Shown piece after piece: positions 1 to 64,000 of a stretch of DNA of 64,000 nucleotides. The DNA lies in assembly GCA_016840515.1 (NCBI GenBank), contig JAEOSF010000005.1, forward strand, positions 34,948 to 98,947, given 5' to 3'. Every line of letters starts with the position of its first letter. Position 1 is the stretch's first letter. A program made the position numbers and the translations under genes. The notes beneath the pieces are model-generated. The model ran no database searches. It saw nothing but the letters and a program-made list of their open reading frames with translations, and was not told the DNA's origin. The stretch is from Candidatus Borrarchaeum yapensis (GTDB taxonomy: Archaea; Asgardarchaeota; Sifarchaeia; Borrarchaeales; Borrarchaeaceae).

Positions 1-478
1 TATGAATCAAGCGGAACAAAATCTTGAGCGTATTTATAATGCAAAACGCTTGTTAAAAAATGCAATTGCCTTAAATCAGTCGAATGGAACAAAAAATGAA
101 TTCTTAGAGGAAATATCAAAAATTAAACTAGAATTTCTCAATTCAATGGATTATGACTTCAACACTGCTCAAGCGTTAGCACAATATTTTGAACTGATAA
201 AATTTGCGAATCAAGCGATTACTCAAAATGCAGACAAACAAATACTGCAGGCATTTTTATATACGATTAATGAACTTGGCAGCATTTTTGGTCTATTTCA
301 TAAAGAGCGTAAGGAAAAAGAGATTCCCGAAGAAGTTAAAAAATTGGTTGCGGCACGGGAAGAAGCAAGAAAACAAAAAGACTGGAAAAAATCAGACGAA
401 ATACGAGACAAAATTAAAGAAATGGGCTATAGACTTAGAGATTACCCTGATAGAACAGATGTCATTCCCTTAGAGTAA
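1..478 (+). CDS. cysS: Cysteinyl-tRNA synthetase, C-terminal part (5' truncated by window)
   Basis: ORF continues from the window edge; C-terminal helical domain and 'RDKIKEMGYRLRDYPDRTDV' tail typical of CysRS. Confidence 0.7.
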   Translation, partial: MNQAEQNLERIYNAKRLLKNAIALNQSNGTKNEFLEEISKIKLEFLNSMDYDFNTAQALAQYFELIKFANQAITQNADKQILQAFLYTINELGSIFGLFHKERKEKEIPEEVKKLVAAREEARKQKDWKKSDEIRDKIKEMGYRLRDYPDRTDVIPLE

Positions 479-915
479 GCGTTGCATTTTTTTAGGTTGC
501 CTTGAAAGCACTTGATTTCCTTTTTCTTGAAGGATGTTTGCTTTAAGAGGTTGTTAGGTCTTTTTCTTCGATTTTTTTATTTAGTCAAAAATCAAATAAT
601 GACTTTTGCCGAGTATTATTATTTGGCTTATAAATTAATCACTGAACCGCAAAAGAATCCTATACAGCTTCTATTGATGGACAGAAGTCTTTCCACAGAT
701 CAAGCTCATCTTACTGTTTATACCAGAAAGAAGTCTTATTGGGAGAAAAATGGAGCTCTTATTGGAGTACCGGTAGATGGTATCAAATAGATGAGAATGA
801 TTTGTGGATCGGAAGATACTTGATTCAAAATCCTTAACTAAGTATTCTTCCACCGAGAGCAGACTATCTTAAATACTATCTTGTCTTCTCTTTTAAAGAT
901 AACGGTCCTTAAATT

Positions 916-1218
916 TCAAGTATTAGGCTTCTCTTCGAGATTTGTTAATTCGTGAATTTCTTTAAGGACATTTTCTCCAAGTTTAGTAATTTTATAGATC
1001 TTGTATTTTCTCCTCTTTGGGGTTAGACACACACAACATTTTTTTGTTGCTAATTCTTTTAGAGTCTTGCTTGTATAACTGATTTGGATCCTTAGACTTT
1101 CAGCAAGCTGTGAAGGTGTCTTTGTGCCACTACTTAGTTCAAGTAATAACTTAAATCTCCACTCACTCGCTAAAATATAACTTATCAACTCCCAATTAAT
1201 AGGTTCCTCTTCAGCCAT
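916..1218 (-). CDS. Winged-helix (ArsR/MarR-like) transcriptional regulator
   Basis: 100 aa with HTH pattern 'WRFKLLLELSSGTKTPSQLAESLRIQISYTSKTLKELATKKCCVCL'. Confidence 0.65.
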   Translation of the reverse strand: MAEEEPINWELISYILASEWRFKLLLELSSGTKTPSQLAESLRIQISYTSKTLKELATKKCCVCLTPKRRKYKIYKITKLGENVLKEIHELTNLEEKPNT

Positions 1219-1342
1219 AATGGACAGATATTTTCTATTTATTATAAATTTAGTTCATATTTAGTTATTAAGTTTGGTAAGTAATTATTTCAATTTAAAA
1301 TACCTAATAGATGTTAACTGTTCTGACTCAATTTAGACGCCT

Positions 1343-2977
1343 GTGATCTTTATGTACCTCTCAAATGAGTCTCTAGAAAAAATTGTAGATTATTTTAAGA
1401 ACCTCCAATTTTCTCAAAAGGATGCTAGTTCTTTAACTCTCTTTCTACTTTTTAAAGCAGCTGGTATCTCAAATAAACTGCAGACGATAAAAACATCAGA
1501 GTGGCAGGAAAATTTCGAAAATGCAGTAAATTTATTAATGTCGTTTTACGCGCCTTGGGAAAAATTGCCAAAGAAGTATTATCTGGTATTCCCTTTCGAT
1601 CTAACTTGGAGAAAGGGTCAAAGTGGATCTATTGGCGATTGCAAAAGATGGATACGTCCATCAAATATCGCAAATCTTCTAAGAAACGCTCCCGAAAAGT
1701 ACAACTGGATTTCTATCGAACGTGAAAATGAGGAAGAAGTCTATAGGCTCTCTCCTGATTATTTAAACGCGTTACAAATAATCTCTGATGGAAATGAGAA
1801 ACTAGATATTAATTATATGGCTGGATGGGCTTTAAAATATTTTAATTTTAAGGAATTAAGTTCCGAAATCACATCAGATTTTAGTTTTACGAAGGTTGCA
1901 ACCAGTCTGTTCCAGAAGATATTCAATATCACGCCAGGTGAGGAGAGAACAATCTTTTTTAACGCTCAGAACATGTTGGATTATTCTGAAGTTGAACCTG
2001 ATTTTGAAAAATATATGAGAGAAAAGATATCTTACATGGATGACCCCGCTGCCAGAGATTTTACTGAAGATCAGGCGGAAATAAATATTTCTGGGGACGT
2101 GGTTAAAAGAGTCTTACATCCGATCCTAGAAAACATTTCCTTAGAGGAAGTAAAACAAATATTATTGACATCATATCAAATAATACTTTTTGGACCTCCT
2201 GGAACGGGCAAAACGTTCACAGCAAGGAATTTAAAGCAGTTTTTTGATGATTTCTGCGATGTACAATTTCATCCGAATTATGGGTATGAAGAATTTATTG
2301 GAGCAATTAGACCAGAGGCAGGAAAATTAGTTCCAGTCCCCGGCATTTTAACTAACTTCTTAGAGAATAAGGTTAATAAGAATCCGAATAATAACTATTT
2401 ATTAATCATTGATGAAATTAACAGAGGGAATCTCTCAAAAATCTTTGGAGAAGTTATTTCCTGTTTAGATCGAGATAGTAATCCTGTCATATTAGCATTT
2501 GATCCAGAACAGAAATTAAGTCTTCCGACAAATTTGTTTATTGTAGGTACAATGAACAGTACTGATCGTTCAATTGCCATTGTTGATTATGCCCTCAGAA
2601 GACGATTTGAATTTATTCGTTTTTCACCAGACATTGAGTTGCTCAAACTGGTCACAAATGAAACCTCTCCAGATCTAGAAGGGATATCCATAATTAATTT
2701 CTTCTCAAAAATAAACGAACAATTACATATGCATTTAGGAAAAGAATTTTGCTTGGGCCACACTTATTTCATGCCAAAACGAATAGAACAGTCGCAATAC
2801 TACGTATGGACAATAAAAGAACTTGAACGTACTTTTAATTATTCTATACTTCCAATTATTGAAGAATACTGTTTTGAAAATGAACAAATGCTAATCTCTA
2901 TATTTGGAAATGAATTACCGCAAAGATTAAAAAATGACTCATTTAAAGACGCATTACAAGACTATCTTGGAGTCTGA
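1343..2977 (+). CDS. McrB-family AAA+ GTPase subunit of an McrBC/LlaJI-like restriction system
   Basis: Walker A 'FGPPGTGKTFTARNL', 'FHPNYGYEEFIGAIRPE', Walker B 'YLLIIDEINRGNLSKIFGEV', 'GTMNSTDRSIAIVDYALRRRFEF'; about 250 aa N-terminal region without a recognised domain. Confidence 0.9.
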   Translation: MIFMYLSNESLEKIVDYFKNLQFSQKDASSLTLFLLFKAAGISNKLQTIKTSEWQENFENAVNLLMSFYAPWEKLPKKYYLVFPFDLTWRKGQSGSIGDCKRWIRPSNIANLLRNAPEKYNWISIERENEEEVYRLSPDYLNALQIISDGNEKLDINYMAGWALKYFNFKELSSEITSDFSFTKVATSLFQKIFNITPGEERTIFFNAQNMLDYSEVEPDFEKYMREKISYMDDPAARDFTEDQAEINISGDVVKRVLHPILENISLEEVKQILLTSYQIILFGPPGTGKTFTARNLKQFFDDFCDVQFHPNYGYEEFIGAIRPEAGKLVPVPGILTNFLENKVNKNPNNNYLLIIDEINRGNLSKIFGEVISCLDRDSNPVILAFDPEQKLSLPTNLFIVGTMNSTDRSIAIVDYALRRRFEFIRFSPDIELLKLVTNETSPDLEGISIINFFSKINEQLHMHLGKEFCLGHTYFMPKRIEQSQYYVWTIKELERTFNYSILPIIEEYCFENEQMLISIFGNELPQRLKNDSFKDALQDYLGV

Positions 2978-3093
2978 AAGACGATTTAGAGATCAAAGAG
3001 AATATCTGGAGGTCTAAAAGAATATCTAGAGGCCTAAATACCCTTTGGATCACCCAAGGAAAAACTTTTGCAATTGGAGCAGAAGATATTCCC

Positions 3094-4284
3094 GTGTTAG
3101 AAACAGTCAATTTAAATTATAAAAATATGTGGAACAAAAATGCGTTAAACATTGCAAAATCAAGAGGTACTGTAACTTTTCAGAGCGAAGTAGTAGGAAT
3201 AATTAGATTAAAAGAAAAAACCATAATTATAGCCCCTTCTCTTCCTGGCGTGTTTTTTGACTATGTACTAAGGATGTGGCTATTTGTCAATCTGAGGTAT
3301 AAAAAATTTGAAATTCCGCGGCAGTATTCTCTTAGTGCAACTTCATTTGGGCCAGATATCTCAGAAATCTTTGTCAATGAACTGACTCTTTTAACGCAAA
3401 AAGGTCTGTCTGGTGACTACATAGAAATTAACAGGAACGCAAAATATGTTCGGGGGAAAATAAATTACAAAAACTATTTTATCTTGAGACCACATGGTCT
3501 ACTAAATTGTACAATGGATGAATTTTCTTTAGATCATAAGTTAAATCAATTAATCTATCATTGCCTGCTAAAAGTGAGGCATCTTTCAAATGACAACAAA
3601 ATACTAAATCGGATTTCTTATTTATTGAACTTTTTCAAAAATCTAACATATTTTCCTCATTTCTCTGTTCAGGAAATCGATTCTATTCAATTGAATCGAG
3701 AGACTTCGTATTATGAAAAAGTGCTCGAATTATGTAAGATAATTTTAAAAAATTTAACAATTTCAATTTTAGGGTATAATCTTGAAGGATATTCATTTTT
3801 AGTAGATTTTAATTTGCTATTTGAAGATTTTATTAAAAAAGTACTCTTTACTCACTCAAGAGAAAATGAATTTTCTTCTTGGAAAGACTTCAAAGTTTTT
3901 GGAAGATATAAAGCTCATGACGAAAGAATAAAGGAGAAAAAATGCCTGCCAGATCTCTTCTATAGATATAACGCAAGTGACAACTCAGCTAAATTTGTGA
4001 TTGACATAAAAAACAAATTTGGTGACCCTTTTTCGAATGAGGATATCTATCAAGTTGTATTTTACTCTATGTTTTTAAATACTAACAAGGTAATCCTTAT
4101 CTACCCTTCAGTAACAAGAAAAAAAGCGATACTATTCAGATTTAAATTTCAAGAAAAAGAGTTTCATCTTTATGCTGTTTTTTTCAATATAGCGGGAGAA
4201 GAACAAACTTTTGTCACGCAACTTAATAATTTTGTAGATTCAATTTATGAGATCGTTACGGAGCGTTATACTGGTTTTAGGTGA
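3094..4284 (+). CDS. McrC-like endonuclease subunit (start may lie further upstream)
   Basis: Immediately downstream of McrB; PD-(D/E)xK-like 'CLPDLFYRYNASDNSAKFVIDIKNKF'; McrC-like N-terminal beta region. Confidence 0.8.
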   Translation: MLETVNLNYKNMWNKNALNIAKSRGTVTFQSEVVGIIRLKEKTIIIAPSLPGVFFDYVLRMWLFVNLRYKKFEIPRQYSLSATSFGPDISEIFVNELTLLTQKGLSGDYIEINRNAKYVRGKINYKNYFILRPHGLLNCTMDEFSLDHKLNQLIYHCLLKVRHLSNDNKILNRISYLLNFFKNLTYFPHFSVQEIDSIQLNRETSYYEKVLELCKIILKNLTISILGYNLEGYSFLVDFNLLFEDFIKKVLFTHSRENEFSSWKDFKVFGRYKAHDERIKEKKCLPDLFYRYNASDNSAKFVIDIKNKFGDPFSNEDIYQVVFYSMFLNTNKVILIYPSVTRKKAILFRFKFQEKEFHLYAVFFNIAGEEQTFVTQLNNFVDSIYEIVTERYTGFR

Positions 4285-4510
4285 TAATGCAATAAAATGA
4301 TCTGATTTATACTAAATACTTAATCACCTCTCCGCAATTTCAAAAGTTGCTCTTGTTGTCTAATGATGTTGCAATATTATATATTTATTATTTGGAATCA
4401 TTTTTTATTGTAAATTACCTTATAACGCTCCACAAGACATTTCATTTGAAAAAAGAATATTGAAATTTTTTGTTAAAAAAAATCATGCAACTTGAACAGG
4501 AGGTCCTCTT

Positions 4511-5149
4511 TTGAAGGAGAAGGAAACTAAAAAAGATATTTCAGTGCAGTTAATTAACTGGTATAAAAAGAAGGGCAGGAAACTGCCTTGGCGTGACGAT
4601 TCTAGAAATGGATATGAGATTTTAATTGCGGAAGTACTCCTTCAAAGGACAACCGCAGTTAGTGTGAACAAAATCTACGAAAAATTTCTGAAAAGATTTC
4701 CAAATTTTGAAACAATATTTTTGTCCAATGAGAAAGAACTTTTGAAAATAATCAGTAACTTAGGATTCCATTTTAGGACAAAGGTGCTAAAGCGTATTGC
4801 TCAACAGTTGAAACAACGAAATTATGAAATACCTAAAGAGAAAGAAGAATTACTTAAACTATATGGAATTGGGGACTACATGGCTAGCGCTATAAGAGTA
4901 TTCATGTTTAACATCAATGATCCAATTCTAGATTCAAATATGAGACGTATTTCTGAGAGGTTCTGGGGATGCGAAAATGATGAAGAGATGAAAGCACAAT
5001 TATTTGAACTGGCTGAAGAACTCCCAAAAGTAACTTATTGTGCATTACTTGATCTTTGTTGGTTCATTTGCCGAGCAAAACCAAAGTGTTCTATATGTCC
5101 AATTAACAGACACTGTTTGTTTTTTAAGAAATCAAAGAAGAAAAATTAA
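4511..5149 (+). CDS. HhH-GPD DNA glycosylase, MIG/MutY-like thymine (T/G mismatch) glycosylase
   Basis: 'KLPWRDDSRNGYEILIAEVLLQRTT', HhH 'LYGIGDYMASAI' with MIG-type Tyr, catalytic Asp in 'PILDSNMRRI', 4-Cys FeS loop 'CRAKPKCSICPINRHC'. Confidence 0.85.
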   Translation: MKEKETKKDISVQLINWYKKKGRKLPWRDDSRNGYEILIAEVLLQRTTAVSVNKIYEKFLKRFPNFETIFLSNEKELLKIISNLGFHFRTKVLKRIAQQLKQRNYEIPKEKEELLKLYGIGDYMASAIRVFMFNINDPILDSNMRRISERFWGCENDEEMKAQLFELAEELPKVTYCALLDLCWFICRAKPKCSICPINRHCLFFKKSKKKN

Positions 5150-6279
5150 ATGAATTGACGAAGTTTCACTTGGGACTTAATTTTTGGCTCTAAGGTTACT
5201 AATTGCTTTTTAATAACTTTTGCAATTTCATATCCAAGTTTTGGTGGTACTGCATTTCCTACTTGTCTATAGCATTCAGTTATTTCGCCAATGAATTCAA
5301 AATCATCAGGAAAAGTCTGAATACGGGCACATTCTCGGACTGTAAATCGACGGTTCTTAAAGGGGTGAATTGCAGTGCAATGAGTAGGATTCATTGTTGC
5401 AGAAACAGTACCTGTTGGTTTATTGTATTCTGGTCGTTTATAAAAGGCGGGGCTTTTATAGTATTTAAGATTGTCCTTAATCTTTTTTAATCGTTTTGTT
5501 AAATATTTATAGGGAATGTCCTTCCAATTTCCTCCTGGAGGGACGTGTTGTACAATCTTAAAGTCAGATGGGGACAATGGTTTGTAAACATGATTTTTTA
5601 TCTTTTGTCCAGTTATTGAATCAGGATCTGGTAAGTCATCAATTACGTCTTTTAACGTAACTATCCGATTAATTAGTGGAGGAAATAAGACTTCTAATTT
5701 AAGTCTGTTACCTATAATGAAAATTCGTTTTCTTCTTTGGGGTACTCCATATTTTGAGGCATCTAATAGTTTTGCTTTAACCGTATATCCAATTTTTGTG
5801 AGGTCACTAATAATTTTATCAAGAACTAATCCCCCTTCTGGATGTTTCATGGATCTAATCCCGAGCACATTTTCGCCCACAAAGAATTTTGGACGCTTTT
5901 CTTGTATTATTCTAATCATTTCCCAAGCCAGACTATTTCGAGGATCGTAAACTCTTCTTTTTCCAGCTGAAGAAAATCCTTGGCAAGGAAAACCGCCAGT
6001 AATTACGTCAGGATTATTCGGGATCATATCGCGAGTTATATTTCGGACGTCAATATTTTGCGCTTCGCAGTCAAAGTTATGATTAAAGGTTCTTAGTGCC
6101 CATTCATTGTTATCACATGCCCAAATAACCCTAAAACCCGCCTTTAAAAACCCTAAATCCATTCCTCCGGCACCGCAAAATAGGGAAACCACCGTAGGGT
6201 GATTTGATAAGTCATTTCGATTAGATAATAATAGATTTTCGACCACTTTCGCTTCCTTATCCATTCTTTTATGAGTCAT
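5146..6279 (-). CDS. DNA (cytosine-5-)-methyltransferase
   Basis: Motif I 'SLFCGAGGMDLGFLKAGF', IV 'GGFPCQGFSSAGKR', VI 'ENVLGI', X 'QVGNAVPPKLGYEIAK'. Confidence 0.95.
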   Translation of the reverse strand: MTHKRMDKEAKVVENLLLSNRNDLSNHPTVVSLFCGAGGMDLGFLKAGFRVIWACDNNEWALRTFNHNFDCEAQNIDVRNITRDMIPNNPDVITGGFPCQGFSSAGKRRVYDPRNSLAWEMIRIIQEKRPKFFVGENVLGIRSMKHPEGGLVLDKIISDLTKIGYTVKAKLLDASKYGVPQRRKRIFIIGNRLKLEVLFPPLINRIVTLKDVIDDLPDPDSITGQKIKNHVYKPLSPSDFKIVQHVPPGGNWKDIPYKYLTKRLKKIKDNLKYYKSPAFYKRPEYNKPTGTVSATMNPTHCTAIHPFKNRRFTVRECARIQTFPDDFEFIGEITECYRQVGNAVPPKLGYEIAKVIKKQLVTLEPKIKSQVKLRQFI

Positions 6280-6525
6280 TTTATTTCTCAGTTTATCAAG
6301 ATTTCGACCTTTACATATACCATTTTATCTTATTTAAACAAATCGCATCCCTTGAAAGCGAAAGTTAACTAAACAGAAAAAAAATCTCCCGTCAAAATTC
6401 CTTATAATACTAAGTGAAAGATAAAAGTGCTGAAAACAGGCAAGACATACAAATAATGTATTCTTCTCTTTTAAAAGATTTCATTTGGAAAAAATTTGAA
6501 AAAAATAACTTTGATGAACTCTTTG

Positions 6526-6942
6526 TTACCCCGATGACTGTTTAAAAATTTCTTCGAAATCCTTTTGGCTTATTTCAGTTAAATATCTTTGCATTCCAAC
6601 TTTAATAAGTTTCTGCATCGCTATAGAGTATTTTTCAAGAAACTTAGAAAATACATTGAATTTTATCGGTTTCGGAAGTTCGGTAATCTTTTCGAGATCC
6701 ACAATTATTTGATTTTCTCTTACATAAGCCTTTGATTTAACTCTTGATAGGCCGATAATACTACTTTTTTTTTCCTTATCTTTCGTCATCTGAGTGATCA
6801 GATAGTGGATAACAATATCGCCCCTATCAATTCCTTTAAACATGGTCGCATATCTTTTCTTATTAGGTGCGTAAAGACCTCTTTTTCCCTTTAAAAGCAA
6901 ATCCCAACTCCAACCATCCGATACTTCAATCCAATATTTCAT
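6526..6942 (-). CDS. EVE/PUA-like domain protein (putative modified-base binder)
   Basis: 138 aa 'MKYWIEVSDGWSWDLLLKGKRGLYAP...FKGIDRGDIVIHYLI...IIGLSRVKSKAYV' resembles the EVE fold pattern; next to the C5-MTase. Confidence 0.5.
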   Translation of the reverse strand: MKYWIEVSDGWSWDLLLKGKRGLYAPNKKRYATMFKGIDRGDIVIHYLITQMTKDKEKKSSIIGLSRVKSKAYVRENQIIVDLEKITELPKPIKFNVFSKFLEKYSIAMQKLIKVGMQRYLTEISQKDFEEIFKQSSG

Positions 6943-7289
6943 CTAAGATCACGAACATATTCTGTTAATCAATAACTATGACTTCTTTTTTTGTCATATG
7001 AAAGATTAAGTTATCTCCAGCTTTCAATTGTACCCATCTATTTTAAAATTCTTGGCTACTCCCCAAGTTTTGAGTGAAAAGATCGATTTTCACTCCTTAG
7101 CGTGTGACCTTGAGCAGCGTCAAAACTCTCTCTATGCACTATATTCCTATATCAACAAGTCGCGGGAACTGAAAAATGTGAATGAGGCATTAGCGTATGG
7201 CTTTTCATCGCTCAAAAATCATTTGCTATTAATGGATTTAGTATAAATTAAAGGAAGGTAAAAAAATGCTTCAATTTATGCTCATCATT

Positions 7290-7430
7290 TTTATGGCCGT
7301 GGGCAAATACTCGCACTACAAGGCGGAATGTTCCTCGCAACACGCGGAGAACACATTCTTGTGCATGAGACTGCACCTGAGAGGTCTAACGCCTTCTACG
7401 ATGGGAATGGATGACAGGTACGGGGACGAG
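7290..7430 (-). repeat. Interspersed repeat, copy 1 (about 125 bp similar to 51595-51722)
   Basis: Reverse complement CCTGTCATCCATTCCCATCGTAGAAGGCGTTAGACCTCTCAGGTGCAGTCTCATGCACAAGAATGTGTTCTCCGCGTG... aligns with + strand of 51597 onward. Confidence 0.75.
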
Positions 7431-7435
7431 AAAAG

Positions 7436-10328
<2,893 letters not shown>

Positions 10329-10496
10329 CTCAAATGTCGTTTATCATCATTATTTAAAGTTTTACTTATCTTTTTGGTTTTAATATATCCCTCAATGAGC
10401 TGATAAATCGCTACTATAATATCGAAATTCTTATATGCACTTACAGTACATCATCGGAAAAGAATTGAGTTTAAATAAATTAAGGAAGTCGTTTTT

Positions 10497-11180
10497 ATGG
10501 AAGTAATCGATCCTATCCCTTTCGAATTGGATGTTGATGATTTACTGGAAACACTAGGTAAGAGAAGGATAAGAGAAAAAGATGTTGTACCGCTTATAGA
10601 TGAATGTCTAGAACTAATTGAGCCAAAAGCTGTATACAAGTTCGTGCAAGTAACCAAGGTTAATAATTCCGAGATCCAAGTAGACAATGGATACAGTATA
10701 AAGAGTATAATCCTTGGAGACTCAGTAGAAAATGATCAAACAATTGTTCCTCATGTTGTTACAATAGGATCTCAACTTGAAACATATACATCAAAAGAGT
10801 CAAAGATTAATATCCTTAAAGCATTCGTTATGGAGCAGATAGCAGATTATGCTTTAGATAAGGCAAGGCTTTATGTAAGTTCTCTAGCGAAGGAGAAACT
10901 AGGTAACAATATAAACAATTTTTCACCAGGAACAGGTACAGGTAAACTCTTTAATATCAATCAGCAAGAAGTATTATTTAAGATCATAGATCCAAATACA
11001 ATCGGAGTCCGTCTTACGCCAACTTATTTAATGTTGCCCAAAAAATCAATCTCAGGAGTTTTTGCTGCAACTCCTAATGAATATGTGGCGTGTGAATACT
11101 GCCCTCGTAAGTGTGAACATAGAAGGAAAGAGTACAGCGGCGAGTATATTGGTCACCAATGTGAACAAGACACCTATTGA
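10497..11180 (+). CDS. MetH activation-domain-like protein with C-terminal Cys motif
   Basis: 'NFSPGTGTGKLFNINQQEVLFKIIDPNTIGVRLTPTYLMLPKKSISGVFAATPNEYVACEYCPRKCEHRRK' resembles the B12-dependent methionine synthase activation domain. Confidence 0.75.
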   Translation: MEVIDPIPFELDVDDLLETLGKRRIREKDVVPLIDECLELIEPKAVYKFVQVTKVNNSEIQVDNGYSIKSIILGDSVENDQTIVPHVVTIGSQLETYTSKESKINILKAFVMEQIADYALDKARLYVSSLAKEKLGNNINNFSPGTGTGKLFNINQQEVLFKIIDPNTIGVRLTPTYLMLPKKSISGVFAATPNEYVACEYCPRKCEHRRKEYSGEYIGHQCEQDTY

Positions 11181-11286
11181 GCTCGAAATGATTTCTTTGT
11201 TCAGTTTTCATTAATGATAAAAGCACCTTTAAAGAAATCAAGTATTGTTTGTGAAATAGGAAGCCAGTATCTTGTAGTAGTTTCGT

Positions 11287-12219
11287 TCAAGAGCCATACC
11301 ATCCCCCTTTTATATACTGATAGGCTTGGATAGCGGCATTAACACCTTCACCAACTACTATCGCTAACTGAGCTTCACTTCCAGTAATATCTCCTGCAGC
11401 ATAAATTCCAAGTATATTTGTTTCATTCTTTTTATTGACAATAATGTATCCACGCTCGTCAAGTTCAATGCCCGCTTTTTTGGCTAAGTCGTTGGTTGGA
11501 AGGCTCCCGATATGGATAAAAACGCCATCCAGCTCCATTTTTGTTTCTTCACTTGTATTGATGTTTTTCAGTTTCGCACCAGTAACGCTTTCATCATCGC
11601 CAAAGATTTCTGTAACTATAGTATCCCGGATAATCTCGACACCAAGACGCTCTAAATCCTTTTGCAATGATTCTTTAGCACGTAATTGATCTCTTCTATG
11701 GACTAAACGCACCTTAACGTCAATTTCTTTTAAGTATCTTGTATAAGTTGCAGCGACATCTCCTCCCCCAACTGTTATGACCTTCTTTTTTTTATAAAGT
11801 TGACCATCACACGTTGCACAATAACTCACGCCTTTTCCTATATATTCTTTCTCGCCAGGGATACCTAATCTTCTATAATTTGATCCTGTTGTAAGAATTA
11901 CAACCTTAGCTTCGTATTCTCCCATCTCACTAACTACCTTCTTTATAGATTGCGAGAGATCTAAATCACGAACCTCTTCAAATTCAAAGATTTTTGCACC
12001 GGCATTCTCTACTTGCTTCACCATGATCTCTGATAGATCTTGTCCTGATATCATTTCATATCCAGGGTAGTTTTCAACAACATCCGTGAGGTTTATCTGA
12101 CCACCAGGAAGTTGTTTATCAAATATCGCAGTGCTTAATCCAAAGCGCCCAGCATATATCCCAGCAGCAAGGCCCGCACACCCAGCACCTATGATGATTA
12201 TGTCAAATTTTTCTGTCAT
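11287..12219 (-). CDS. trxB: Thioredoxin-disulfide reductase
   Basis: FAD 'GAGCAGLAAGIYAGR', redox 'CATC', NAD 'GGGDVAATYTRYL', 'GIYAAGDITG'. Confidence 0.93.
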   Translation of the reverse strand: MTEKFDIIIIGAGCAGLAAGIYAGRFGLSTAIFDKQLPGGQINLTDVVENYPGYEMISGQDLSEIMVKQVENAGAKIFEFEEVRDLDLSQSIKKVVSEMGEYEAKVVILTTGSNYRRLGIPGEKEYIGKGVSYCATCDGQLYKKKKVITVGGGDVAATYTRYLKEIDVKVRLVHRRDQLRAKESLQKDLERLGVEIIRDTIVTEIFGDDESVTGAKLKNINTSEETKMELDGVFIHIGSLPTNDLAKKAGIELDERGYIIVNKKNETNILGIYAAGDITGSEAQLAIVVGEGVNAAIQAYQYIKGGWYGS

Positions 12220-12422
12220 ATTAATCCCAGGAGTAAATAATTGTCATCTCTTTTCTTTTGAGTCATTCTATAATACTCAGAACTTCTATAAAAGTGCTTA
12301 GTTAACTTATTTTGTTGTTGAAAGATCGAGAACATTTCTATGATCATTTGAGATTCTACTAACTTCTATATATTTATTGAAAAAGAAATAAGCGATTGGT
12401 TTGAAGTTATATCGCTCCCGAT

Positions 12423-13253
12423 TTAAATGAGGGATAAATCTTCATAAAGACTGGTCTTTTTCAATATTTTTCCAAAACGATCATGAGGATCTCTTAAGAT
12501 CGAATCATTGATTTTTTCAATATTCCTTGCAGTTTGTGCCAGTTCTGCAGCGGACTCTGCCAATTCATGTGCACTGATAACACAAGGGATGTACTCTTCT
12601 TTTTTCTTAAGAACAAAACAACCTTGATAATTTAATTTATGGACTAGGATATTCATTTCATAAGCGGCTTTTGCTTTTGCATGAGCATAGGGATTTTTAA
12701 TCCCAGCATATTGTAGAGCCAGATCAGAATTCACTACTATTTTAGGGATATGGATTCCTTTATCTTTCAGACTAGTAATTACTTTATTCAATTCATGTTG
12801 CAATAAGCGGATTGTTCCCGATACTGAAAGCACTTTCAATATATTAGCATTAAATAATACCATTTCTGTAGAATCAAGTATTGCTCTTTTAGCCCCTAGT
12901 ATGGGATCGCCCTCCAAGATAATATAACCGATATTGAACGCATCTAATGTTTCAGTGATCTTTAGATCTTTTGCATCTCCTATCAAGACAATTGGTATGT
13001 TTAATTCTTTTAAGATATTTGCAGTTTCTATATTCCGTTTGGAGGAAATATTTGGTCCTACATAAAGGAGTAAATCTGGGCCAATGGTGACAGCAGTTTC
13101 TACAACCTCTCTAATATACTCTAAATGCATCTTTGAGCCAGTACCAAAAGTCCTTATCATGATATCTTCTCTATGAGCTCTTTCATCTAAAATAACATCA
13201 ATAACAGTTGATGTAGCGATGTTACCGGCTTTAACGATGGAGATTTTTATCAA
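12423..13253 (-). CDS. mtd: F420-dependent methylenetetrahydromethanopterin dehydrogenase
   Basis: 'KAGNIATSTVIDVILDERAHREDIMIRTFGTGSKMHLE', 'PIVLIGDAKDLKITETLDAFNIGYIILEGDPILGAKRAILDSTEMVLFNANILKVLSVSG', 'NPYAHAKAKAAYEMN' match Mtd family pattern. Confidence 0.88.
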   Translation of the reverse strand: MIKISIVKAGNIATSTVIDVILDERAHREDIMIRTFGTGSKMHLEYIREVVETAVTIGPDLLLYVGPNISSKRNIETANILKELNIPIVLIGDAKDLKITETLDAFNIGYIILEGDPILGAKRAILDSTEMVLFNANILKVLSVSGTIRLLQHELNKVITSLKDKGIHIPKIVVNSDLALQYAGIKNPYAHAKAKAAYEMNILVHKLNYQGCFVLKKKEEYIPCVISAHELAESAAELAQTARNIEKINDSILRDPHDRFGKILKKTSLYEDLSLI

Positions 13254-13608
13254 TTCTTATACGCTCCTCCGTTTTGTGAGGATAATGTCTTCAATAGTTA
13301 TTGTAAACTAAGTTTATTTGTTGTATCAACTTCAAACTCTATAAAACTATAATTTCAAACTATATAAAACTATAAATTATTTATAAAATATTTGTAGAAA
13401 AGCAGTTCTTCAATCTTATTCCTCTAAATTAAATTAAAACTCTTATAAGAGGGATTCTATAAACTGTATAAAATATCACGGCTGCGTAAAACCGCTCTAA
13501 CGGATCTAATGTGAATCACCTCCAGCTTTACATAATAAAAATATCCATCCATAAATTTGTAAGATTTTGCTTTGGAATTAGGTGTATAATAAGACTTTTA
13601 TACCGTAA

Positions 13609-13725
13609 TGAGGTGGTCGCACCTAAGGTAGGCATATCCTCCTAATGGATTTTTATAAAGTCTATCTCTCCTTGACTTGATCCTTGGGTATGCCTACCTT
13701 CATCGACTAAAGAGAGTACCATCTT
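13609..13725 (+). ncRNA. Structured intergenic element copy A (15-bp closing stem, conserved pyrimidine-rich core)
   Basis: Hairpin AGGTG-GTCG-CACCT (13611-13624); stem AAGGTAGGCATATCC (13625-13639) / GGGTATGCCTACCTT (13686-13700); core TCTATCTCTCCTTGACTTGATCC (13661-13683). Confidence 0.6.
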
Positions 13726-13961
13726 CTTACATTTTGAAACAAATGACCCCTCATCGTTATGGGAATTAACCATAAGGCATGTCTACAAAAAAAATAACAG
13801 TTTTTGAGTCCAGTTAATCAGTTTAGACTTTTGATATGTTGTTAATTAAATGAAGTAAATCAATTAGATTGAACAATACGGTTTGTGCGAAGACTGCTTC
13901 TATACAAGGTCTTTTATATAATAATGAAGAAAGGTAAAGCCGTTATTGAGGGATACTTGCC

Positions 13962-14609
13962 TTGGTGGATCAATCGTTTAATAAGAAAGTAGCGCTTGTT
14001 TCGTGTGGTATAGTCGAAGAAGAGGTCAAAAGAGTTTTAAACGGTAAAATTGCCGTCTTACAACCATTCTCTATGGATTCTGCGTTACATATCTATCCCG
14101 AAATGCTTGCAAAAGAACTAAAGAATACCCTTGATAGACTTTCAGACACATTTAATTCTTTTATAATCGTTTATGGGCAATGCTATCCAAAAATGGACGA
14201 CTTATTTGCACCTTACCTGGCCGAGAGGGTGAAGGCAAGTAATTGTGTGGAGATGATACTCGGAAAAGAAGATTACAGCAGCGAACTACGAAGGGAACCT
14301 GGAACTTTCTTTCTCACTCCTGGCTGGTGCAAAATTTGGAGAAACATCTTCATGGATCAACTTAAAGTTAATAGAAAATTCGAAAATGTGTTTTTTAAGA
14401 ATTATCACAGAGCCTTATTTATTGACGTTGGCATTGCAACTGAAAAATACCGTATTGAGGCGAAAGCCTTCTCAGAATATTTCTCTCTGCAATTTGAAGA
14501 GAAAAACACTGATCTTAAATACTTAAGAGGATTATTAGAAAATGCGTTTTTTAAGATCGAGGATAAGCTGCAGCATATTAAAAAGAATTTGAATTCTAGA
14601 GCGTCTTAA
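13962..14609 (+). CDS. DUF1638-type protein associated with corrinoid methyltransferase loci
   Basis: 'KVALVSCGIVEEEVKRVL...IIVYGQCYPKMDDLF...GTFFLTPGW' pattern of DUF1638. Confidence 0.65.
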   Translation: MVDQSFNKKVALVSCGIVEEEVKRVLNGKIAVLQPFSMDSALHIYPEMLAKELKNTLDRLSDTFNSFIIVYGQCYPKMDDLFAPYLAERVKASNCVEMILGKEDYSSELRREPGTFFLTPGWCKIWRNIFMDQLKVNRKFENVFFKNYHRALFIDVGIATEKYRIEAKAFSEYFSLQFEEKNTDLKYLRGLLENAFFKIEDKLQHIKKNLNSRAS

Positions 14610-14664
14610 TCTAAAAGCAAAAAAAAGGATTCAAATGTATTTCCGAAAAGATAGCCAAGTATGT

Positions 14665-15828
14665 CTAGTTATGTTTCTCTGCAAGCAAAGCTATCTGATT
14701 AATTATTGCGACAATTTTTCTACCCTTTTGAGTAATTAGATACTTTCCACGGTTCTTTTCTTGTCTAACTAATCCTTCCTCTTTTAGTTTTCCAATGTGG
14801 AATTGAAGATGACCACCTTTAACTAATATATTTTCTTCTATTTCAGAAAATTGTAAGGCTTCCTGCCAAAGTACCCTGAGAATCCTGAGACGTACTTTGT
14901 TGGACAAACTAGATAATATTTTGTGTATCTTTTCTTCTGAGTACATTATTTTATCATTGTCTATAGACTCTTGCGAAACCAAAAAACGACTTTCATTTTC
15001 TTTCATTTCGTTGCTATTTAATACTCCAATAAACTCTTGAAAGTGTTTGACTTGCTCCGCTAATTGTTGAATCATTTTTCTGTTTTCGTCCATTTTCAGC
15101 ATAATCAATTTTTGATTTTTATCTTGTGTCCCATAAGGTTGCTTTTTTATTCGAAGCAGTTCTTCAAGCAGGTCAACGGAAGCAAAAGCGTCTTTCGCAT
15201 ATCCGTCAGCCCCAATTTCGTCAGCATAGTTTTTTGAGACTGCTGCTCCACCTATTATAAAAATTACTTTATCCCTAATCCCTACCTTCTTAAGTTCATT
15301 TATTATCTTTTTTTGAGCGCTTCTTGTACTTGACATAAATGCGGACGCACCTATGATATTAGCATTTTCTTCTTTCGCCATTTTAGCGAATACGTGGGGC
15401 GATACATTCTTACCAAGATCAATGACTTCAAAATCATTTGCTCGAAGTAAGGCTGCAACAACATTTTTACCGATATCATGAGTGTCACCTTCAACAGTTC
15501 CAAGGAGAACCTTTCCTTTTTTTGTTTGCGTAAAATAAGAGGGGGTGTGCACGGTATTTGTTAATACATCAAGTGCTTCTTTAAGTGATTCCCCTGCCAA
15601 AATCACATCTGGTAGTTCGCATTCTCCTGTTTCGTACCTATCTGCGACTCTTTTAATACCTTCAATAAGGACAGTCATGACCGATTCAAATGGATTTGGA
15701 ATTTTAGAATTTAATACATCCAATACATATTTACCAACGATGATATCGTTGCCATCTATAACTGCTTGTTTCACCTTTTCTAAAAGGTCTTCTTTAAGTT
15801 TGAGGATTGAAGCATCCATTGATATCAC
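14665..15828 (-). CDS. Corrinoid (B12-binding) protein fused to C-terminal ArsR-like winged HTH
   Basis: MtxC cap + 'GTVEGDTHDIGKNVVAALLRANDFEVIDLG' (DxHxxG), then 'EEKIHKILSSLSNKVRLRILRVLWQEALQFSEIEENILVKGGHLQFHIGKLKEEGLV' HTH. Confidence 0.9.
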   Translation of the reverse strand: MISMDASILKLKEDLLEKVKQAVIDGNDIIVGKYVLDVLNSKIPNPFESVMTVLIEGIKRVADRYETGECELPDVILAGESLKEALDVLTNTVHTPSYFTQTKKGKVLLGTVEGDTHDIGKNVVAALLRANDFEVIDLGKNVSPHVFAKMAKEENANIIGASAFMSSTRSAQKKIINELKKVGIRDKVIFIIGGAAVSKNYADEIGADGYAKDAFASVDLLEELLRIKKQPYGTQDKNQKLIMLKMDENRKMIQQLAEQVKHFQEFIGVLNSNEMKENESRFLVSQESIDNDKIMYSEEKIHKILSSLSNKVRLRILRVLWQEALQFSEIEENILVKGGHLQFHIGKLKEEGLVRQEKNRGKYLITQKGRKIVAIINQIALLAEKHN

Positions 15829-16030
15829 TTGTTACTAATGGGTATACTAGGAATGATTCTTGCAATCTATTCAAATTTTAAATTAATCAAGTAAGGGCAA
15901 TATTATTAATTAATATTGAACTATTACTCTTTTATTATAAATTCTTTCATTAAATAGCCTAAAAAATTAAAAAGAAGTTTGATATCGTCAATTTCTTAGA
16001 AACTAAATCTCATTGCCGTATTTTATGTTC

Positions 16031-16237
16031 TTGAGCTACTCGTGCTAAAGCCTTGAGGCTCCCTGCATCTCCGACAGACTTGATCCCATTGTGGGTTACG
16101 GAGGTCTTATCTCCGCAGGCTTAACATCCCTACGCCCCGTAGGTACTCATAGACTTTAGTACCAACACACTCTATAAACAGCACGCCATTCATCACCAGG
16201 CTGAAGTTGTGTCGCTTTCTTGCGTAGTTGCTTGTAA
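16031..16237 (-). mobile_element. IS200/IS605-like remnant (omega-RNA/TnpB 3'-end-like, MITE-sized), copy 1
   Basis: Minus strand GTACCTACGGGGCGTAGGGATGTTAAGCCTGCGGAGATAAGACCTCCGTAACCC...GCAGGGAGCCTCAAGGCTTTAGCACGAGTAGCTCA plus upstream GCAAGAAAGC hairpin; second copy at 47.2-47.5 kb. Confidence 0.6.
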
Positions 16238-16250
16238 GCAAAGATGGTTG

Positions 16251-16595
16251 TTATAGATCATAATCAACTTCAAAGTATGGCATAGAAAAGTAGCTAAATT
16301 TTGTATTACATCTACTACATAGGCGATATATTACACCATATCCCCCCGCTGCGTCGCGTGTTGGTGGTCTAGTATTATCTTCTTTTGTGCTAAGAGATCC
16401 ACATTTTGGACATATATCATCTAATATTTTTTTGGCATTATGGATAAGTCCTAATTGGCACTCCATTAATTTATCTTCCAAGATCTCTCTTACTGGACGT
16501 AGTTCCTTTCTGCTTTCTAGTAATTCTTCGAATATTTCGATTTCTTCTTGTGAGAAAGTGATTTTTATTTCCAATGATTTCTTGGGGTGATCCAT
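16251..16595 (-). CDS. Small zinc-ribbon protein (paralogue of next gene)
   Basis: 'CPKCGSLSTKED...CSRCNTKFSYF'; aligns with 16620..16961. Confidence 0.55.
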   Translation of the reverse strand: MDHPKKSLEIKITFSQEEIEIFEELLESRKELRPVREILEDKLMECQLGLIHNAKKILDDICPKCGSLSTKEDNTRPPTRDAAGGYGVIYRLCSRCNTKFSYFSMPYFEVDYDL

Positions 16596-16619
16596 TGTAG
16601 ATCTAAATCCTTTAATCTA

Positions 16620-16961
16620 TTACCAAGATGGATCATCACACTCAAAAGGATTCCAAATGATACTGAATTTATTATCACAGTTTTTACATTTTCGAAATAT
16701 TATCGATCTTCCATTCATATCATCAATTGAGTTTCGATCCATATCTTGCACTGTCTCGATTGATCCGCATTTTAGACAAACCTCACTTAATTTTGAGTGT
16801 GCACTAAATACTAGACCGATCTTATACGCATGGAGTTTTTCCTCTAAAATTTCTTTTATAGGGCGGTGATCATTCTTGGTCTTTAACAATTTTCTTATTA
16901 CATTGAGGTCGTCTTCTGAAAAACTTATGGCGATCTCCATCTTTCCCACTACATGGCACAT
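16620..16961 (-). CDS. Small zinc-ribbon protein (paralogue of previous gene)
   Basis: 'CLKCGSIETVQD...FRKCKNCDNKFSII'; same 'R.P(V/I)(R/K)EILE(D/E)KL' block. Confidence 0.55.
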   Translation of the reverse strand: MCHVVGKMEIAISFSEDDLNVIRKLLKTKNDHRPIKEILEEKLHAYKIGLVFSAHSKLSEVCLKCGSIETVQDMDRNSIDDMNGRSIIFRKCKNCDNKFSIIWNPFECDDPSW

Positions 16962-17188
16962 ATAGCTCTTTATTTCATAAATCTTGTGTATTATTCATAA
17001 CATAATGGACAAATAAAAAACTGTAATTTATTCATTATAAGCTTGCTTTTTAATTCTTATCTGAATATAGCGTATTGTATAATAGAGAACAATTATATGG
17101 GAGAGATAGACAACCTCAATTTAGATTTAGTAATATTTTTTTATTATAAGATAGATGCACGCAGATTTCACTTACTGGAAGGGATACC

Positions 17189-18130
17189 TTGTTAAGATTT
17201 GAAAAGCCACAAAAAATATTTAAAATCGGCAATGTTGAGCTTGGAGGACAACCTGGAGAATTACCTACTGTATTGATTGGTAGCATCTTTTTTTATTTCG
17301 ACAAAATCGTTGAAGATAAACATAAGGGCATTTTTAAGAAAAAAGAAGCAAAGCAATTAATCAATAAAGTAGATCATCTATCCTCCATAACAGGAAATCC
17401 GTATATAATTGATATAGAGGCAATTACAAATACTGCAATTGAAAAATACATAAATTTTATTTCTGAAACAACTGAGGCACCCTTTTTTGTAAATAGCACA
17501 AATGTTCCAGTTAGACTTCATGGTATCAATTATGTAAATGAAATTGGCCTCATCGATAGAGCAATCTATGCTTCTATAAATTTCACGGCAGAACAAAAGG
17601 AATTTGATGTGTTAACGCAGGCAAAAGTCGAGAATGTATTAGTTCAAGCTTTCAATCCTAAAAACCCATTTACTAAGGGAATGATGAAAATGATGCAAGA
17701 GGGCTTTGATGGAGAAGGACTGGTAGATAAAGTAATCAGGGTGGGACTAAAAAAACCCCTCCTTTTTGCAAATGTCTATGATGTGCCAAGTATTGGTGTT
17801 GGCAGTGAAACCGTCTATATGTTAAAAAAGGAGTTTGGGTTGCCAAGTGGGACAGCCCCAGTAGGTGTCGTAGGAATTTGGGGAAAGACCGAAAAAGCTA
17901 AAGACATTTCTTCAAATATAAGTAGTATTTGTGGAGCAAACGCTGCTTCCTTCGCTAAACTCAAAGGATCTGATTTTATCCATTACGGCTCTTTGAAGAG
18001 GTCCGATAAAATTTTCCCAGCAGTTTCCATGATCGATGCGATAATAGCATATAATGCAAACTTATCCGGAATCAAGCCAATGAATGTAACACCAGCTTTA
18101 CGAGATTTTTTAGCAGCGTCAAAAGAATAG
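17189..18130 (+). CDS. MtrH-like tetrahydro(methano)pterin/corrinoid methyltransferase, paralogue 1
   Basis: 'FEKPQKIFKIGNVELGGQPGELPTVLIGSIFF' N-terminus shared with MtrH family. Confidence 0.88.
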   Translation: MLRFEKPQKIFKIGNVELGGQPGELPTVLIGSIFFYFDKIVEDKHKGIFKKKEAKQLINKVDHLSSITGNPYIIDIEAITNTAIEKYINFISETTEAPFFVNSTNVPVRLHGINYVNEIGLIDRAIYASINFTAEQKEFDVLTQAKVENVLVQAFNPKNPFTKGMMKMMQEGFDGEGLVDKVIRVGLKKPLLFANVYDVPSIGVGSETVYMLKKEFGLPSGTAPVGVVGIWGKTEKAKDISSNISSICGANAASFAKLKGSDFIHYGSLKRSDKIFPAVSMIDAIIAYNANLSGIKPMNVTPALRDFLAASKE

Positions 18131-18149
18131 TCTTTCTCTAAGCGTCCAA

Positions 18150-19345
18150 ATTAATAAAAACTTCTGTTTTCCGTTCCTAAAATTAAGAAAACAACTCCTC
18201 CTGCTACTATTAAAATGCTTCCAATGACGAAGACAATCCAAGGAGCATAAGCTTCCCATATCCAACCAGCAAACAATACTCCAATTCCAAAACTGATATT
18301 CTAAAGTGTACTCCATACTCCATAAACATGTCCTCTTTTCTCTGGAACTGAAACTTCCAGAATTATAGAATTATCTGCTACGCTATAAAATGCAGCAACT
18401 ACTCCATTAAAGATTATCAGGATGATGAGTTCAAAAAGTGATGAAAATATAGCAAATAAGAATGTTGCAATTGCACTTCCAAAACTACCTATAAGCAGTA
18501 ATTTTTTTCGCCCAAATTTGTCTACAATGTATCCTGCAAAAGGATTTGTAATTGTAATTGTCCAACCAGAATAGAACCAACAATTCCAATCCATAATAAA
18601 TTCAGATTATAATGAATGAGAAGATGTAAAGCTCGAAATCCAATTAAACTTGCGCTTCCTAATGCTGCAACAAAGTCGGCCATTATAATTGCACAAATGA
18701 TTCTTTTGTCTACTCCACTACTATAAAAATCTCTCAATCTCGTTATCCATCTTGAATGTGTTTTATTCATTATTTCATCTAATTGTAAAGTCTCTTTCAG
18801 AAATAAACCTACGAAAAGACTTGTCGCTAGTGTTAAAAATCCACTTAGAATAAATAAAAATGATAATCAGAAATAGAAAGCCAATATACCGCCAAATAAT
18901 GAGCCTAAAGCATCTCCTAACCCCCAAGATGCTGATTCAAAACCAACAAATGTTCCCCTTTCCTCAGATTGTGTAATATCTGAAACTGATATTAGACTTG
19001 CTGCGATAAACGCACCTGAGCCAATCCCTCTGATTATAGAAAAAGATGAAAATAGATAGATATTCTGGACAGCGTCATGAGGATAGCTGACATCCCTAGG
19101 ATAAGTAAACCTGAAATATTAATTCTAAATCGTCCTATTTTATCAATCAAATAACCAATGGGGATTCGCCAAATTGCATTGGCAAACCATAAAAATGCAG
19201 ATAATATTCCTATCACAAATGCCGAAGGAACTATTTCCTCAAATACTAGGATAGGTATAAAGTTAGTTATCATTCCAATGGCAATAAAAGCTGAGAACGT
19301 TGATATAAGACTTATCCATGCCGACTTCAGACTTGATAAGGTCAA
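18150..19345 (-). pseudogene. MFS transporter, broken by several frameshifts/stops
   Basis: Consecutive fragments in different minus frames (19345-19034, about 19060-18770, 18770-18522, 18594-18301, 18316-18119) read as one MFS protein ('GYLIDKIGRFRINISGLLILG', 'GYIVDKFGRKKLLLIGSFGSA'). Confidence 0.8.
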
Positions 19346-19434
19346 ATGATTCCCTTAAAATATTATTTTAAAACTATTAAAATATCTTTAATAATGAAGT
19401 AGCATCCTTTGAGGTGCAGAATTTTGAACTATTT

Positions 19435-21174
19435 TTAAAAAACTGTATATTTTTGCTTATAATCTTTAAATTCTGGCAAATGCTCAGCAGACAAAAAGCC
19501 AGGTAATTGCATGGCTCTTCCAGATGCATTCTCGGGGATTTCTTCTTTCCTTTCCTTTTTAAGATTCAGCATATCATCAATTCTTAAAATTGATATGGCC
19601 GTCTCACACGCGCCTTTGAGTATTGTTTTACTAATTTCTAACGGCGTAATAATACCTACGTTCATCATATTGGAAATTTTCCTAGTAAATGCATCATATC
19701 CATACCATATGTTGTTAGATTTTTGATGTTCCTTTGTAAGTGAAGGTAAAACATCATAAGGATTTAATCCAGTATTCCTCACTAATTCCCTTGGAATACA
19801 AAGCATAGCATTTGCAAAAGCTTGAATAGCAAACTGTTCCTTCCCACCAAATCCTCGTGAAAACATAGTTAGTCGTTTTTTCAATTCAGCCTCTATAGCG
19901 CCACCACCAGCAACTATCTTATTACACTTGAAAAGGCTAGCTTTAGCATGAAGTGCATCAAGTACTGCTCTTTCGGCATCTTCCATTATTTCACTTGAAA
20001 TACCCCTAATTATTATACTAGCTGCTCGCGGGTTTTTGCACCCCTCAAGAATAATCATTTTGCTATCGCCAAATTCCCTCTCCTCTGCCAAATCGGCATA
20101 CCCTAAATCCTTTTCCTCTAACTCGTCAATTCTTGCGAGATTTGCACCACATGCCCTAGCAACCCTTGTTATATGTTTATCCTTAGCTGCCCATCTGTAC
20201 AGTGTTATCGTCATAATTCCAGTTCTTGCCAGAAGATCTCCAATCATCTCATCTATACGTTTTTCACAAAAAACAACATTTGCGCCTGCATTTTTTATCT
20301 TATTGACCCATCCCCGAAATAATTGTGGCTTCGCTTCTATGAATGGTTTGATTAAATCAATATCGTCCATAACAATCTTTCCCCGAACTGTAGGGGGATG
20401 ATGGTCTAGTTTAGAAAACTCCAAAGGACTTCTAAGTACTGCAATCTTTGCATGTTTTATTCGCTTTGGCATATCTGGATGAATTCTTCGTTCATCCATA
20501 ACCATTCCACGGACAGATATTGAATCATTAATAGAACCGCCTGGTTTTTGGATGAAGTGAACAAGATTAATATTCGCAATCCAATTTGTTTCTCTTTTAT
20601 CTCTGATCTTATCGAAAACATCAAGAGTGATATCTGATAATATAGAACTAGCTTTTGTTCCCAATTTAGTGGACAGTGTAGTATAGGCTACTTTTTTGAG
20701 CACCTCTCTATCATTATACTCTATTTCTTCTGCAATCTCGTCCAAAATACTAAGTGTCTTTTTCAATGCCCTATTATATCCCTTAATAATAACTGAAGGA
20801 TGAATTCTTTCATCTAGCAGTTTCTCTGCACGCTCTAGAAGCGCACTTGCTAATACAACAGTCGAAATAGATCCATCTCCCACAACGTCTTTCTGAGTAG
20901 TTGCTAATTTAATCAGAATATTTGCTATGGGATGCCATAAACTCATTTTTTCGAGCATGGATGCCCCGTCACCAGAGACCTTATAGTATTTCATACTATC
21001 CACAAGAAACTTTTTTGAACCAAAAGGACCCAAGCTTTTCGCAATAATAGTTCTAATCACTTTTGCTACTGATATATTACTCCTCACTAACTCTGAGCCC
21101 TTTAATTGACTAACTCCTTCTCGAATCGTTGGATAAGTCACCATTGCCGCATTTTCGGATGTTATCTGCCTCAC
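19435..21174 (-). CDS. Divergent group II chaperonin (thermosome) paralogue
   Basis: 'AKSLGPFGSKKFLVDSMKYYKVSGDGASMLEKM', 'DVVGDGSISTVVLASALLERAEKLL', 'NAGANVVFCEKRIDEMIGDLLARTGIM', 'VAGGGAIEAEL', 'ISILRIDDML'. Confidence 0.88.
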   Translation of the reverse strand: MRQITSENAAMVTYPTIREGVSQLKGSELVRSNISVAKVIRTIIAKSLGPFGSKKFLVDSMKYYKVSGDGASMLEKMSLWHPIANILIKLATTQKDVVGDGSISTVVLASALLERAEKLLDERIHPSVIIKGYNRALKKTLSILDEIAEEIEYNDREVLKKVAYTTLSTKLGTKASSILSDITLDVFDKIRDKRETNWIANINLVHFIQKPGGSINDSISVRGMVMDERRIHPDMPKRIKHAKIAVLRSPLEFSKLDHHPPTVRGKIVMDDIDLIKPFIEAKPQLFRGWVNKIKNAGANVVFCEKRIDEMIGDLLARTGIMTITLYRWAAKDKHITRVARACGANLARIDELEEKDLGYADLAEEREFGDSKMIILEGCKNPRAASIIIRGISSEIMEDAERAVLDALHAKASLFKCNKIVAGGGAIEAELKKRLTMFSRGFGGKEQFAIQAFANAMLCIPRELVRNTGLNPYDVLPSLTKEHQKSNNIWYGYDAFTRKISNMMNVGIITPLEISKTILKGACETAISILRIDDMLNLKKERKEEIPENASGRAMQLPGFLSAEHLPEFKDYKQKYTVF

Positions 21175-21535
21175 CTATTTGGTTTTTAATCGAAATGTAT
21201 ATATTGTTATCTTAGCAAAGGAAAATAGCCTTTTTCTTAGTCTTTCACGTCTTTTTAGAAATATGAAACCAGCCCAGACATTCCAAAATCTTTCTAATAA
21301 TCTTGCTTTCCATGATAATGATTACTTTGAATGCTACCATAATGTTGTTTAACATATTATTCAACTGACATCTTGAACCGGTACTGTCAATAGGTCTCCA
21401 GAATTGCTACGTCTAAGGTTTTTTGACTCAATTTATCAATCCATGAAGGAATGATTCACTTGTCTTAATTTAAATTAAAAAAACACTTTAGACTTATTAT
21501 TTGCAGAGCAAGAATTCATCCCACTATTGGGGATT

Positions 21536-22003
21536 TTATTCATTCTCTCTTTTTTTCATCGAAAGTACACAATTACGAAATTGCTCATATTGTTTTTTCG
21601 AAATTATGCCAATTAATGCACCTTCATCATCGACTACACCAAGTCTGTTTATCTCGTTCTTTTCAAAATGACTCGCAACATCTTTGACTTTATCGCTTGA
21701 AAATACAGATGATACCGGTGATGACATGACATCTTTTACAATAACTTCGCAAGGATTATGTCCTTCTGAAATTAACGCAAATATTGCTTTACTAGTAACA
21801 ATGCCAACCGGTTTATTACCTTCTGCAACAAGAATGGTGTCAATCCCGTGATTTATCATTAATTCTGCAACCTTGCATAAGGTTTCTTCAGGAGCGCATG
21901 TAACCAAATCTATAACCATATCTACTGCTAAAGGCTCGATTCTAACTACTTTTTCTTCGTTTTCTTCTCCTCTTATATCTTCGAAACTCATTTTTTTCAC
22001 CAA
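21536..22003 (-). CDS. CBS-domain-pair protein
   Basis: Two CBS repeats: 'AELMINHGIDTILVAEGNKPVGIVTSKAIF' and 'ASHFEKNEINRLGVVDDEGALIGIISKKQY'. Confidence 0.85.
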   Translation of the reverse strand: MVKKMSFEDIRGEENEEKVVRIEPLAVDMVIDLVTCAPEETLCKVAELMINHGIDTILVAEGNKPVGIVTSKAIFALISEGHNPCEVIVKDVMSSPVSSVFSSDKVKDVASHFEKNEINRLGVVDDEGALIGIISKKQYEQFRNCVLSMKKRENE

Positions 22004-22101
22004 ATTACAGTTAAGATAATTTATTTTTGCTAAAGTGATCTAAGAAATAGAACATATATCTGTTTTAAAAATAAAAAAAAAGGGGTACTAGGTCAAACCT
22101 T

Positions 22102-23364
22102 TTAGAACGGTTTTCCAACTCTTTTTATTTCAGCGGTGCTTTCAGTAGGTTGAAGTGCTTCCACATCAATTGGGAATGTACCGTATTCCATTACCTTTCT
22201 GATAAGGTATTTGTATCTTTGCGGGGTACACGCTGGACCTACCGTGTCCAGTTTAACAGAAATGGCACCGCCACCTGGTGCTGTATCTCTTATATGCCTT
22301 CTTACGCGTTCGTCCAAGATTTCCAGCGAGGAATAATTAATGGTTTCAGCGTCTGTTCCGACAACGAAGAGTTTGTTGTTTTTCCTAGAAATGGCTTTAG
22401 CAGCAGCTAAATCGGCAATTCGTGTGTCCATTCCGTACATGAAAATAATGAATCCACTATTATCCATATAATGCTGCCAAAATTCTTTCCAGTCGTCAAC
22501 ACATTCGTAGAATCGGAATACACCCCAGTTGTCATAGTTATTCTTCTTTATAACCTTCATCGTTGAAGGCATGGCGTATTTTTCCCAGTTCGTTAGACCG
22601 ATCAGTGGTACGTCACATGCAGCCGCCCACATGAAAGGTAACAGAGTTGGAGCAGTGTCCTTTACGACATCTTCGTATTGAAACTTCCCATAATCGGTTG
22701 CAATGTCTCCAAAGAAATCTAAGGCTTTCCACAAGAATTCAGGATCCTTACGTGCCCATTTAATAAGCCTTGTGAATCCCATGGTCTTGAATCCAATGTC
22801 CCAAGGGGTAATGTGGAAGTAGAATGGCGTAATCATGCCAGGTAATGTTTTGAACATCGTCTTCAATATGCCAGCCCAATAAGGTCCTCTAGCCTCTGTA
22901 CTTAGGTCGGGTACCCTTAATTTGTCAAGGTCTGCCTTGTTTTTGATTATTTCTCCATCTGGAGCTACACACGGATAACTCCATATCGGTTTAAGTAGTT
23001 TGCATCCTAGCGCTTCAGCCTCAATGTTATATACGTCGAAGTCAGCCTGCGGAAACTCATTCTTCACATTGTCTACAACCCAATATTGACCCGCTACCAG
23101 TTTCTTATAACTGTAGCACGCCTCAAGGAGTTGTATATTTGCGTGATGTGCGGCAAATGTTTCCATGAGCCCTGTAGGGCCTGGTATTCGCCATCTAGGT
23201 TCTTTATTGCTTGCAAGTCTGGCTACTGCTTCAGCTGGTGTCTCAGGATATTTGTTTATTCTAGCCGTAATGTTTGCTGCGTGTTTTTCAATACGTGCTT
23301 CAAATTCTGGCTCTGGTTTGTCTTCGAATACTTTCTCACCAAATATAGTTTCTCCAAAACCCAT
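22102..23364 (-). CDS. UroD/MtaA-family corrinoid methyltransferase (possible O-demethylase type)
   Basis: 420 aa UroD-like pattern; 'IRDTAPGGGAISVKLDTVGPACTPQRYKYLIRKVMEYGTFP'; translationally next to a corrinoid protein. Confidence 0.78.
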   Translation of the reverse strand: MGFGETIFGEKVFEDKPEPEFEARIEKHAANITARINKYPETPAEAVARLASNKEPRWRIPGPTGLMETFAAHHANIQLLEACYSYKKLVAGQYWVVDNVKNEFPQADFDVYNIEAEALGCKLLKPIWSYPCVAPDGEIIKNKADLDKLRVPDLSTEARGPYWAGILKTMFKTLPGMITPFYFHITPWDIGFKTMGFTRLIKWARKDPEFLWKALDFFGDIATDYGKFQYEDVVKDTAPTLLPFMWAAACDVPLIGLTNWEKYAMPSTMKVIKKNNYDNWGVFRFYECVDDWKEFWQHYMDNSGFIIFMYGMDTRIADLAAAKAISRKNNKLFVVGTDAETINYSSLEILDERVRRHIRDTAPGGGAISVKLDTVGPACTPQRYKYLIRKVMEYGTFPIDVEALQPTESTAEIKRVGKPF

Positions 23365-23379
23365 TTTTACATACCTCCT

Positions 23380-24027
23380 TTACATAGTACCTACTAGTCT
23401 CTTGCACTCAATTACTGCATCGCCTGCGTCTCTGCCGAACCCATCTGCATCGTATTGGATTATCATATCACGATACGCTCCAGCGCCACCGAGTATGTAT
23501 TTTACATCATCCCTAACTCCGGCATCTCTAAGTGCCTTTTCAATTTGTGGGAATTCGGTATCAGCTGTTGATGTTGAATAGGCAGAGGCCCCGATTATAT
23601 CTGGCTTGTTTTCTTTTACAGCAGCAACGAAAGCCTCAGGGGATACATCCTGTCCCAGGTCAACGACTTTAAATCCAGCGCCTCTCAGAAATGCTGCGAC
23701 AAGATTTTTTCCAATATCATGGACATCTCCTCGCACAACTCCAAGAACTATTGTCCCAAGGTATTTGGCACCTGCTTTTTCCAAATCAGGGAGTACTACA
23801 GCCATGGCTTTTTTCGCTGCTTCAGCACACATGATTAGGTCCGCAATAAAGTATTCTCTTTTCTCAAGTTTGTCCCCTGCAGCAGTCAAAGCAGTTTTCA
23901 TCGCGTTTAAAACATCTAACGGTGAAGCTCCTGCACTAACTGCAGCTTTTGCTAATGCTCCCGCTTCGTCGTCTTCTCCTTCTATAATCGCACCCTCAAG
24001 TCGGGTGAGCTCTACTTTTACGGTCAT
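23380..24027 (-). CDS. Corrinoid methyltransferase protein (MtaC/MtbC-like)
   Basis: 'GTIVLGVVRGDVHDIGKNLVAAFLRGAGFKVVDLGQDVSPEAFV' (DVHDIG). Confidence 0.93.
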   Translation of the reverse strand: MTVKVELTRLEGAIIEGEDDEAGALAKAAVSAGASPLDVLNAMKTALTAAGDKLEKREYFIADLIMCAEAAKKAMAVVLPDLEKAGAKYLGTIVLGVVRGDVHDIGKNLVAAFLRGAGFKVVDLGQDVSPEAFVAAVKENKPDIIGASAYSTSTADTEFPQIEKALRDAGVRDDVKYILGGAGAYRDMIIQYDADGFGRDAGDAVIECKRLVGTM

Positions 24028-24028
24028 T

Positions 24029-24057
24029 TATCTATCTCTCCTTGTTTTGATCCATTC
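24029..24057 (-). promoter_or_regulatory. Corrinoid-protein leader/RBS matching the complement of the A/B/C element core (copy D)
   Basis: Minus strand GGATCAAAACAAGGAGAGATAGATAA-ATG; SD AAGGAG 10 nt from ATG; 21/23 identical to the reverse complement of 13661-13683. Confidence 0.75.
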
Positions 24058-24416
24058 TCCTTAATTTTTTTTGGTGGACTTCTTGTTAAAGAAGCCCATT
24101 TCGTATAATAAGCTATAATATTCATCATTCTAGTATAAATAGTTTATTAGAAATTAACAACTTTTTATTATTTAAAATATATTTTACTATAACAAAGGAA
24201 TAGAGATTCTCTAATTTCAAACGAAGACAGACTGAACGCTAATTTAAATCAAAATAGTCTCATTTCCGAAAATGAATCCAATAATATATCTCTTGAAATC
24301 GCGCTCGAGATTGGGAAACATCTACCAGAGAAAAATTATATATAGATAGAAGTTCCTACTAAAAAATTATAAATCAAGTAATATTTTTTTAAAATACTAG
24401 AAATACGCTCAAATAA

Positions 24417-25364
24417 ATGAGTCACGAGGTGCTAGACGTGTTTAAATTCGAAACAGAACAGAAAATCTTTCGTATAGGAAATGTTGAGGTAGGAGGACAG
24501 CCGGGAGAGTTACCAACAGTATTAATTGGCACTATATTCTATCAGGGTGACAAAATAGTCGAAGATGAAAAAACAGGAAAAATCGACCGAGAGAAGGCAG
24601 AAGAATATATCGAAAAACAATCAGAGTTGTCGGAAAAAACTGGCAATCCTTGTATGATTGATGTTGTAGGTTTAAGTCCTGACGCTATGCGTAAGTATAT
24701 TGACTTTGTGGCTAGTCTCACAGATGTACCAATATTGGTAGATAGTTCGTTTATGGAGGTAAAAATTGCAGGTATCAAACACGCTGCGGAAGTGGGATTG
24801 CTAGATAGAATTGTGTATAATTCTATTTGGTATATGACACATAAAGAAGAATTAGACGCGATAAAGGAGATAGGTCTCAACTCCGCGCTAATTTTAACCT
24901 TTAATCCTTCTAATGCATGGCCTAAAGGTAGACTTAAAATGCTGCATGGAGACGAATCAAAGAATCAAGAAAGCCTTCTAAAAATAGCTGAGGGAGCAGG
25001 AGTCGAAAATATGTTGATAGATGGGGCCACGTTTGACGTGCCTAGTGTTGGACTAGTAGCCGAAGCCGGTACCCTAATTAAGCAAGAATTTGGCCTACCA
25101 GTAGGGGGCGCTCCATGCAACGCTGTACTAGAATGGAAACGTGTAAAAGAATTGGGAGGAAAACTAGCAAAGAGAACCTGTATGGCGAGTTCTGTAACAG
25201 TTCTTCAGAATGCAGGTGCAGATTTCATCCTCTATGGCCCAATAAAAAATGCAGAGATTATATTTCCTTCTGCGGCAATGACTGATAGTATGATAGCGTA
25301 TGCAATGCGTAAACATAAAGTTAGGACAAGAACTCAAGAACATCCTCTTTACAAGATCTTTTAA
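24417..25364 (+). CDS. MtrH-like methyltransferase, paralogue 2
   Basis: 'EQKIFRIGNVEVGGQPGELPTVLIGTIFYQGDKIVEDEKTGKIDREKAEEYIEKQSELSEKTGNPCMIDVVG'. Confidence 0.9.
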   Translation: MSHEVLDVFKFETEQKIFRIGNVEVGGQPGELPTVLIGTIFYQGDKIVEDEKTGKIDREKAEEYIEKQSELSEKTGNPCMIDVVGLSPDAMRKYIDFVASLTDVPILVDSSFMEVKIAGIKHAAEVGLLDRIVYNSIWYMTHKEELDAIKEIGLNSALILTFNPSNAWPKGRLKMLHGDESKNQESLLKIAEGAGVENMLIDGATFDVPSVGLVAEAGTLIKQEFGLPVGGAPCNAVLEWKRVKELGGKLAKRTCMASSVTVLQNAGADFILYGPIKNAEIIFPSAAMTDSMIAYAMRKHKVRTRTQEHPLYKIF

Positions 25365-25474
25365 GATTAAACTAAGATCAATCTAATCCCATATTCATAT
25401 TTATGATGCATTGAGGGGAATAAATAACATTTATTATTCTTAATGTAAACAGTTCTTTTTTCAGGTGCGAAAAA

Positions 25475-26392
25475 TTGTTTAAATTTGGAAATGAACAGAA
25501 AATTTTTCGTGTAGGGAACGTCGAAGTAGGAGGACAGCCTGGAGAGTTGCCTACCGTTTTAATTGGCACTATATTCTATCAGGATGACAAAATTGTTGAA
25601 AACGAGAAAACTGGAGAATTTAACAAACAAAAAGCAGAAGAATTTATTGCAAAACAATCTGAGCTATCAGAAGATACTGGCAATCCTTGTATGATTGATG
25701 TTGTAGGTTTAAGTCCCGAAGCCATGTGTAGATATATTAACTTTGTCGCCAATCTTACAGATGTACCAATATTGGTTTATAGCCCGAGCAGAGATGTAAA
25801 AATCTCAGCCGTCCAGTATTGTGCAGAAGTGGGAATAAGTAACAGAATCATTTATAACCATATTGCCTATTTTACTAACGAAGAAGAATTGACATCGATA
25901 AGAGCGGCTGAGATAAAATCTGCTGTAATCTTGGCTTTTAATCTCTCAAATCCTAGGTCAGTAGGACGAATTGAACTACTCAAAGGAACTTCAAATCAGG
26001 AAAGCCTTTTAAAACTCGCTGAACGATCGGGGGTTGAAAATATCCTTGTAGGTGGAGCACCTTGCGACATACCAGGTGTTGGTTTAGCAGCAAAGGCAAT
26101 CAGTTTAATTAAAGAAGAATTTGGATTACCGGCTGGAGGATCACCTTATAGACAACTTCAACAATGGACACGACTAAATGAGTACGGAGTCGATGCAAAG
26201 AAAACATGTATGGCAAGTTGCATGACGATTCTACAAAGCGTAGGCGCTGATTTCCTCTTTTATGGTCCAATAAAAAATGCAAAAATAACATTCCCTTCTG
26301 TAGCAATGACTGATGCACTGATTGCTTATGCAATGAGAGAAGAAGGAATAAGAACCAAAACTAAGAACCATCCTCTTTACAAAATATTCTGA
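25475..26392 (+). CDS. MtrH-like methyltransferase, paralogue 3 (tandem duplicate)
   Basis: 'EQKIFRVGNVEVGGQPGELPTVLIGTIFYQDDKIVENEKTGEFNKQKAEEFIAKQSELSEDTGNPCMIDVVG'. Confidence 0.9.
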   Translation: MFKFGNEQKIFRVGNVEVGGQPGELPTVLIGTIFYQDDKIVENEKTGEFNKQKAEEFIAKQSELSEDTGNPCMIDVVGLSPEAMCRYINFVANLTDVPILVYSPSRDVKISAVQYCAEVGISNRIIYNHIAYFTNEEELTSIRAAEIKSAVILAFNLSNPRSVGRIELLKGTSNQESLLKLAERSGVENILVGGAPCDIPGVGLAAKAISLIKEEFGLPAGGSPYRQLQQWTRLNEYGVDAKKTCMASCMTILQSVGADFLFYGPIKNAKITFPSVAMTDALIAYAMREEGIRTKTKNHPLYKIF

Positions 26393-26421
26393 ACTATAGT
26401 AGTTAATCGGAGCTTTATACT

Positions 26422-28272
26422 ATGAATCAAATTGAAATAACATTTCAACCTGACGGAAAACGAGTCGCTATCAATGCCGGCGAAACATTAATGGACGGTG
26501 CAAAGAAGGGAGGCATAGATATTCAAGCAATATGCGGAGGAACTGCTATTTGCGGCAAATGTAAAGTTATAATCAATCCTAAACAAAATTTAATAAACCC
26601 AATTACTGATGATGAAAAAAGACTTCTTACAACGTTAGAAATTCAGAAAGGTTACCGATTGGCATGCTCTGTAATTCCAAGAGAAAGTATTAGCGTGGAA
26701 ATACCAATCACAAGCCGAACTGGAAAACAGAGGCTTCAAGTTGAAGGTATTGATGTTCCAGTGGAATTTGAGCCTTTGATCCAGAAATTTGGACTTCAAA
26801 TAACCCCGCCTTCTCTCCATGATCTTAGATCTGATGGAGAGCGAATTTTGGATGAAATTTGTAAGGTTCTTAATATTGAAGTTTCAATTGATCATAACAT
26901 TCTTCCTCGAATTCCGCGAATTTTACGGAAAGGAAATTGGGTAGTGACTGTAACAATTTGGAATAATCAAAAAATTATTGAAATAGAGCCTGGTATGACA
27001 TTCGAGAATAACTACGGCATTGCTTTGGATATTGGAACAACAAAAATTGCGGCTTATTTAGTCAATCTTTATGATGGCAGCTTAGTAGCAAGTGATTCAA
27101 TGATGAATCCACAAATTCCATATGGAGAAGATGTTATTTCAAGAATCACTCTGACGGAAAAATCTAACTTGCTTTCTGACCTTGTTGTTGGTGGGATAAA
27201 TCAACTTATTGAATCGATCTGCGAAAAAGCAGATGTTAAACTAAATTGGATATATGAGATAAGTATTGTTGGGAATACCGCTATGCATCATATATTTTTG
27301 AGGATTCCTTCTGAATATTTAGCAGTATCGCCATACGTTCCTGTGATTAGAACGCCATTAAATATTAAGGCTGAAAGGTTAGGGCTTAATATATTTCCTT
27401 TAGGAAATGTTTATGTCTTTCCTATAATTGCAGGCTTTGTGGGGGGCGATAAAGTCGCAGAAATATTAGCTACAGGAATATATAAATCTGAAGAGATTTG
27501 TTTAACGTTAGATATAGGTACTAACACAGAAATCGCTCTAGGAAACAAGGATGATATTCTTACATGTTCTTGTGCGTCAGGACCTGCTTTTGAGGGAGCT
27601 TATATCAAGCACGGAATGCGTGCAGCAACTGGAGCAATTGAACGTATTAAGATCGATTCTAGTAGTTTTGAAGTTATATATTCAACGATTGAGGATGAGA
27701 AACCGAGGGGAATTTGTGGCTCAGCAATCATTGATATGCTTTCAGAGATGTTTAAGACTGAACTAATAGATCATAGAGGGCGAATTAACACTTCTCTCCC
27801 AACACCAAGAATTGTCAATACAGAAGATGGAGCAAATTTCGTAATTGCATGGCAAGAGGAAACAGTACTAGAAGAAGACCTCGTCATCAGGCAAGAAGAT
27901 ATCAAACAATTACAACTAGCTAAGGCTGCGATGCATACTGGGGCTGCAATTTTATTGAAAAATAAAGGTATTAAGAAAGAAGATATTACCAAAGTTTTCA
28001 TTGCTGGTGCTTTTGGAAGTTATGTTGATCCTGAGGCAGCAGTCACGATCGGGATGATTCCTGATGTTCCTATAGAAAAAATCAAGTCAGTAGGTAATGC
28101 CGCTGGAACTGGTGCAAGATTAGCACTCTTATCTAGGAAGTCTAGAGCGACTGCAGAAGAGATTGCCCGTAAAATCCGTTATTTAGAACTTGTACTTGAT
28201 CCTGATTTCACAAGAGAGTACGCTAAATCTATGTATATTCCCCATAAAGACAGGATATCTCCTAAAAACTAA
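26422..28272 (+). CDS. Corrinoid-activating ATPase (RACE/RamA-like), second copy
   Basis: 'CGGTAICGKCKVIINP', 'GIALDIGTTKIAAYLVNL', 'LTLDIGTNTEIALGN', 'IAGAFGSYVDPEAAVTIGMIP'. Confidence 0.92.
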   Translation: MNQIEITFQPDGKRVAINAGETLMDGAKKGGIDIQAICGGTAICGKCKVIINPKQNLINPITDDEKRLLTTLEIQKGYRLACSVIPRESISVEIPITSRTGKQRLQVEGIDVPVEFEPLIQKFGLQITPPSLHDLRSDGERILDEICKVLNIEVSIDHNILPRIPRILRKGNWVVTVTIWNNQKIIEIEPGMTFENNYGIALDIGTTKIAAYLVNLYDGSLVASDSMMNPQIPYGEDVISRITLTEKSNLLSDLVVGGINQLIESICEKADVKLNWIYEISIVGNTAMHHIFLRIPSEYLAVSPYVPVIRTPLNIKAERLGLNIFPLGNVYVFPIIAGFVGGDKVAEILATGIYKSEEICLTLDIGTNTEIALGNKDDILTCSCASGPAFEGAYIKHGMRAATGAIERIKIDSSSFEVIYSTIEDEKPRGICGSAIIDMLSEMFKTELIDHRGRINTSLPTPRIVNTEDGANFVIAWQEETVLEEDLVIRQEDIKQLQLAKAAMHTGAAILLKNKGIKKEDITKVFIAGAFGSYVDPEAAVTIGMIPDVPIEKIKSVGNAAGTGARLALLSRKSRATAEEIARKIRYLELVLDPDFTREYAKSMYIPHKDRISPKN

Positions 28273-28303
28273 AAATATGATGTTTATTAAAAGAATCAGA
28301 TAG

Positions 28304-29425
28304 GTGAACTGCTTGTCAAGAAAAAGAAAAAATGAACAAAATGATGTGAAAGGAACGAGTTTACTACCAAAGAAACGATGTTCCCTGGCACTCTCATTAA
28401 GGGAGCCAGATCGTGTTCCAATCGCCAATTATGGCTTAGAATTTGCGGCAATTGATGCAGGATTCAAGATTGGAGAGGTTGCAGTTAGCTCACAGAAAAT
28501 AGTGCAATCTACTATTCAATTTTTAACAAAATATGAGTTTGATCAACAACTAAATCTTAGTATAGACCCGTTTAACATAGAGGCTGAGGGAATGGGCTCC
28601 AAAGTAAAATTTCCTGAAAATTCAATGCCTGTTATTACAGATTATGCAGTAAAAGATTACAAAGATATCAATTCTCTTCAGGTTCCTGATCCCCAAAAAG
28701 CAGCAAGAATGCCTGTAATACTTGGAGCACATGAACTCTTCCTAGAGAATTATGGAGATAAATACAGTGTTGCTGGATTATTTACATCGCCTTTTAGTTT
28801 GGCAATAGCTCTGAGAGGTTATACAAATCTGATAAAAGATATGAAGACAAAACCTGATTATGTTCATAAACTACTTGAAGTAGCAACAGAAACCGTACTC
28901 GAATACGGTAAGGCATTTAAGGATATAGAACTACCCGCTGCTACTATTTTGGAGCAATTTGCTTCACCACCTAATTTATCCACAAAACAATATGATGAAT
29001 TTGTCTTGCCATACGTTTCTCGGGTTATACAAGGCCTAAAGCCAATGAATATTACTTTGGGGGGTGTATGGGGGTATTCCTTTCTTCAGAATAGCTGGAA
29101 GGATTTGTTAAGAAAAATAATTGCAAGTGGATCTGCTAGTACTATGTTTCTCGATCCTGATGGCGAATATATCGATATAAAAGAGTTTAAAATGATTTCG
29201 AAGTTTCACGGGAGAGCTACATTTTCAGGAATATCGGCAAACTTAATCCGAGATGGACCAATAAAACTGTTACGCCAGAGAATTTCAAAGCATTGCAAAA
29301 ATTGCGCACCTGGTGGTGGTTATGCAATATTCGCTTTGTATTTACCCCCAGGAACTCCTCCCGAAAATGTTTCAGCATTTGCAAGTTTTGTTAAGGAATT
29401 TGGTACCTATCCACTTTCAACATGA
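28304..29425 (+). CDS. UroD/MtaA-family corrinoid methyltransferase
   Basis: 'REPDRVPIANYGLEFAAIDAG...FNIEAEGMG...HCKNCAPGGGYAIFALYLPPGTPPENVSAFASFVKEFGTYP'. Confidence 0.82.
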   Translation: MNCLSRKRKNEQNDVKGTSLLPKKRCSLALSLREPDRVPIANYGLEFAAIDAGFKIGEVAVSSQKIVQSTIQFLTKYEFDQQLNLSIDPFNIEAEGMGSKVKFPENSMPVITDYAVKDYKDINSLQVPDPQKAARMPVILGAHELFLENYGDKYSVAGLFTSPFSLAIALRGYTNLIKDMKTKPDYVHKLLEVATETVLEYGKAFKDIELPAATILEQFASPPNLSTKQYDEFVLPYVSRVIQGLKPMNITLGGVWGYSFLQNSWKDLLRKIIASGSASTMFLDPDGEYIDIKEFKMISKFHGRATFSGISANLIRDGPIKLLRQRISKHCKNCAPGGGYAIFALYLPPGTPPENVSAFASFVKEFGTYPLST

Positions 29426-29477
29426 TGAACTTTCTTATAAAAACTAACAAAAAACCGAAGATATGGAGTATGTATGA

Positions 29478-30137
29478 ATGGTCATAAAAGAAGAACTTCT
29501 AGAAGACCTTCAAAAAATAGTCATTGAAGGAGATTACGAGATCGTGCATGAAGCATGCCAAAAAGCACTTGATGCAGGATTTTCTGCTTCTGAGATTCTA
29601 AATACAGGATTGATCGAGGGAATCAGAATTGTTGGCAAGAAGTATGAAGGTAAGGAACTCTTCTTACCTGATCTTATTCTCTCTGGAGAGACGATGAAGG
29701 AAGGATTGAAGCTTCTGGAGCCACTTATTGAAATTGATGAATCATCTTACGCACCTAACATTATCCTTGGTACAGTAAAGGATGATATTCACGATTTAGG
29801 GAAGCTCATACTGAATATAGTATTCAAAGCTGCTGGATTTAGCGTTATTGACCTTGGTGTCGATGTACCGACGGCCACATTTATTCAAAGGGCGAAAGAA
29901 ACGAATGCTGAGGTTATCGGCGCATCTTGTTTTATGGCTAGTACACTCAAATATCTTAATGAAATTTCACAGTCGCTGGTTGAAAATGGCATTAGAGACG
30001 ATGTTATTTTTCTAATAGGTGGTCCTCCGGTTTCAAAAAAAATTGTAGAAACTATTGGGGCTGATGGTTATGCAAGAGACGCTTTTGAGGCCGTTAAACT
30101 AGTAGAGCAACTATTGCATAGCAAACAGGCATCTTAG
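29478..30137 (+). CDS. Corrinoid methyltransferase protein
   Basis: 'NIILGTVKDDIHDLGKLILNIVFKAAGFSVIDLGVDVPTATFI' (DIHDLG) with MtxC cap. Confidence 0.92.
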   Translation: MVIKEELLEDLQKIVIEGDYEIVHEACQKALDAGFSASEILNTGLIEGIRIVGKKYEGKELFLPDLILSGETMKEGLKLLEPLIEIDESSYAPNIILGTVKDDIHDLGKLILNIVFKAAGFSVIDLGVDVPTATFIQRAKETNAEVIGASCFMASTLKYLNEISQSLVENGIRDDVIFLIGGPPVSKKIVETIGADGYARDAFEAVKLVEQLLHSKQAS

Positions 30138-30213
30138 CAACTATTTTAATTTAAAGAGTTTAAATCTGGATTTTTCTTTTATTGCGAGCGCGAACAATCG
30201 AAAACTATATATA

Positions 30214-30345
30214 TTCCTAGGCTAGGATAACCTAGCCTAGGTAGACATCTTTCCTAATATTCTGATTATATATTCTATCTCTCCTTAATCTCCTTTTGAT
30301 CCAGAAAGGTGCCTACCTCATTAACTTACGTAAAGTGCCATTATG
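30214..30345 (+). ncRNA. Structured intergenic element copy B (upstream of ECF transporter operon)
   Basis: Perfect 11-bp hairpin CCTAGGCTAGG-ATAA-CCTAGCCTAGG (30216-30241); stem GGTAGACATCTTTC (30240-30253)/GAAAGGTGCCTACC (30304-30317); core TCTATCTCTCCTT...TTTTGATCC (30274-30302). Confidence 0.62.
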
Positions 30346-30415
30346 GGCTAAATATGAATAATTCTCATAAATACAGAGATAAAGAACCATTTTAAAGGGA
30401 GATTGGCGATCCTAA

Positions 30416-31927
30416 ATGAAACCGCTTATTCATGTCGAGAACTTTTCTTACTGGTATTCCGACACAGAGAAACCTGCATTAAAAGAACTTAATCTGAAGA
30501 TCAATAAAGGTGAGCGTTTACTAATTGTTGGACCCAGCGGATGCGGTAAGTCAACATTAATATTATGTATAAGCGGATTAATCCCGCACTCGTATTCGGA
30601 AGGGAAAATAAAAGGCAATATCACTGTTGGAAGTGAAAATCTCCATAGAACACCTCCTTATCACTTAAAAAACAAAGTTGGCGTTGTACTTCAAAATCCG
30701 TCGGCGCAACTATTTTCTCTAAAGATTAAAGATGAAGTAGCGTTCGGTCCGCAGAATTTAGGATTGCCTCCTGAGGAAATACAAGAAAGAGTTTATTTTG
30801 CACTTGAAGCAGTAGGAATGGAGAAATTTGCCGAAAACCCATTGACAGAACTATCAATGGGACAGCAACAGAGAGTCTGTATTGCGTCTATGCTTGCTTT
30901 TCGTCCAGCTATAATGGTTTTTGATGAGCCCACCTCAAATATTGACCTTAAAACAGGTAGAAAAATACTAGCATTAATCGATCAAATCAGTGAAAATCAA
31001 AATATCACTGTTATAATTGCAGAGCATAGGACAAAAGAAGTTAGTAAAATTACCGATCGGGTTATTGTTCTAAATCGTGGAGAAATTGTTGCAGATGATC
31101 CTCAAATATTAACAGACACAAAATTTTGTAATACTTATGGAATACAACCTTTGAATACGACTATATACCCCTTACTCCAATCCAATATTACTAATGGATC
31201 CAAAATCTTGCAAGTAGAAAATCTTACATTCTCCTATAATAATCACTCCGTTTTAACTGACCTTTCATTTTCAATTTTTGAGAGAGAATCCCTAGGAATA
31301 ATGGGTGACAATGGATCTGGAAAAACAACTCTTGCACTTATTTTAGCAGGCGTTCTTAAGCCAAAACAAGGCTCTATAATGATTGATGGAAAGCCTATAG
31401 GGAACTATAAACGTAAACAAGCAATAAGGAAAATCGGTGTGCTCTTTCAAAACCCAGACGATAATATTCTGACGACCAAGGTTTCAAATGAAATTCTATA
31501 CGCACCTTGGATTCAAAGATTGAGTGAGGATGAGAAGAAAAAGCTTTTAAACGAAAATCTCGCTTTAATGAATCTTAAGGGTTATGATAACAAAGGTACT
31601 TTCAAAATAAGTTATGGGGAAAGAGAAAGGGTTGCAATTGCTTCATTATTAGTATCGCAACCGGATATTTTGATTTTCGATGAGCCTACAACTGGACAAG
31701 ACTATAAGCACAAACAAGATTTCATCAGATTGGCTCAAAAATTGAATGAAACACACACATTGATTACAATCTCACATGATTTAGAATTTCTTAGCGCAAT
31801 ATCAAATAGGGTTCTCTTATTAGAAAGCGGGAAAATAATGGTTACTCACATTAACAAAAACATGGCACAAAAACATTCTAGGCAAATTCCGACTGAAAGT
31901 GTGCAACTTCCCACAGTAGAAAATTGA
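30416..31927 (+). CDS. ECF transporter double ATPase (CbiO-like, two ABC domains)
   Basis: Two Walker A ('GPSGCGKSTLI', 'GDNGSGKTTLA') and two signature regions ('LSMGQQQRVCIASML', 'ISYGERERVAIASLL'). Confidence 0.93.
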   Translation: MKPLIHVENFSYWYSDTEKPALKELNLKINKGERLLIVGPSGCGKSTLILCISGLIPHSYSEGKIKGNITVGSENLHRTPPYHLKNKVGVVLQNPSAQLFSLKIKDEVAFGPQNLGLPPEEIQERVYFALEAVGMEKFAENPLTELSMGQQQRVCIASMLAFRPAIMVFDEPTSNIDLKTGRKILALIDQISENQNITVIIAEHRTKEVSKITDRVIVLNRGEIVADDPQILTDTKFCNTYGIQPLNTTIYPLLQSNITNGSKILQVENLTFSYNNHSVLTDLSFSIFERESLGIMGDNGSGKTTLALILAGVLKPKQGSIMIDGKPIGNYKRKQAIRKIGVLFQNPDDNILTTKVSNEILYAPWIQRLSEDEKKKLLNENLALMNLKGYDNKGTFKISYGERERVAIASLLVSQPDILIFDEPTTGQDYKHKQDFIRLAQKLNETHTLITISHDLEFLSAISNRVLLLESGKIMVTHINKNMAQKHSRQIPTESVQLPTVEN

Positions 31928-31941
31928 GAAGGGCGAGATAA

Positions 31942-32772
31942 GTGCAGAATAGTTTAAATTTTAGTTCATCAAGCTTGGATCCAAGAGTTAAGTTGATAGC
32001 TTCGATGTCCTTCTTAATGCTAATAAGTACAATTCACGATGCGCTTATTCTATTTATTTCATTTATCGCCGTCCTTTGCGCTTGGCTATTAGCAAAGTTA
32101 CCTATTAAGACCGTTAGTTACTTTTTAAAAAGTATCGCGTTACTTTTTGCTTTTATGTTCCTTTCTTCAACAGTATTTTCAAGAATTGCTCCTAAAGAAC
32201 GCTTAACGTTCATAGAAGTAATTCCCGCAGTGATTCCAATAATAGGTGGTTCTGGAATCTACGCTGAGATTCTTCTTGCTTCAATTACATTTTCATTCAG
32301 AACATTATCATTAGTTTCAATGGCCCTATTGGTTTCTCTTACCACAGAACCCAGTAGAATGGTTAGTGCACTTAGAAAACTTCGTTGTCCTTATGAGCTA
32401 ACAATCATGGTGATTATTACGATTCGTTTTATTCCATTAGCAATTGAACAATGGAAAAAGTTAGCAGCAGTTGCAAATGTTCGAGGAATAGCGACAAGTG
32501 GCATAATAGGACGCATTAAATCAATAAAACGATTGTTTACACCTTTAATTATACATTCGATACGTCGAAGTATGCAATTGGCGTATTCTCTAGATGCAAG
32601 AGGTTTCCGAGCAACAAAAAATCCAACAACAATGGAGAACCTTCAATTAGGAAGTAGAGATTATCTCATGTTGGTTTTTTCTGTCCTTCTGGTTGCTTTA
32701 TCTATAATAGTCTTGCTTGAAGTCTTTTCTATTCAGAATATTAGCGTAGAGTTACTGAAATTAGTAGTATGA
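31942..32772 (+). CDS. ECF transporter T component (CbiQ-like)
   Basis: Membrane protein with 'AAVANVRGIATSG' and 'AYSLDARGFRA' ECF-T Ala-Arg-Gly motifs. Confidence 0.87.
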   Translation: MQNSLNFSSSSLDPRVKLIASMSFLMLISTIHDALILFISFIAVLCAWLLAKLPIKTVSYFLKSIALLFAFMFLSSTVFSRIAPKERLTFIEVIPAVIPIIGGSGIYAEILLASITFSFRTLSLVSMALLVSLTTEPSRMVSALRKLRCPYELTIMVIITIRFIPLAIEQWKKLAAVANVRGIATSGIIGRIKSIKRLFTPLIIHSIRRSMQLAYSLDARGFRATKNPTTMENLQLGSRDYLMLVFSVLLVALSIIVLLEVFSIQNISVELLKLVV

Positions 32773-32791
32773 AAATTAAGGAGGTGAAATA

Positions 32792-33394
32792 GTGACAATG
32801 GAAACTGAGCAAGAAAAAGGATTTTTCAAACGGTTTGCTACATTTGATTTAGTTGTCATTGCAATTTTTGTTGGCGTCTGGTATGGTGTGCAACAAATAT
32901 GGTTTATTGGGCTAGCAGCTATACCGGCCCCGCTTAGCTGGGTTGTATCTGTTATAGTTTATGAACTTTTAGCAATGACTCTTGTACTGCTCGCAGCTAC
33001 AATAATAAGAAAGGGAGGAACAGTTTTTCTTATCTTCTTTCTCCATGGGCTTCTTGAAGTAGTTTTATTCCCAAATATTTTTTCAGTAATCGGTCTAGCA
33101 TCTGATATTTTACCTGGAGCATTAATAGAGGCTTTCTTCTATATCACTGGTGGATATCCTAATAATTCTCTAAAAGCAGGCATCGGTGCGTGCTTAAGAG
33201 CAGTTGTGTTCTATCCATTCCAGCTGGGTTTGCTAACAATTACGTATCCTGAGTATGTTGCGTTTGTAGAATTCTTCTTTGGTGTACCCTACGGCGTGTT
33301 TATTGTTTTAAACGTGATTGTTGGTGTAATTTTTGGATTTGTTGCAGGTATAATTGGATATAGGATCGGACTTAAAGTGAAAGAGGCAATATGA
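32792..33394 (+). CDS. ECF transporter substrate-specific (S) component
   Basis: Six-TM-like 200 aa protein directly after ATPase and T component. Confidence 0.78.
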   Translation: MTMETEQEKGFFKRFATFDLVVIAIFVGVWYGVQQIWFIGLAAIPAPLSWVVSVIVYELLAMTLVLLAATIIRKGGTVFLIFFLHGLLEVVLFPNIFSVIGLASDILPGALIEAFFYITGGYPNNSLKAGIGACLRAVVFYPFQLGLLTITYPEYVAFVEFFFGVPYGVFIVLNVIVGVIFGFVAGIIGYRIGLKVKEAI

Positions 33395-33442
33395 TGATAT
33401 TATTGCCCTTTCTTTTTATTAATATTCATCAAGGGTGAAATA

Positions 33443-34552
33443 ATGCGTCCGCGTAAACCTCTAATAGGATTGAAGGCAAGCACTCATGGTGGCAAGTTTT
33501 GGCACTATAAGAAAAACCCCAATGCACAAGCAATAGAAATAATAGATTTCAGTGCTAGTATAAACCCTATTGGACCCCCAGAATCCGTTATAGAAGTGAT
33601 AAGACAAAATTTGCATAATCTGTCACATTATCCGGATTCTCATTCAATAGAACTTAAAAAGGAACTTGCCAAGATTTACAATCTACATGAGGAAAATCTG
33701 ATAGTTGGGAATGGCTCGAATGAACTGATAAGATTATTTGCAGAGACATTTTTTGAAGAGGGCGACGAAGTAATTATTCCCATTCCGACTTTTGACGAAT
33801 ATACGGTTGCGACAGAATTCATGGGCGCACTTCCTATATTTGTAGAATTGAAATCTCCTGATTTTATTGTTAATTCAAGTGATATAATTGCAAAAATAAC
33901 CGATAAAACCAAAGCTATTTTTCTATGCAATCCAAACAATCCTACTTCAAAATTGATGCCGCCAGATGAACTTCAAAGCATTGTCGAAAACGCTAATGAA
34001 AAACAGGTTCTCGTTTTTCTCGATGAAGTTTTCATAGACAGCACAGAAAAAGGTGTAAGTTATGCCATCAGAGTTACACAACATACAAATGTCTTTGTAA
34101 TTCACTCGCTCACCAAAATATTTGCTATACCAGGACTTAGAGTCGGGTATGGAATAGGATCTAAGGAATTAATCTCATATATGAGCCGCGCCAAACTTGA
34201 ATGGAACGTAAACTATTTAGCACAAGTAGCAGCAATTGCGGCTTTAAAGGATATATCTTATCTAGAAAAATCTAAGGAACTCTTCTATAAACAAAAAAGA
34301 TTTCTTATGGAGAACTTAGCAAAAATAAGAGGGCTTAAGACGGAATTACCAGATGCAAATTATTTTTTTGTTGATGTTAGTGGAACTGGTTTAACAGGAA
34401 CTCGTCTTGAACAGGAACTAAGGGAACTCGGCATTTTAGTAAGAAATTGCTCGTCATTTAAGTCCCTGGGTGATAATCATATTCGAATTGGAATAAGAAC
34501 TGAAAAAGAGAATAAACGCCTCTTAGGTGCGCTTAATCAAATTATTCAATAG
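33443..34552 (+). CDS. PLP aminotransferase fold, CobD-like threonine-phosphate decarboxylase / HisC family
   Basis: 'IDFSASINPIGPPESVIEVIRQNLHNLSHYPDSHS', 'NGSNELIRLFAETF', 'HSLTKIFAIPGLRVGYGIG'. Confidence 0.82.
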   Translation: MRPRKPLIGLKASTHGGKFWHYKKNPNAQAIEIIDFSASINPIGPPESVIEVIRQNLHNLSHYPDSHSIELKKELAKIYNLHEENLIVGNGSNELIRLFAETFFEEGDEVIIPIPTFDEYTVATEFMGALPIFVELKSPDFIVNSSDIIAKITDKTKAIFLCNPNNPTSKLMPPDELQSIVENANEKQVLVFLDEVFIDSTEKGVSYAIRVTQHTNVFVIHSLTKIFAIPGLRVGYGIGSKELISYMSRAKLEWNVNYLAQVAAIAALKDISYLEKSKELFYKQKRFLMENLAKIRGLKTELPDANYFFVDVSGTGLTGTRLEQELRELGILVRNCSSFKSLGDNHIRIGIRTEKENKRLLGALNQIIQ

Positions 34553-34583
34553 AGTAAATTCATAATAAAGAAGGTGAAATCTG

Positions 34584-35240
34584 TTGAGAGTTTTTGTTTC
34601 TTGGAGCGGTGGTAAAGAAAGTAGCTTGGCGTTATTTAGAGCTCTGAAAACCGGTTTACATGTTGAATTCCTATTTAACATGCTTGACGAAGACGGTTTA
34701 CGGTCTAGAGGTCATGGTTTAAGAAAAGAAATTATTGATGCACAAGCTAAAGCAATTGGAATTCCAATAGTTTATGGGAGGGCTTCTTGGGAAGATTATG
34801 AACGAGAATTTAAGAGAAGAATTAAGGAACTGAGGAATAGAGGCATCGAAAGCGGAGTATTTGGAGACATAGATTTTCAGGAAAACAGAGATTGGGTCGA
34901 GAAGGTTTGTGAAGAAGCTGAACTCGATGTTTTTGAACCGTTATGGAAGCAAAAATACGAAAATCTACTAATGGAATTCATAAATAATGGTTTTGAAGCC
35001 AAAATTATCAGCGTTAAATCTGATCTTATACATGACGACTGGATAGGACATCCCCTTAACTGGGAATTTATAGATTACCTCAGAAGCCGAGAAATCGATT
35101 TGTGTGGCGAAAATGGTGAATATCACACCCTTGTAACTAATGGTCCATTCTTCCAGCGGCGTATAGAAATAGTAGCGAGTAAAAAAGTTGTGAAAGACGA
35201 CCGATTGCTTCTTGAGATAGAGGATTTTAACTTAATCTAG
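34584..35240 (+). CDS. PP-loop ATP-binding protein (diphthine-ammonia ligase-like), paralogue of 45899..46537
   Basis: 'SWSGGKESSLALFRAL', 'LRSRGHGLRKEIIDAQAKAIGIPI', 'CGENGEYHTLVTNGP'. Confidence 0.85.
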   Translation: MRVFVSWSGGKESSLALFRALKTGLHVEFLFNMLDEDGLRSRGHGLRKEIIDAQAKAIGIPIVYGRASWEDYEREFKRRIKELRNRGIESGVFGDIDFQENRDWVEKVCEEAELDVFEPLWKQKYENLLMEFINNGFEAKIISVKSDLIHDDWIGHPLNWEFIDYLRSREIDLCGENGEYHTLVTNGPFFQRRIEIVASKKVVKDDRLLLEIEDFNLI

Positions 35241-35257
35241 TAGGGGGTAAAAAACAC

Positions 35258-36205
35258 TTGCAAGAACAAAGTATAAAGAAGTATACAGACGAAATTTTAA
35301 GAGTTTTTAATGAAGTCATTCAAGATTATTATGCCGATGCTTTCCTGCTTTCAGGTGGTCTTGATACTTCAATTGTAGCAGCTTTAGTTAGCCGATATTT
35401 TAAGCCGATTACTCTTTCAGTTGGTTTTTCTGATAGCGACGCACCTGATCTCTATTATGCAAAAATAGTTGCTGACCGGTTTTCATTTCAAAACTTTGTT
35501 AAACTTTTTACCCTTGAGGAAGCTGCTAAGGCTGCAGAATATGTAATTAAAACGCTTAGAACATTCGATCCAATGGAAATTAGAAATGACATAACAATCT
35601 ATATCGGTTTGAAATATCTAAAAGAGCTTGGTGTTAAATCAGTCCTCACCGGTGATGGAGGCGATGAACTCTTCGCAGGCTATTCTTTCATGTTTGAACT
35701 AGAACCCCGCGATGTAGATAAATGGATAACTGAGGGTGTAGAACGTTGGTCTTTTTCTGCTAAGCCTATAAGTGAAAGTTTAGGATTAAGGGTATTCCAG
35801 CCTATTCTTGACGAAAGAATAATCGATTTAGCACTTAAGATTCCTGCTGAACTCAAAATAGCAGAACGTAACGGAGTAACTCATGGAAAATACATACTAA
35901 GAAAAGCGTTTGAAGAGATTTTATCTCCAGATGTTGTATGGAGGCCCAAGTATCCGATAGAAGCAGGAAGCGGAAGCACAAATCTAAGTACAATATTTCG
36001 TATTGAAACGGAAGAATTCAATGATTTGTCCAAGATTGTTCCTTTAGATAGTCAAGAACAAGCTTATTATTTCAAGATATATCGTGAGATGGTTGGCGAG
36101 ATACCTCCTCCCATTGATAACGAGAAAATGTGCCCAAGATGTGGCGGAGGGGTTCCAATAAATAAGAATTACTGTAAAATATGTGGTGTCTATCCTGTAG
36201 GATAA
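35258..36205 (+). CDS. Asparagine synthase-like PP-loop protein with C-terminal zinc ribbon
   Basis: 'AFLLSGGLDTSIVAALVSRY', 'LTGDGGDELFAGYSFM', C-terminal 'CPRCGGGVPINKNYCKICG'. Confidence 0.85.
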   Translation: MQEQSIKKYTDEILRVFNEVIQDYYADAFLLSGGLDTSIVAALVSRYFKPITLSVGFSDSDAPDLYYAKIVADRFSFQNFVKLFTLEEAAKAAEYVIKTLRTFDPMEIRNDITIYIGLKYLKELGVKSVLTGDGGDELFAGYSFMFELEPRDVDKWITEGVERWSFSAKPISESLGLRVFQPILDERIIDLALKIPAELKIAERNGVTHGKYILRKAFEEILSPDVVWRPKYPIEAGSGSTNLSTIFRIETEEFNDLSKIVPLDSQEQAYYFKIYREMVGEIPPPIDNEKMCPRCGGGVPINKNYCKICGVYPVG

Positions 36206-36227
36206 AAAAACTTAATGGGGGTTTAAA

Positions 36228-37289
36228 ATGAACTTATTAAAGAAAACAATAAACCAAATCCTACTAATTAAAAATGAGTTTAAAACAAAGACACAAGAAC
36301 GACTTGATGCTCTTACAAAACCGCTTGGTTCTCTTGGAATGCTAGAAGAAATCGCTAAAGATGTATTGGCGATAACTGAAAATGAAGAGTATCAGATGAA
36401 GAAGAAAGTCATTTTTGTACTAGCAGGAGATCACGGAGTAGTCAAAGAAAGTGTTACGGGGTATCCTCAAGAGGTTACACCACAGATGGTATACAATTTC
36501 GTGAGAGGTGGAGCTGCCATTAACGTATTGGCAAGGCATGTTGATGCTAAAGTCGTAGTAGTAGATATGGGGGTTGCAGCCGATCTTAATGAAGCTTCTG
36601 GCAAAATTATCAATAAGAAAATCAATTATGGCACAAAAAATTTTGCTGAAGACCATGCTATGTCTAAAGATGAGGCAATTAGATCTATTGAAGCGGGAAT
36701 TGAGGTATTTGAGCAAGAGGCTAAGAATGGTATTGATATAGTTGGTTGTGGAGATATGGGCATTGGCAATACAACTACAAGTTCTGCAATAGTAGCTGCC
36801 CTTACAGGAGCACCCGTTGAACAAGTAACAGGCCGGGGAACGGGTATTGACGATGAAATGCTAGCACACAAAATCGACGTAATAAAAAAAGCCTTGGCGA
36901 AGCATAATCCTGATATTACTGATCCTATTGATGTCCTATCGAAAGTTGGAGGCTTTGAAATTGGCGGCATTGCTGGTGTAGTTTTAGCCGCAGCAGCACA
37001 TAAGATACCTATTTTACTAGACGGATTTATTTCTAGCGCTGGTGCTTTAATAGCATATAAATTACAGCCAAATATAAAAGATTATTTCATAGCCTCCCAT
37101 TTATCGGTAGAGTGTGGCCATCAAATCATTCTAGAAACGTTTAATAAAAGGCCACTTTTAAATCTTGATCTCAGACTAGGTGAAGGAACAGGTACCGCAT
37201 TAGCAATGCCATTAGTCGAAGCAAGCATAAAAATTCTCAACGAGATGGCTACCTTTGCCGATGCAGGTGTTAGTGAAAGAACTAGCTAG
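36228..37289 (+). CDS. cobT: Nicotinate-nucleotide:dimethylbenzimidazole phosphoribosyltransferase
   Basis: 'RLDALTKPLGSLGMLEEIAKDVLAI', 'AGDHGVV', 'GDMGIGNTTTSSAIVAALTGAPVEQVTGRGTGI', 'RLGEGTGTALAMPLVEASI'. Confidence 0.95.
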   Translation: MNLLKKTINQILLIKNEFKTKTQERLDALTKPLGSLGMLEEIAKDVLAITENEEYQMKKKVIFVLAGDHGVVKESVTGYPQEVTPQMVYNFVRGGAAINVLARHVDAKVVVVDMGVAADLNEASGKIINKKINYGTKNFAEDHAMSKDEAIRSIEAGIEVFEQEAKNGIDIVGCGDMGIGNTTTSSAIVAALTGAPVEQVTGRGTGIDDEMLAHKIDVIKKALAKHNPDITDPIDVLSKVGGFEIGGIAGVVLAAAAHKIPILLDGFISSAGALIAYKLQPNIKDYFIASHLSVECGHQIILETFNKRPLLNLDLRLGEGTGTALAMPLVEASIKILNEMATFADAGVSERTS

Positions 37290-37312
37290 ATCTTATATTA
37301 TAGGCGTTTGGA

Positions 37313-38527
37313 ATGGATCTCATGAACCAAAATAAGTTCTTTATCATATTAATTGATAGTTTGACTCAAAATGATCTTCAAAAATGCCCGCAGTTATCCA
37401 ATCTGAAAAATAACGCGATGCATTTCCCAAATGCACAGACGATCTTTCCATCGCTTACATTTTCGTCAATTTCAAGTATGCTCACAGGCTTGCCGCCAAA
37501 TAAGCATGGTATAATCGGTAATTTCTATGATAGAACTCAAAAAAAGAAAATGCTTTTTCAGGACGTAAGAAATTGGGATCCAAATGCGATAGCGACAGAA
37601 ACTATCTTTGAAATAGCTAGTAAAAATGGTTTAAGAACGATTATGATCACTGGTTTTGCCGTAGGAAGAATCTGTGGCAGAGGTGCAGACATAATCCTGG
37701 AACCTACCTACATCAAATATGAGGATATAGCCTCATTTCCATTTGAAGTACCTTTATCGAAGGTACCCTATTGGATAAGAGAACAGATAGACGATTCTTA
37801 TTCTTTTCATGTTGACGATGTTAATGATCCTCTCGGGCAAAAATATGTTGACAACCCAGACATCTGGGTTATGCAATTAGCAAAACAAGCGATTAAAAAT
37901 GAGGCTGGTGATTTATTCCTATTTCATTTTCCTTATCTAGACTTTTTAAAGCACTATTATGGTAAGGATTCAACAGAAGTTAATAATCATCTTTCATTAT
38001 TGGAAAAAATTATAGAAGAACTCCTTTCATACATTATGAATAAGTACGACTCTCCAGTTATTTTTGTAATGAGCGACCATGGGTCAACAGAAGTTACGGA
38101 GAGAATAACACTTCCGATTGAGGATAACTCTGCAATTATAATTAGAAATGGGGGACTCTCTTATTTGTATTCTGAATCAAATTCACTCATCAATGAGATT
38201 CAACACAAAATTCTGTCTTCTTTTGGATCTAAAGTTGAATTTGTTGCACGCCCTCACGAACTGAGTCCATACTATGTTGTTACTAAAGACATCGGCGATC
38301 TTACTGTATGTTTTAAGGGAGGAGTTACAGATTCTCACTATGCAAAAGCAATTCATGGATCCCTTTCGTCTTCTGATATGGGAATTTTCTTATCGCTTAT
38401 TGGGAGTAATTTATCTAAAGGATTCCATGAAAACGGAAACATCCTGAATATAGCCCCTACCATAGCAGAGATTCTTAACATCTCATTTTCTAACAAAACA
38501 AAGGAGCGTAAAGACTCATTACTTTAA
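37313..38527 (+). CDS. Alkaline-phosphatase superfamily protein (type I phosphodiesterase/nucleotide pyrophosphatase-like)
   Basis: 'FFIILIDSLTQNDL...NAQTIFPSLTFSSISSMLTGLPPNKHGIIGNFYDR', 'FVMSDHGSTEV'. Confidence 0.82.
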   Translation: MDLMNQNKFFIILIDSLTQNDLQKCPQLSNLKNNAMHFPNAQTIFPSLTFSSISSMLTGLPPNKHGIIGNFYDRTQKKKMLFQDVRNWDPNAIATETIFEIASKNGLRTIMITGFAVGRICGRGADIILEPTYIKYEDIASFPFEVPLSKVPYWIREQIDDSYSFHVDDVNDPLGQKYVDNPDIWVMQLAKQAIKNEAGDLFLFHFPYLDFLKHYYGKDSTEVNNHLSLLEKIIEELLSYIMNKYDSPVIFVMSDHGSTEVTERITLPIEDNSAIIIRNGGLSYLYSESNSLINEIQHKILSSFGSKVEFVARPHELSPYYVVTKDIGDLTVCFKGGVTDSHYAKAIHGSLSSSDMGIFLSLIGSNLSKGFHENGNILNIAPTIAEILNISFSNKTKERKDSLL

Positions 38528-39151
38528 TTTTCGTAGTTGCTGGAAAAGACTTTTTGCAATAGATAAGTCATTCAAGGTGTTCACATTGCATGCTAATCTA
38601 ACGTCTTCGACAATCATGATTTCTTGATCTATTTCCTTCTTATCAATATGGCGTCCATCATTTATATTTACACCTACTGGTATTACTTGTTTTTCATCAA
38701 TGGTAAATATTATCGAAGGCGTTAAATTATGTTTTATAAAAACTTCAAGTGGAACCATAACCGCCAAGCTCGGGATTTCCAAAGTCGCATAATAATCAAC
38801 TATTATATCAATTAACTCTCCTGTTAGAAGAGGTAAATCTCCAGCGACTACCAAGACATGATCCTTAATCTGTTCAGTAAGGATTGCATGTTTCATATCT
38901 TCATGGAATCCCTTTCCTGGAGTATCTATGATCTTAACATCAAGTTGATGTAAATATTTTCTCGTTTGTGGTGATGCATAACTAGTTGCTACGATTATTT
39001 CCTTAACATTTTTAGCAGCGTGGATCGCATCGATAACCCAATAGATTATCGGCTTGCCATTCAATAGAATTAATGTTTTTTCTTCTTTAGATTTCATTCT
39101 AGTACCTTTGCCCCCTCCCATTATCAACGCAGTTACCTTCATTCTACTCAC
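38519..39151 (-). CDS. cobY: GTP:adenosylcobinamide-phosphate guanylyltransferase-like nucleotidyltransferase
   Basis: 'ALIMGGGKGTRMKSKEEKTLILLNGKPIIYWVIDAI', 'VAGDLPLLTGELI'; adjacent to cobS. Confidence 0.82.
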   Translation of the reverse strand: MSRMKVTALIMGGGKGTRMKSKEEKTLILLNGKPIIYWVIDAIHAAKNVKEIIVATSYASPQTRKYLHQLDVKIIDTPGKGFHEDMKHAILTEQIKDHVLVVAGDLPLLTGELIDIIVDYYATLEIPSLAVMVPLEVFIKHNLTPSIIFTIDEKQVIPVGVNINDGRHIDKKEIDQEIMIVEDVRLACNVNTLNDLSIAKSLFQQLRKLK

Positions 39152-39157
39152 TTTTGG

Positions 39158-39967
39158 CTAGATCGGTATCCTAAAGCCCAATGCACACGGACAAACCATT
39201 TCGGTGATTGCTATTATGCATAACAAAGTTATTACGCGTGAAATGTCATTTGTTGCACCCATTACATCCCCTGTAATCCCATTGAATCGTTTAACTGATA
39301 TAGAGTTGATTAAAAGTGCTACTAGTATTCCAGTAAACAAACCAATTATTCCAATCCACTGAAAAGGAACTAGAAACAGTAGCGAAAGAATTATACTTAT
39401 TGCGAATTTGCCTTTGTTTTTCATTCTTTTAATGACTGTTAAAGCCATACTTTCCTTTTTTGCGGGTTTTCCTGCTGCTGCTATCATAACCATAGACAAT
39501 TTTGCTGAAACTTCAGCTATAATTAAGGCTTGTATAATCATAGGTATACCAAGAAAGAATTCTAGGAACGTATTAACACGAAATGATCCGGGAATAATAA
39601 GTGCGGAAAATGGACTGGAGAGTCTAATTATCTCAGAAATAGACAGAAATGTAGTCATTAGTATTATTAAACCTAATCCTATCCCACCTACACCAATTCT
39701 TAGGTCTGTCATAACTTCTAGTCGTCTTTCCGGATCTCCATGTGCCATTAAACCATCGCCAAAATCAAATAGCCCGTCTGTATGATGTAATCCAGTTATC
39801 AGGAAAAGAAATCCCAAAATTAGTATTCCAGTAAGTAAAGGAGGAAAAATTAAAGATAGAATATAAGCTAAGAGACCTGCGAGACAGCCTATTATAAAGC
39901 CGACAAATGGTGCAATGTAGAAGCCATCTGCTATTTCTTCAAAGGATTCAGGACCTTTAACAGGCAA
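39158..39967 (-). CDS. cobS: Adenosylcobinamide-GDP ribazoletransferase (cobalamin 5'-phosphate synthase)
   Basis: 'GLHHTDGLFDFGDGLMAHGDPERRLEVMTDLRIGVGG', 'FNGITGDVMGATNDISRV'. Confidence 0.93.
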   Translation of the reverse strand: MPVKGPESFEEIADGFYIAPFVGFIIGCLAGLLAYILSLIFPPLLTGILILGFLFLITGLHHTDGLFDFGDGLMAHGDPERRLEVMTDLRIGVGGIGLGLIILMTTFLSISEIIRLSSPFSALIIPGSFRVNTFLEFFLGIPMIIQALIIAEVSAKLSMVMIAAAGKPAKKESMALTVIKRMKNKGKFAISIILSLLFLVPFQWIGIIGLFTGILVALLINSISVKRFNGITGDVMGATNDISRVITLLCIIAITEMVCPCALGFRIPI

Positions 39968-40026
39968 AGTTGTAAGAAATGAAAATAGATACTTAATTTT
40001 CTTAAATGCCAGCTTTTTCGCCTCCG

Positions 40027-40710
40027 CTATACAATTCCCTCTTGTTTCTCTAGAGCGATCTTTAAAGCCTTTATAACGACTCTGGCACTTAAATAACCCA
40101 CTTTGGTTGCAGTACCAGCATATTCATAAGTTCCGCCTTGTCCTGTACATGCAACAACTACTGCATCACTCGTTGTACCTGTCGCAAAATGTTTCGAATA
40201 GGGACTTCTTATATCTAAATCATGCAATACTAAGGTTTTTGCCTCAGTTATTGTTTTAATTGCATCTACTAATGCAGAATTCGTCAAATCAGCATCAATC
40301 AACACAATAATATTTATCGTACCGAAATCTTGTATAGGAATATAATCTCCAGCAGCGGCAGGATTAGAAAGCCCCGCTGTTATTATTGCACATGTTGATA
40401 TGTTATTACGCATTTCGTTTTTAATTGAAACATTTTTAATATTGACACCAGTCATCAGCCCAATTACTGGTGGTTTAAGACCAAATGCCTCAGAAACACG
40501 TTTTAAGTCCTTTTTTGGATCATCATGTGAATAATCTAAAGGAACTTGATAGTTCAATATGCTTCGACTTTCAATGAGTCCCCCATTTAGAACTGCTGAA
40601 CTTAAAGTTTTCAATGGAATATCTGAGTTAATTATAATGGCATTTTCGTTAATCTCAGCAGTTATTCCATCAATTTTGATCTCTTCTATATCTGGTGTCA
40701 TTTTTATCAC
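40027..40710 (-). CDS. cbiZ: Adenosylcobinamide amidohydrolase
   Basis: 'LSSAVLNGGLIESRSILNYQVPLDY', 'GLMTGVNIKNV', 'ATGTTSDAVVVACTGQGGTYEYAGTATKVGYLSARVV'. Confidence 0.9.
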   Translation of the reverse strand: MIKMTPDIEEIKIDGITAEINENAIIINSDIPLKTLSSAVLNGGLIESRSILNYQVPLDYSHDDPKKDLKRVSEAFGLKPPVIGLMTGVNIKNVSIKNEMRNNISTCAIITAGLSNPAAAGDYIPIQDFGTINIIVLIDADLTNSALVDAIKTITEAKTLVLHDLDIRSPYSKHFATGTTSDAVVVACTGQGGTYEYAGTATKVGYLSARVVIKALKIALEKQEGIV

Positions 40711-40740
40711 AAATATAGCTTTTTGATGTTATAAAGGTCA

Positions 40741-41823
40741 TTAAATATAAACCATTAAAATCGATGCTATTGATACAGCAATAAATCTAAGCAATGGACG
40801 GCTGACAAATGGACTAAAAAGGATGAGTGGAAAGCATATAAACAATATAAAGAGTAATATCGTAAATTTCAATATTTTGGTGGTTCGAAAAATATGGCTT
40901 GTGTTCACAACCTCAATAGCATCCCCAAGCAAATAATTTCCCGGCTTTTCAAGTTGAACATTAAGCGCACCGGCAGCAGCAGCCATCACCCATCCAGAAT
41001 TAATGCTACTTGTTGTAGATCCATCTCTCCACATTATTTTCCATGAGTTTTTATAATTTTCTCTAAGAAGAGCAGAGGCAATAACGATTAATAATGCGGA
41101 AAGACGAGCAGGAATGAAATTCGCAACATCATCTAATCTTGCTGAAACCATACCTATATTGATATGTTCGGAATCTTTGTAACCAACCATCGAGTCCAAA
41201 GTGCTTACTGCTCGAAATACTAACGCACCAATTATTCCAGTTACAATTCCAAATACTCCAAAAATAATAAAATAAAAAATTGGTGAGATCAAAGAATCAG
41301 GTATCCCTTCTGCAGTCGTTTCAACTGCTGCTGATGCAACTAGCCTGCTATCTAAGATTGACGTATCCCTTCCAACCACACGTGATACAAGGTTTCTGGC
41401 TTCCTCAATATCATTTCTTTCGAGTGCGTTTGCAATTGGAGATATTAAACTGATAAAAAACTTCATTGAGAAGGTTGTTTTTAGAAGGTATGCCGCGAAT
41501 AAAATCGAGGCCAATATTCCAAGAAATATACGAACAATCATTAACAATGAAAGTAAGGGAATTACAAAGATTATAATTGTGCTTACTGCTAGTATTAAAC
41601 CATTGAATTTCTCTATGCGTGGATTTTGATGCTTCAAAGCATTCTTTAACTTCCTAATCACTTTTCCTATCAATACTACTGGATGTATGGATTCTGGTGG
41701 TTCTCCTACCGTTAAATCTATTAAAAAGGCTAAGAAAATTGTTATAAGCATTTGCAGTCTCTGATCTGCTCTTAAAACATTTTCAAAAAATAAAAATAAA
41801 GACAAGATGTTAATGTTCTGCAT
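40741..41823 (-). CDS. cbiB: Adenosylcobinamide-phosphate synthase
   Basis: 'LIDLTVGEPPESIHPVVLIGKVI', 'VVGRDTSILD', 'AAVETTAEGIPDSLISPIFYF', 'SAGWVMAAAAGALNVQLEKPGNYLLGD'-like segment. Confidence 0.93.
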   Translation of the reverse strand: MQNINILSLFLFFENVLRADQRLQMLITIFLAFLIDLTVGEPPESIHPVVLIGKVIRKLKNALKHQNPRIEKFNGLILAVSTIIIFVIPLLSLLMIVRIFLGILASILFAAYLLKTTFSMKFFISLISPIANALERNDIEEARNLVSRVVGRDTSILDSRLVASAAVETTAEGIPDSLISPIFYFIIFGVFGIVTGIIGALVFRAVSTLDSMVGYKDSEHINIGMVSARLDDVANFIPARLSALLIVIASALLRENYKNSWKIMWRDGSTTSSINSGWVMAAAAGALNVQLEKPGNYLLGDAIEVVNTSHIFRTTKILKFTILLFILFICFPLILFSPFVSRPLLRFIAVSIASILMVYI

Positions 41824-41984
41824 TAATCGGACCTCTTAATCAATCGAACAGTAGCATTTCAAATCTTGACGTCGTATTTAATCGCATAGGGTTTCAGAAT
41901 CGACATTGTAAACGTTATGGCAAGTTTCTGGCATGTCGTTCTTTTTATGCGATTACAGAGAATATATCATATTTATATATTTGA

Positions 41985-42085
41985 AGTAGGATATATTAAC
42001 CTAGGTCTCTAATATTCATTCTATCTCTCCTTGTATTTAGATCCAGAGCAGAATCCAACGTCATTGACAAATGGAAATAGCCTCC
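41985..42085 (+). ncRNA. Structured intergenic element copy C (more degenerate)
   Basis: CTAATATTC...TTCTATCTCTCCTTGTATTTAGATCCAGAG (42010-42048), weak closing pair GTAGGAT/ATCCAAC, followed by TCATTGAC as in A/B. Confidence 0.5.
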
Positions 42086-42158
42086 TTTAATGATTGGATA
42101 CAGTATAAGCTCTAAGGCTTTACAGAAAAGATTTAAGGGATTTTGGAAGCGCATAGAC

Positions 42159-43370
42159 ATGAAGAAATTTCTTTTTATTGTTGGAGATGGAATGGCGGAT
42201 AGAACATCGGAAATACGAAGTTTTACTCCGTTAGAATGGGCGAATACTCCAAATATGGATTACATAGCAGCGGAAGGAATCAACGGTCTTTTAAATGCAA
42301 TAGCGCCTGGAATAGCCCCAGGGAGCGCAGAAGCACATCTTTCTATGCTCGGATATGACTATACCAAAATTAAAAATGGAAGAGGTTTTTTTGAAGCTTT
42401 AGGTGCAGGTCTGATCCCCATGATTGGTGATATCGTATTTAGATGCAATTTTGCAACGATAAACAAAGAGTTCGATATTATTGATGCACGTGCAGGAAGA
42501 ATTAGAGAAAGAGTTGGAATATTAGCAGATTTGATCAAAAGAGAATTGAATGAAATTGATAGTGTAGAATTATTATTTCAAGAAAGTCTAGACTTTAGAG
42601 GTTCTTTAATTTTAAGAGGTAAAAACTGTTCCTCAGAAGTTATTTGCCCAAAGATCATGCAAAATGGTGAAAAAGCTATAATTAAACCTGTAAATGATTC
42701 AAAGAGTGCCATAAGGACTACAAAGATCTTAAATGAGTTCATAGAAACATCATATGAACTACTTCGTGATCACTCAATAAATGTAACTCGTAAAACACAA
42801 AACAAGTTCCCTGCAAATGTGGTGATTCCCTGGAAGGGAGGATATGTTTCAGATTTAAGAGCTCCTCCTAATAACTGGAACTTGAAAGGAGCGTGTGTAG
42901 GCGCAGTTAGTTTAATTAAAGGCCTTTGCAAATTTATCAACATGACAGTTGTTGATGTGCCCGAAGCTACTGGATACATAGATACAAATGTTTATGCCAA
43001 AGCTAGTGCTGCTTTAAATCTTCTAGAAGATCACGATTTGGTTTTGCTTCATATAGAGGGACCCGATGAAGCAGGTCACGATGGAGATTTCGAAGGGAAG
43101 GTGGAAATAATTGAAAAAATAGATTGTATGGTGGGATTGCTTCTTGATCAAATTGCCTGGGAAGAACTTTATATCATTCTCGTGTCAGATCACGCCACCC
43201 CTGTAGATTATAAGGATCATACAGCCGATCCAACACCAATCTCAATTTATGGAACTAAAATAAAAAAAGACAAAGTAAAAGCATTTAACGAGAAAGCAGC
43301 TTCAAAAGGAGGTCTATCAAGAATTTGCGGGGAAAGAATAATGCCCCTTCTTTTTGATTTGACAAAATGA
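42159..43370 (+). CDS. apgM: Archaeal cofactor-independent phosphoglycerate mutase (ApgM-like)
   Basis: 'MKKFLFIVGDGMADR', 'APGSAEAHLSMLGYD', 'HIEGPDEAGHDGDFEGKVEIIEKID', 'LVSDHATPVDYKDHTADP'. Confidence 0.88.
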   Translation: MKKFLFIVGDGMADRTSEIRSFTPLEWANTPNMDYIAAEGINGLLNAIAPGIAPGSAEAHLSMLGYDYTKIKNGRGFFEALGAGLIPMIGDIVFRCNFATINKEFDIIDARAGRIRERVGILADLIKRELNEIDSVELLFQESLDFRGSLILRGKNCSSEVICPKIMQNGEKAIIKPVNDSKSAIRTTKILNEFIETSYELLRDHSINVTRKTQNKFPANVVIPWKGGYVSDLRAPPNNWNLKGACVGAVSLIKGLCKFINMTVVDVPEATGYIDTNVYAKASAALNLLEDHDLVLLHIEGPDEAGHDGDFEGKVEIIEKIDCMVGLLLDQIAWEELYIILVSDHATPVDYKDHTADPTPISIYGTKIKKDKVKAFNEKAASKGGLSRICGERIMPLLFDLTK

Positions 43371-43435
43371 GATCATTTAGTAAGATTCTTGCTTGTATTA
43401 CTTTTATATTGGCTTAAATAAATAAAGGAAAGTAG

Positions 43436-44017
43436 CTAAAAATTAAATGGCTTACATAAGATAGCTTTTAATCTCATATCTAAAAAGTTCGACGTATATT
43501 CTGGTTTTATTATGCATGCTGTGTCCGCTCCTCTGCCTGTGCCAGCAATAGCAATCACATCTTCATCGAGCGCTATTAGTCCGGCGTCAGCAGCCATCAT
43601 CGTAATTTCCATTACCACCTTGATTCCTTCCCCGAAAACGAATCGAACAGTCCGAGCAAAGGTTTCAACTGGTTGCCACATGTTTAGTTTAAATCTAAAA
43701 GCTCGTTCTACACCTGCAAAAGCATGAGTGCATGTTAATACATTTGCGCCACGTTCTTCAATCGCATGTCTTTCCTCTTCACCCAGTTCTTGGAAACCAC
43801 GTTCTTTAAATCCTGCAGAATGTGAGACTACTACAAGATTATAATCTGCTGAATCAAAGAATTCGGTTGCTTTAAGCCCAGTGTAACCAGTTGTTGAGGC
43901 AATTATGATATTTTTTATGTTGAATTTTTTCGCGTGCTTTTTGGCGATATTCAGTACATTTTCAGTGTTTAACTTTCCTGCTTGTTCAAAATATTTAACT
44001 GTCAGATCCATATTCAC
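43436..44017 (-). CDS. Pyruvate kinase C-terminal-like (PK alpha/beta domain) protein
   Basis: 'NIIIASTTGYTGLKATEFF...LVVVSHSAGFKERG...EGIKVVMEITMMAADAGLI...VIAIAGTGRGADTACII'. Confidence 0.7.
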   Translation of the reverse strand: MNMDLTVKYFEQAGKLNTENVLNIAKKHAKKFNIKNIIIASTTGYTGLKATEFFDSADYNLVVVSHSAGFKERGFQELGEEERHAIEERGANVLTCTHAFAGVERAFRFKLNMWQPVETFARTVRFVFGEGIKVVMEITMMAADAGLIALDEDVIAIAGTGRGADTACIIKPEYTSNFLDMRLKAILCKPFNF

Positions 44018-44050
44018 ACTTCCATTTTTTACGAATTTAGACTTTTAAAA

Positions 44051-44093
44051 CTCATACGTGAACTACCCCACCCTTACGGTTGGAGCTTCCTGC
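44051..44093 (-). mobile_element. IS605-type right-end/omega-RNA-like hairpin (solitary)
   Basis: Minus strand GCAGGAAGCTCCAACCGTAAGGGTGGGGTAGTTCAC. Confidence 0.5.
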
Positions 44094-44118
44094 GGAGAAA
44101 TTATAAATATTTGACGGA

Positions 44119-44286
44119 CTATTCTCCTGCCATCGCCCAGTCTTCACTTTTAATATCTCTAAATACAACAACGAAAAGCTTCTTATCTTTGCCTGATATT
44201 TTGGAAATAACTTCAACAACTTCCCGTGAAATATTTCTTTTTTGTTCTGCAGAGAATCCGTAGCCTGAAATTTCAATTAAGGGCAT
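44119..44286 (-). CDS. Small 4-oxalocrotonate tautomerase-like protein
   Basis: N-terminal Pro after Met: 'MPLIEISGYGFSAEQKRNISREVVEVISKISGKDKKLFVVVFRDIKSEDWAMAGE'. Confidence 0.65.
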   Translation of the reverse strand: MPLIEISGYGFSAEQKRNISREVVEVISKISGKDKKLFVVVFRDIKSEDWAMAGE

Positions 44287-44385
44287 AAATTTCACCAAAC
44301 GTTGAATTGCCTGTTTGTTCTTAATAAACCTTGTGTTACATGCTTTTTTCGTACTCAAACACAAAAAATACTACTCTTTTACTAG

Positions 44386-44430
44386 TAGCTAAGCAAGAAA
44401 GCCTCACAGCTTTAGCGTGAGGTAGTTCAC
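44386..44430 (+). mobile_element. IS605-type right-end/omega-RNA-like hairpin (solitary, inverted relative to 44051)
   Basis: AGCTAAGCAAGAAAGCCTCACAGCTTTAGCGTGAGGTAGTTCAC. Confidence 0.55.
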
Positions 44431-44501
44431 AATAATATCGAAAATGTAGATGAAGGTGCATTCACACTGCTTAGGAGCCGATTAGAAAAGAATTTAAATT
44501 A

Positions 44502-44748
44502 TGTTATCTTCAAAAGAGCAATCGATCTCTAAAACATATTTTTTTATTGTGAATAACTCGGAGATATCCATGTGGTATTCTAAGCAGAAGCAATATACAC
44601 TGAAAATTGAAAAAGATGAAGACGAATATTATGTTGCAAGTGTTATGTAACTCCCAGGCTGTCATACACAAGCAAAAATGTTGAGTATGCTTATTGAACG
44701 AATAAAAGAGGCCATTATATTGTATCTTGAAGTAATAACAATGTCGTA
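44502..44748 (+). pseudogene. HicB-like antitoxin remnant with in-frame TAA
   Basis: 'WYSKQKQYTLKIEKDEDEYYVASVM*LPGCHTQAKMLSMLIERIKEAIILYLEVI' matches HicB pattern IEKDEDGYYVASVPELPGCHTQ...ERIKEAIELYLE. Confidence 0.7.
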
Positions 44749-44764
44749 GAGCAGTGATGAGTAC

Positions 44765-45880
44765 ATGGAAAATATCGCCCAAGAATTCAATAAAAAACTA
44801 CTGCTGAACGAATGCATTCAGTGTGGGGTATGCACAGGTTCATGCCCAGTAGCCACAAGATCTTATTTGAACGTGCGAAATATCCTACGAGAAATTGCCG
44901 TCTTTAAAAGACTTAAAATACCGCCTGAAGATCAAATATGGAGTTGTACTACATGTTCGACATGTGAACTTCGGTGTCCTAAGCAGTTAAGCCCGCTTGA
45001 TATGATAATTGATATACGCAGCACCTTGATTGAGGAAGGAACAGTCCCAGCAACACTTAAAGATGTCTTAGAAAGTGTTTTTAAACATGGCAATCCATGG
45101 AATCAAAGTAGAGCAAACAGAATGGAATGGGCGACTGATTTCAATTTAAAACACATTTCAGAAGGTGCAGATATCCTCTATTTTATTGGATGTACTACAG
45201 CTTATGATACACGCGCACAAGACATCGCTAAGGCGTTAATAATGTGTTTAAATACAACAGAAGTTGATTTTGGAGTTTTGGATAAAGACGAGAATTGTTG
45301 TGGTAATGAAATTCTCGGTTTGGGTGAACAGGGATTATTCGAACAACTTATTGAGGATAATACCGAGTTATTTGAAAAATATGACGTAAAGAGCATGCTG
45401 GTTTCCTGTCCACATGGATATAATGTGTTTAAGAACAAATATGAGTTAGATTTGAAGGTCCAACATCATTCACAACTACTTGCAGAGTTAATTAATAATG
45501 GAAAACTAACTTTTTCAAAAAGAATCGAAAAAACAGCCACATATCATGATCCTTGCTTTCTTGGTAAACATAACGGAATTTTTGATGAACCAAGGCAAAT
45601 AATTGAAAATATTCCAGGAATAGAATTTATTGAGTTAGATAGAATCAAAAATCAGAGTTTATGCTGTGAGGGAGGCGGTGGTAGAATGTGGTTCGATGTT
45701 TCAGGACCAAATAATGCTGAAAAGAGAGTTGAGAACGCCATTGAAGTAGGAGCAGACCTTTTATTGACCTCATGCCCGTTTTGCGTTGTTACTCTCGATG
45801 CTGCCGTTAAAAGCATCGATGCTGATGATGAAATTAAGGTCATGGATATCGCTGAATTATTGTTAGAATCAGTCAAATAA
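44765..45880 (+). CDS. HdrD/HdrC-B-like iron-sulfur protein (4Fe-4S pair + two CCG domains)
   Basis: 'CIQCGVCTGSCPVA', 'CTTCSTCELRCPK', 'ENCCGNEILGLGEQGLFE', 'HDPCFLGKHNGIFDEPRQI...SLCCEGGGGRMW'. Confidence 0.92.
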   Translation: MENIAQEFNKKLLLNECIQCGVCTGSCPVATRSYLNVRNILREIAVFKRLKIPPEDQIWSCTTCSTCELRCPKQLSPLDMIIDIRSTLIEEGTVPATLKDVLESVFKHGNPWNQSRANRMEWATDFNLKHISEGADILYFIGCTTAYDTRAQDIAKALIMCLNTTEVDFGVLDKDENCCGNEILGLGEQGLFEQLIEDNTELFEKYDVKSMLVSCPHGYNVFKNKYELDLKVQHHSQLLAELINNGKLTFSKRIEKTATYHDPCFLGKHNGIFDEPRQIIENIPGIEFIELDRIKNQSLCCEGGGGRMWFDVSGPNNAEKRVENAIEVGADLLLTSCPFCVVTLDAAVKSIDADDEIKVMDIAELLLESVK

Positions 45881-45898
45881 TCTAAATTATGTCAATTT

Positions 45899-46537
45899 TC
45901 AATATATCAAGAAGCCATCGATCAGTTTTTCCAATTCTCGGCTTTCAAGTATCTTCAAATGTCGCTTAAATATTGGACCGTTAGTTACGAGTGTGTGATA
46001 TTCCCCATTTTCGCCGCACAGATCGATTTTTCGACTTCTGAGGAACTCTATAAAATCCCAATTAAGGGGATGTCCTATCCAGTTGGAATCTATGAGATCT
46101 GATTTAGCGCTGACAATCGTTGCTTCAAAACCCCTATCTATGAACTCCGTTAGCACTATTTCGTATTTTTGCTTCCATAATGGTTCATACACTTGGAGCC
46201 CAACTTCGCTACAAACTCTATCAACCCAGTCTCTGTTTTCTTGAAAGTCTAGGTCTCCAAATACTCCACCTTCGATTCCCCTGTTCTTCAGGTCTTCAAT
46301 TCCCCTCTTAAATTCATCTTCATAAGAGTCCCAGGTAGCCTTCCCGAATATTATAGGAATTTGGATAGCCATAGCTTGTGCTTCAATACCTTCCTTTCTT
46401 AAGCCATGCCCTCTAGATCGTAAACCGTCTTCGTTGAGCATAGTGAATAGATATTTAACCTTAAAACCAGTTTTTAAAGCCTTATACAATGCTAGGCAAC
46501 TGTCTTTACCACCACTCCAAGAAACAAAGACATTCAA
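45899..46537 (-). CDS. PP-loop ATP-binding protein (diphthine-ammonia ligase-like), paralogue of 34584..35240
   Basis: 'MNVFVSWSGGKDSCLALYKAL...LRSRGHGLRKEGIEAQAMAIQIPI...CGENGEYHTLVTNGP'. Confidence 0.87.
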   Translation of the reverse strand: MNVFVSWSGGKDSCLALYKALKTGFKVKYLFTMLNEDGLRSRGHGLRKEGIEAQAMAIQIPIIFGKATWDSYEDEFKRGIEDLKNRGIEGGVFGDLDFQENRDWVDRVCSEVGLQVYEPLWKQKYEIVLTEFIDRGFEATIVSAKSDLIDSNWIGHPLNWDFIEFLRSRKIDLCGENGEYHTLVTNGPIFKRHLKILESRELEKLIDGFLIY

Positions 46538-46684
46538 TTGTTAAACTTCCATTGAGTTTTCTCTATCCGCTTTTACGGTTCTCTCCAGAGCACTTTAAGT
46601 AAAAATTGGATCTATTAATCAAATTAATTAATGAAGTAGTCTAACATATTAAGATAACCAAAATTTTTATCTGCAATTGGATAT

Positions 46685-47191
46685 TTGCCATTAGAGTTGA
46701 TTGATATGGAAAAATTCACTTTAGTTGATGTTCGCAATGTAATAATAAGCATTTTCATTTGTCAGGCATCAGGTCTTATTGGTACAATTTTTACGATGGA
46801 AGCAATTCCAACTTGGTATGCAACTCTGAATAAGCCCTTTTTCACACCACCCAATTGGCTGTTCGGACCAGTTTGGACAATTCTATATACGTTAATGGGG
46901 ATATCAGCATTTCTTGTGTGGCGCAGGGGTTTGGATGAACAAAAAGTAAAAGTAGGGCTGATCTTCTTTGCGACCCAGCTGTTTCTCAATGGATTATGGA
47001 CACCAGTGTTCTTCGGACTTAAGGAACTCTTTGCTGCGCTCATTATAATCATAATACTCTGGATAGCTATATTGCTGACAATTGTAAGCTTCTTCAGGAT
47101 TTCTCTGACGCCAGGACTATTGCTTATACCTTATATTGCCTGGGTAAGTCTTGCAACAGCCTTGAATTATGCAATATTTGTCTTAAATTAA
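46685..47191 (+). CDS. TspO/MBR family tryptophan-rich sensory protein
   Basis: 'WYATLNKPFFTPPNWLFGPVWTILYTLMGISAFLVW...QLFLNGLWTPVFFGLKE'. Confidence 0.93.
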   Translation: MPLELIDMEKFTLVDVRNVIISIFICQASGLIGTIFTMEAIPTWYATLNKPFFTPPNWLFGPVWTILYTLMGISAFLVWRRGLDEQKVKVGLIFFATQLFLNGLWTPVFFGLKELFAALIIIIILWIAILLTIVSFFRISLTPGLLLIPYIAWVSLATALNYAIFVLN

Positions 47192-47196
47192 GATCG

Positions 47197-47520
47197 TGTG
47201 GGCTACCTCGCGCTAAAGCCTCGAGGCTTCCTGCTTCTACGACAGACTCGATCCCCTTGACGGGTTACGGAGGTCTTATCTCCACAGGCTTAACATCCCT
47301 ACGCCCCGTAGGTACTACTAACGATGGTGATACAATCGAATCAGAGTATGCACCTTGTCTGCAAGTGTGTGTATTATCCCTCCAATTGTTGTTGATATCT
47401 TCCTCATACCACCTATATAACGTTAGGGCGACCCCTCGATGCACGTGATGCAAGTGAACACATACTACCGCAATTCATCACCACGCTGAAGCGGTGGTGC
47501 TTTCTTGCTTAGCTAATTGT
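47197..47520 (-). mobile_element. IS200/IS605-like remnant (omega-RNA/TnpB 3'-end-like, MITE-sized), copy 2
   Basis: Minus strand shares AAGCAAGAAAGC-hairpin-GTGATGAAT..., GTACCTACGGGGCGTAGGGATGTTAAGCCTGTGGAGATAAGACCTCCGTAACCC and GCAGGAAGCCTCGAGGCTTTAGCGCGAGGTAGCCCAC with copy 1. Confidence 0.62.
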
Positions 47521-47554
47521 AACAAAAATTAATTATCTTAAGTTTTTTAACTTA

Positions 47555-47604
47555 TGCGGCGGGAAGCCCCCTTCCGAAAGGTGGGGGCTCTTCGTAGTGG
47601 TAGT
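47555..47604 (+). mobile_element. IS605-type end-like hairpin, diverged
   Basis: GGCGGGAAGCCCCCTTCCGAAAGGTGGGGGCTCTTCGTAG; compare 51785-51825. Confidence 0.45.
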
Positions 47605-47680
47605 TATTTTACTTACTTTTAGTTAGCAAATCTTATTATAGTGATTCATATAATATATTTAAAATCAGGAAGGGCCTCCT

Positions 47681-48343
47681 ATGGCACAAATTGAAGGCTT
47701 CCACTTCGGTCAATTGGAAGAAGACCCAAGTTCATTTAATCAGGTTGTTATTTCGTTAAGGAAATATGGAGTGCCTTTTAGAGAGATTTATGAATCAAAA
47801 GCTCGACTCTCATCCCGTGATTGTTTTGCTGAATTCAACAATAAGCTGCCAGAAGCGCTAAGTGAAATCTATTCAAGTGAGTACTCACGACCTCCTCGGG
47901 CAGTTTTTGTATTTAGAATTTCTCCACAACCACTTTCAATGCTTCGAGGAAAACTCTTAGAGCATAGTTTAAACTGGGAACGCACCCCTTCAACTTTCGT
48001 AGCCTTTAGTCCATTCGGTATTCCTGTAGATAAAGTCCTGCAATTAACAAAAACAAGAGATCCATTGCAACTAATAGACTTTGTTGAGCATCGAAATGAA
48101 TTGTCATTGGATCCATTATTGCTCACAGTTTCACAAGGATGGCTACGCGTCACTAAAGATCACATTGTTGATGTTTTTAATACTCACCAAAGCCCGTTTT
48201 TCCTTAAAGCTTGGCTAGAAGAAGTGATTGAGAGGGGGCGTGTTTTATCAGAAGTAGAATTGCTTTCCTTGTTTGAAAAACATGATCCTTATATGAAGAA
48301 GGGTATCATAAGGCTATTGGAGAAACTAAAAATCCTGGAATGA
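47681..48343 (+). CDS. Uncharacterised protein, tandem paralogue 1
   Basis: 'MAQIEGFHFGQLEEDPSSFNQVVISLRKYGVPFREI...YSSEYSRPPRAVFVFRIS...QGWLRVTKDHIVDVFNTHQSP'; strong RBS context. Confidence 0.7.
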   Translation: MAQIEGFHFGQLEEDPSSFNQVVISLRKYGVPFREIYESKARLSSRDCFAEFNNKLPEALSEIYSSEYSRPPRAVFVFRISPQPLSMLRGKLLEHSLNWERTPSTFVAFSPFGIPVDKVLQLTKTRDPLQLIDFVEHRNELSLDPLLLTVSQGWLRVTKDHIVDVFNTHQSPFFLKAWLEEVIERGRVLSEVELLSLFEKHDPYMKKGIIRLLEKLKILE

Positions 48344-48471
48344 GCCCAAAAGTATAGGAAGATGTGTTCAAATACATTAAGGGTGAAGTTAGTTTCATTA
48401 TAATGATTAATACCATTATAAATTAACATATAACATCATTTGATGATTTCAGATTATGTATATCAATTATA

Positions 48472-49143
48472 GTGAGGGGAATTCCAATGGCTCAGCTTGA
48501 AGAGTTTCATTTTGGTCAATTGGAAGAAGATCCACACTCGGTGCAGGCAATCATAGTATCTCTCAGAAAATATGGTGTACCATATAAAGAAATTCCTACA
48601 TCTAAAGCACGACTTTCGACCCATGACTATTGTGCTGAATATAAAACCACACTAACCGATGCGTTGAAAGATCTCTATTCGAATGAGTATTCACGACCAC
48701 CGAGAGCTTGTTTTTTATTTAGAATTTCTAGAAAATCACTTTCTTCAACAAAAGGGATATTATTAGAATACACGCTAAACTGGAAACACACCAACACAAC
48801 GTTTGAAGCGTTCAATCCATTTTGTATTCCTACAGATAAAATCCGTCAATTAACCACAATAATAGAGTGGCATCGACTTGCTGATTATATTGAACATCCA
48901 AGTGACTACACATTAAATCCAATCTTACTCACTCTTCCACAAGGATGGCTCCGCGTCACAAAAGAACATATCGATGTTTTTAATACTCACCAACACCCGC
49001 TTTTCCTTAAAGAATGGATTGAAGAAGTAATTGAGAGCGAGCGAGTTTTATCAGAAGTAGAAGTAGTTAATTTGTTTGACAAGCATGATCCCTTAATGAA
49101 AAACAAAACGATAAAGTTATTAGAACAGCTTAAGATTTTGTAA
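48472..49143 (+). CDS. Uncharacterised protein, tandem paralogue 2
   Basis: 'MAQLEEFHFGQLEEDPHSVQAIIVSLRKYGVPYKEI...YSNEYSRPPRACFLFRIS...QGWLRVTKEHIDVFNTHQHP'. Confidence 0.7.
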   Translation: MRGIPMAQLEEFHFGQLEEDPHSVQAIIVSLRKYGVPYKEIPTSKARLSTHDYCAEYKTTLTDALKDLYSNEYSRPPRACFLFRISRKSLSSTKGILLEYTLNWKHTNTTFEAFNPFCIPTDKIRQLTTIIEWHRLADYIEHPSDYTLNPILLTLPQGWLRVTKEHIDVFNTHQHPLFLKEWIEEVIESERVLSEVEVVNLFDKHDPLMKNKTIKLLEQLKIL

Positions 49144-49189
49144 TGAGCGTTCAAAAGGTTAGCAAAAAAGCTTCTTATTAACATATAAG

Positions 49190-50356
49190 TTAACTTTTGA
49201 TGCCTCGCTTAAGTAAAAAGCGTACTATTGTATTTTTTTGGATTTCAGAGGTGCCTTCATAAATCTCTGTAATTTTTGCATCTCGATAGAACCGTTCTAC
49301 TTCGTTTTCTGCAAGATATCCGGCGCCTCCGAGAACCTGTATTGCCTCATCAGTTACTTCAACAGCTATTCTGCCTGCGTGAGTCTTAGCCATGGAAGAT
49401 GTCACCGGATCAGCTTGCTCGTGATCTACTAGCCATGCTGCTTTGAGCATAAGCAGTCGAGCGGACTCAATTTTGATGGCCATGTCAGCTAACTTATGGG
49501 AAACGGCTTGAAATCCAGTAATAATTGGTTCACCAAAAGCTTTTCTTTCTTTTGAGTAGTTAAAGGCACGTTCAAATGCTCCCTGAGCGATTCCAACTCC
49601 TTGTGCCGTAATTTCAATTCTGCTTTGATTGAAGAAATTCATTGTATGGTAAAATCCTTTGTTATGCATTCCAAGAAGATTTTCCTCTGGAACATATACA
49701 TTACAAAAACTCAGCTCTCCAGTAGGAGAAGCTCTACATCCTAATTTATCTTTGAATAGCGAATATTCCAGACCTTCTGTATCTGCGTCTATAATAAAAA
49801 GGGATTGCCCTCTATAGCTTGGAGAAACCTCTGTATCGGTCTGGCAGAGCACGATATAAAAATCAGCAATTGTTACATTAGAAATAAGTGTCTTACAGCC
49901 ATTGATTTCCCATTCATCGCCACTTTTTACAGCAACAGCAGTTGTATCCATTTTAGTGATGTCGCTTCCATGTTCAGGCTCTGTAAGTGCGACTGCGGAA
50001 ATGAAATCTCCACTCGCCACTTTAGGGAGGTATTTTTGCTTTTGTTCTTTGGATCCGTGATTTATAATTAACTCGGAAGCAAGATCTGAGAGGGAAAGTG
50101 CAATACCAAGACCCGAGTCGGCTCTGCAAACCTCCGCCACATATAGACAGTTCTCAAGAGTTCCAAATCCTCCTCCATACTGTTCGGGAAAGTGTATCCC
50201 TATAAAGCCCAGTTCAGCTGCCATCTTATGCAATTTATGCGGGAATTGTTCGTTTTTATCGCATTCCAGTGCAAGTTCCTTGGTAAATTCCTTCTCGGCA
50301 AATTCCCTGACCGCTTTTTTGATATCCAGTTGATCCGTTGTGAATTTAAAACGCAA
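49190..50356 (-). CDS. Acyl-CoA dehydrogenase, paralogue 1
   Basis: 'ALTEPEHGSDITKMDTTAV', 'IQVLGGAGYLAENEVERFYRDAKITEIYEGTSEIQKNTIVR'. Confidence 0.95.
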   Translation of the reverse strand: MRFKFTTDQLDIKKAVREFAEKEFTKELALECDKNEQFPHKLHKMAAELGFIGIHFPEQYGGGFGTLENCLYVAEVCRADSGLGIALSLSDLASELIINHGSKEQKQKYLPKVASGDFISAVALTEPEHGSDITKMDTTAVAVKSGDEWEINGCKTLISNVTIADFYIVLCQTDTEVSPSYRGQSLFIIDADTEGLEYSLFKDKLGCRASPTGELSFCNVYVPEENLLGMHNKGFYHTMNFFNQSRIEITAQGVGIAQGAFERAFNYSKERKAFGEPIITGFQAVSHKLADMAIKIESARLLMLKAAWLVDHEQADPVTSSMAKTHAGRIAVEVTDEAIQVLGGAGYLAENEVERFYRDAKITEIYEGTSEIQKNTIVRFLLKRGIKS

Positions 50357-50409
50357 AAAGCACCCCCTCCTTCTTAATATTTGCTTTACTATCTAAAGGA
50401 TTTCCATGT

Positions 50410-51573
50410 TTAAATTTTAACGCCTTTTTTGATCATGGATCTGACAATAGTGTTTTTTTGGATCTCTCTAGTGCCTTCGTAGATTTCAATGAGTTTGGCA
50501 TCTCTATAAAATCTCTCTACTTCGTTTTCTGCAAGATATCCGGCGCCTCCGAGAACCTGTATTGCCTCATCAGCCACCTCAACAGCTATTCTGCCTGCAT
50601 GAGCCTTAGCCATAGATGAAATAGCGGGGTCGATTTGTCCGTGGTCAGCCAACCATGCAGCTTTATAAGTGAGTAAACGAGCGCTTTCAATTTTGATCGC
50701 CATATCTGCCAGTTTATGGGAAACTGCTTGAAATCCTGTGATAATGGGTTCTCCGAAGGCTTTCCGTTCCTTTGCATAATTAAAGGCTCTTTCGAATGCT
50801 CCTTGAGCCGTCCCAACTCCTTGAGAGGCGATCTCTATTCTCGATTCGTTAAAGAATTCTAGGCTATGATAGAAGCCTTTGTTCAACGCACCAACAAGGT
50901 TTTCTTCAGGAACACGAACATTACTTAATGAAAGATCTCCAGTAGGTGCGGCTCGGCATCCTAATTTATCTTTGAATGTGGTTATGTCTAAACCATCAGC
51001 ATCTTTCTCTACAATGATAAGGGATTGTCCTCTGTAACTAGGAGAAATTTCGGTGTCAGTCTGACAAAGAACAGTGTAAAAGTCAGCAATTGTAGCATTA
51101 GAAATAAGAGTTTTATTTCCATTGATCTCCCATTCGTCTCCACTTTTTACAGCAGTTGTATCCATTTTAGTGATGTCGCTCCCGTGTTCAGGCTCGGTGA
51201 ATGCGCCTGCTGAAATAAATTCTCCCGAAGCAACTTTCGGGAGATATTTCTGCTTTTGTTCTTCAGTTCCATTGTTTACAATTAACTCGCTTGCAAAGTC
51301 TGTGAGTAAAAGTGCTGCACCTAGACCTGAATCACCTCGGCAGATCTCTTCCACATAAATACAGTTCTCAAGAGTCCCGAATCCTCCTCCACCATATTGC
51401 TCGGGAAAGTGTATCCCTATAAAACCGAGTTCGGCTGCCATTTTATGAAGTTTGTGAGGAAACAATTCATTTTTGTCACATTCAAGTGCAATCTCACTTG
51501 TAAATTCTTGCTCAGCCCATTCTCTCACCGCTTTGCGGATATCAATCTGATCTGTTGTTAATTTGAAGTCCAT
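50410..51573 (-). CDS. Acyl-CoA dehydrogenase, paralogue 2 (start trimmed; ORF-track N-terminus is repeat DNA)
   Basis: 'MDFKLTTDQIDIRKAVREWAEQEF...TEPEHGSDITKMDTTAV...IYEGTREIQKNTIVRS'. Confidence 0.94.
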   Translation of the reverse strand: MDFKLTTDQIDIRKAVREWAEQEFTSEIALECDKNELFPHKLHKMAAELGFIGIHFPEQYGGGGFGTLENCIYVEEICRGDSGLGAALLLTDFASELIVNNGTEEQKQKYLPKVASGEFISAGAFTEPEHGSDITKMDTTAVKSGDEWEINGNKTLISNATIADFYTVLCQTDTEISPSYRGQSLIIVEKDADGLDITTFKDKLGCRAAPTGDLSLSNVRVPEENLVGALNKGFYHSLEFFNESRIEIASQGVGTAQGAFERAFNYAKERKAFGEPIITGFQAVSHKLADMAIKIESARLLTYKAAWLADHGQIDPAISSMAKAHAGRIAVEVADEAIQVLGGAGYLAENEVERFYRDAKLIEIYEGTREIQKNTIVRSMIKKGVKI

Positions 51574-51594
51574 TTTACTATCACCTTTTTCATC

Positions 51595-51722
51595 CTTTTG
51601 CCTGTCATTCATTCCCGTCATAGAAGGCGTGGGACCTCTCGGGTTCAGTCTCATACACAAGAACGTGTTCTCCACGTGATGTGAAGAACAGTCCGACTTG
51701 TAATGTGAGTACTTACCCACAA
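51595..51722 (+). repeat. Interspersed repeat, copy 2 (similar to 7290-7430 reverse complement)
   Basis: CCTGTCATTCATTCCCGTCATAGAAGGCGTGGGACCTCTCGGGTTCAGTCTCATACACAAGAACGTGTTCTCC...GAGTACTTACCCAC. Confidence 0.75.
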
Positions 51723-51784
51723 ATATAAATAGTATTATCATGAATCGAAGTAATTTTCATCATCCCTATTGATTTATCTGATAT

Positions 51785-51825
51785 CGGCGAGAAGACTCCT
51801 TCCGAAAGGGAGGAGTAGTTCACGC
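51785..51825 (+). mobile_element. IS605-type right-end/omega-RNA-like hairpin
   Basis: GGCGAGAAGACTCCTTCCGAAAGGGAGGAGTAGTTCAC. Confidence 0.55.
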
Positions 51826-52000
51826 TAAATCTGTCCTAAATCGTTGATGGAAAGATTAACCATGAGCGAAATGAATTGTAAAACTTTTTCCACAGAAAGG
51901 ATAGTTACTTTTCGAGATTTAAGTTCTTTTTTACTTCTCAAAAACTTCTGGTGAATTTCAACATTGAGGATGTTGCGAAAAGTATTATGGTAAAGTTATT

Positions 52001-53437
52001 TTAGGTTTTGTGATTATATGGACAACTCACATCCGGTCCCAACCAGTCTCCTGAACCAATCAATCCAGTAAATCGGCATCCGCCACAAAGGAAATTAAAT
52101 TGACAGTCCCCACAATGTCCTTTTAGCATATTTCTTCTGCGTATATAGTTTAGAAGTTTGCTATTCACCCATATATTTTCCAACTCGTCTTCTAAAAGAT
52201 TTCCAACTGTCTGAGGGGCTGGCACACACGGCTGTAAGTCGCCCTGGGGAGTTAAGCCTGCATATGTTATTCCAGCTGTACACCCTCCGAAACCTGAGGC
52301 AAATCTATGCACGATCTTACTGAGTTCATAACCCAACTCATCAAACTCGGGCAGATTATCATACCCAGAAAGGGTCTCGCCCACGGTGAAGATTTTGCCC
52401 TTGGAACGTGTATAGCTATAGCGTGCATAATAGGTCATTCCTCGTGCATAAACTTTGATTCCATGGCCCTGCGTTATAGATTTTGAAAGTTTTTCGTATA
52501 AGCTTTTTAACGCTGCAAATTTTTCTTGTTGGGTAACATCATATTGATCAAAAATCCTTGCGCCTCGCCCTGCTGGTATTAAACGATTTAAATAAAATCG
52601 AGTAGCCCCTAGTTCCTCTGCAAACTCTATTATTTTAGGAATCTCATTCACATTTAACTTGTTGAGAGTCATAGTAACTGCAATCTCCTGAAAATTTCCG
52701 TTTTCAGCACAAATTTTTATGCCTTCTACGGTTTTTTCAAAAGCGCCAGGAGTATTTCGAAATCCATCATGAATTTTAGGATGGATTCCATCCAGTCCGA
52801 TTTCAATTCTCTGAATTCCAGCTGTAATCATTTTATCGGCTATTTCGTGAGTAAGAAGTGTGCCATTTGTAGCTACTGTGCACAGTAGATCATTTGAACT
52901 AGCATATTGTACCAGTTCAAAGAGGTCTGACCGGATGAGAGGTTCTCCTCCAGAGAAGGTTAAAACAGAGACTCCTGCATTAGCCATGTTCTCTATTACT
53001 CTAAATCCTTGTTCAGTGTTTAGTTCGTTATACTCTTGCCCTATATAATTTCTTGAGTCCTGATGACAATGTAAGCAGTTTAAGTTGCATTTATTAGTGA
53101 AATTCCATACAATGACGACAGGCACGTTTGTAGGTTGCGGTTTCATCACGCCGAATGTGGATATCCCTTTCACAAGATTAATTATAGCCCTTTGATAGGG
53201 TGGTTTCTCTATCAATTTCAGTAAAAAATCTTTGGAAATTCTTAAGTATAGTGACAAAGATTGAATGACTGTATCTATTATACGCCAAGTTATTTTACAA
53301 CTTGAGCACACTGTCTTTTTTCGGTTTAATAATAGTTTGAATACGGATTTAATTCGTTCTTCGCCACATGTCTCACATTTTTCAGCGAGGTAATCAGAAA
53401 GTTTCTTTGCAAGAAAGTACGACATTTTCATTTTCAA
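52001..53437 (-). CDS. Radical SAM/SPASM-domain protein
   Basis: 'WNFTNKCNLNCLHCHQDSRN' CxxxCxxC, 'TFSGGEPLIRSDLFELV', C-terminal 'CGDCQFNFLCGGCRFTGLI...GPDVSCPY'. Confidence 0.92.
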   Translation of the reverse strand: MKMKMSYFLAKKLSDYLAEKCETCGEERIKSVFKLLLNRKKTVCSSCKITWRIIDTVIQSLSLYLRISKDFLLKLIEKPPYQRAIINLVKGISTFGVMKPQPTNVPVVIVWNFTNKCNLNCLHCHQDSRNYIGQEYNELNTEQGFRVIENMANAGVSVLTFSGGEPLIRSDLFELVQYASSNDLLCTVATNGTLLTHEIADKMITAGIQRIEIGLDGIHPKIHDGFRNTPGAFEKTVEGIKICAENGNFQEIAVTMTLNKLNVNEIPKIIEFAEELGATRFYLNRLIPAGRGARIFDQYDVTQQEKFAALKSLYEKLSKSITQGHGIKVYARGMTYYARYSYTRSKGKIFTVGETLSGYDNLPEFDELGYELSKIVHRFASGFGGCTAGITYAGLTPQGDLQPCVPAPQTVGNLLEDELENIWVNSKLLNYIRRRNMLKGHCGDCQFNFLCGGCRFTGLIGSGDWLGPDVSCPYNHKT

Positions 53438-53702
53438 AACATCCTTTTGCTTATTTTTGCCACAAGAGAGAACGAATTATTGAAGGACTGTTCATCAACT
53501 GGTAATTAATACATATTTCTTGGTCATTCACGAGAGTTGTCCATCTCTCTCTCTCTCTCTCTATTATTTCAATTTAGTACGCCTTTAATACCCTCTTGCC
53601 GATGTGCACGGATGTTGTCGGAGATGGGTTCAGTCTCATGCACAGGAGTTCTACCTGAAACTCTTTGAGAAACCTTATTTTCAGGTAGAAACTCATTTAA
53701 TG

Positions 53703-54665
53703 CTACGTGCCTTTCATTTCGTTTATTTTTTGTGTTAATTCTGGAACAACTTTGAATAAATCGTCCACAATGCCAAAATCAGAAACATTGAAAATAGGAG
53801 CATTTGCATCTTTGTTTATCGCAATTACAAGTTCAGAATCTTTCATGCCAGCTGCATGCTGAAAGGCACCACTAATACCAAGTGCAAGATATAACTTAGG
53901 TTTTACTGTCTTGCCTGAAGTACCAACTTGGCGCCCTTTATCGAGCCAGCCTTTGTCGACTATTGGTCGAGAACAAGAGATTGTTGCACCTAAAACAGTA
54001 GCGAGTTCCTCGATAACCGGGATATTTTTATCCTCTTTGATTCCTCGTCCAATTGAAACGAGGATGTCACTTGCAGTTATGTCTACGTCACTTATTTCTG
54101 GTTCGACATATTTGATAAATCGTTTGCCAATTAGCTCTTCTTTTAAAGGTGATTCTATATTGATAACTTCGCTATCTTTTGATTCAGGTTCTGTGGATTC
54201 AAAGGATGCAGGACGAATGGTTATAAGATAACTATCAGATTTTTTAAGAGTAGCTTTGGCATCAACTTTTCCACCATACATTTGACGAACTATCCTTACT
54301 TGGCCATCTTCGAGGAAAAAATCAGCACAATCAGTAGCTAATGGTATTTGCAGTTTAATGGCTAAACCTGGGGCTAAGTCAATACCATATGATGTGTGTC
54401 CAATCAGGGTTAAAAGAGGTTTGTTCTCATTGATTAGATGAGATAATACCATTTGATATGTTCTTGAATTGAAATATTCAAGTTTCTCATCTTTCACAAC
54501 CATAATTGTATCTGCGTATCCCTTAAGGGGGTCTACAAATTGTTCAACGTCATTTCCCAAGAGCACGGCAGTTGTTTTAGAGATTTCTTTGCACTTGCTT
54601 AACATCTCAAAGGTGATGTCCCTAATCTCGCCTTGCCTGTGTTCCACTAATACAAAGATGCTCAT
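53703..54665 (-). CDS. etfA: Electron transfer flavoprotein alpha subunit
   Basis: 'VLVEHRQGEIRDITFEMLSKC', 'SRPIVDKGWLDKGRQVGTSGKTVKPKLYLALGISGAFQHAAGMKDSELVIAINKDANAPIFNVSDFGIVDDLFKVVPEL'. Confidence 0.95.
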   Translation of the reverse strand: MSIFVLVEHRQGEIRDITFEMLSKCKEISKTTAVLLGNDVEQFVDPLKGYADTIMVVKDEKLEYFNSRTYQMVLSHLINENKPLLTLIGHTSYGIDLAPGLAIKLQIPLATDCADFFLEDGQVRIVRQMYGGKVDAKATLKKSDSYLITIRPASFESTEPESKDSEVINIESPLKEELIGKRFIKYVEPEISDVDITASDILVSIGRGIKEDKNIPVIEELATVLGATISCSRPIVDKGWLDKGRQVGTSGKTVKPKLYLALGISGAFQHAAGMKDSELVIAINKDANAPIFNVSDFGIVDDLFKVVPELTQKINEMKGT

Positions 54666-55442
54666 CTATATTAACCCCCTTGCACGTAAGACCTCAGCAA
54701 TTTTTGTAGCATCATCTAGAATGACAACTTGCTTTGTAGGTTTTGGGATGGATAACTCCTCGATTTGAAGCCAAGATCCAGAAATCCCGACTTCTTCAGG
54801 AGTTAATTCTAATTCATTTAAGCTGATGACTTGCAATTCTTTCTTTTTCGCTTTGCGTATGCCCATAATAGACACATATCTTGGTTCATTGATTCCAGTT
54901 TGAATGGTAAGTAATGCAGGTAATTGAAGTTCTAGAACCTCTTCTAAACCACCCTCAAGTTCTCGATTAACCTCTATTAGTTTATCCGTTATTTCTATCT
55001 TTTTAACCAGGCTTGCATGTGGAATTTCTAAAAATTCTGAGAGAATTCCTCCCACTTGGCCATATCCTTCATCATTAGTTTGTAAGCCAGTAAATACCAA
55101 ATCGAATGGCAAATCCTTAATTGCATTGTAAAGAATTTTTGCGATAGCATAGGCATCGGAATCTTCAAATGCATCATCATGAACTCTGATTGCTTTATCA
55201 GCGCCTTTAGCTAAGCATCTCCGTAATGTGGCTTCTGTCTCTTCATCACCAATTGTTATAGCAGTGACGGACCCAGTTCCAAGTCTTTCTTTTATCAATA
55301 TTGCCTCTTCAATTGCGTATTCGTCCCATTCGTTAATTTCGAATGGTAAATCTCCTTTTTTTATTTTTTTACCGCTCTCATCGATTAAGATTTCAGCACC
55401 CGCTACATCGGGAACATGTTTTACACAAACAATAATGTCCAA
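54666..55442 (-). CDS. etfB: Electron transfer flavoprotein beta subunit
   Basis: 'MDIIVCVKHVPDVAGAEILIDESGKKI...INEWDEYAIEEAILIKE...GLQTNDEGYGQVGGILSEFLEIPHASLV'. Confidence 0.95.
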   Translation of the reverse strand: MDIIVCVKHVPDVAGAEILIDESGKKIKKGDLPFEINEWDEYAIEEAILIKERLGTGSVTAITIGDEETEATLRRCLAKGADKAIRVHDDAFEDSDAYAIAKILYNAIKDLPFDLVFTGLQTNDEGYGQVGGILSEFLEIPHASLVKKIEITDKLIEVNRELEGGLEEVLELQLPALLTIQTGINEPRYVSIMGIRKAKKKELQVISLNELELTPEEVGISGSWLQIEELSIPKPTKQVVILDDATKIAEVLRARGLI

Positions 55443-55562
55443 CAGTTAACCTCCAAAATGACGTGATCAAAATAAAATTTGCAGGGAGTAAGAGAAAGTT
55501 GACAATATAAAAATGTTTTAGATCTTCAAAAAAAACAGAGAAAATTTTAATCAACCAAATAG

Positions 55563-57983
55563 TCAAGCCACTTTTTCGATTTTGATACCATCTAAGAGTT
55601 GTACACGGATGTCTTCTGGAATCGGACCAAGTTCACTGACCATTTTTACCTGAATTTCGAAGATATTAGCAATTTTCTTGTATGCAGGGAGTTCTACAGT
55701 GCTATAATATATTCTTGAGCCCTCGATATCCAGATCTTCCATCTGATCAATGATCTCTTCAATCCTCTTCTTTGTGAACTTCTCTCTAGTCGCATCTCCT
55801 TCGATGACTACGATTCCATCCGCCCCGAGTCTAAAAGCATAACTAACGTGTTGTAGACTGAGAAGTGCAGTCGAGGGGACACGAATAGCCCTAATTTCGA
55901 AGGGGTAATTCTGTCTATCCTGTCCTACAAAATCCAGCCCTGTGTAACCAATGGTCTTGTCGACAAAAGCGATTATCCTTATTTCATCAGGTTCTTTATC
56001 TTGAAGTAATCCTCGTAGTTGGGAGATAATCTGTTTTTCGGTGAAATTCTTAAAATCGATTGCAGCCTCTGGGCACTCTGGAACACAAGCACCGCATTCT
56101 ATACATAAAAGAGGATCAACTTTTGCCTTCCCTTCAATCATTTTTATTGCGCTGGAAGGGCAGATTTCTAAACAGATTTCACATCCAGTACACTTATCAA
56201 CATCGACTACAGCTTTTTCGGGCGACGTTACAATATATCCTTTAGATAAAAATGAGGAGACGCGTGCCGCTGAACCTAAGGCATCAGATACCGAATCTCT
56301 AACATCTTTTGGACCTATCGCACAACCGCATGTGAATATGCCAGTTTGAAGTGAATCAACGGGATTGAGTTTGACGTGCCTCTCTTGAATAAATTCATCT
56401 CCGCCTAATGGTATTTTCATCATGTCTGCTAACTTATTGAGTCCCTTAGATGGAACCATGGGTGTTGCCAAAGTTACTAAATCAAACGGTTCTTCAATCA
56501 CATTTTGAGTAAGCGTATCTTCTGCTCTGATCATAACCTTGCCATTTTTCCTCTGCCAGACTTCAGAAACTTTACCTCGAATAAATCTGACGCCTTCTTC
56601 TTCAGCTCTCCAATAAAGTTCTTCATAACCTCGCCCAGTAGCTCTGATGTCGGTATAAAAGACCCATACATCAATTCCTTCATAATATTCTTTTAGGAGG
56701 GTAGCTTGTTTGATAGAATACATGCAACATATGCGACTACAATACGGAATGTACCTATTCTTATCTCTAGAACCTGCACATAACAAAATCGCTATTTTCT
56801 TAGCAGTTTTGCCATCACTAAGTCGCTTAATATGACCTTTTGTAGGTCCAAAGAGCGATGTGAGACGCTCCAGTTGTAACATGGTTATTACATCAGGATA
56901 GTTTCCATATCCGTATTCTTCGATTTTCCGTGCATCATATGTTTCGTATCCCGTAGCAACAACTATACTACCTACTCTAAGCTCTAAGATTTGCCCTTTA
57001 TCATCTAAGTTTATGGCGTTTGCAGGGCATATTTTTTCACAAATTCGACAGATCCCATATTTATGATAAAGACAATGATTTTCGTCTATCGTATATACTT
57101 GTGGTACTGCCTGAAGAAAGGGGATATAGGCCGCACTTCGTTTAGATAATAGTTCTTCTTCAAATTCATTGATGCATTTTACAGGGCAGTCAACGGTACA
57201 ATCACCACAACTTGTACATTTTTCCAGATCCACACCACGAGGCTTAACAAAGACTTTAACATCGTAATTTCCTGGTCGCCCTCCAATTTCTTGAACTTCC
57301 GAATAAGTCAAAAGTGTGACATTTTCGTTTCGTTCGACTTCGGCCATTCGTGGGGTAAGAATACATTGTGCACAATCAAGGGTTGGAAAAACCTTAGTCA
57401 GTTTTGCCATGTTGCCGCCAATGCTAGGTTGTCTCTCGACTAAAAACACTTTAAATCCCATGTTCCCTAATTCTAACGCTGCCATCATGCCAGCGATTCC
57501 ACCACCAATGACCAGAATATTACTTGACGTAGGTTCTGTTATAATTTCCAAGGGTTCAAGTTCTAGACTTCTTTCGTAGCCCCCTCTTAGTAGGCTTATA
57601 GCTTTTTGTGTTGCTTCCGTACTCATTTGTGGCCCATGAACCCATGAACATTGTTCTCTGATATTAACAAATTCTAACAAATAAGGGTTCAATCCAGCAC
57701 GTTCTAGCATACTTTGAAAAGTTATTAAGTGCAATCGTGGACTGCAAGACGCAATAATTACTTTATTTAGTTTCATTTCTTTTATAGTGTCAGTTATCAA
57801 CTCTTGAGAAGGTTTCGAACAGGTGAATGGATTGGTTTGTGACGCTAAAACATATTTCCAAGTGCCGGCGATTTTGCTTACTTTTTCTACATCAACAACG
57901 TTCGATATATTTCCTCCGCATTGACAGACGAAAATTCCAATTCTGTGTTCAGTAGTATCTACACTTTCGGAGGAGGCATCCAA
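55563..57983 (-). CDS. HdrA-like FAD/iron-sulfur protein with C-terminal MvhD-like domain lacking cysteines
   Basis: 'IGIFVCQCGGNISNVVDV', 'GGGIAGMMAALELGNMGFKVFLVERQPSIGGNMAKLTKVFPTLDCAQCILTPRM', ferredoxin motifs 'CTGCEICLEICP', 'CIECGACVPECP', then MvhD-like tail 'RIIAFVDKTIGYTGLDFVG'. Confidence 0.92.
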   Translation of the reverse strand: MDASSESVDTTEHRIGIFVCQCGGNISNVVDVEKVSKIAGTWKYVLASQTNPFTCSKPSQELITDTIKEMKLNKVIIASCSPRLHLITFQSMLERAGLNPYLLEFVNIREQCSWVHGPQMSTEATQKAISLLRGGYERSLELEPLEIITEPTSSNILVIGGGIAGMMAALELGNMGFKVFLVERQPSIGGNMAKLTKVFPTLDCAQCILTPRMAEVERNENVTLLTYSEVQEIGGRPGNYDVKVFVKPRGVDLEKCTSCGDCTVDCPVKCINEFEEELLSKRSAAYIPFLQAVPQVYTIDENHCLYHKYGICRICEKICPANAINLDDKGQILELRVGSIVVATGYETYDARKIEEYGYGNYPDVITMLQLERLTSLFGPTKGHIKRLSDGKTAKKIAILLCAGSRDKNRYIPYCSRICCMYSIKQATLLKEYYEGIDVWVFYTDIRATGRGYEELYWRAEEEGVRFIRGKVSEVWQRKNGKVMIRAEDTLTQNVIEEPFDLVTLATPMVPSKGLNKLADMMKIPLGGDEFIQERHVKLNPVDSLQTGIFTCGCAIGPKDVRDSVSDALGSAARVSSFLSKGYIVTSPEKAVVDVDKCTGCEICLEICPSSAIKMIEGKAKVDPLLCIECGACVPECPEAAIDFKNFTEKQIISQLRGLLQDKEPDEIRIIAFVDKTIGYTGLDFVGQDRQNYPFEIRAIRVPSTALLSLQHVSYAFRLGADGIVVIEGDATREKFTKKRIEEIIDQMEDLDIEGSRIYYSTVELPAYKKIANIFEIQVKMVSELGPIPEDIRVQLLDGIKIEKVA

Positions 57984-58242
57984 TATTGTTCACCAAGTAT
58001 TCATTAAATGATTCTAACAACAGACGTCAAAAAGGCATTGAAATTGGCTCATAATCGTTTTGAGCCATATCATTAGGTTGTTATTTTGAGGCATAACATA
58101 CTCTAATCTTTTAACTTTTTGGTTTACAAAAAATTAAACGTCTGAAATCTCTAAATTAAAAAAGTATATATCTTATGACTGGAACTAAAAGGAAGTTTGC
58201 GGAAATTTAGATGGAATTATTATCCTACTATGGATGTGAAAT

Positions 58243-59439
58243 TTGCAAATGACAAAAGTCTTAGGGATGATGGGTGATTTTGCGGTTGCAGAGGCAGCAA
58301 AACTATGTAATCCTGACGTAGTTGCGGCTTTTCCAATTACACCTCAAACAATTATTGTCGAGCGCCTATCAGAGTTTGTTGCAGACGGAGAAATCGACTG
58401 TGAATATATAACCGTTGAATCAGAACATTCTGCTATGTCTGCGTGTTATGGGGCCTCTTCAACGGGGGCAAGAGTATATACCGCTACAGCATCTCAAGGA
58501 GTAGCGCTAATGTGTGAAATTTTGTACTTGGTAGCATCAGCCAGATTTCCAGTCGTAATGACAGTCGTAAATCGTGCACTTTCTGGACCAATTAGCATCT
58601 GGTGTGACCATAATGATGCAATGTTAGCACGGGACTCTGGATGGATTCAATGGTTCGTTGAAGATTGCCAAGAGGCTTACGATAGCACAATTCAAGCATT
58701 TAGAGTCGGGGAAGATAGACGAGTCTCTCTGCCAGTAATGGTATGCTTGGATGGTTTCATTTTAAGCCATTCTATCGAGCCTGTAGCAATCATTGAGCCT
58801 ACTGACAAAAAAACGATAGATGGATTTCTACCCAGACGGGATCCACTTTATAGACTTGATGTGGATGCACCAATAGCTGTGGGAACCTGCGCGTTTCCTG
58901 AATACTACATGGACATCAAGAAAGCTCAAAATGAGGCAATGCGTAATTCGAAAGAGGTTATAAAAGAAGTTGTAGAAGAATTTGGTGACAGATGGGGACG
59001 TTATTATCCAATTGTTGAATCTTATCATATGGATGATGCTGAAGTAGCCCTTGTAACGATGGGTTCACTCACAGGGACTGCAAAAACTACTGTCGATGAA
59101 ATGCGGGAAGAAGGAGAGAGGGTTGGACTTGTGAAATTACGCTGTTTCAGACCATTTCCTATAGAAGAAATGCGAATTGCACTAAGAGATGTTCAAGCCT
59201 GTGGTGTAGTAGACAGAGCAGTTTCTTTTGGAAGCTTTGGTCCGTCCTACGCCGAAACATCAAGTACAATGAATACTGGAAGAGAAGGTCCTCTTTTCAG
59301 GAATTTTATTGCAGGTCTCGGTGGTAGAGATGTCACAGTTGCTGATTTCAAGAAAATGTATGAGATATTGTATGATGACTTGAAGAAAGGAGTGGTTGAA
59401 CAACCAATCACTTGGTATGGTATAAGAAAAGAGGTGTAG
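58243..59439 (+). CDS. porA: 2-oxoacid (pyruvate-type):ferredoxin oxidoreductase alpha subunit
   Basis: 'GDFAVAEAAKLCNPDVVAAFPITPQTIIVERLSEFVADGEIDCEYITVESEHSAMSACYGASSTGARVYTATASQGVALMCEILYLVASARFP'. Confidence 0.9.
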   Translation: MQMTKVLGMMGDFAVAEAAKLCNPDVVAAFPITPQTIIVERLSEFVADGEIDCEYITVESEHSAMSACYGASSTGARVYTATASQGVALMCEILYLVASARFPVVMTVVNRALSGPISIWCDHNDAMLARDSGWIQWFVEDCQEAYDSTIQAFRVGEDRRVSLPVMVCLDGFILSHSIEPVAIIEPTDKKTIDGFLPRRDPLYRLDVDAPIAVGTCAFPEYYMDIKKAQNEAMRNSKEVIKEVVEEFGDRWGRYYPIVESYHMDDAEVALVTMGSLTGTAKTTVDEMREEGERVGLVKLRCFRPFPIEEMRIALRDVQACGVVDRAVSFGSFGPSYAETSSTMNTGREGPLFRNFIAGLGGRDVTVADFKKMYEILYDDLKKGVVEQPITWYGIRKEV

Positions 59440-59442
59440 ATA

Positions 59443-60399
59443 ATGCCATCAGATTATCCAACAAAACTTTCAGAATTACCAAAAGAAGAGCGATTTAATT
59501 CAGGACATAGACTTTGCACTGGTTGTGGTGCAGGCACAATTGCACGACTTATGACAAAGGCTGTTGATAAACCTTTAATTGTGGTAAATGCAACAGGTTG
59601 CCTTGAAGTATCAGGCACAATTTTTCCACATAACGCATGGAGTGTTCCATGGATACATAACGCCTTTGAAAATGCTGCTGCAACTGCTTCAGGCGTACGT
59701 GCAGGTCTTGACGTTCTAATGAGGAAAGGCGAGATACCAAAACGCGACATTGAAGTTGTCACTATTGGCGGTGACGGTGGAACATACGACATTGGTTTGC
59801 AATCAATAAGCGGAGCGATAGATCGAGGTGAAGACTTCGCCTACATTTGCTACGATAACGAGGCATATATGAACACAGGTATTCAAAGAAGTGGGGCAAC
59901 CATGCACGCAGCATGGACGACAACTTCACCAGTTGGAAAAGTCCAGCAAGGTAAGAAAAGATCTAAGAAGCCTTTAATTCGTATTATTGCTGCACACGGA
60001 TTAGAATACGCTGCAACTGCCAGTGTCGCATATCCTTTAGATTTTGTACGAAAAGTTAAACGAGCAGTAGATATCAAGGGTCCTGCCTTTGTGCATTGTA
60101 TTCAACCCTGCACCAGAGGCTGGAGATTCGATACTAGCATGAGCATTCAAGTGGCTCGCTTGGCCGTTGAATCACGATTCTTTCCTTTGTATGAAATTGA
60201 GTGGGGACACAAATTTACTATAAACCATCCAGATAAAAAAGCATCTAAGATTCCCATTGAAGAATATCTAAAGTATCAAGGACGACTCAGACACCTATTC
60301 AAGCCAGAAAAAAATGAAGTAATCATTAACGTCATTCAAGAATACGTTGATAAAGAATGGAACAGACTCCTCGAACTATGCAAACACTCAGAAATGTAG
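59443..60399 (+). CDS. porB: 2-oxoacid (pyruvate-type):ferredoxin oxidoreductase beta subunit
   Basis: 'SGHRLCTGCGAGTIARLM', 'ATGCLEVSGTIFPHNAWSVPWIHNAFENAAATASGVRAGL', TPP 'GGDGGTYDIGLQSISGAIDRGEDFAYICYDNEAYMNTGIQRSGAT'. Confidence 0.93.
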   Translation: MPSDYPTKLSELPKEERFNSGHRLCTGCGAGTIARLMTKAVDKPLIVVNATGCLEVSGTIFPHNAWSVPWIHNAFENAAATASGVRAGLDVLMRKGEIPKRDIEVVTIGGDGGTYDIGLQSISGAIDRGEDFAYICYDNEAYMNTGIQRSGATMHAAWTTTSPVGKVQQGKKRSKKPLIRIIAAHGLEYAATASVAYPLDFVRKVKRAVDIKGPAFVHCIQPCTRGWRFDTSMSIQVARLAVESRFFPLYEIEWGHKFTINHPDKKASKIPIEEYLKYQGRLRHLFKPEKNEVIINVIQEYVDKEWNRLLELCKHSEM

Positions 60400-60462
60400 A
60401 CTGCAGATCACCTTTCTTTTTCTTAAAGAAATTTTAAAAAAATGGTAGAGAGAAATAATTGG

Positions 60463-61659
60463 CTACATTGCTTTTTCTACAATTTCAGCAATGTCTCTAA
60501 CCTCTATTTCATAATCCTTGCTCTTCATAGCACTGTCAAGCATCTGCAGGCAAATAGGACATGCAACAGCTAAATAATCCACGTCTTTTTCTTTAGCTTC
60601 ATCGGAACGCGTCATATCCATGTTGATTTTAGGGAGATCAAGCCAGAGTCCAGTGCCTCCACCACCACAACAATGCGCATTCTCCTTTGTAAAATACATT
60701 TCAACGAAATCTAGTTTTGGTATGCTCTGCAATATTTTTCGTGGAGCATCATATATTTCACTTCGTCGCCCCAAATAACAAGGATCGTGGTATGTGACTC
60801 TCTGATCAAATTCGTTATTAAATTCTATTTTGCCACTATCAATCATTTCCCAGAGTACTTCTGTATAATGCTTGACCTCGATGTTGTCCATATCATAGTA
60901 ATATTCAGTGAAAGTGTCGTAATCGTGAGGAGAGAGACAAATTATTCTTTTAATTCCATATTTCTCGAAAGTCTCTAAGTTATGATCCATCATTTCAAAA
61001 AATAGACCTTCTTCACCCATCATTCTTGGAAAAGCACCGCTATCCATTTCTTCGCTCCCAAGCATCCTAAAGTTGAGTTCTGCCTTTTTAAAAACACTAA
61101 TTAATGCTTCTGCAGCTCTGACGGCCCTATCGTCGTATGGAACCGTTGAACCTACATAGAGTATCGTCTCTGAACCATCGATTTTCATGCCCAGATCATC
61201 AACCCATTTGTCTTTTTGCGCCCTTGGACCACCATAAGGGTTTCCATGTTTTACAATATTATTAAGAGCATCTCGAATCTCGGGAGGAATCGTTCCCTGT
61301 TCTGCTTTCATGGATCTTAGAATTTCTGATACAGTTGCACCACTTACTTTTGTTTTTCTTGTGCCTTCACGTACAATTTTAATAGGCGTATTCTGCGAAC
61401 AAATCCAGTCACACCATCTACACCCAGTACAAGCATAGACGATATCGTCCAACAACTCTGACATGTCAATTTCATCCCAAGAAATACCCAGCGCAACTTG
61501 AGAGATTCCTCTTGCCGAAACAGCTTCATTTTTCAATTCTCTATAGGCTGGACAACTTTCAATGCACAATCCACAATAACAATTAATACAAGTCCATAGT
61601 TGTGGCTCATGGTCCTTTAAAGTTAAGGGTTCATCAATTTCTTCGCTCATTAAGATCAC
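60463..61659 (-). CDS. HdrD/GlpC-like iron-sulfur CCG-domain protein, first CCG motif degenerate
   Basis: 'CINCYCGLCIESCPAY', 'CTGCRWCDWICSQ', 'HDPCYLGRRSEIYDAPRKI...AHCCGGGGTGLWLD'. Confidence 0.9.
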   Translation of the reverse strand: MILMSEEIDEPLTLKDHEPQLWTCINCYCGLCIESCPAYRELKNEAVSARGISQVALGISWDEIDMSELLDDIVYACTGCRWCDWICSQNTPIKIVREGTRKTKVSGATVSEILRSMKAEQGTIPPEIRDALNNIVKHGNPYGGPRAQKDKWVDDLGMKIDGSETILYVGSTVPYDDRAVRAAEALISVFKKAELNFRMLGSEEMDSGAFPRMMGEEGLFFEMMDHNLETFEKYGIKRIICLSPHDYDTFTEYYYDMDNIEVKHYTEVLWEMIDSGKIEFNNEFDQRVTYHDPCYLGRRSEIYDAPRKILQSIPKLDFVEMYFTKENAHCCGGGGTGLWLDLPKINMDMTRSDEAKEKDVDYLAVACPICLQMLDSAMKSKDYEIEVRDIAEIVEKAM

Positions 61660-61664
61660 ACCAT

Positions 61665-63209
61665 CTAGAATCGTACCTTAGGATTCATAATGTTCTTTGG
61701 GTCTATAGTTTTTTTTATCAGCTTCATGAACTCGTAGGCTTTCTCACCGACTTCTTTTCTTACAAGATCAACTTCCATTTCTCTCGGTATGAAGCCATGA
61801 GTGCCTGTTATTGATCCATCAAAACGCAATGCTAGTTCAGCATGACGTCTAAACCAGTCTTTGAATTCTTTGCGCGTTTCAGAATCCCATTTTTTCCAAT
61901 TGGCAAGTAGCAGTATCCATATCTTGCTATAGCCTACATCTCCTGGGACTGGTCCTGCTGGATTTAGGACTTTCATACTATCTGCTAGTGCGGGATAACT
62001 TTCACCGTCTTCTATTTCATGAAGTAGTTTCAGGTATTCTTTGTAATATTCTAAAAGCCTGGAATCAGGGATCATCGGGTCTAGAGGAATTATTCGATTA
62101 GCCATTCCTCCATTTACAACTCGATCGCTCCATAACCCTCCCATTCCCATATATTTCTCTATTGTCTCATGCATTCTTCCTATAATATCAGTGGGTGGCA
62201 TATCGTCTCTCCAGAACCCATTGTGGTCTTCCATTATCCGTATAGCATGTCTTTCCATTTTTTCAACAACATCAGGCTCGCCTAGAATATGATAATCCAC
62301 CAACATTTCAACGTCTTCTGGGAAATCAATCTCAAGCATGCCCTTCACAGCTTGACTTAAAAACCATCTATGATATGCTTTCGATCTCCATAAAAGACCT
62401 GCATTCAAAGGTTTCCTAAGATCTATATATGTCTTGAGCCCATCTTCGTAGTCCTTAAACGCTCTAATTCCATATACATAGCTAGGAGGCATATCAATAA
62501 AGCGTTCAGTTACCTTAGTAACAACCCCCAGAGTTCCCCTTGATCCGATGAAGAGGTCCATCAAATTAAGCCCTACAACTGATTTTGTAGGTTTACTAGT
62601 TCCTCGACCGAGCCAAACAGCCTCTCCATTAGGTAAAACGACTTCTAATCCCTTTATATGATATCCTGCACTTCCCCAGCGATTTTCGAACTTATTGTAA
62701 CCATGAAGAGCGGCACGAGCCCCCAGAGTGGCTGCTTTATTCATCGTTGGAAAGTCTACGCACATGAATCCTCTTTCCTCTAGGTATCTGTGAAAGTCAA
62801 CAACTCGCACTCCTGCTTCAGCAGTAATTCGATAACTCCCTTCGTCGATTTCAAGGATTTTATCCATTGTAGCGGTATCGATAACAATACAATCACGCAT
62901 AGCTTCTGCACCATAAGTGCATGTTCGACCTCCTTGAGGGACAATTGGAACTCCATATTTATCTGCAAGTTTAATGATCGTTTGAACATCTTCCGTAGAC
63001 GTTGGTCTCACTACTGCAGCAGGCGTGAAATCGTCCAAACTTTCATGTAAGAGTGCTTCTGGACCGTGAGTAATTCTGTAAACGAGCCGTGTAGGCTTGT
63101 CATCTGATATTTTCTCTTTCCCTAAGCTTGTTGTAAGTTCATCGATCATCTCTTGTGATGATTTAATGACATTGGCATAAGCTTTAATTTCCGTCATTTT
63201 CATACCCAA
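61665..63209 (-). CDS. FAD-linked oxidase (GlcD/D-lactate dehydrogenase-like)
   Basis: 'PAAVVRPTSTEDVQTIIKLADKYGVPIVPQGGRTCTYGAEAM', 'AEAGVRVVDFHRYLEERG', 'GLNLMDLFIGSRGTLGVVTKVTERF', 'KKTIDPKNIMNPKVRF'. Confidence 0.92.
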   Translation of the reverse strand: MGMKMTEIKAYANVIKSSQEMIDELTTSLGKEKISDDKPTRLVYRITHGPEALLHESLDDFTPAAVVRPTSTEDVQTIIKLADKYGVPIVPQGGRTCTYGAEAMRDCIVIDTATMDKILEIDEGSYRITAEAGVRVVDFHRYLEERGFMCVDFPTMNKAATLGARAALHGYNKFENRWGSAGYHIKGLEVVLPNGEAVWLGRGTSKPTKSVVGLNLMDLFIGSRGTLGVVTKVTERFIDMPPSYVYGIRAFKDYEDGLKTYIDLRKPLNAGLLWRSKAYHRWFLSQAVKGMLEIDFPEDVEMLVDYHILGEPDVVEKMERHAIRIMEDHNGFWRDDMPPTDIIGRMHETIEKYMGMGGLWSDRVVNGGMANRIIPLDPMIPDSRLLEYYKEYLKLLHEIEDGESYPALADSMKVLNPAGPVPGDVGYSKIWILLLANWKKWDSETRKEFKDWFRRHAELALRFDGSITGTHGFIPREMEVDLVRKEVGEKAYEFMKLIKKTIDPKNIMNPKVRF

Positions 63210-63335
63210 AGAACAGATATCAGTTGAGTTCTTAAAAAATTATGCGTTTATATTCATTTTGCATAAATAGGTGTCATTTTTATGCATAATAGCACAAATA
63301 ATTAAAAGTAATTCAGAGATAACTTTTCAGAGGAG

Positions 63336-63866
63336 ATGTTGATGGGTAAATTAGAAGGAAAGACTATTGGTGTGTTGGCAGAAGATTTATACGAAGATCT
63401 TGAGCTTTGGTATCCTGTATATAGATTAAAGGAAGAAGGTGCAAAGATTTTACTAATAGGAACTGGATTGAAAGAAAACTATACGGGTAAGCATGGACTT
63501 CCTGTAAAAGTAAACACGGACATAAACAAAATAAGTGCTAATGATCTTGATGCATTAGTAATTCCAGGTGGTTATGCACCAGATCGCTTTAGAAGATATC
63601 CAAAAATGATAATGCTAGTTCAAGAAGTCAATGAAAAAGGTCCTGTAGCTGCTATTTGTCATGGTCCTTGGTTGTTGATTTCAGCAAATCTTTTAGAAGA
63701 TCGTAAGGCCACATGTTTTTATGCAATAAAGGATGATCTGGTGAATGCTGGAGCGACTTATCTTGATCAAGAAGTTGTTAGAGATGGAAATATAATCACT
63801 TCTCGCACACCAGATGACCTTCCAGCCTTCTGTAAAGAAATCATAAAAGCCCTTTCGGATATTTGA
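63336..63866 (+). CDS. DJ-1/PfpI family protein
   Basis: 'GKTIGVLAEDLYEDLELWYPVYRLKEEGAKILLIG', 'DALVIPGGYAPDRFRRYPKMI', nucleophile elbow 'VAAICHGPWLL'. Confidence 0.94.
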   Translation: MLMGKLEGKTIGVLAEDLYEDLELWYPVYRLKEEGAKILLIGTGLKENYTGKHGLPVKVNTDINKISANDLDALVIPGGYAPDRFRRYPKMIMLVQEVNEKGPVAAICHGPWLLISANLLEDRKATCFYAIKDDLVNAGATYLDQEVVRDGNIITSRTPDDLPAFCKEIIKALSDI

Positions 63867-63918
63867 CTCAAGAACGAGAAAATGTCGCTGTTTTTACGAA
63901 ATGAAATGAGGTAGACCA

Positions 63919-64000
63919 ATGAAGTTGTTAGTATGTGGAAAAGGGGGTAGTGGGAAAAGTACTATATCCGCATTGATTGGAAAAGCCTTAGCTAAAAAAT
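63919..64000 (+). CDS. CooC/MinD-like P-loop ATPase, N-terminus (truncated by window)
   Basis: 'MKLLVCGKGGSGKSTISALIGKALAKK' deviant Walker A (KGGSGKST). Confidence 0.8.
   Translation, partial: MKLLVCGKGGSGKSTISALIGKALAKK

Follow-up and report, generated by a model that had tools for sequence, protein, structure and literature searches.

Introduction

Regulatory RNAs of the RyhB type are made when a cofactor or metal is limiting and repress the proteins that use it; they are bacterial, Fur-controlled and Hfq-dependent, and their likeness to the arrangement that we describe here in Borrarchaeum is one of logic only. A similar logic operates in Listeria monocytogenes, where the antisense RNA AspocR (Rli39) reduces the expression of a B12-dependent pathway under B12 shortage. 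AspocR is, however, a long RNA under the control of a B12 riboswitch (PMC8079631), whereas the Borrarchaeum window, by which we mean the whole 64,000-nt stretch of DNA that was analyzed, has no riboswitch match. The closest archaeal parallels come from Methanosarcina mazei. There, the intergenic RNA sRNA154 folds into a stable stem-loop whose anti-RBS loop masks the RBS of its targets, which are nif and gln mRNAs in nitrogen regulation (PMC5867862). Its likeness to the elements that we call A and B is by description, and the Borrarchaeum arrangement differs in that the same loop is also found in two mRNA leaders. A second M. mazei RNA, sRNA162, acts through RBS masking in the gene circuit of corrinoid methyltransferases, as is proposed here; it targets the mRNA of an ArsR-type regulator through a single-stranded linker (PMC3510493), whereas the predicted target in Borrarchaeum is the corrinoid-protein mRNA itself. 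Set beside RNAs of the sRNA154/sRNA162 type, the Borrarchaeum elements share complementarity to an RBS on an mRNA encoded in trans, and they present it in an accessible loop or linker. A limited literature search returned no description of an RNA-based regulatory circuit in Asgard archaea, and RBS masking of this kind directed at a corrinoid protein would be new for an Asgard archaeon.

Results

The window genome is congeneric with that of the Asgard archaeon Candidatus Borrarchaeum weybense. On the + strand of the window, a two-box pattern, TCTATCTCTCCTT-N-GATCC, occurs four times: in elements A (13661), B (30274) and C (42020) and, at 24031, antisense to the RBS of a corrinoid-protein gene (Table 1). 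A genome-wide pattern search recovered exactly these four occurrences, all inside the window, and in the samples on which our leader statistics are based (331 kb of the window genome and 454 kb of Ca. B. weybense) both boxes were seen at the same four loci only. The chance expectation, taken from 100 shuffles, was 0 matches at up to 3 mismatches. All copies have the 13-nt core and GATCC in common, but not the full 23 nt, and the spacer between the boxes measures 2, 5, 7 or 11 nt.

The sequence-only reading had proposed that the loops of the elements complement the RBS in the mRNA for the corrinoid protein, and the matches on which it relied were all recovered. The core of A (+ strand 13661-13683, TCTATCTCTCCTTGACTTGATCC), compared with the antisense strand of the corrinoid-gene leader, bears out the complementarity at 21 of 23 positions; C matches that antisense strand over 15 uninterrupted nt, B over 13 + 9 nt flanking an insertion, and the duplex spans the Shine-Dalgarno sequence AAGGAG. 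Coordinates and leader sequence agree as well, the minus-strand leader reading GGATCAAAACAAGGAGAGATAGATAA-ATG with the start codon at 24027..24025. We rejected the idea that the site is a generic RBS: GGAGAGATAG is no general RBS of either genome, and GGAGAGAT is absent from every other RBS region sampled. The motif is likewise missing from the other corrinoid genes inspected.

Table 1. Coordinates of the elements, their predicted promoters and the genes around them.
Feature	Position	Strand	Remarks
Predicted TATA box of A	13593..13604	+	Top 0.15% of window positions; kept in Ca. B. weybense
Element A, stem-loop	13625..13700	+	Arms 13625-13639 / 13686-13700
Element A, loop	13661-13673, 13679-13683	+	Core TCTATCTCTCCTT, GATCC
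B12-binding protein with C-terminal ArsR-type winged helix	14665..15828	-	Beside A; candidate regulator
MtaA-like methyltransferase	22102-23364		Next after corrinoid gene
Corrinoid protein, MtbC/MtgC/MtaC type (target gene)	23380..24027	-	B12-binding_2 and B12-binding domains
Putative target site in corrinoid mRNA leader	24031..24053	-	GGATCAAAACAAGGAGAGATAGA; covers Shine-Dalgarno AAGGAG 24043-24038
Hairpin in corrinoid leader	24076..24097	-	Upstream of target site; paired in both species (sequence and fold)
Predicted TATA box of B	30202..30213	+	Top 0.10% of window positions; kept in Ca. B. weybense
Element B, stem-loop	30239..30318	+	Arms 30239-30253 / 30304-30318; kept in Ca. B. weybense
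Element B, boxes	30274-30286, 30298-30302	+	Core, GATCC; leader of ECF-transporter/cobamide-salvage operon
Operon downstream of B	30416..38527	+	ECF ATPase, EcfT/CbiQ-like, 200-aa protein, aminotransferase, Diphthami_syn_2, Asn_synthase, CobT (DBI_PRT), phosphodiesterase
Predicted TATA box of C	41968-41979	+	Top 0.06% of window positions
Element C, shortened paralogue of B	42000..42081	+	Core 42020-42032, GATCC 42040-42044
apgM-like gene	42090-43370		Element C is its leader

The three elements are paralogous to one another. With a fixed matrix built from the textbook archaeal consensus, their best + strand TATA-like sites are positioned for an RNA to start at the 5' arm and fall within the top fractions of window positions given in Table 1; transcription from the + strand, which the antisense proposal calls for, is thus predicted for all three. 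We discarded a matrix trained by EM, which had drifted toward a T-rich motif. The claim that the core is held apically in a stable stem holds well for A, which folds far better than its shuffles (z -6.4), and more weakly for B (z -2.7), and in both elements the + strand outperforms the minus strand relative to shuffles. The A/B stem has about 15 pairs; across four sequences 91.7% of its cells are paired and 3 pairs have changed on both sides, a two-sided count that was matched by 102 of 500 shuffles. Folding of element C gave no long or comparably stable stem. The core lies in the apical loop in A and B, where opening its 11-nt part costs 0.1-4.1 kcal/mol; that part opens cheaply in B and C (0.1-0.3 kcal/mol), and opening the full core in A costs 7-8 kcal/mol.

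The gene that follows A encodes DUF1638 in the window genome and a Met_synt_B12-like protein in Ca. B. weybense. Since A is kept despite this difference, and since the DUF1638 gene of the window genome carries its own predicted TATA, A is probably a free-standing small RNA; its 3' end, at a guess, lies somewhere near 13737. Between the A TATA box and the predicted start there is an inverted repeat (13611-13624, AGGTGGTCGCACCT), mostly kept in the sister species. The corresponding interval of B, between its TATA box and predicted start, contains a palindrome at 30216-30241, CCTAGGCTAGG-ATAA-CCTAGCCTAGG, both arms of which are altered in concert in Ca. B. weybense (CTAGGGTAGG/CCTACCCTAG); it is possibly an operator or the product of template switching.

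A, B and C lie near genes of vitamin-B12 salvage and C1 metabolism. In the operon downstream of B, the 200-aa protein has no Pfam match and is possibly the S component. Opposite C lie CbiB, CbiZ, CobS and a CobY-like gene, with a good minus-strand TATA-like site at 42113-42102. The minus strand of C (42000-42050), in the possible CbiB leader, reads as an RBS and an ATG with a very short open frame, and the CbiB mRNA could therefore carry the same target-like sequence. Beside A, the winged-helix B12-binding protein has a full-length match in two Borrarchaeum genomes only, among the 59 genomes searched, and in Ca. B. weybense its gene is divergent from the corrinoid gene; it is possibly an archaeal B12-sensing regulator.

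All four loci are kept in Ca. B. weybense. The corrinoid/MtaA-like block (21543-24192) is inverted there relative to the window, as is the MtrH gene (17189-18130). The corrinoid leader of that species (GGATCAAAACTAGGAGAGATAGA) is identical at 22 of 23 motif bases amid diverged flanks, and its element C differs by one base. The complementarity that the sequence-only reading expected relatives to preserve has not been lost in Ca. B. weybense, which retains the target site, and that site is the top-ranked partner in both species. Compensatory loop-target changes between the two species number none, and the N5 spacer shows no covariation; two changes in Ca. B. weybense weaken the pairing, one in C (T to C) and one in the corrinoid leader (A to T).

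Beyond this species pair the system was not recovered. Among 98 related genomes, the exact pattern with its flanking stem is present only in Ca. B. weybense, at A and B. Neither the elements nor a close corrinoid orthologue were found in three further, incomplete genomes, two from the genus and one from the class. Scanning 84,980 species genomes for the pattern returned 94 matches, against about 97 expected by chance on our own estimate. Of these loci, 80 (all but the 14 loci L108-L121) were scanned with a covariance model, and a convincing score was obtained in Ca. B. weybense only. Two candidates from relatives in the phylum were set aside, one (G065) being a pattern match lacking the flanking stem and the other (G026) reaching E 0.83 only.

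Ranking of leaders as pairing partners singled out the corrinoid gene. For all six A, B and C loops of the two species its leader came first, among 259 sampled leaders in the window genome and 370 in Ca. B. weybense, the latter set including the corrinoid leader added by hand after a simple ORF caller had missed it. The loop-leader duplexes reach -26 to -33 kcal/mol, where the mean is close to -10 (z -4.1 to -6.9). Opening the target site costs 0.3 kcal/mol in the window genome and 6.4 in Ca. B. weybense.

Discussion

We suggest that A, B and C belong to an antisense circuit that masks the corrinoid RBS and lowers corrinoid-protein synthesis when cobamide-acquisition RNAs are made, a reading to which we assign an even chance. 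Computation shows a complementarity that is conserved in two species and unique in the genome, a stem in A and B, and TATA boxes placed for the + strand; that such RNAs exist and repress translation by pairing is what we infer. The three would be 5'-end RNA elements transcribed from the + strand, A acting as a free-standing small RNA and B and C as leaders of cobamide-acquisition mRNAs; their pyrimidine-rich core, UCUAUCUCUCCUU...GAUCC, would pair in trans with the RBS of the corrinoid mRNA and block its translation. Transcription of the genes for cobamide uptake and salvage would then be accompanied by reduced synthesis of a cofactor-consuming protein, a form of cobamide sparing for which the trigger would presumably be cobamide limitation. 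The arrangement, retained in full by Ca. B. weybense, is probably a small regulatory circuit that couples the supply of B12 to its use. The antisense claim is helped by the predicted + strand transcription, the A/B stem and the conserved, top-ranked target; the loop-target pairing itself stands as supported rather than proved, because loop and target show no compensatory changes. Further findings count against it: only two genomes carry the system, two changes in Ca. B. weybense weaken the pairing, the stem covaries at a few pairs only (a number that shuffles also reach), the full core of A and the target of Ca. B. weybense are costly to open, and C is stemless and has a good TATA on the opposite strand as well.

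The same boxes could be read as DNA. A transcription factor would bind GGATC-N-AAGGAGAGATAGA, whichever way round it lies, in the promoters or leaders of four corrinoid-related loci, and its most likely candidate would be the B12-binding winged-helix protein encoded beside A, a regulator that combines B12-binding and HTH domains near the sites, as a CarH-like operator calls for. All four loci are corrinoid- or C1-related, and conservation of the boxes without covariation is what an operator would produce. We nevertheless judge this reading, the main rival to antisense pairing, unlikely, if worth keeping in sight. A box distance ranging from 2 to 11 bp shifts the helical phase, and spacing so variable (2-11 nt) is tolerated better by RNA pairing than by one rigid protein site; the motif lacks dyad symmetry and shows neither the fixed-spacing nor the dyad site expected near a promoter; the corrinoid site overlaps the RBS, a good way downstream of where the promoter is predicted; and the long RNA stem kept around the box in A and B is left unaccounted for.

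Nor do A, B and C fit easily as purely cis-acting leaders of cobamide and C1 genes, either small riboswitches or protein-bound RNAs, in which the core would work in cis only and the corrinoid match would be secondary. B and C do precede cobamide-related genes and occupy the 5' end of their predicted transcripts, and the B core of Ca. B. weybense can base-pair with the Shine-Dalgarno sequence downstream of it. Pairing with the element's own downstream gene is unremarkable, however (B ranks 18th among 259 leaders and, in Ca. B. weybense, 95th among 369; C ranks worse), and sequestration of the own RBS was rejected as the main role on this ground. Rfam gave no family at gathering score anywhere in the window and no cobalamin family at E <= 5 around A or B, and the only matches to known riboswitch or RNA families, at B, were weak and probably due to chance. 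With A lacking a conserved downstream gene and no explanation offered for the inverse copy that is conserved in the corrinoid leader, we consider a cis-only role improbable. Less probable still, to the point of being hard to sustain, is that a fragment of A, B or C was copied inversely into the corrinoid leader, or arose there by chance, and has no function in that place. The sequence-only reading had offered a duplicated leader region as the simpler alternative, and the clear paralogy of A, B and C does indicate that copying has occurred in the lineage. The corrinoid leader, however, shares only the two boxes with the elements, in inverse orientation and between dissimilar flanks, and 22 of its 23 motif bases are kept between species whose flanks have diverged, where the chance expectation is 0. 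On this analysis, RBS masking in trans is the most economical reading, and sRNA154 and sRNA162 of M. mazei offer precedents for it.

A more specific version of the RBS-masking proposal can be put forward tentatively, and we hold it to be possible but doubtful: a cofactor-sparing RNA circuit in which duplication carried one anti-RBS loop into both a free-standing RNA and the leaders of cobamide-acquisition mRNAs, these mRNAs thereby acting in trans as silencers of a corrinoid consumer. If true, supply and use of B12 would be joined in a circuit that works by base pairing, with no detectable riboswitch and with mRNA leaders acting in trans, and a route would be suggested by which genes with linked functions can come to share one anti-RBS loop through its duplication. 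The proposal also defines an RNA pair that is testable in vitro.

A short frame on the minus strand, ATGGATCAAAAC... (24032-24055), overlaps the target site in both species; it reads MDQNKER / MDQN and then meets a TAG stop. Reading of TAG as pyrrolysine has been reported for this class (PMC9723677).
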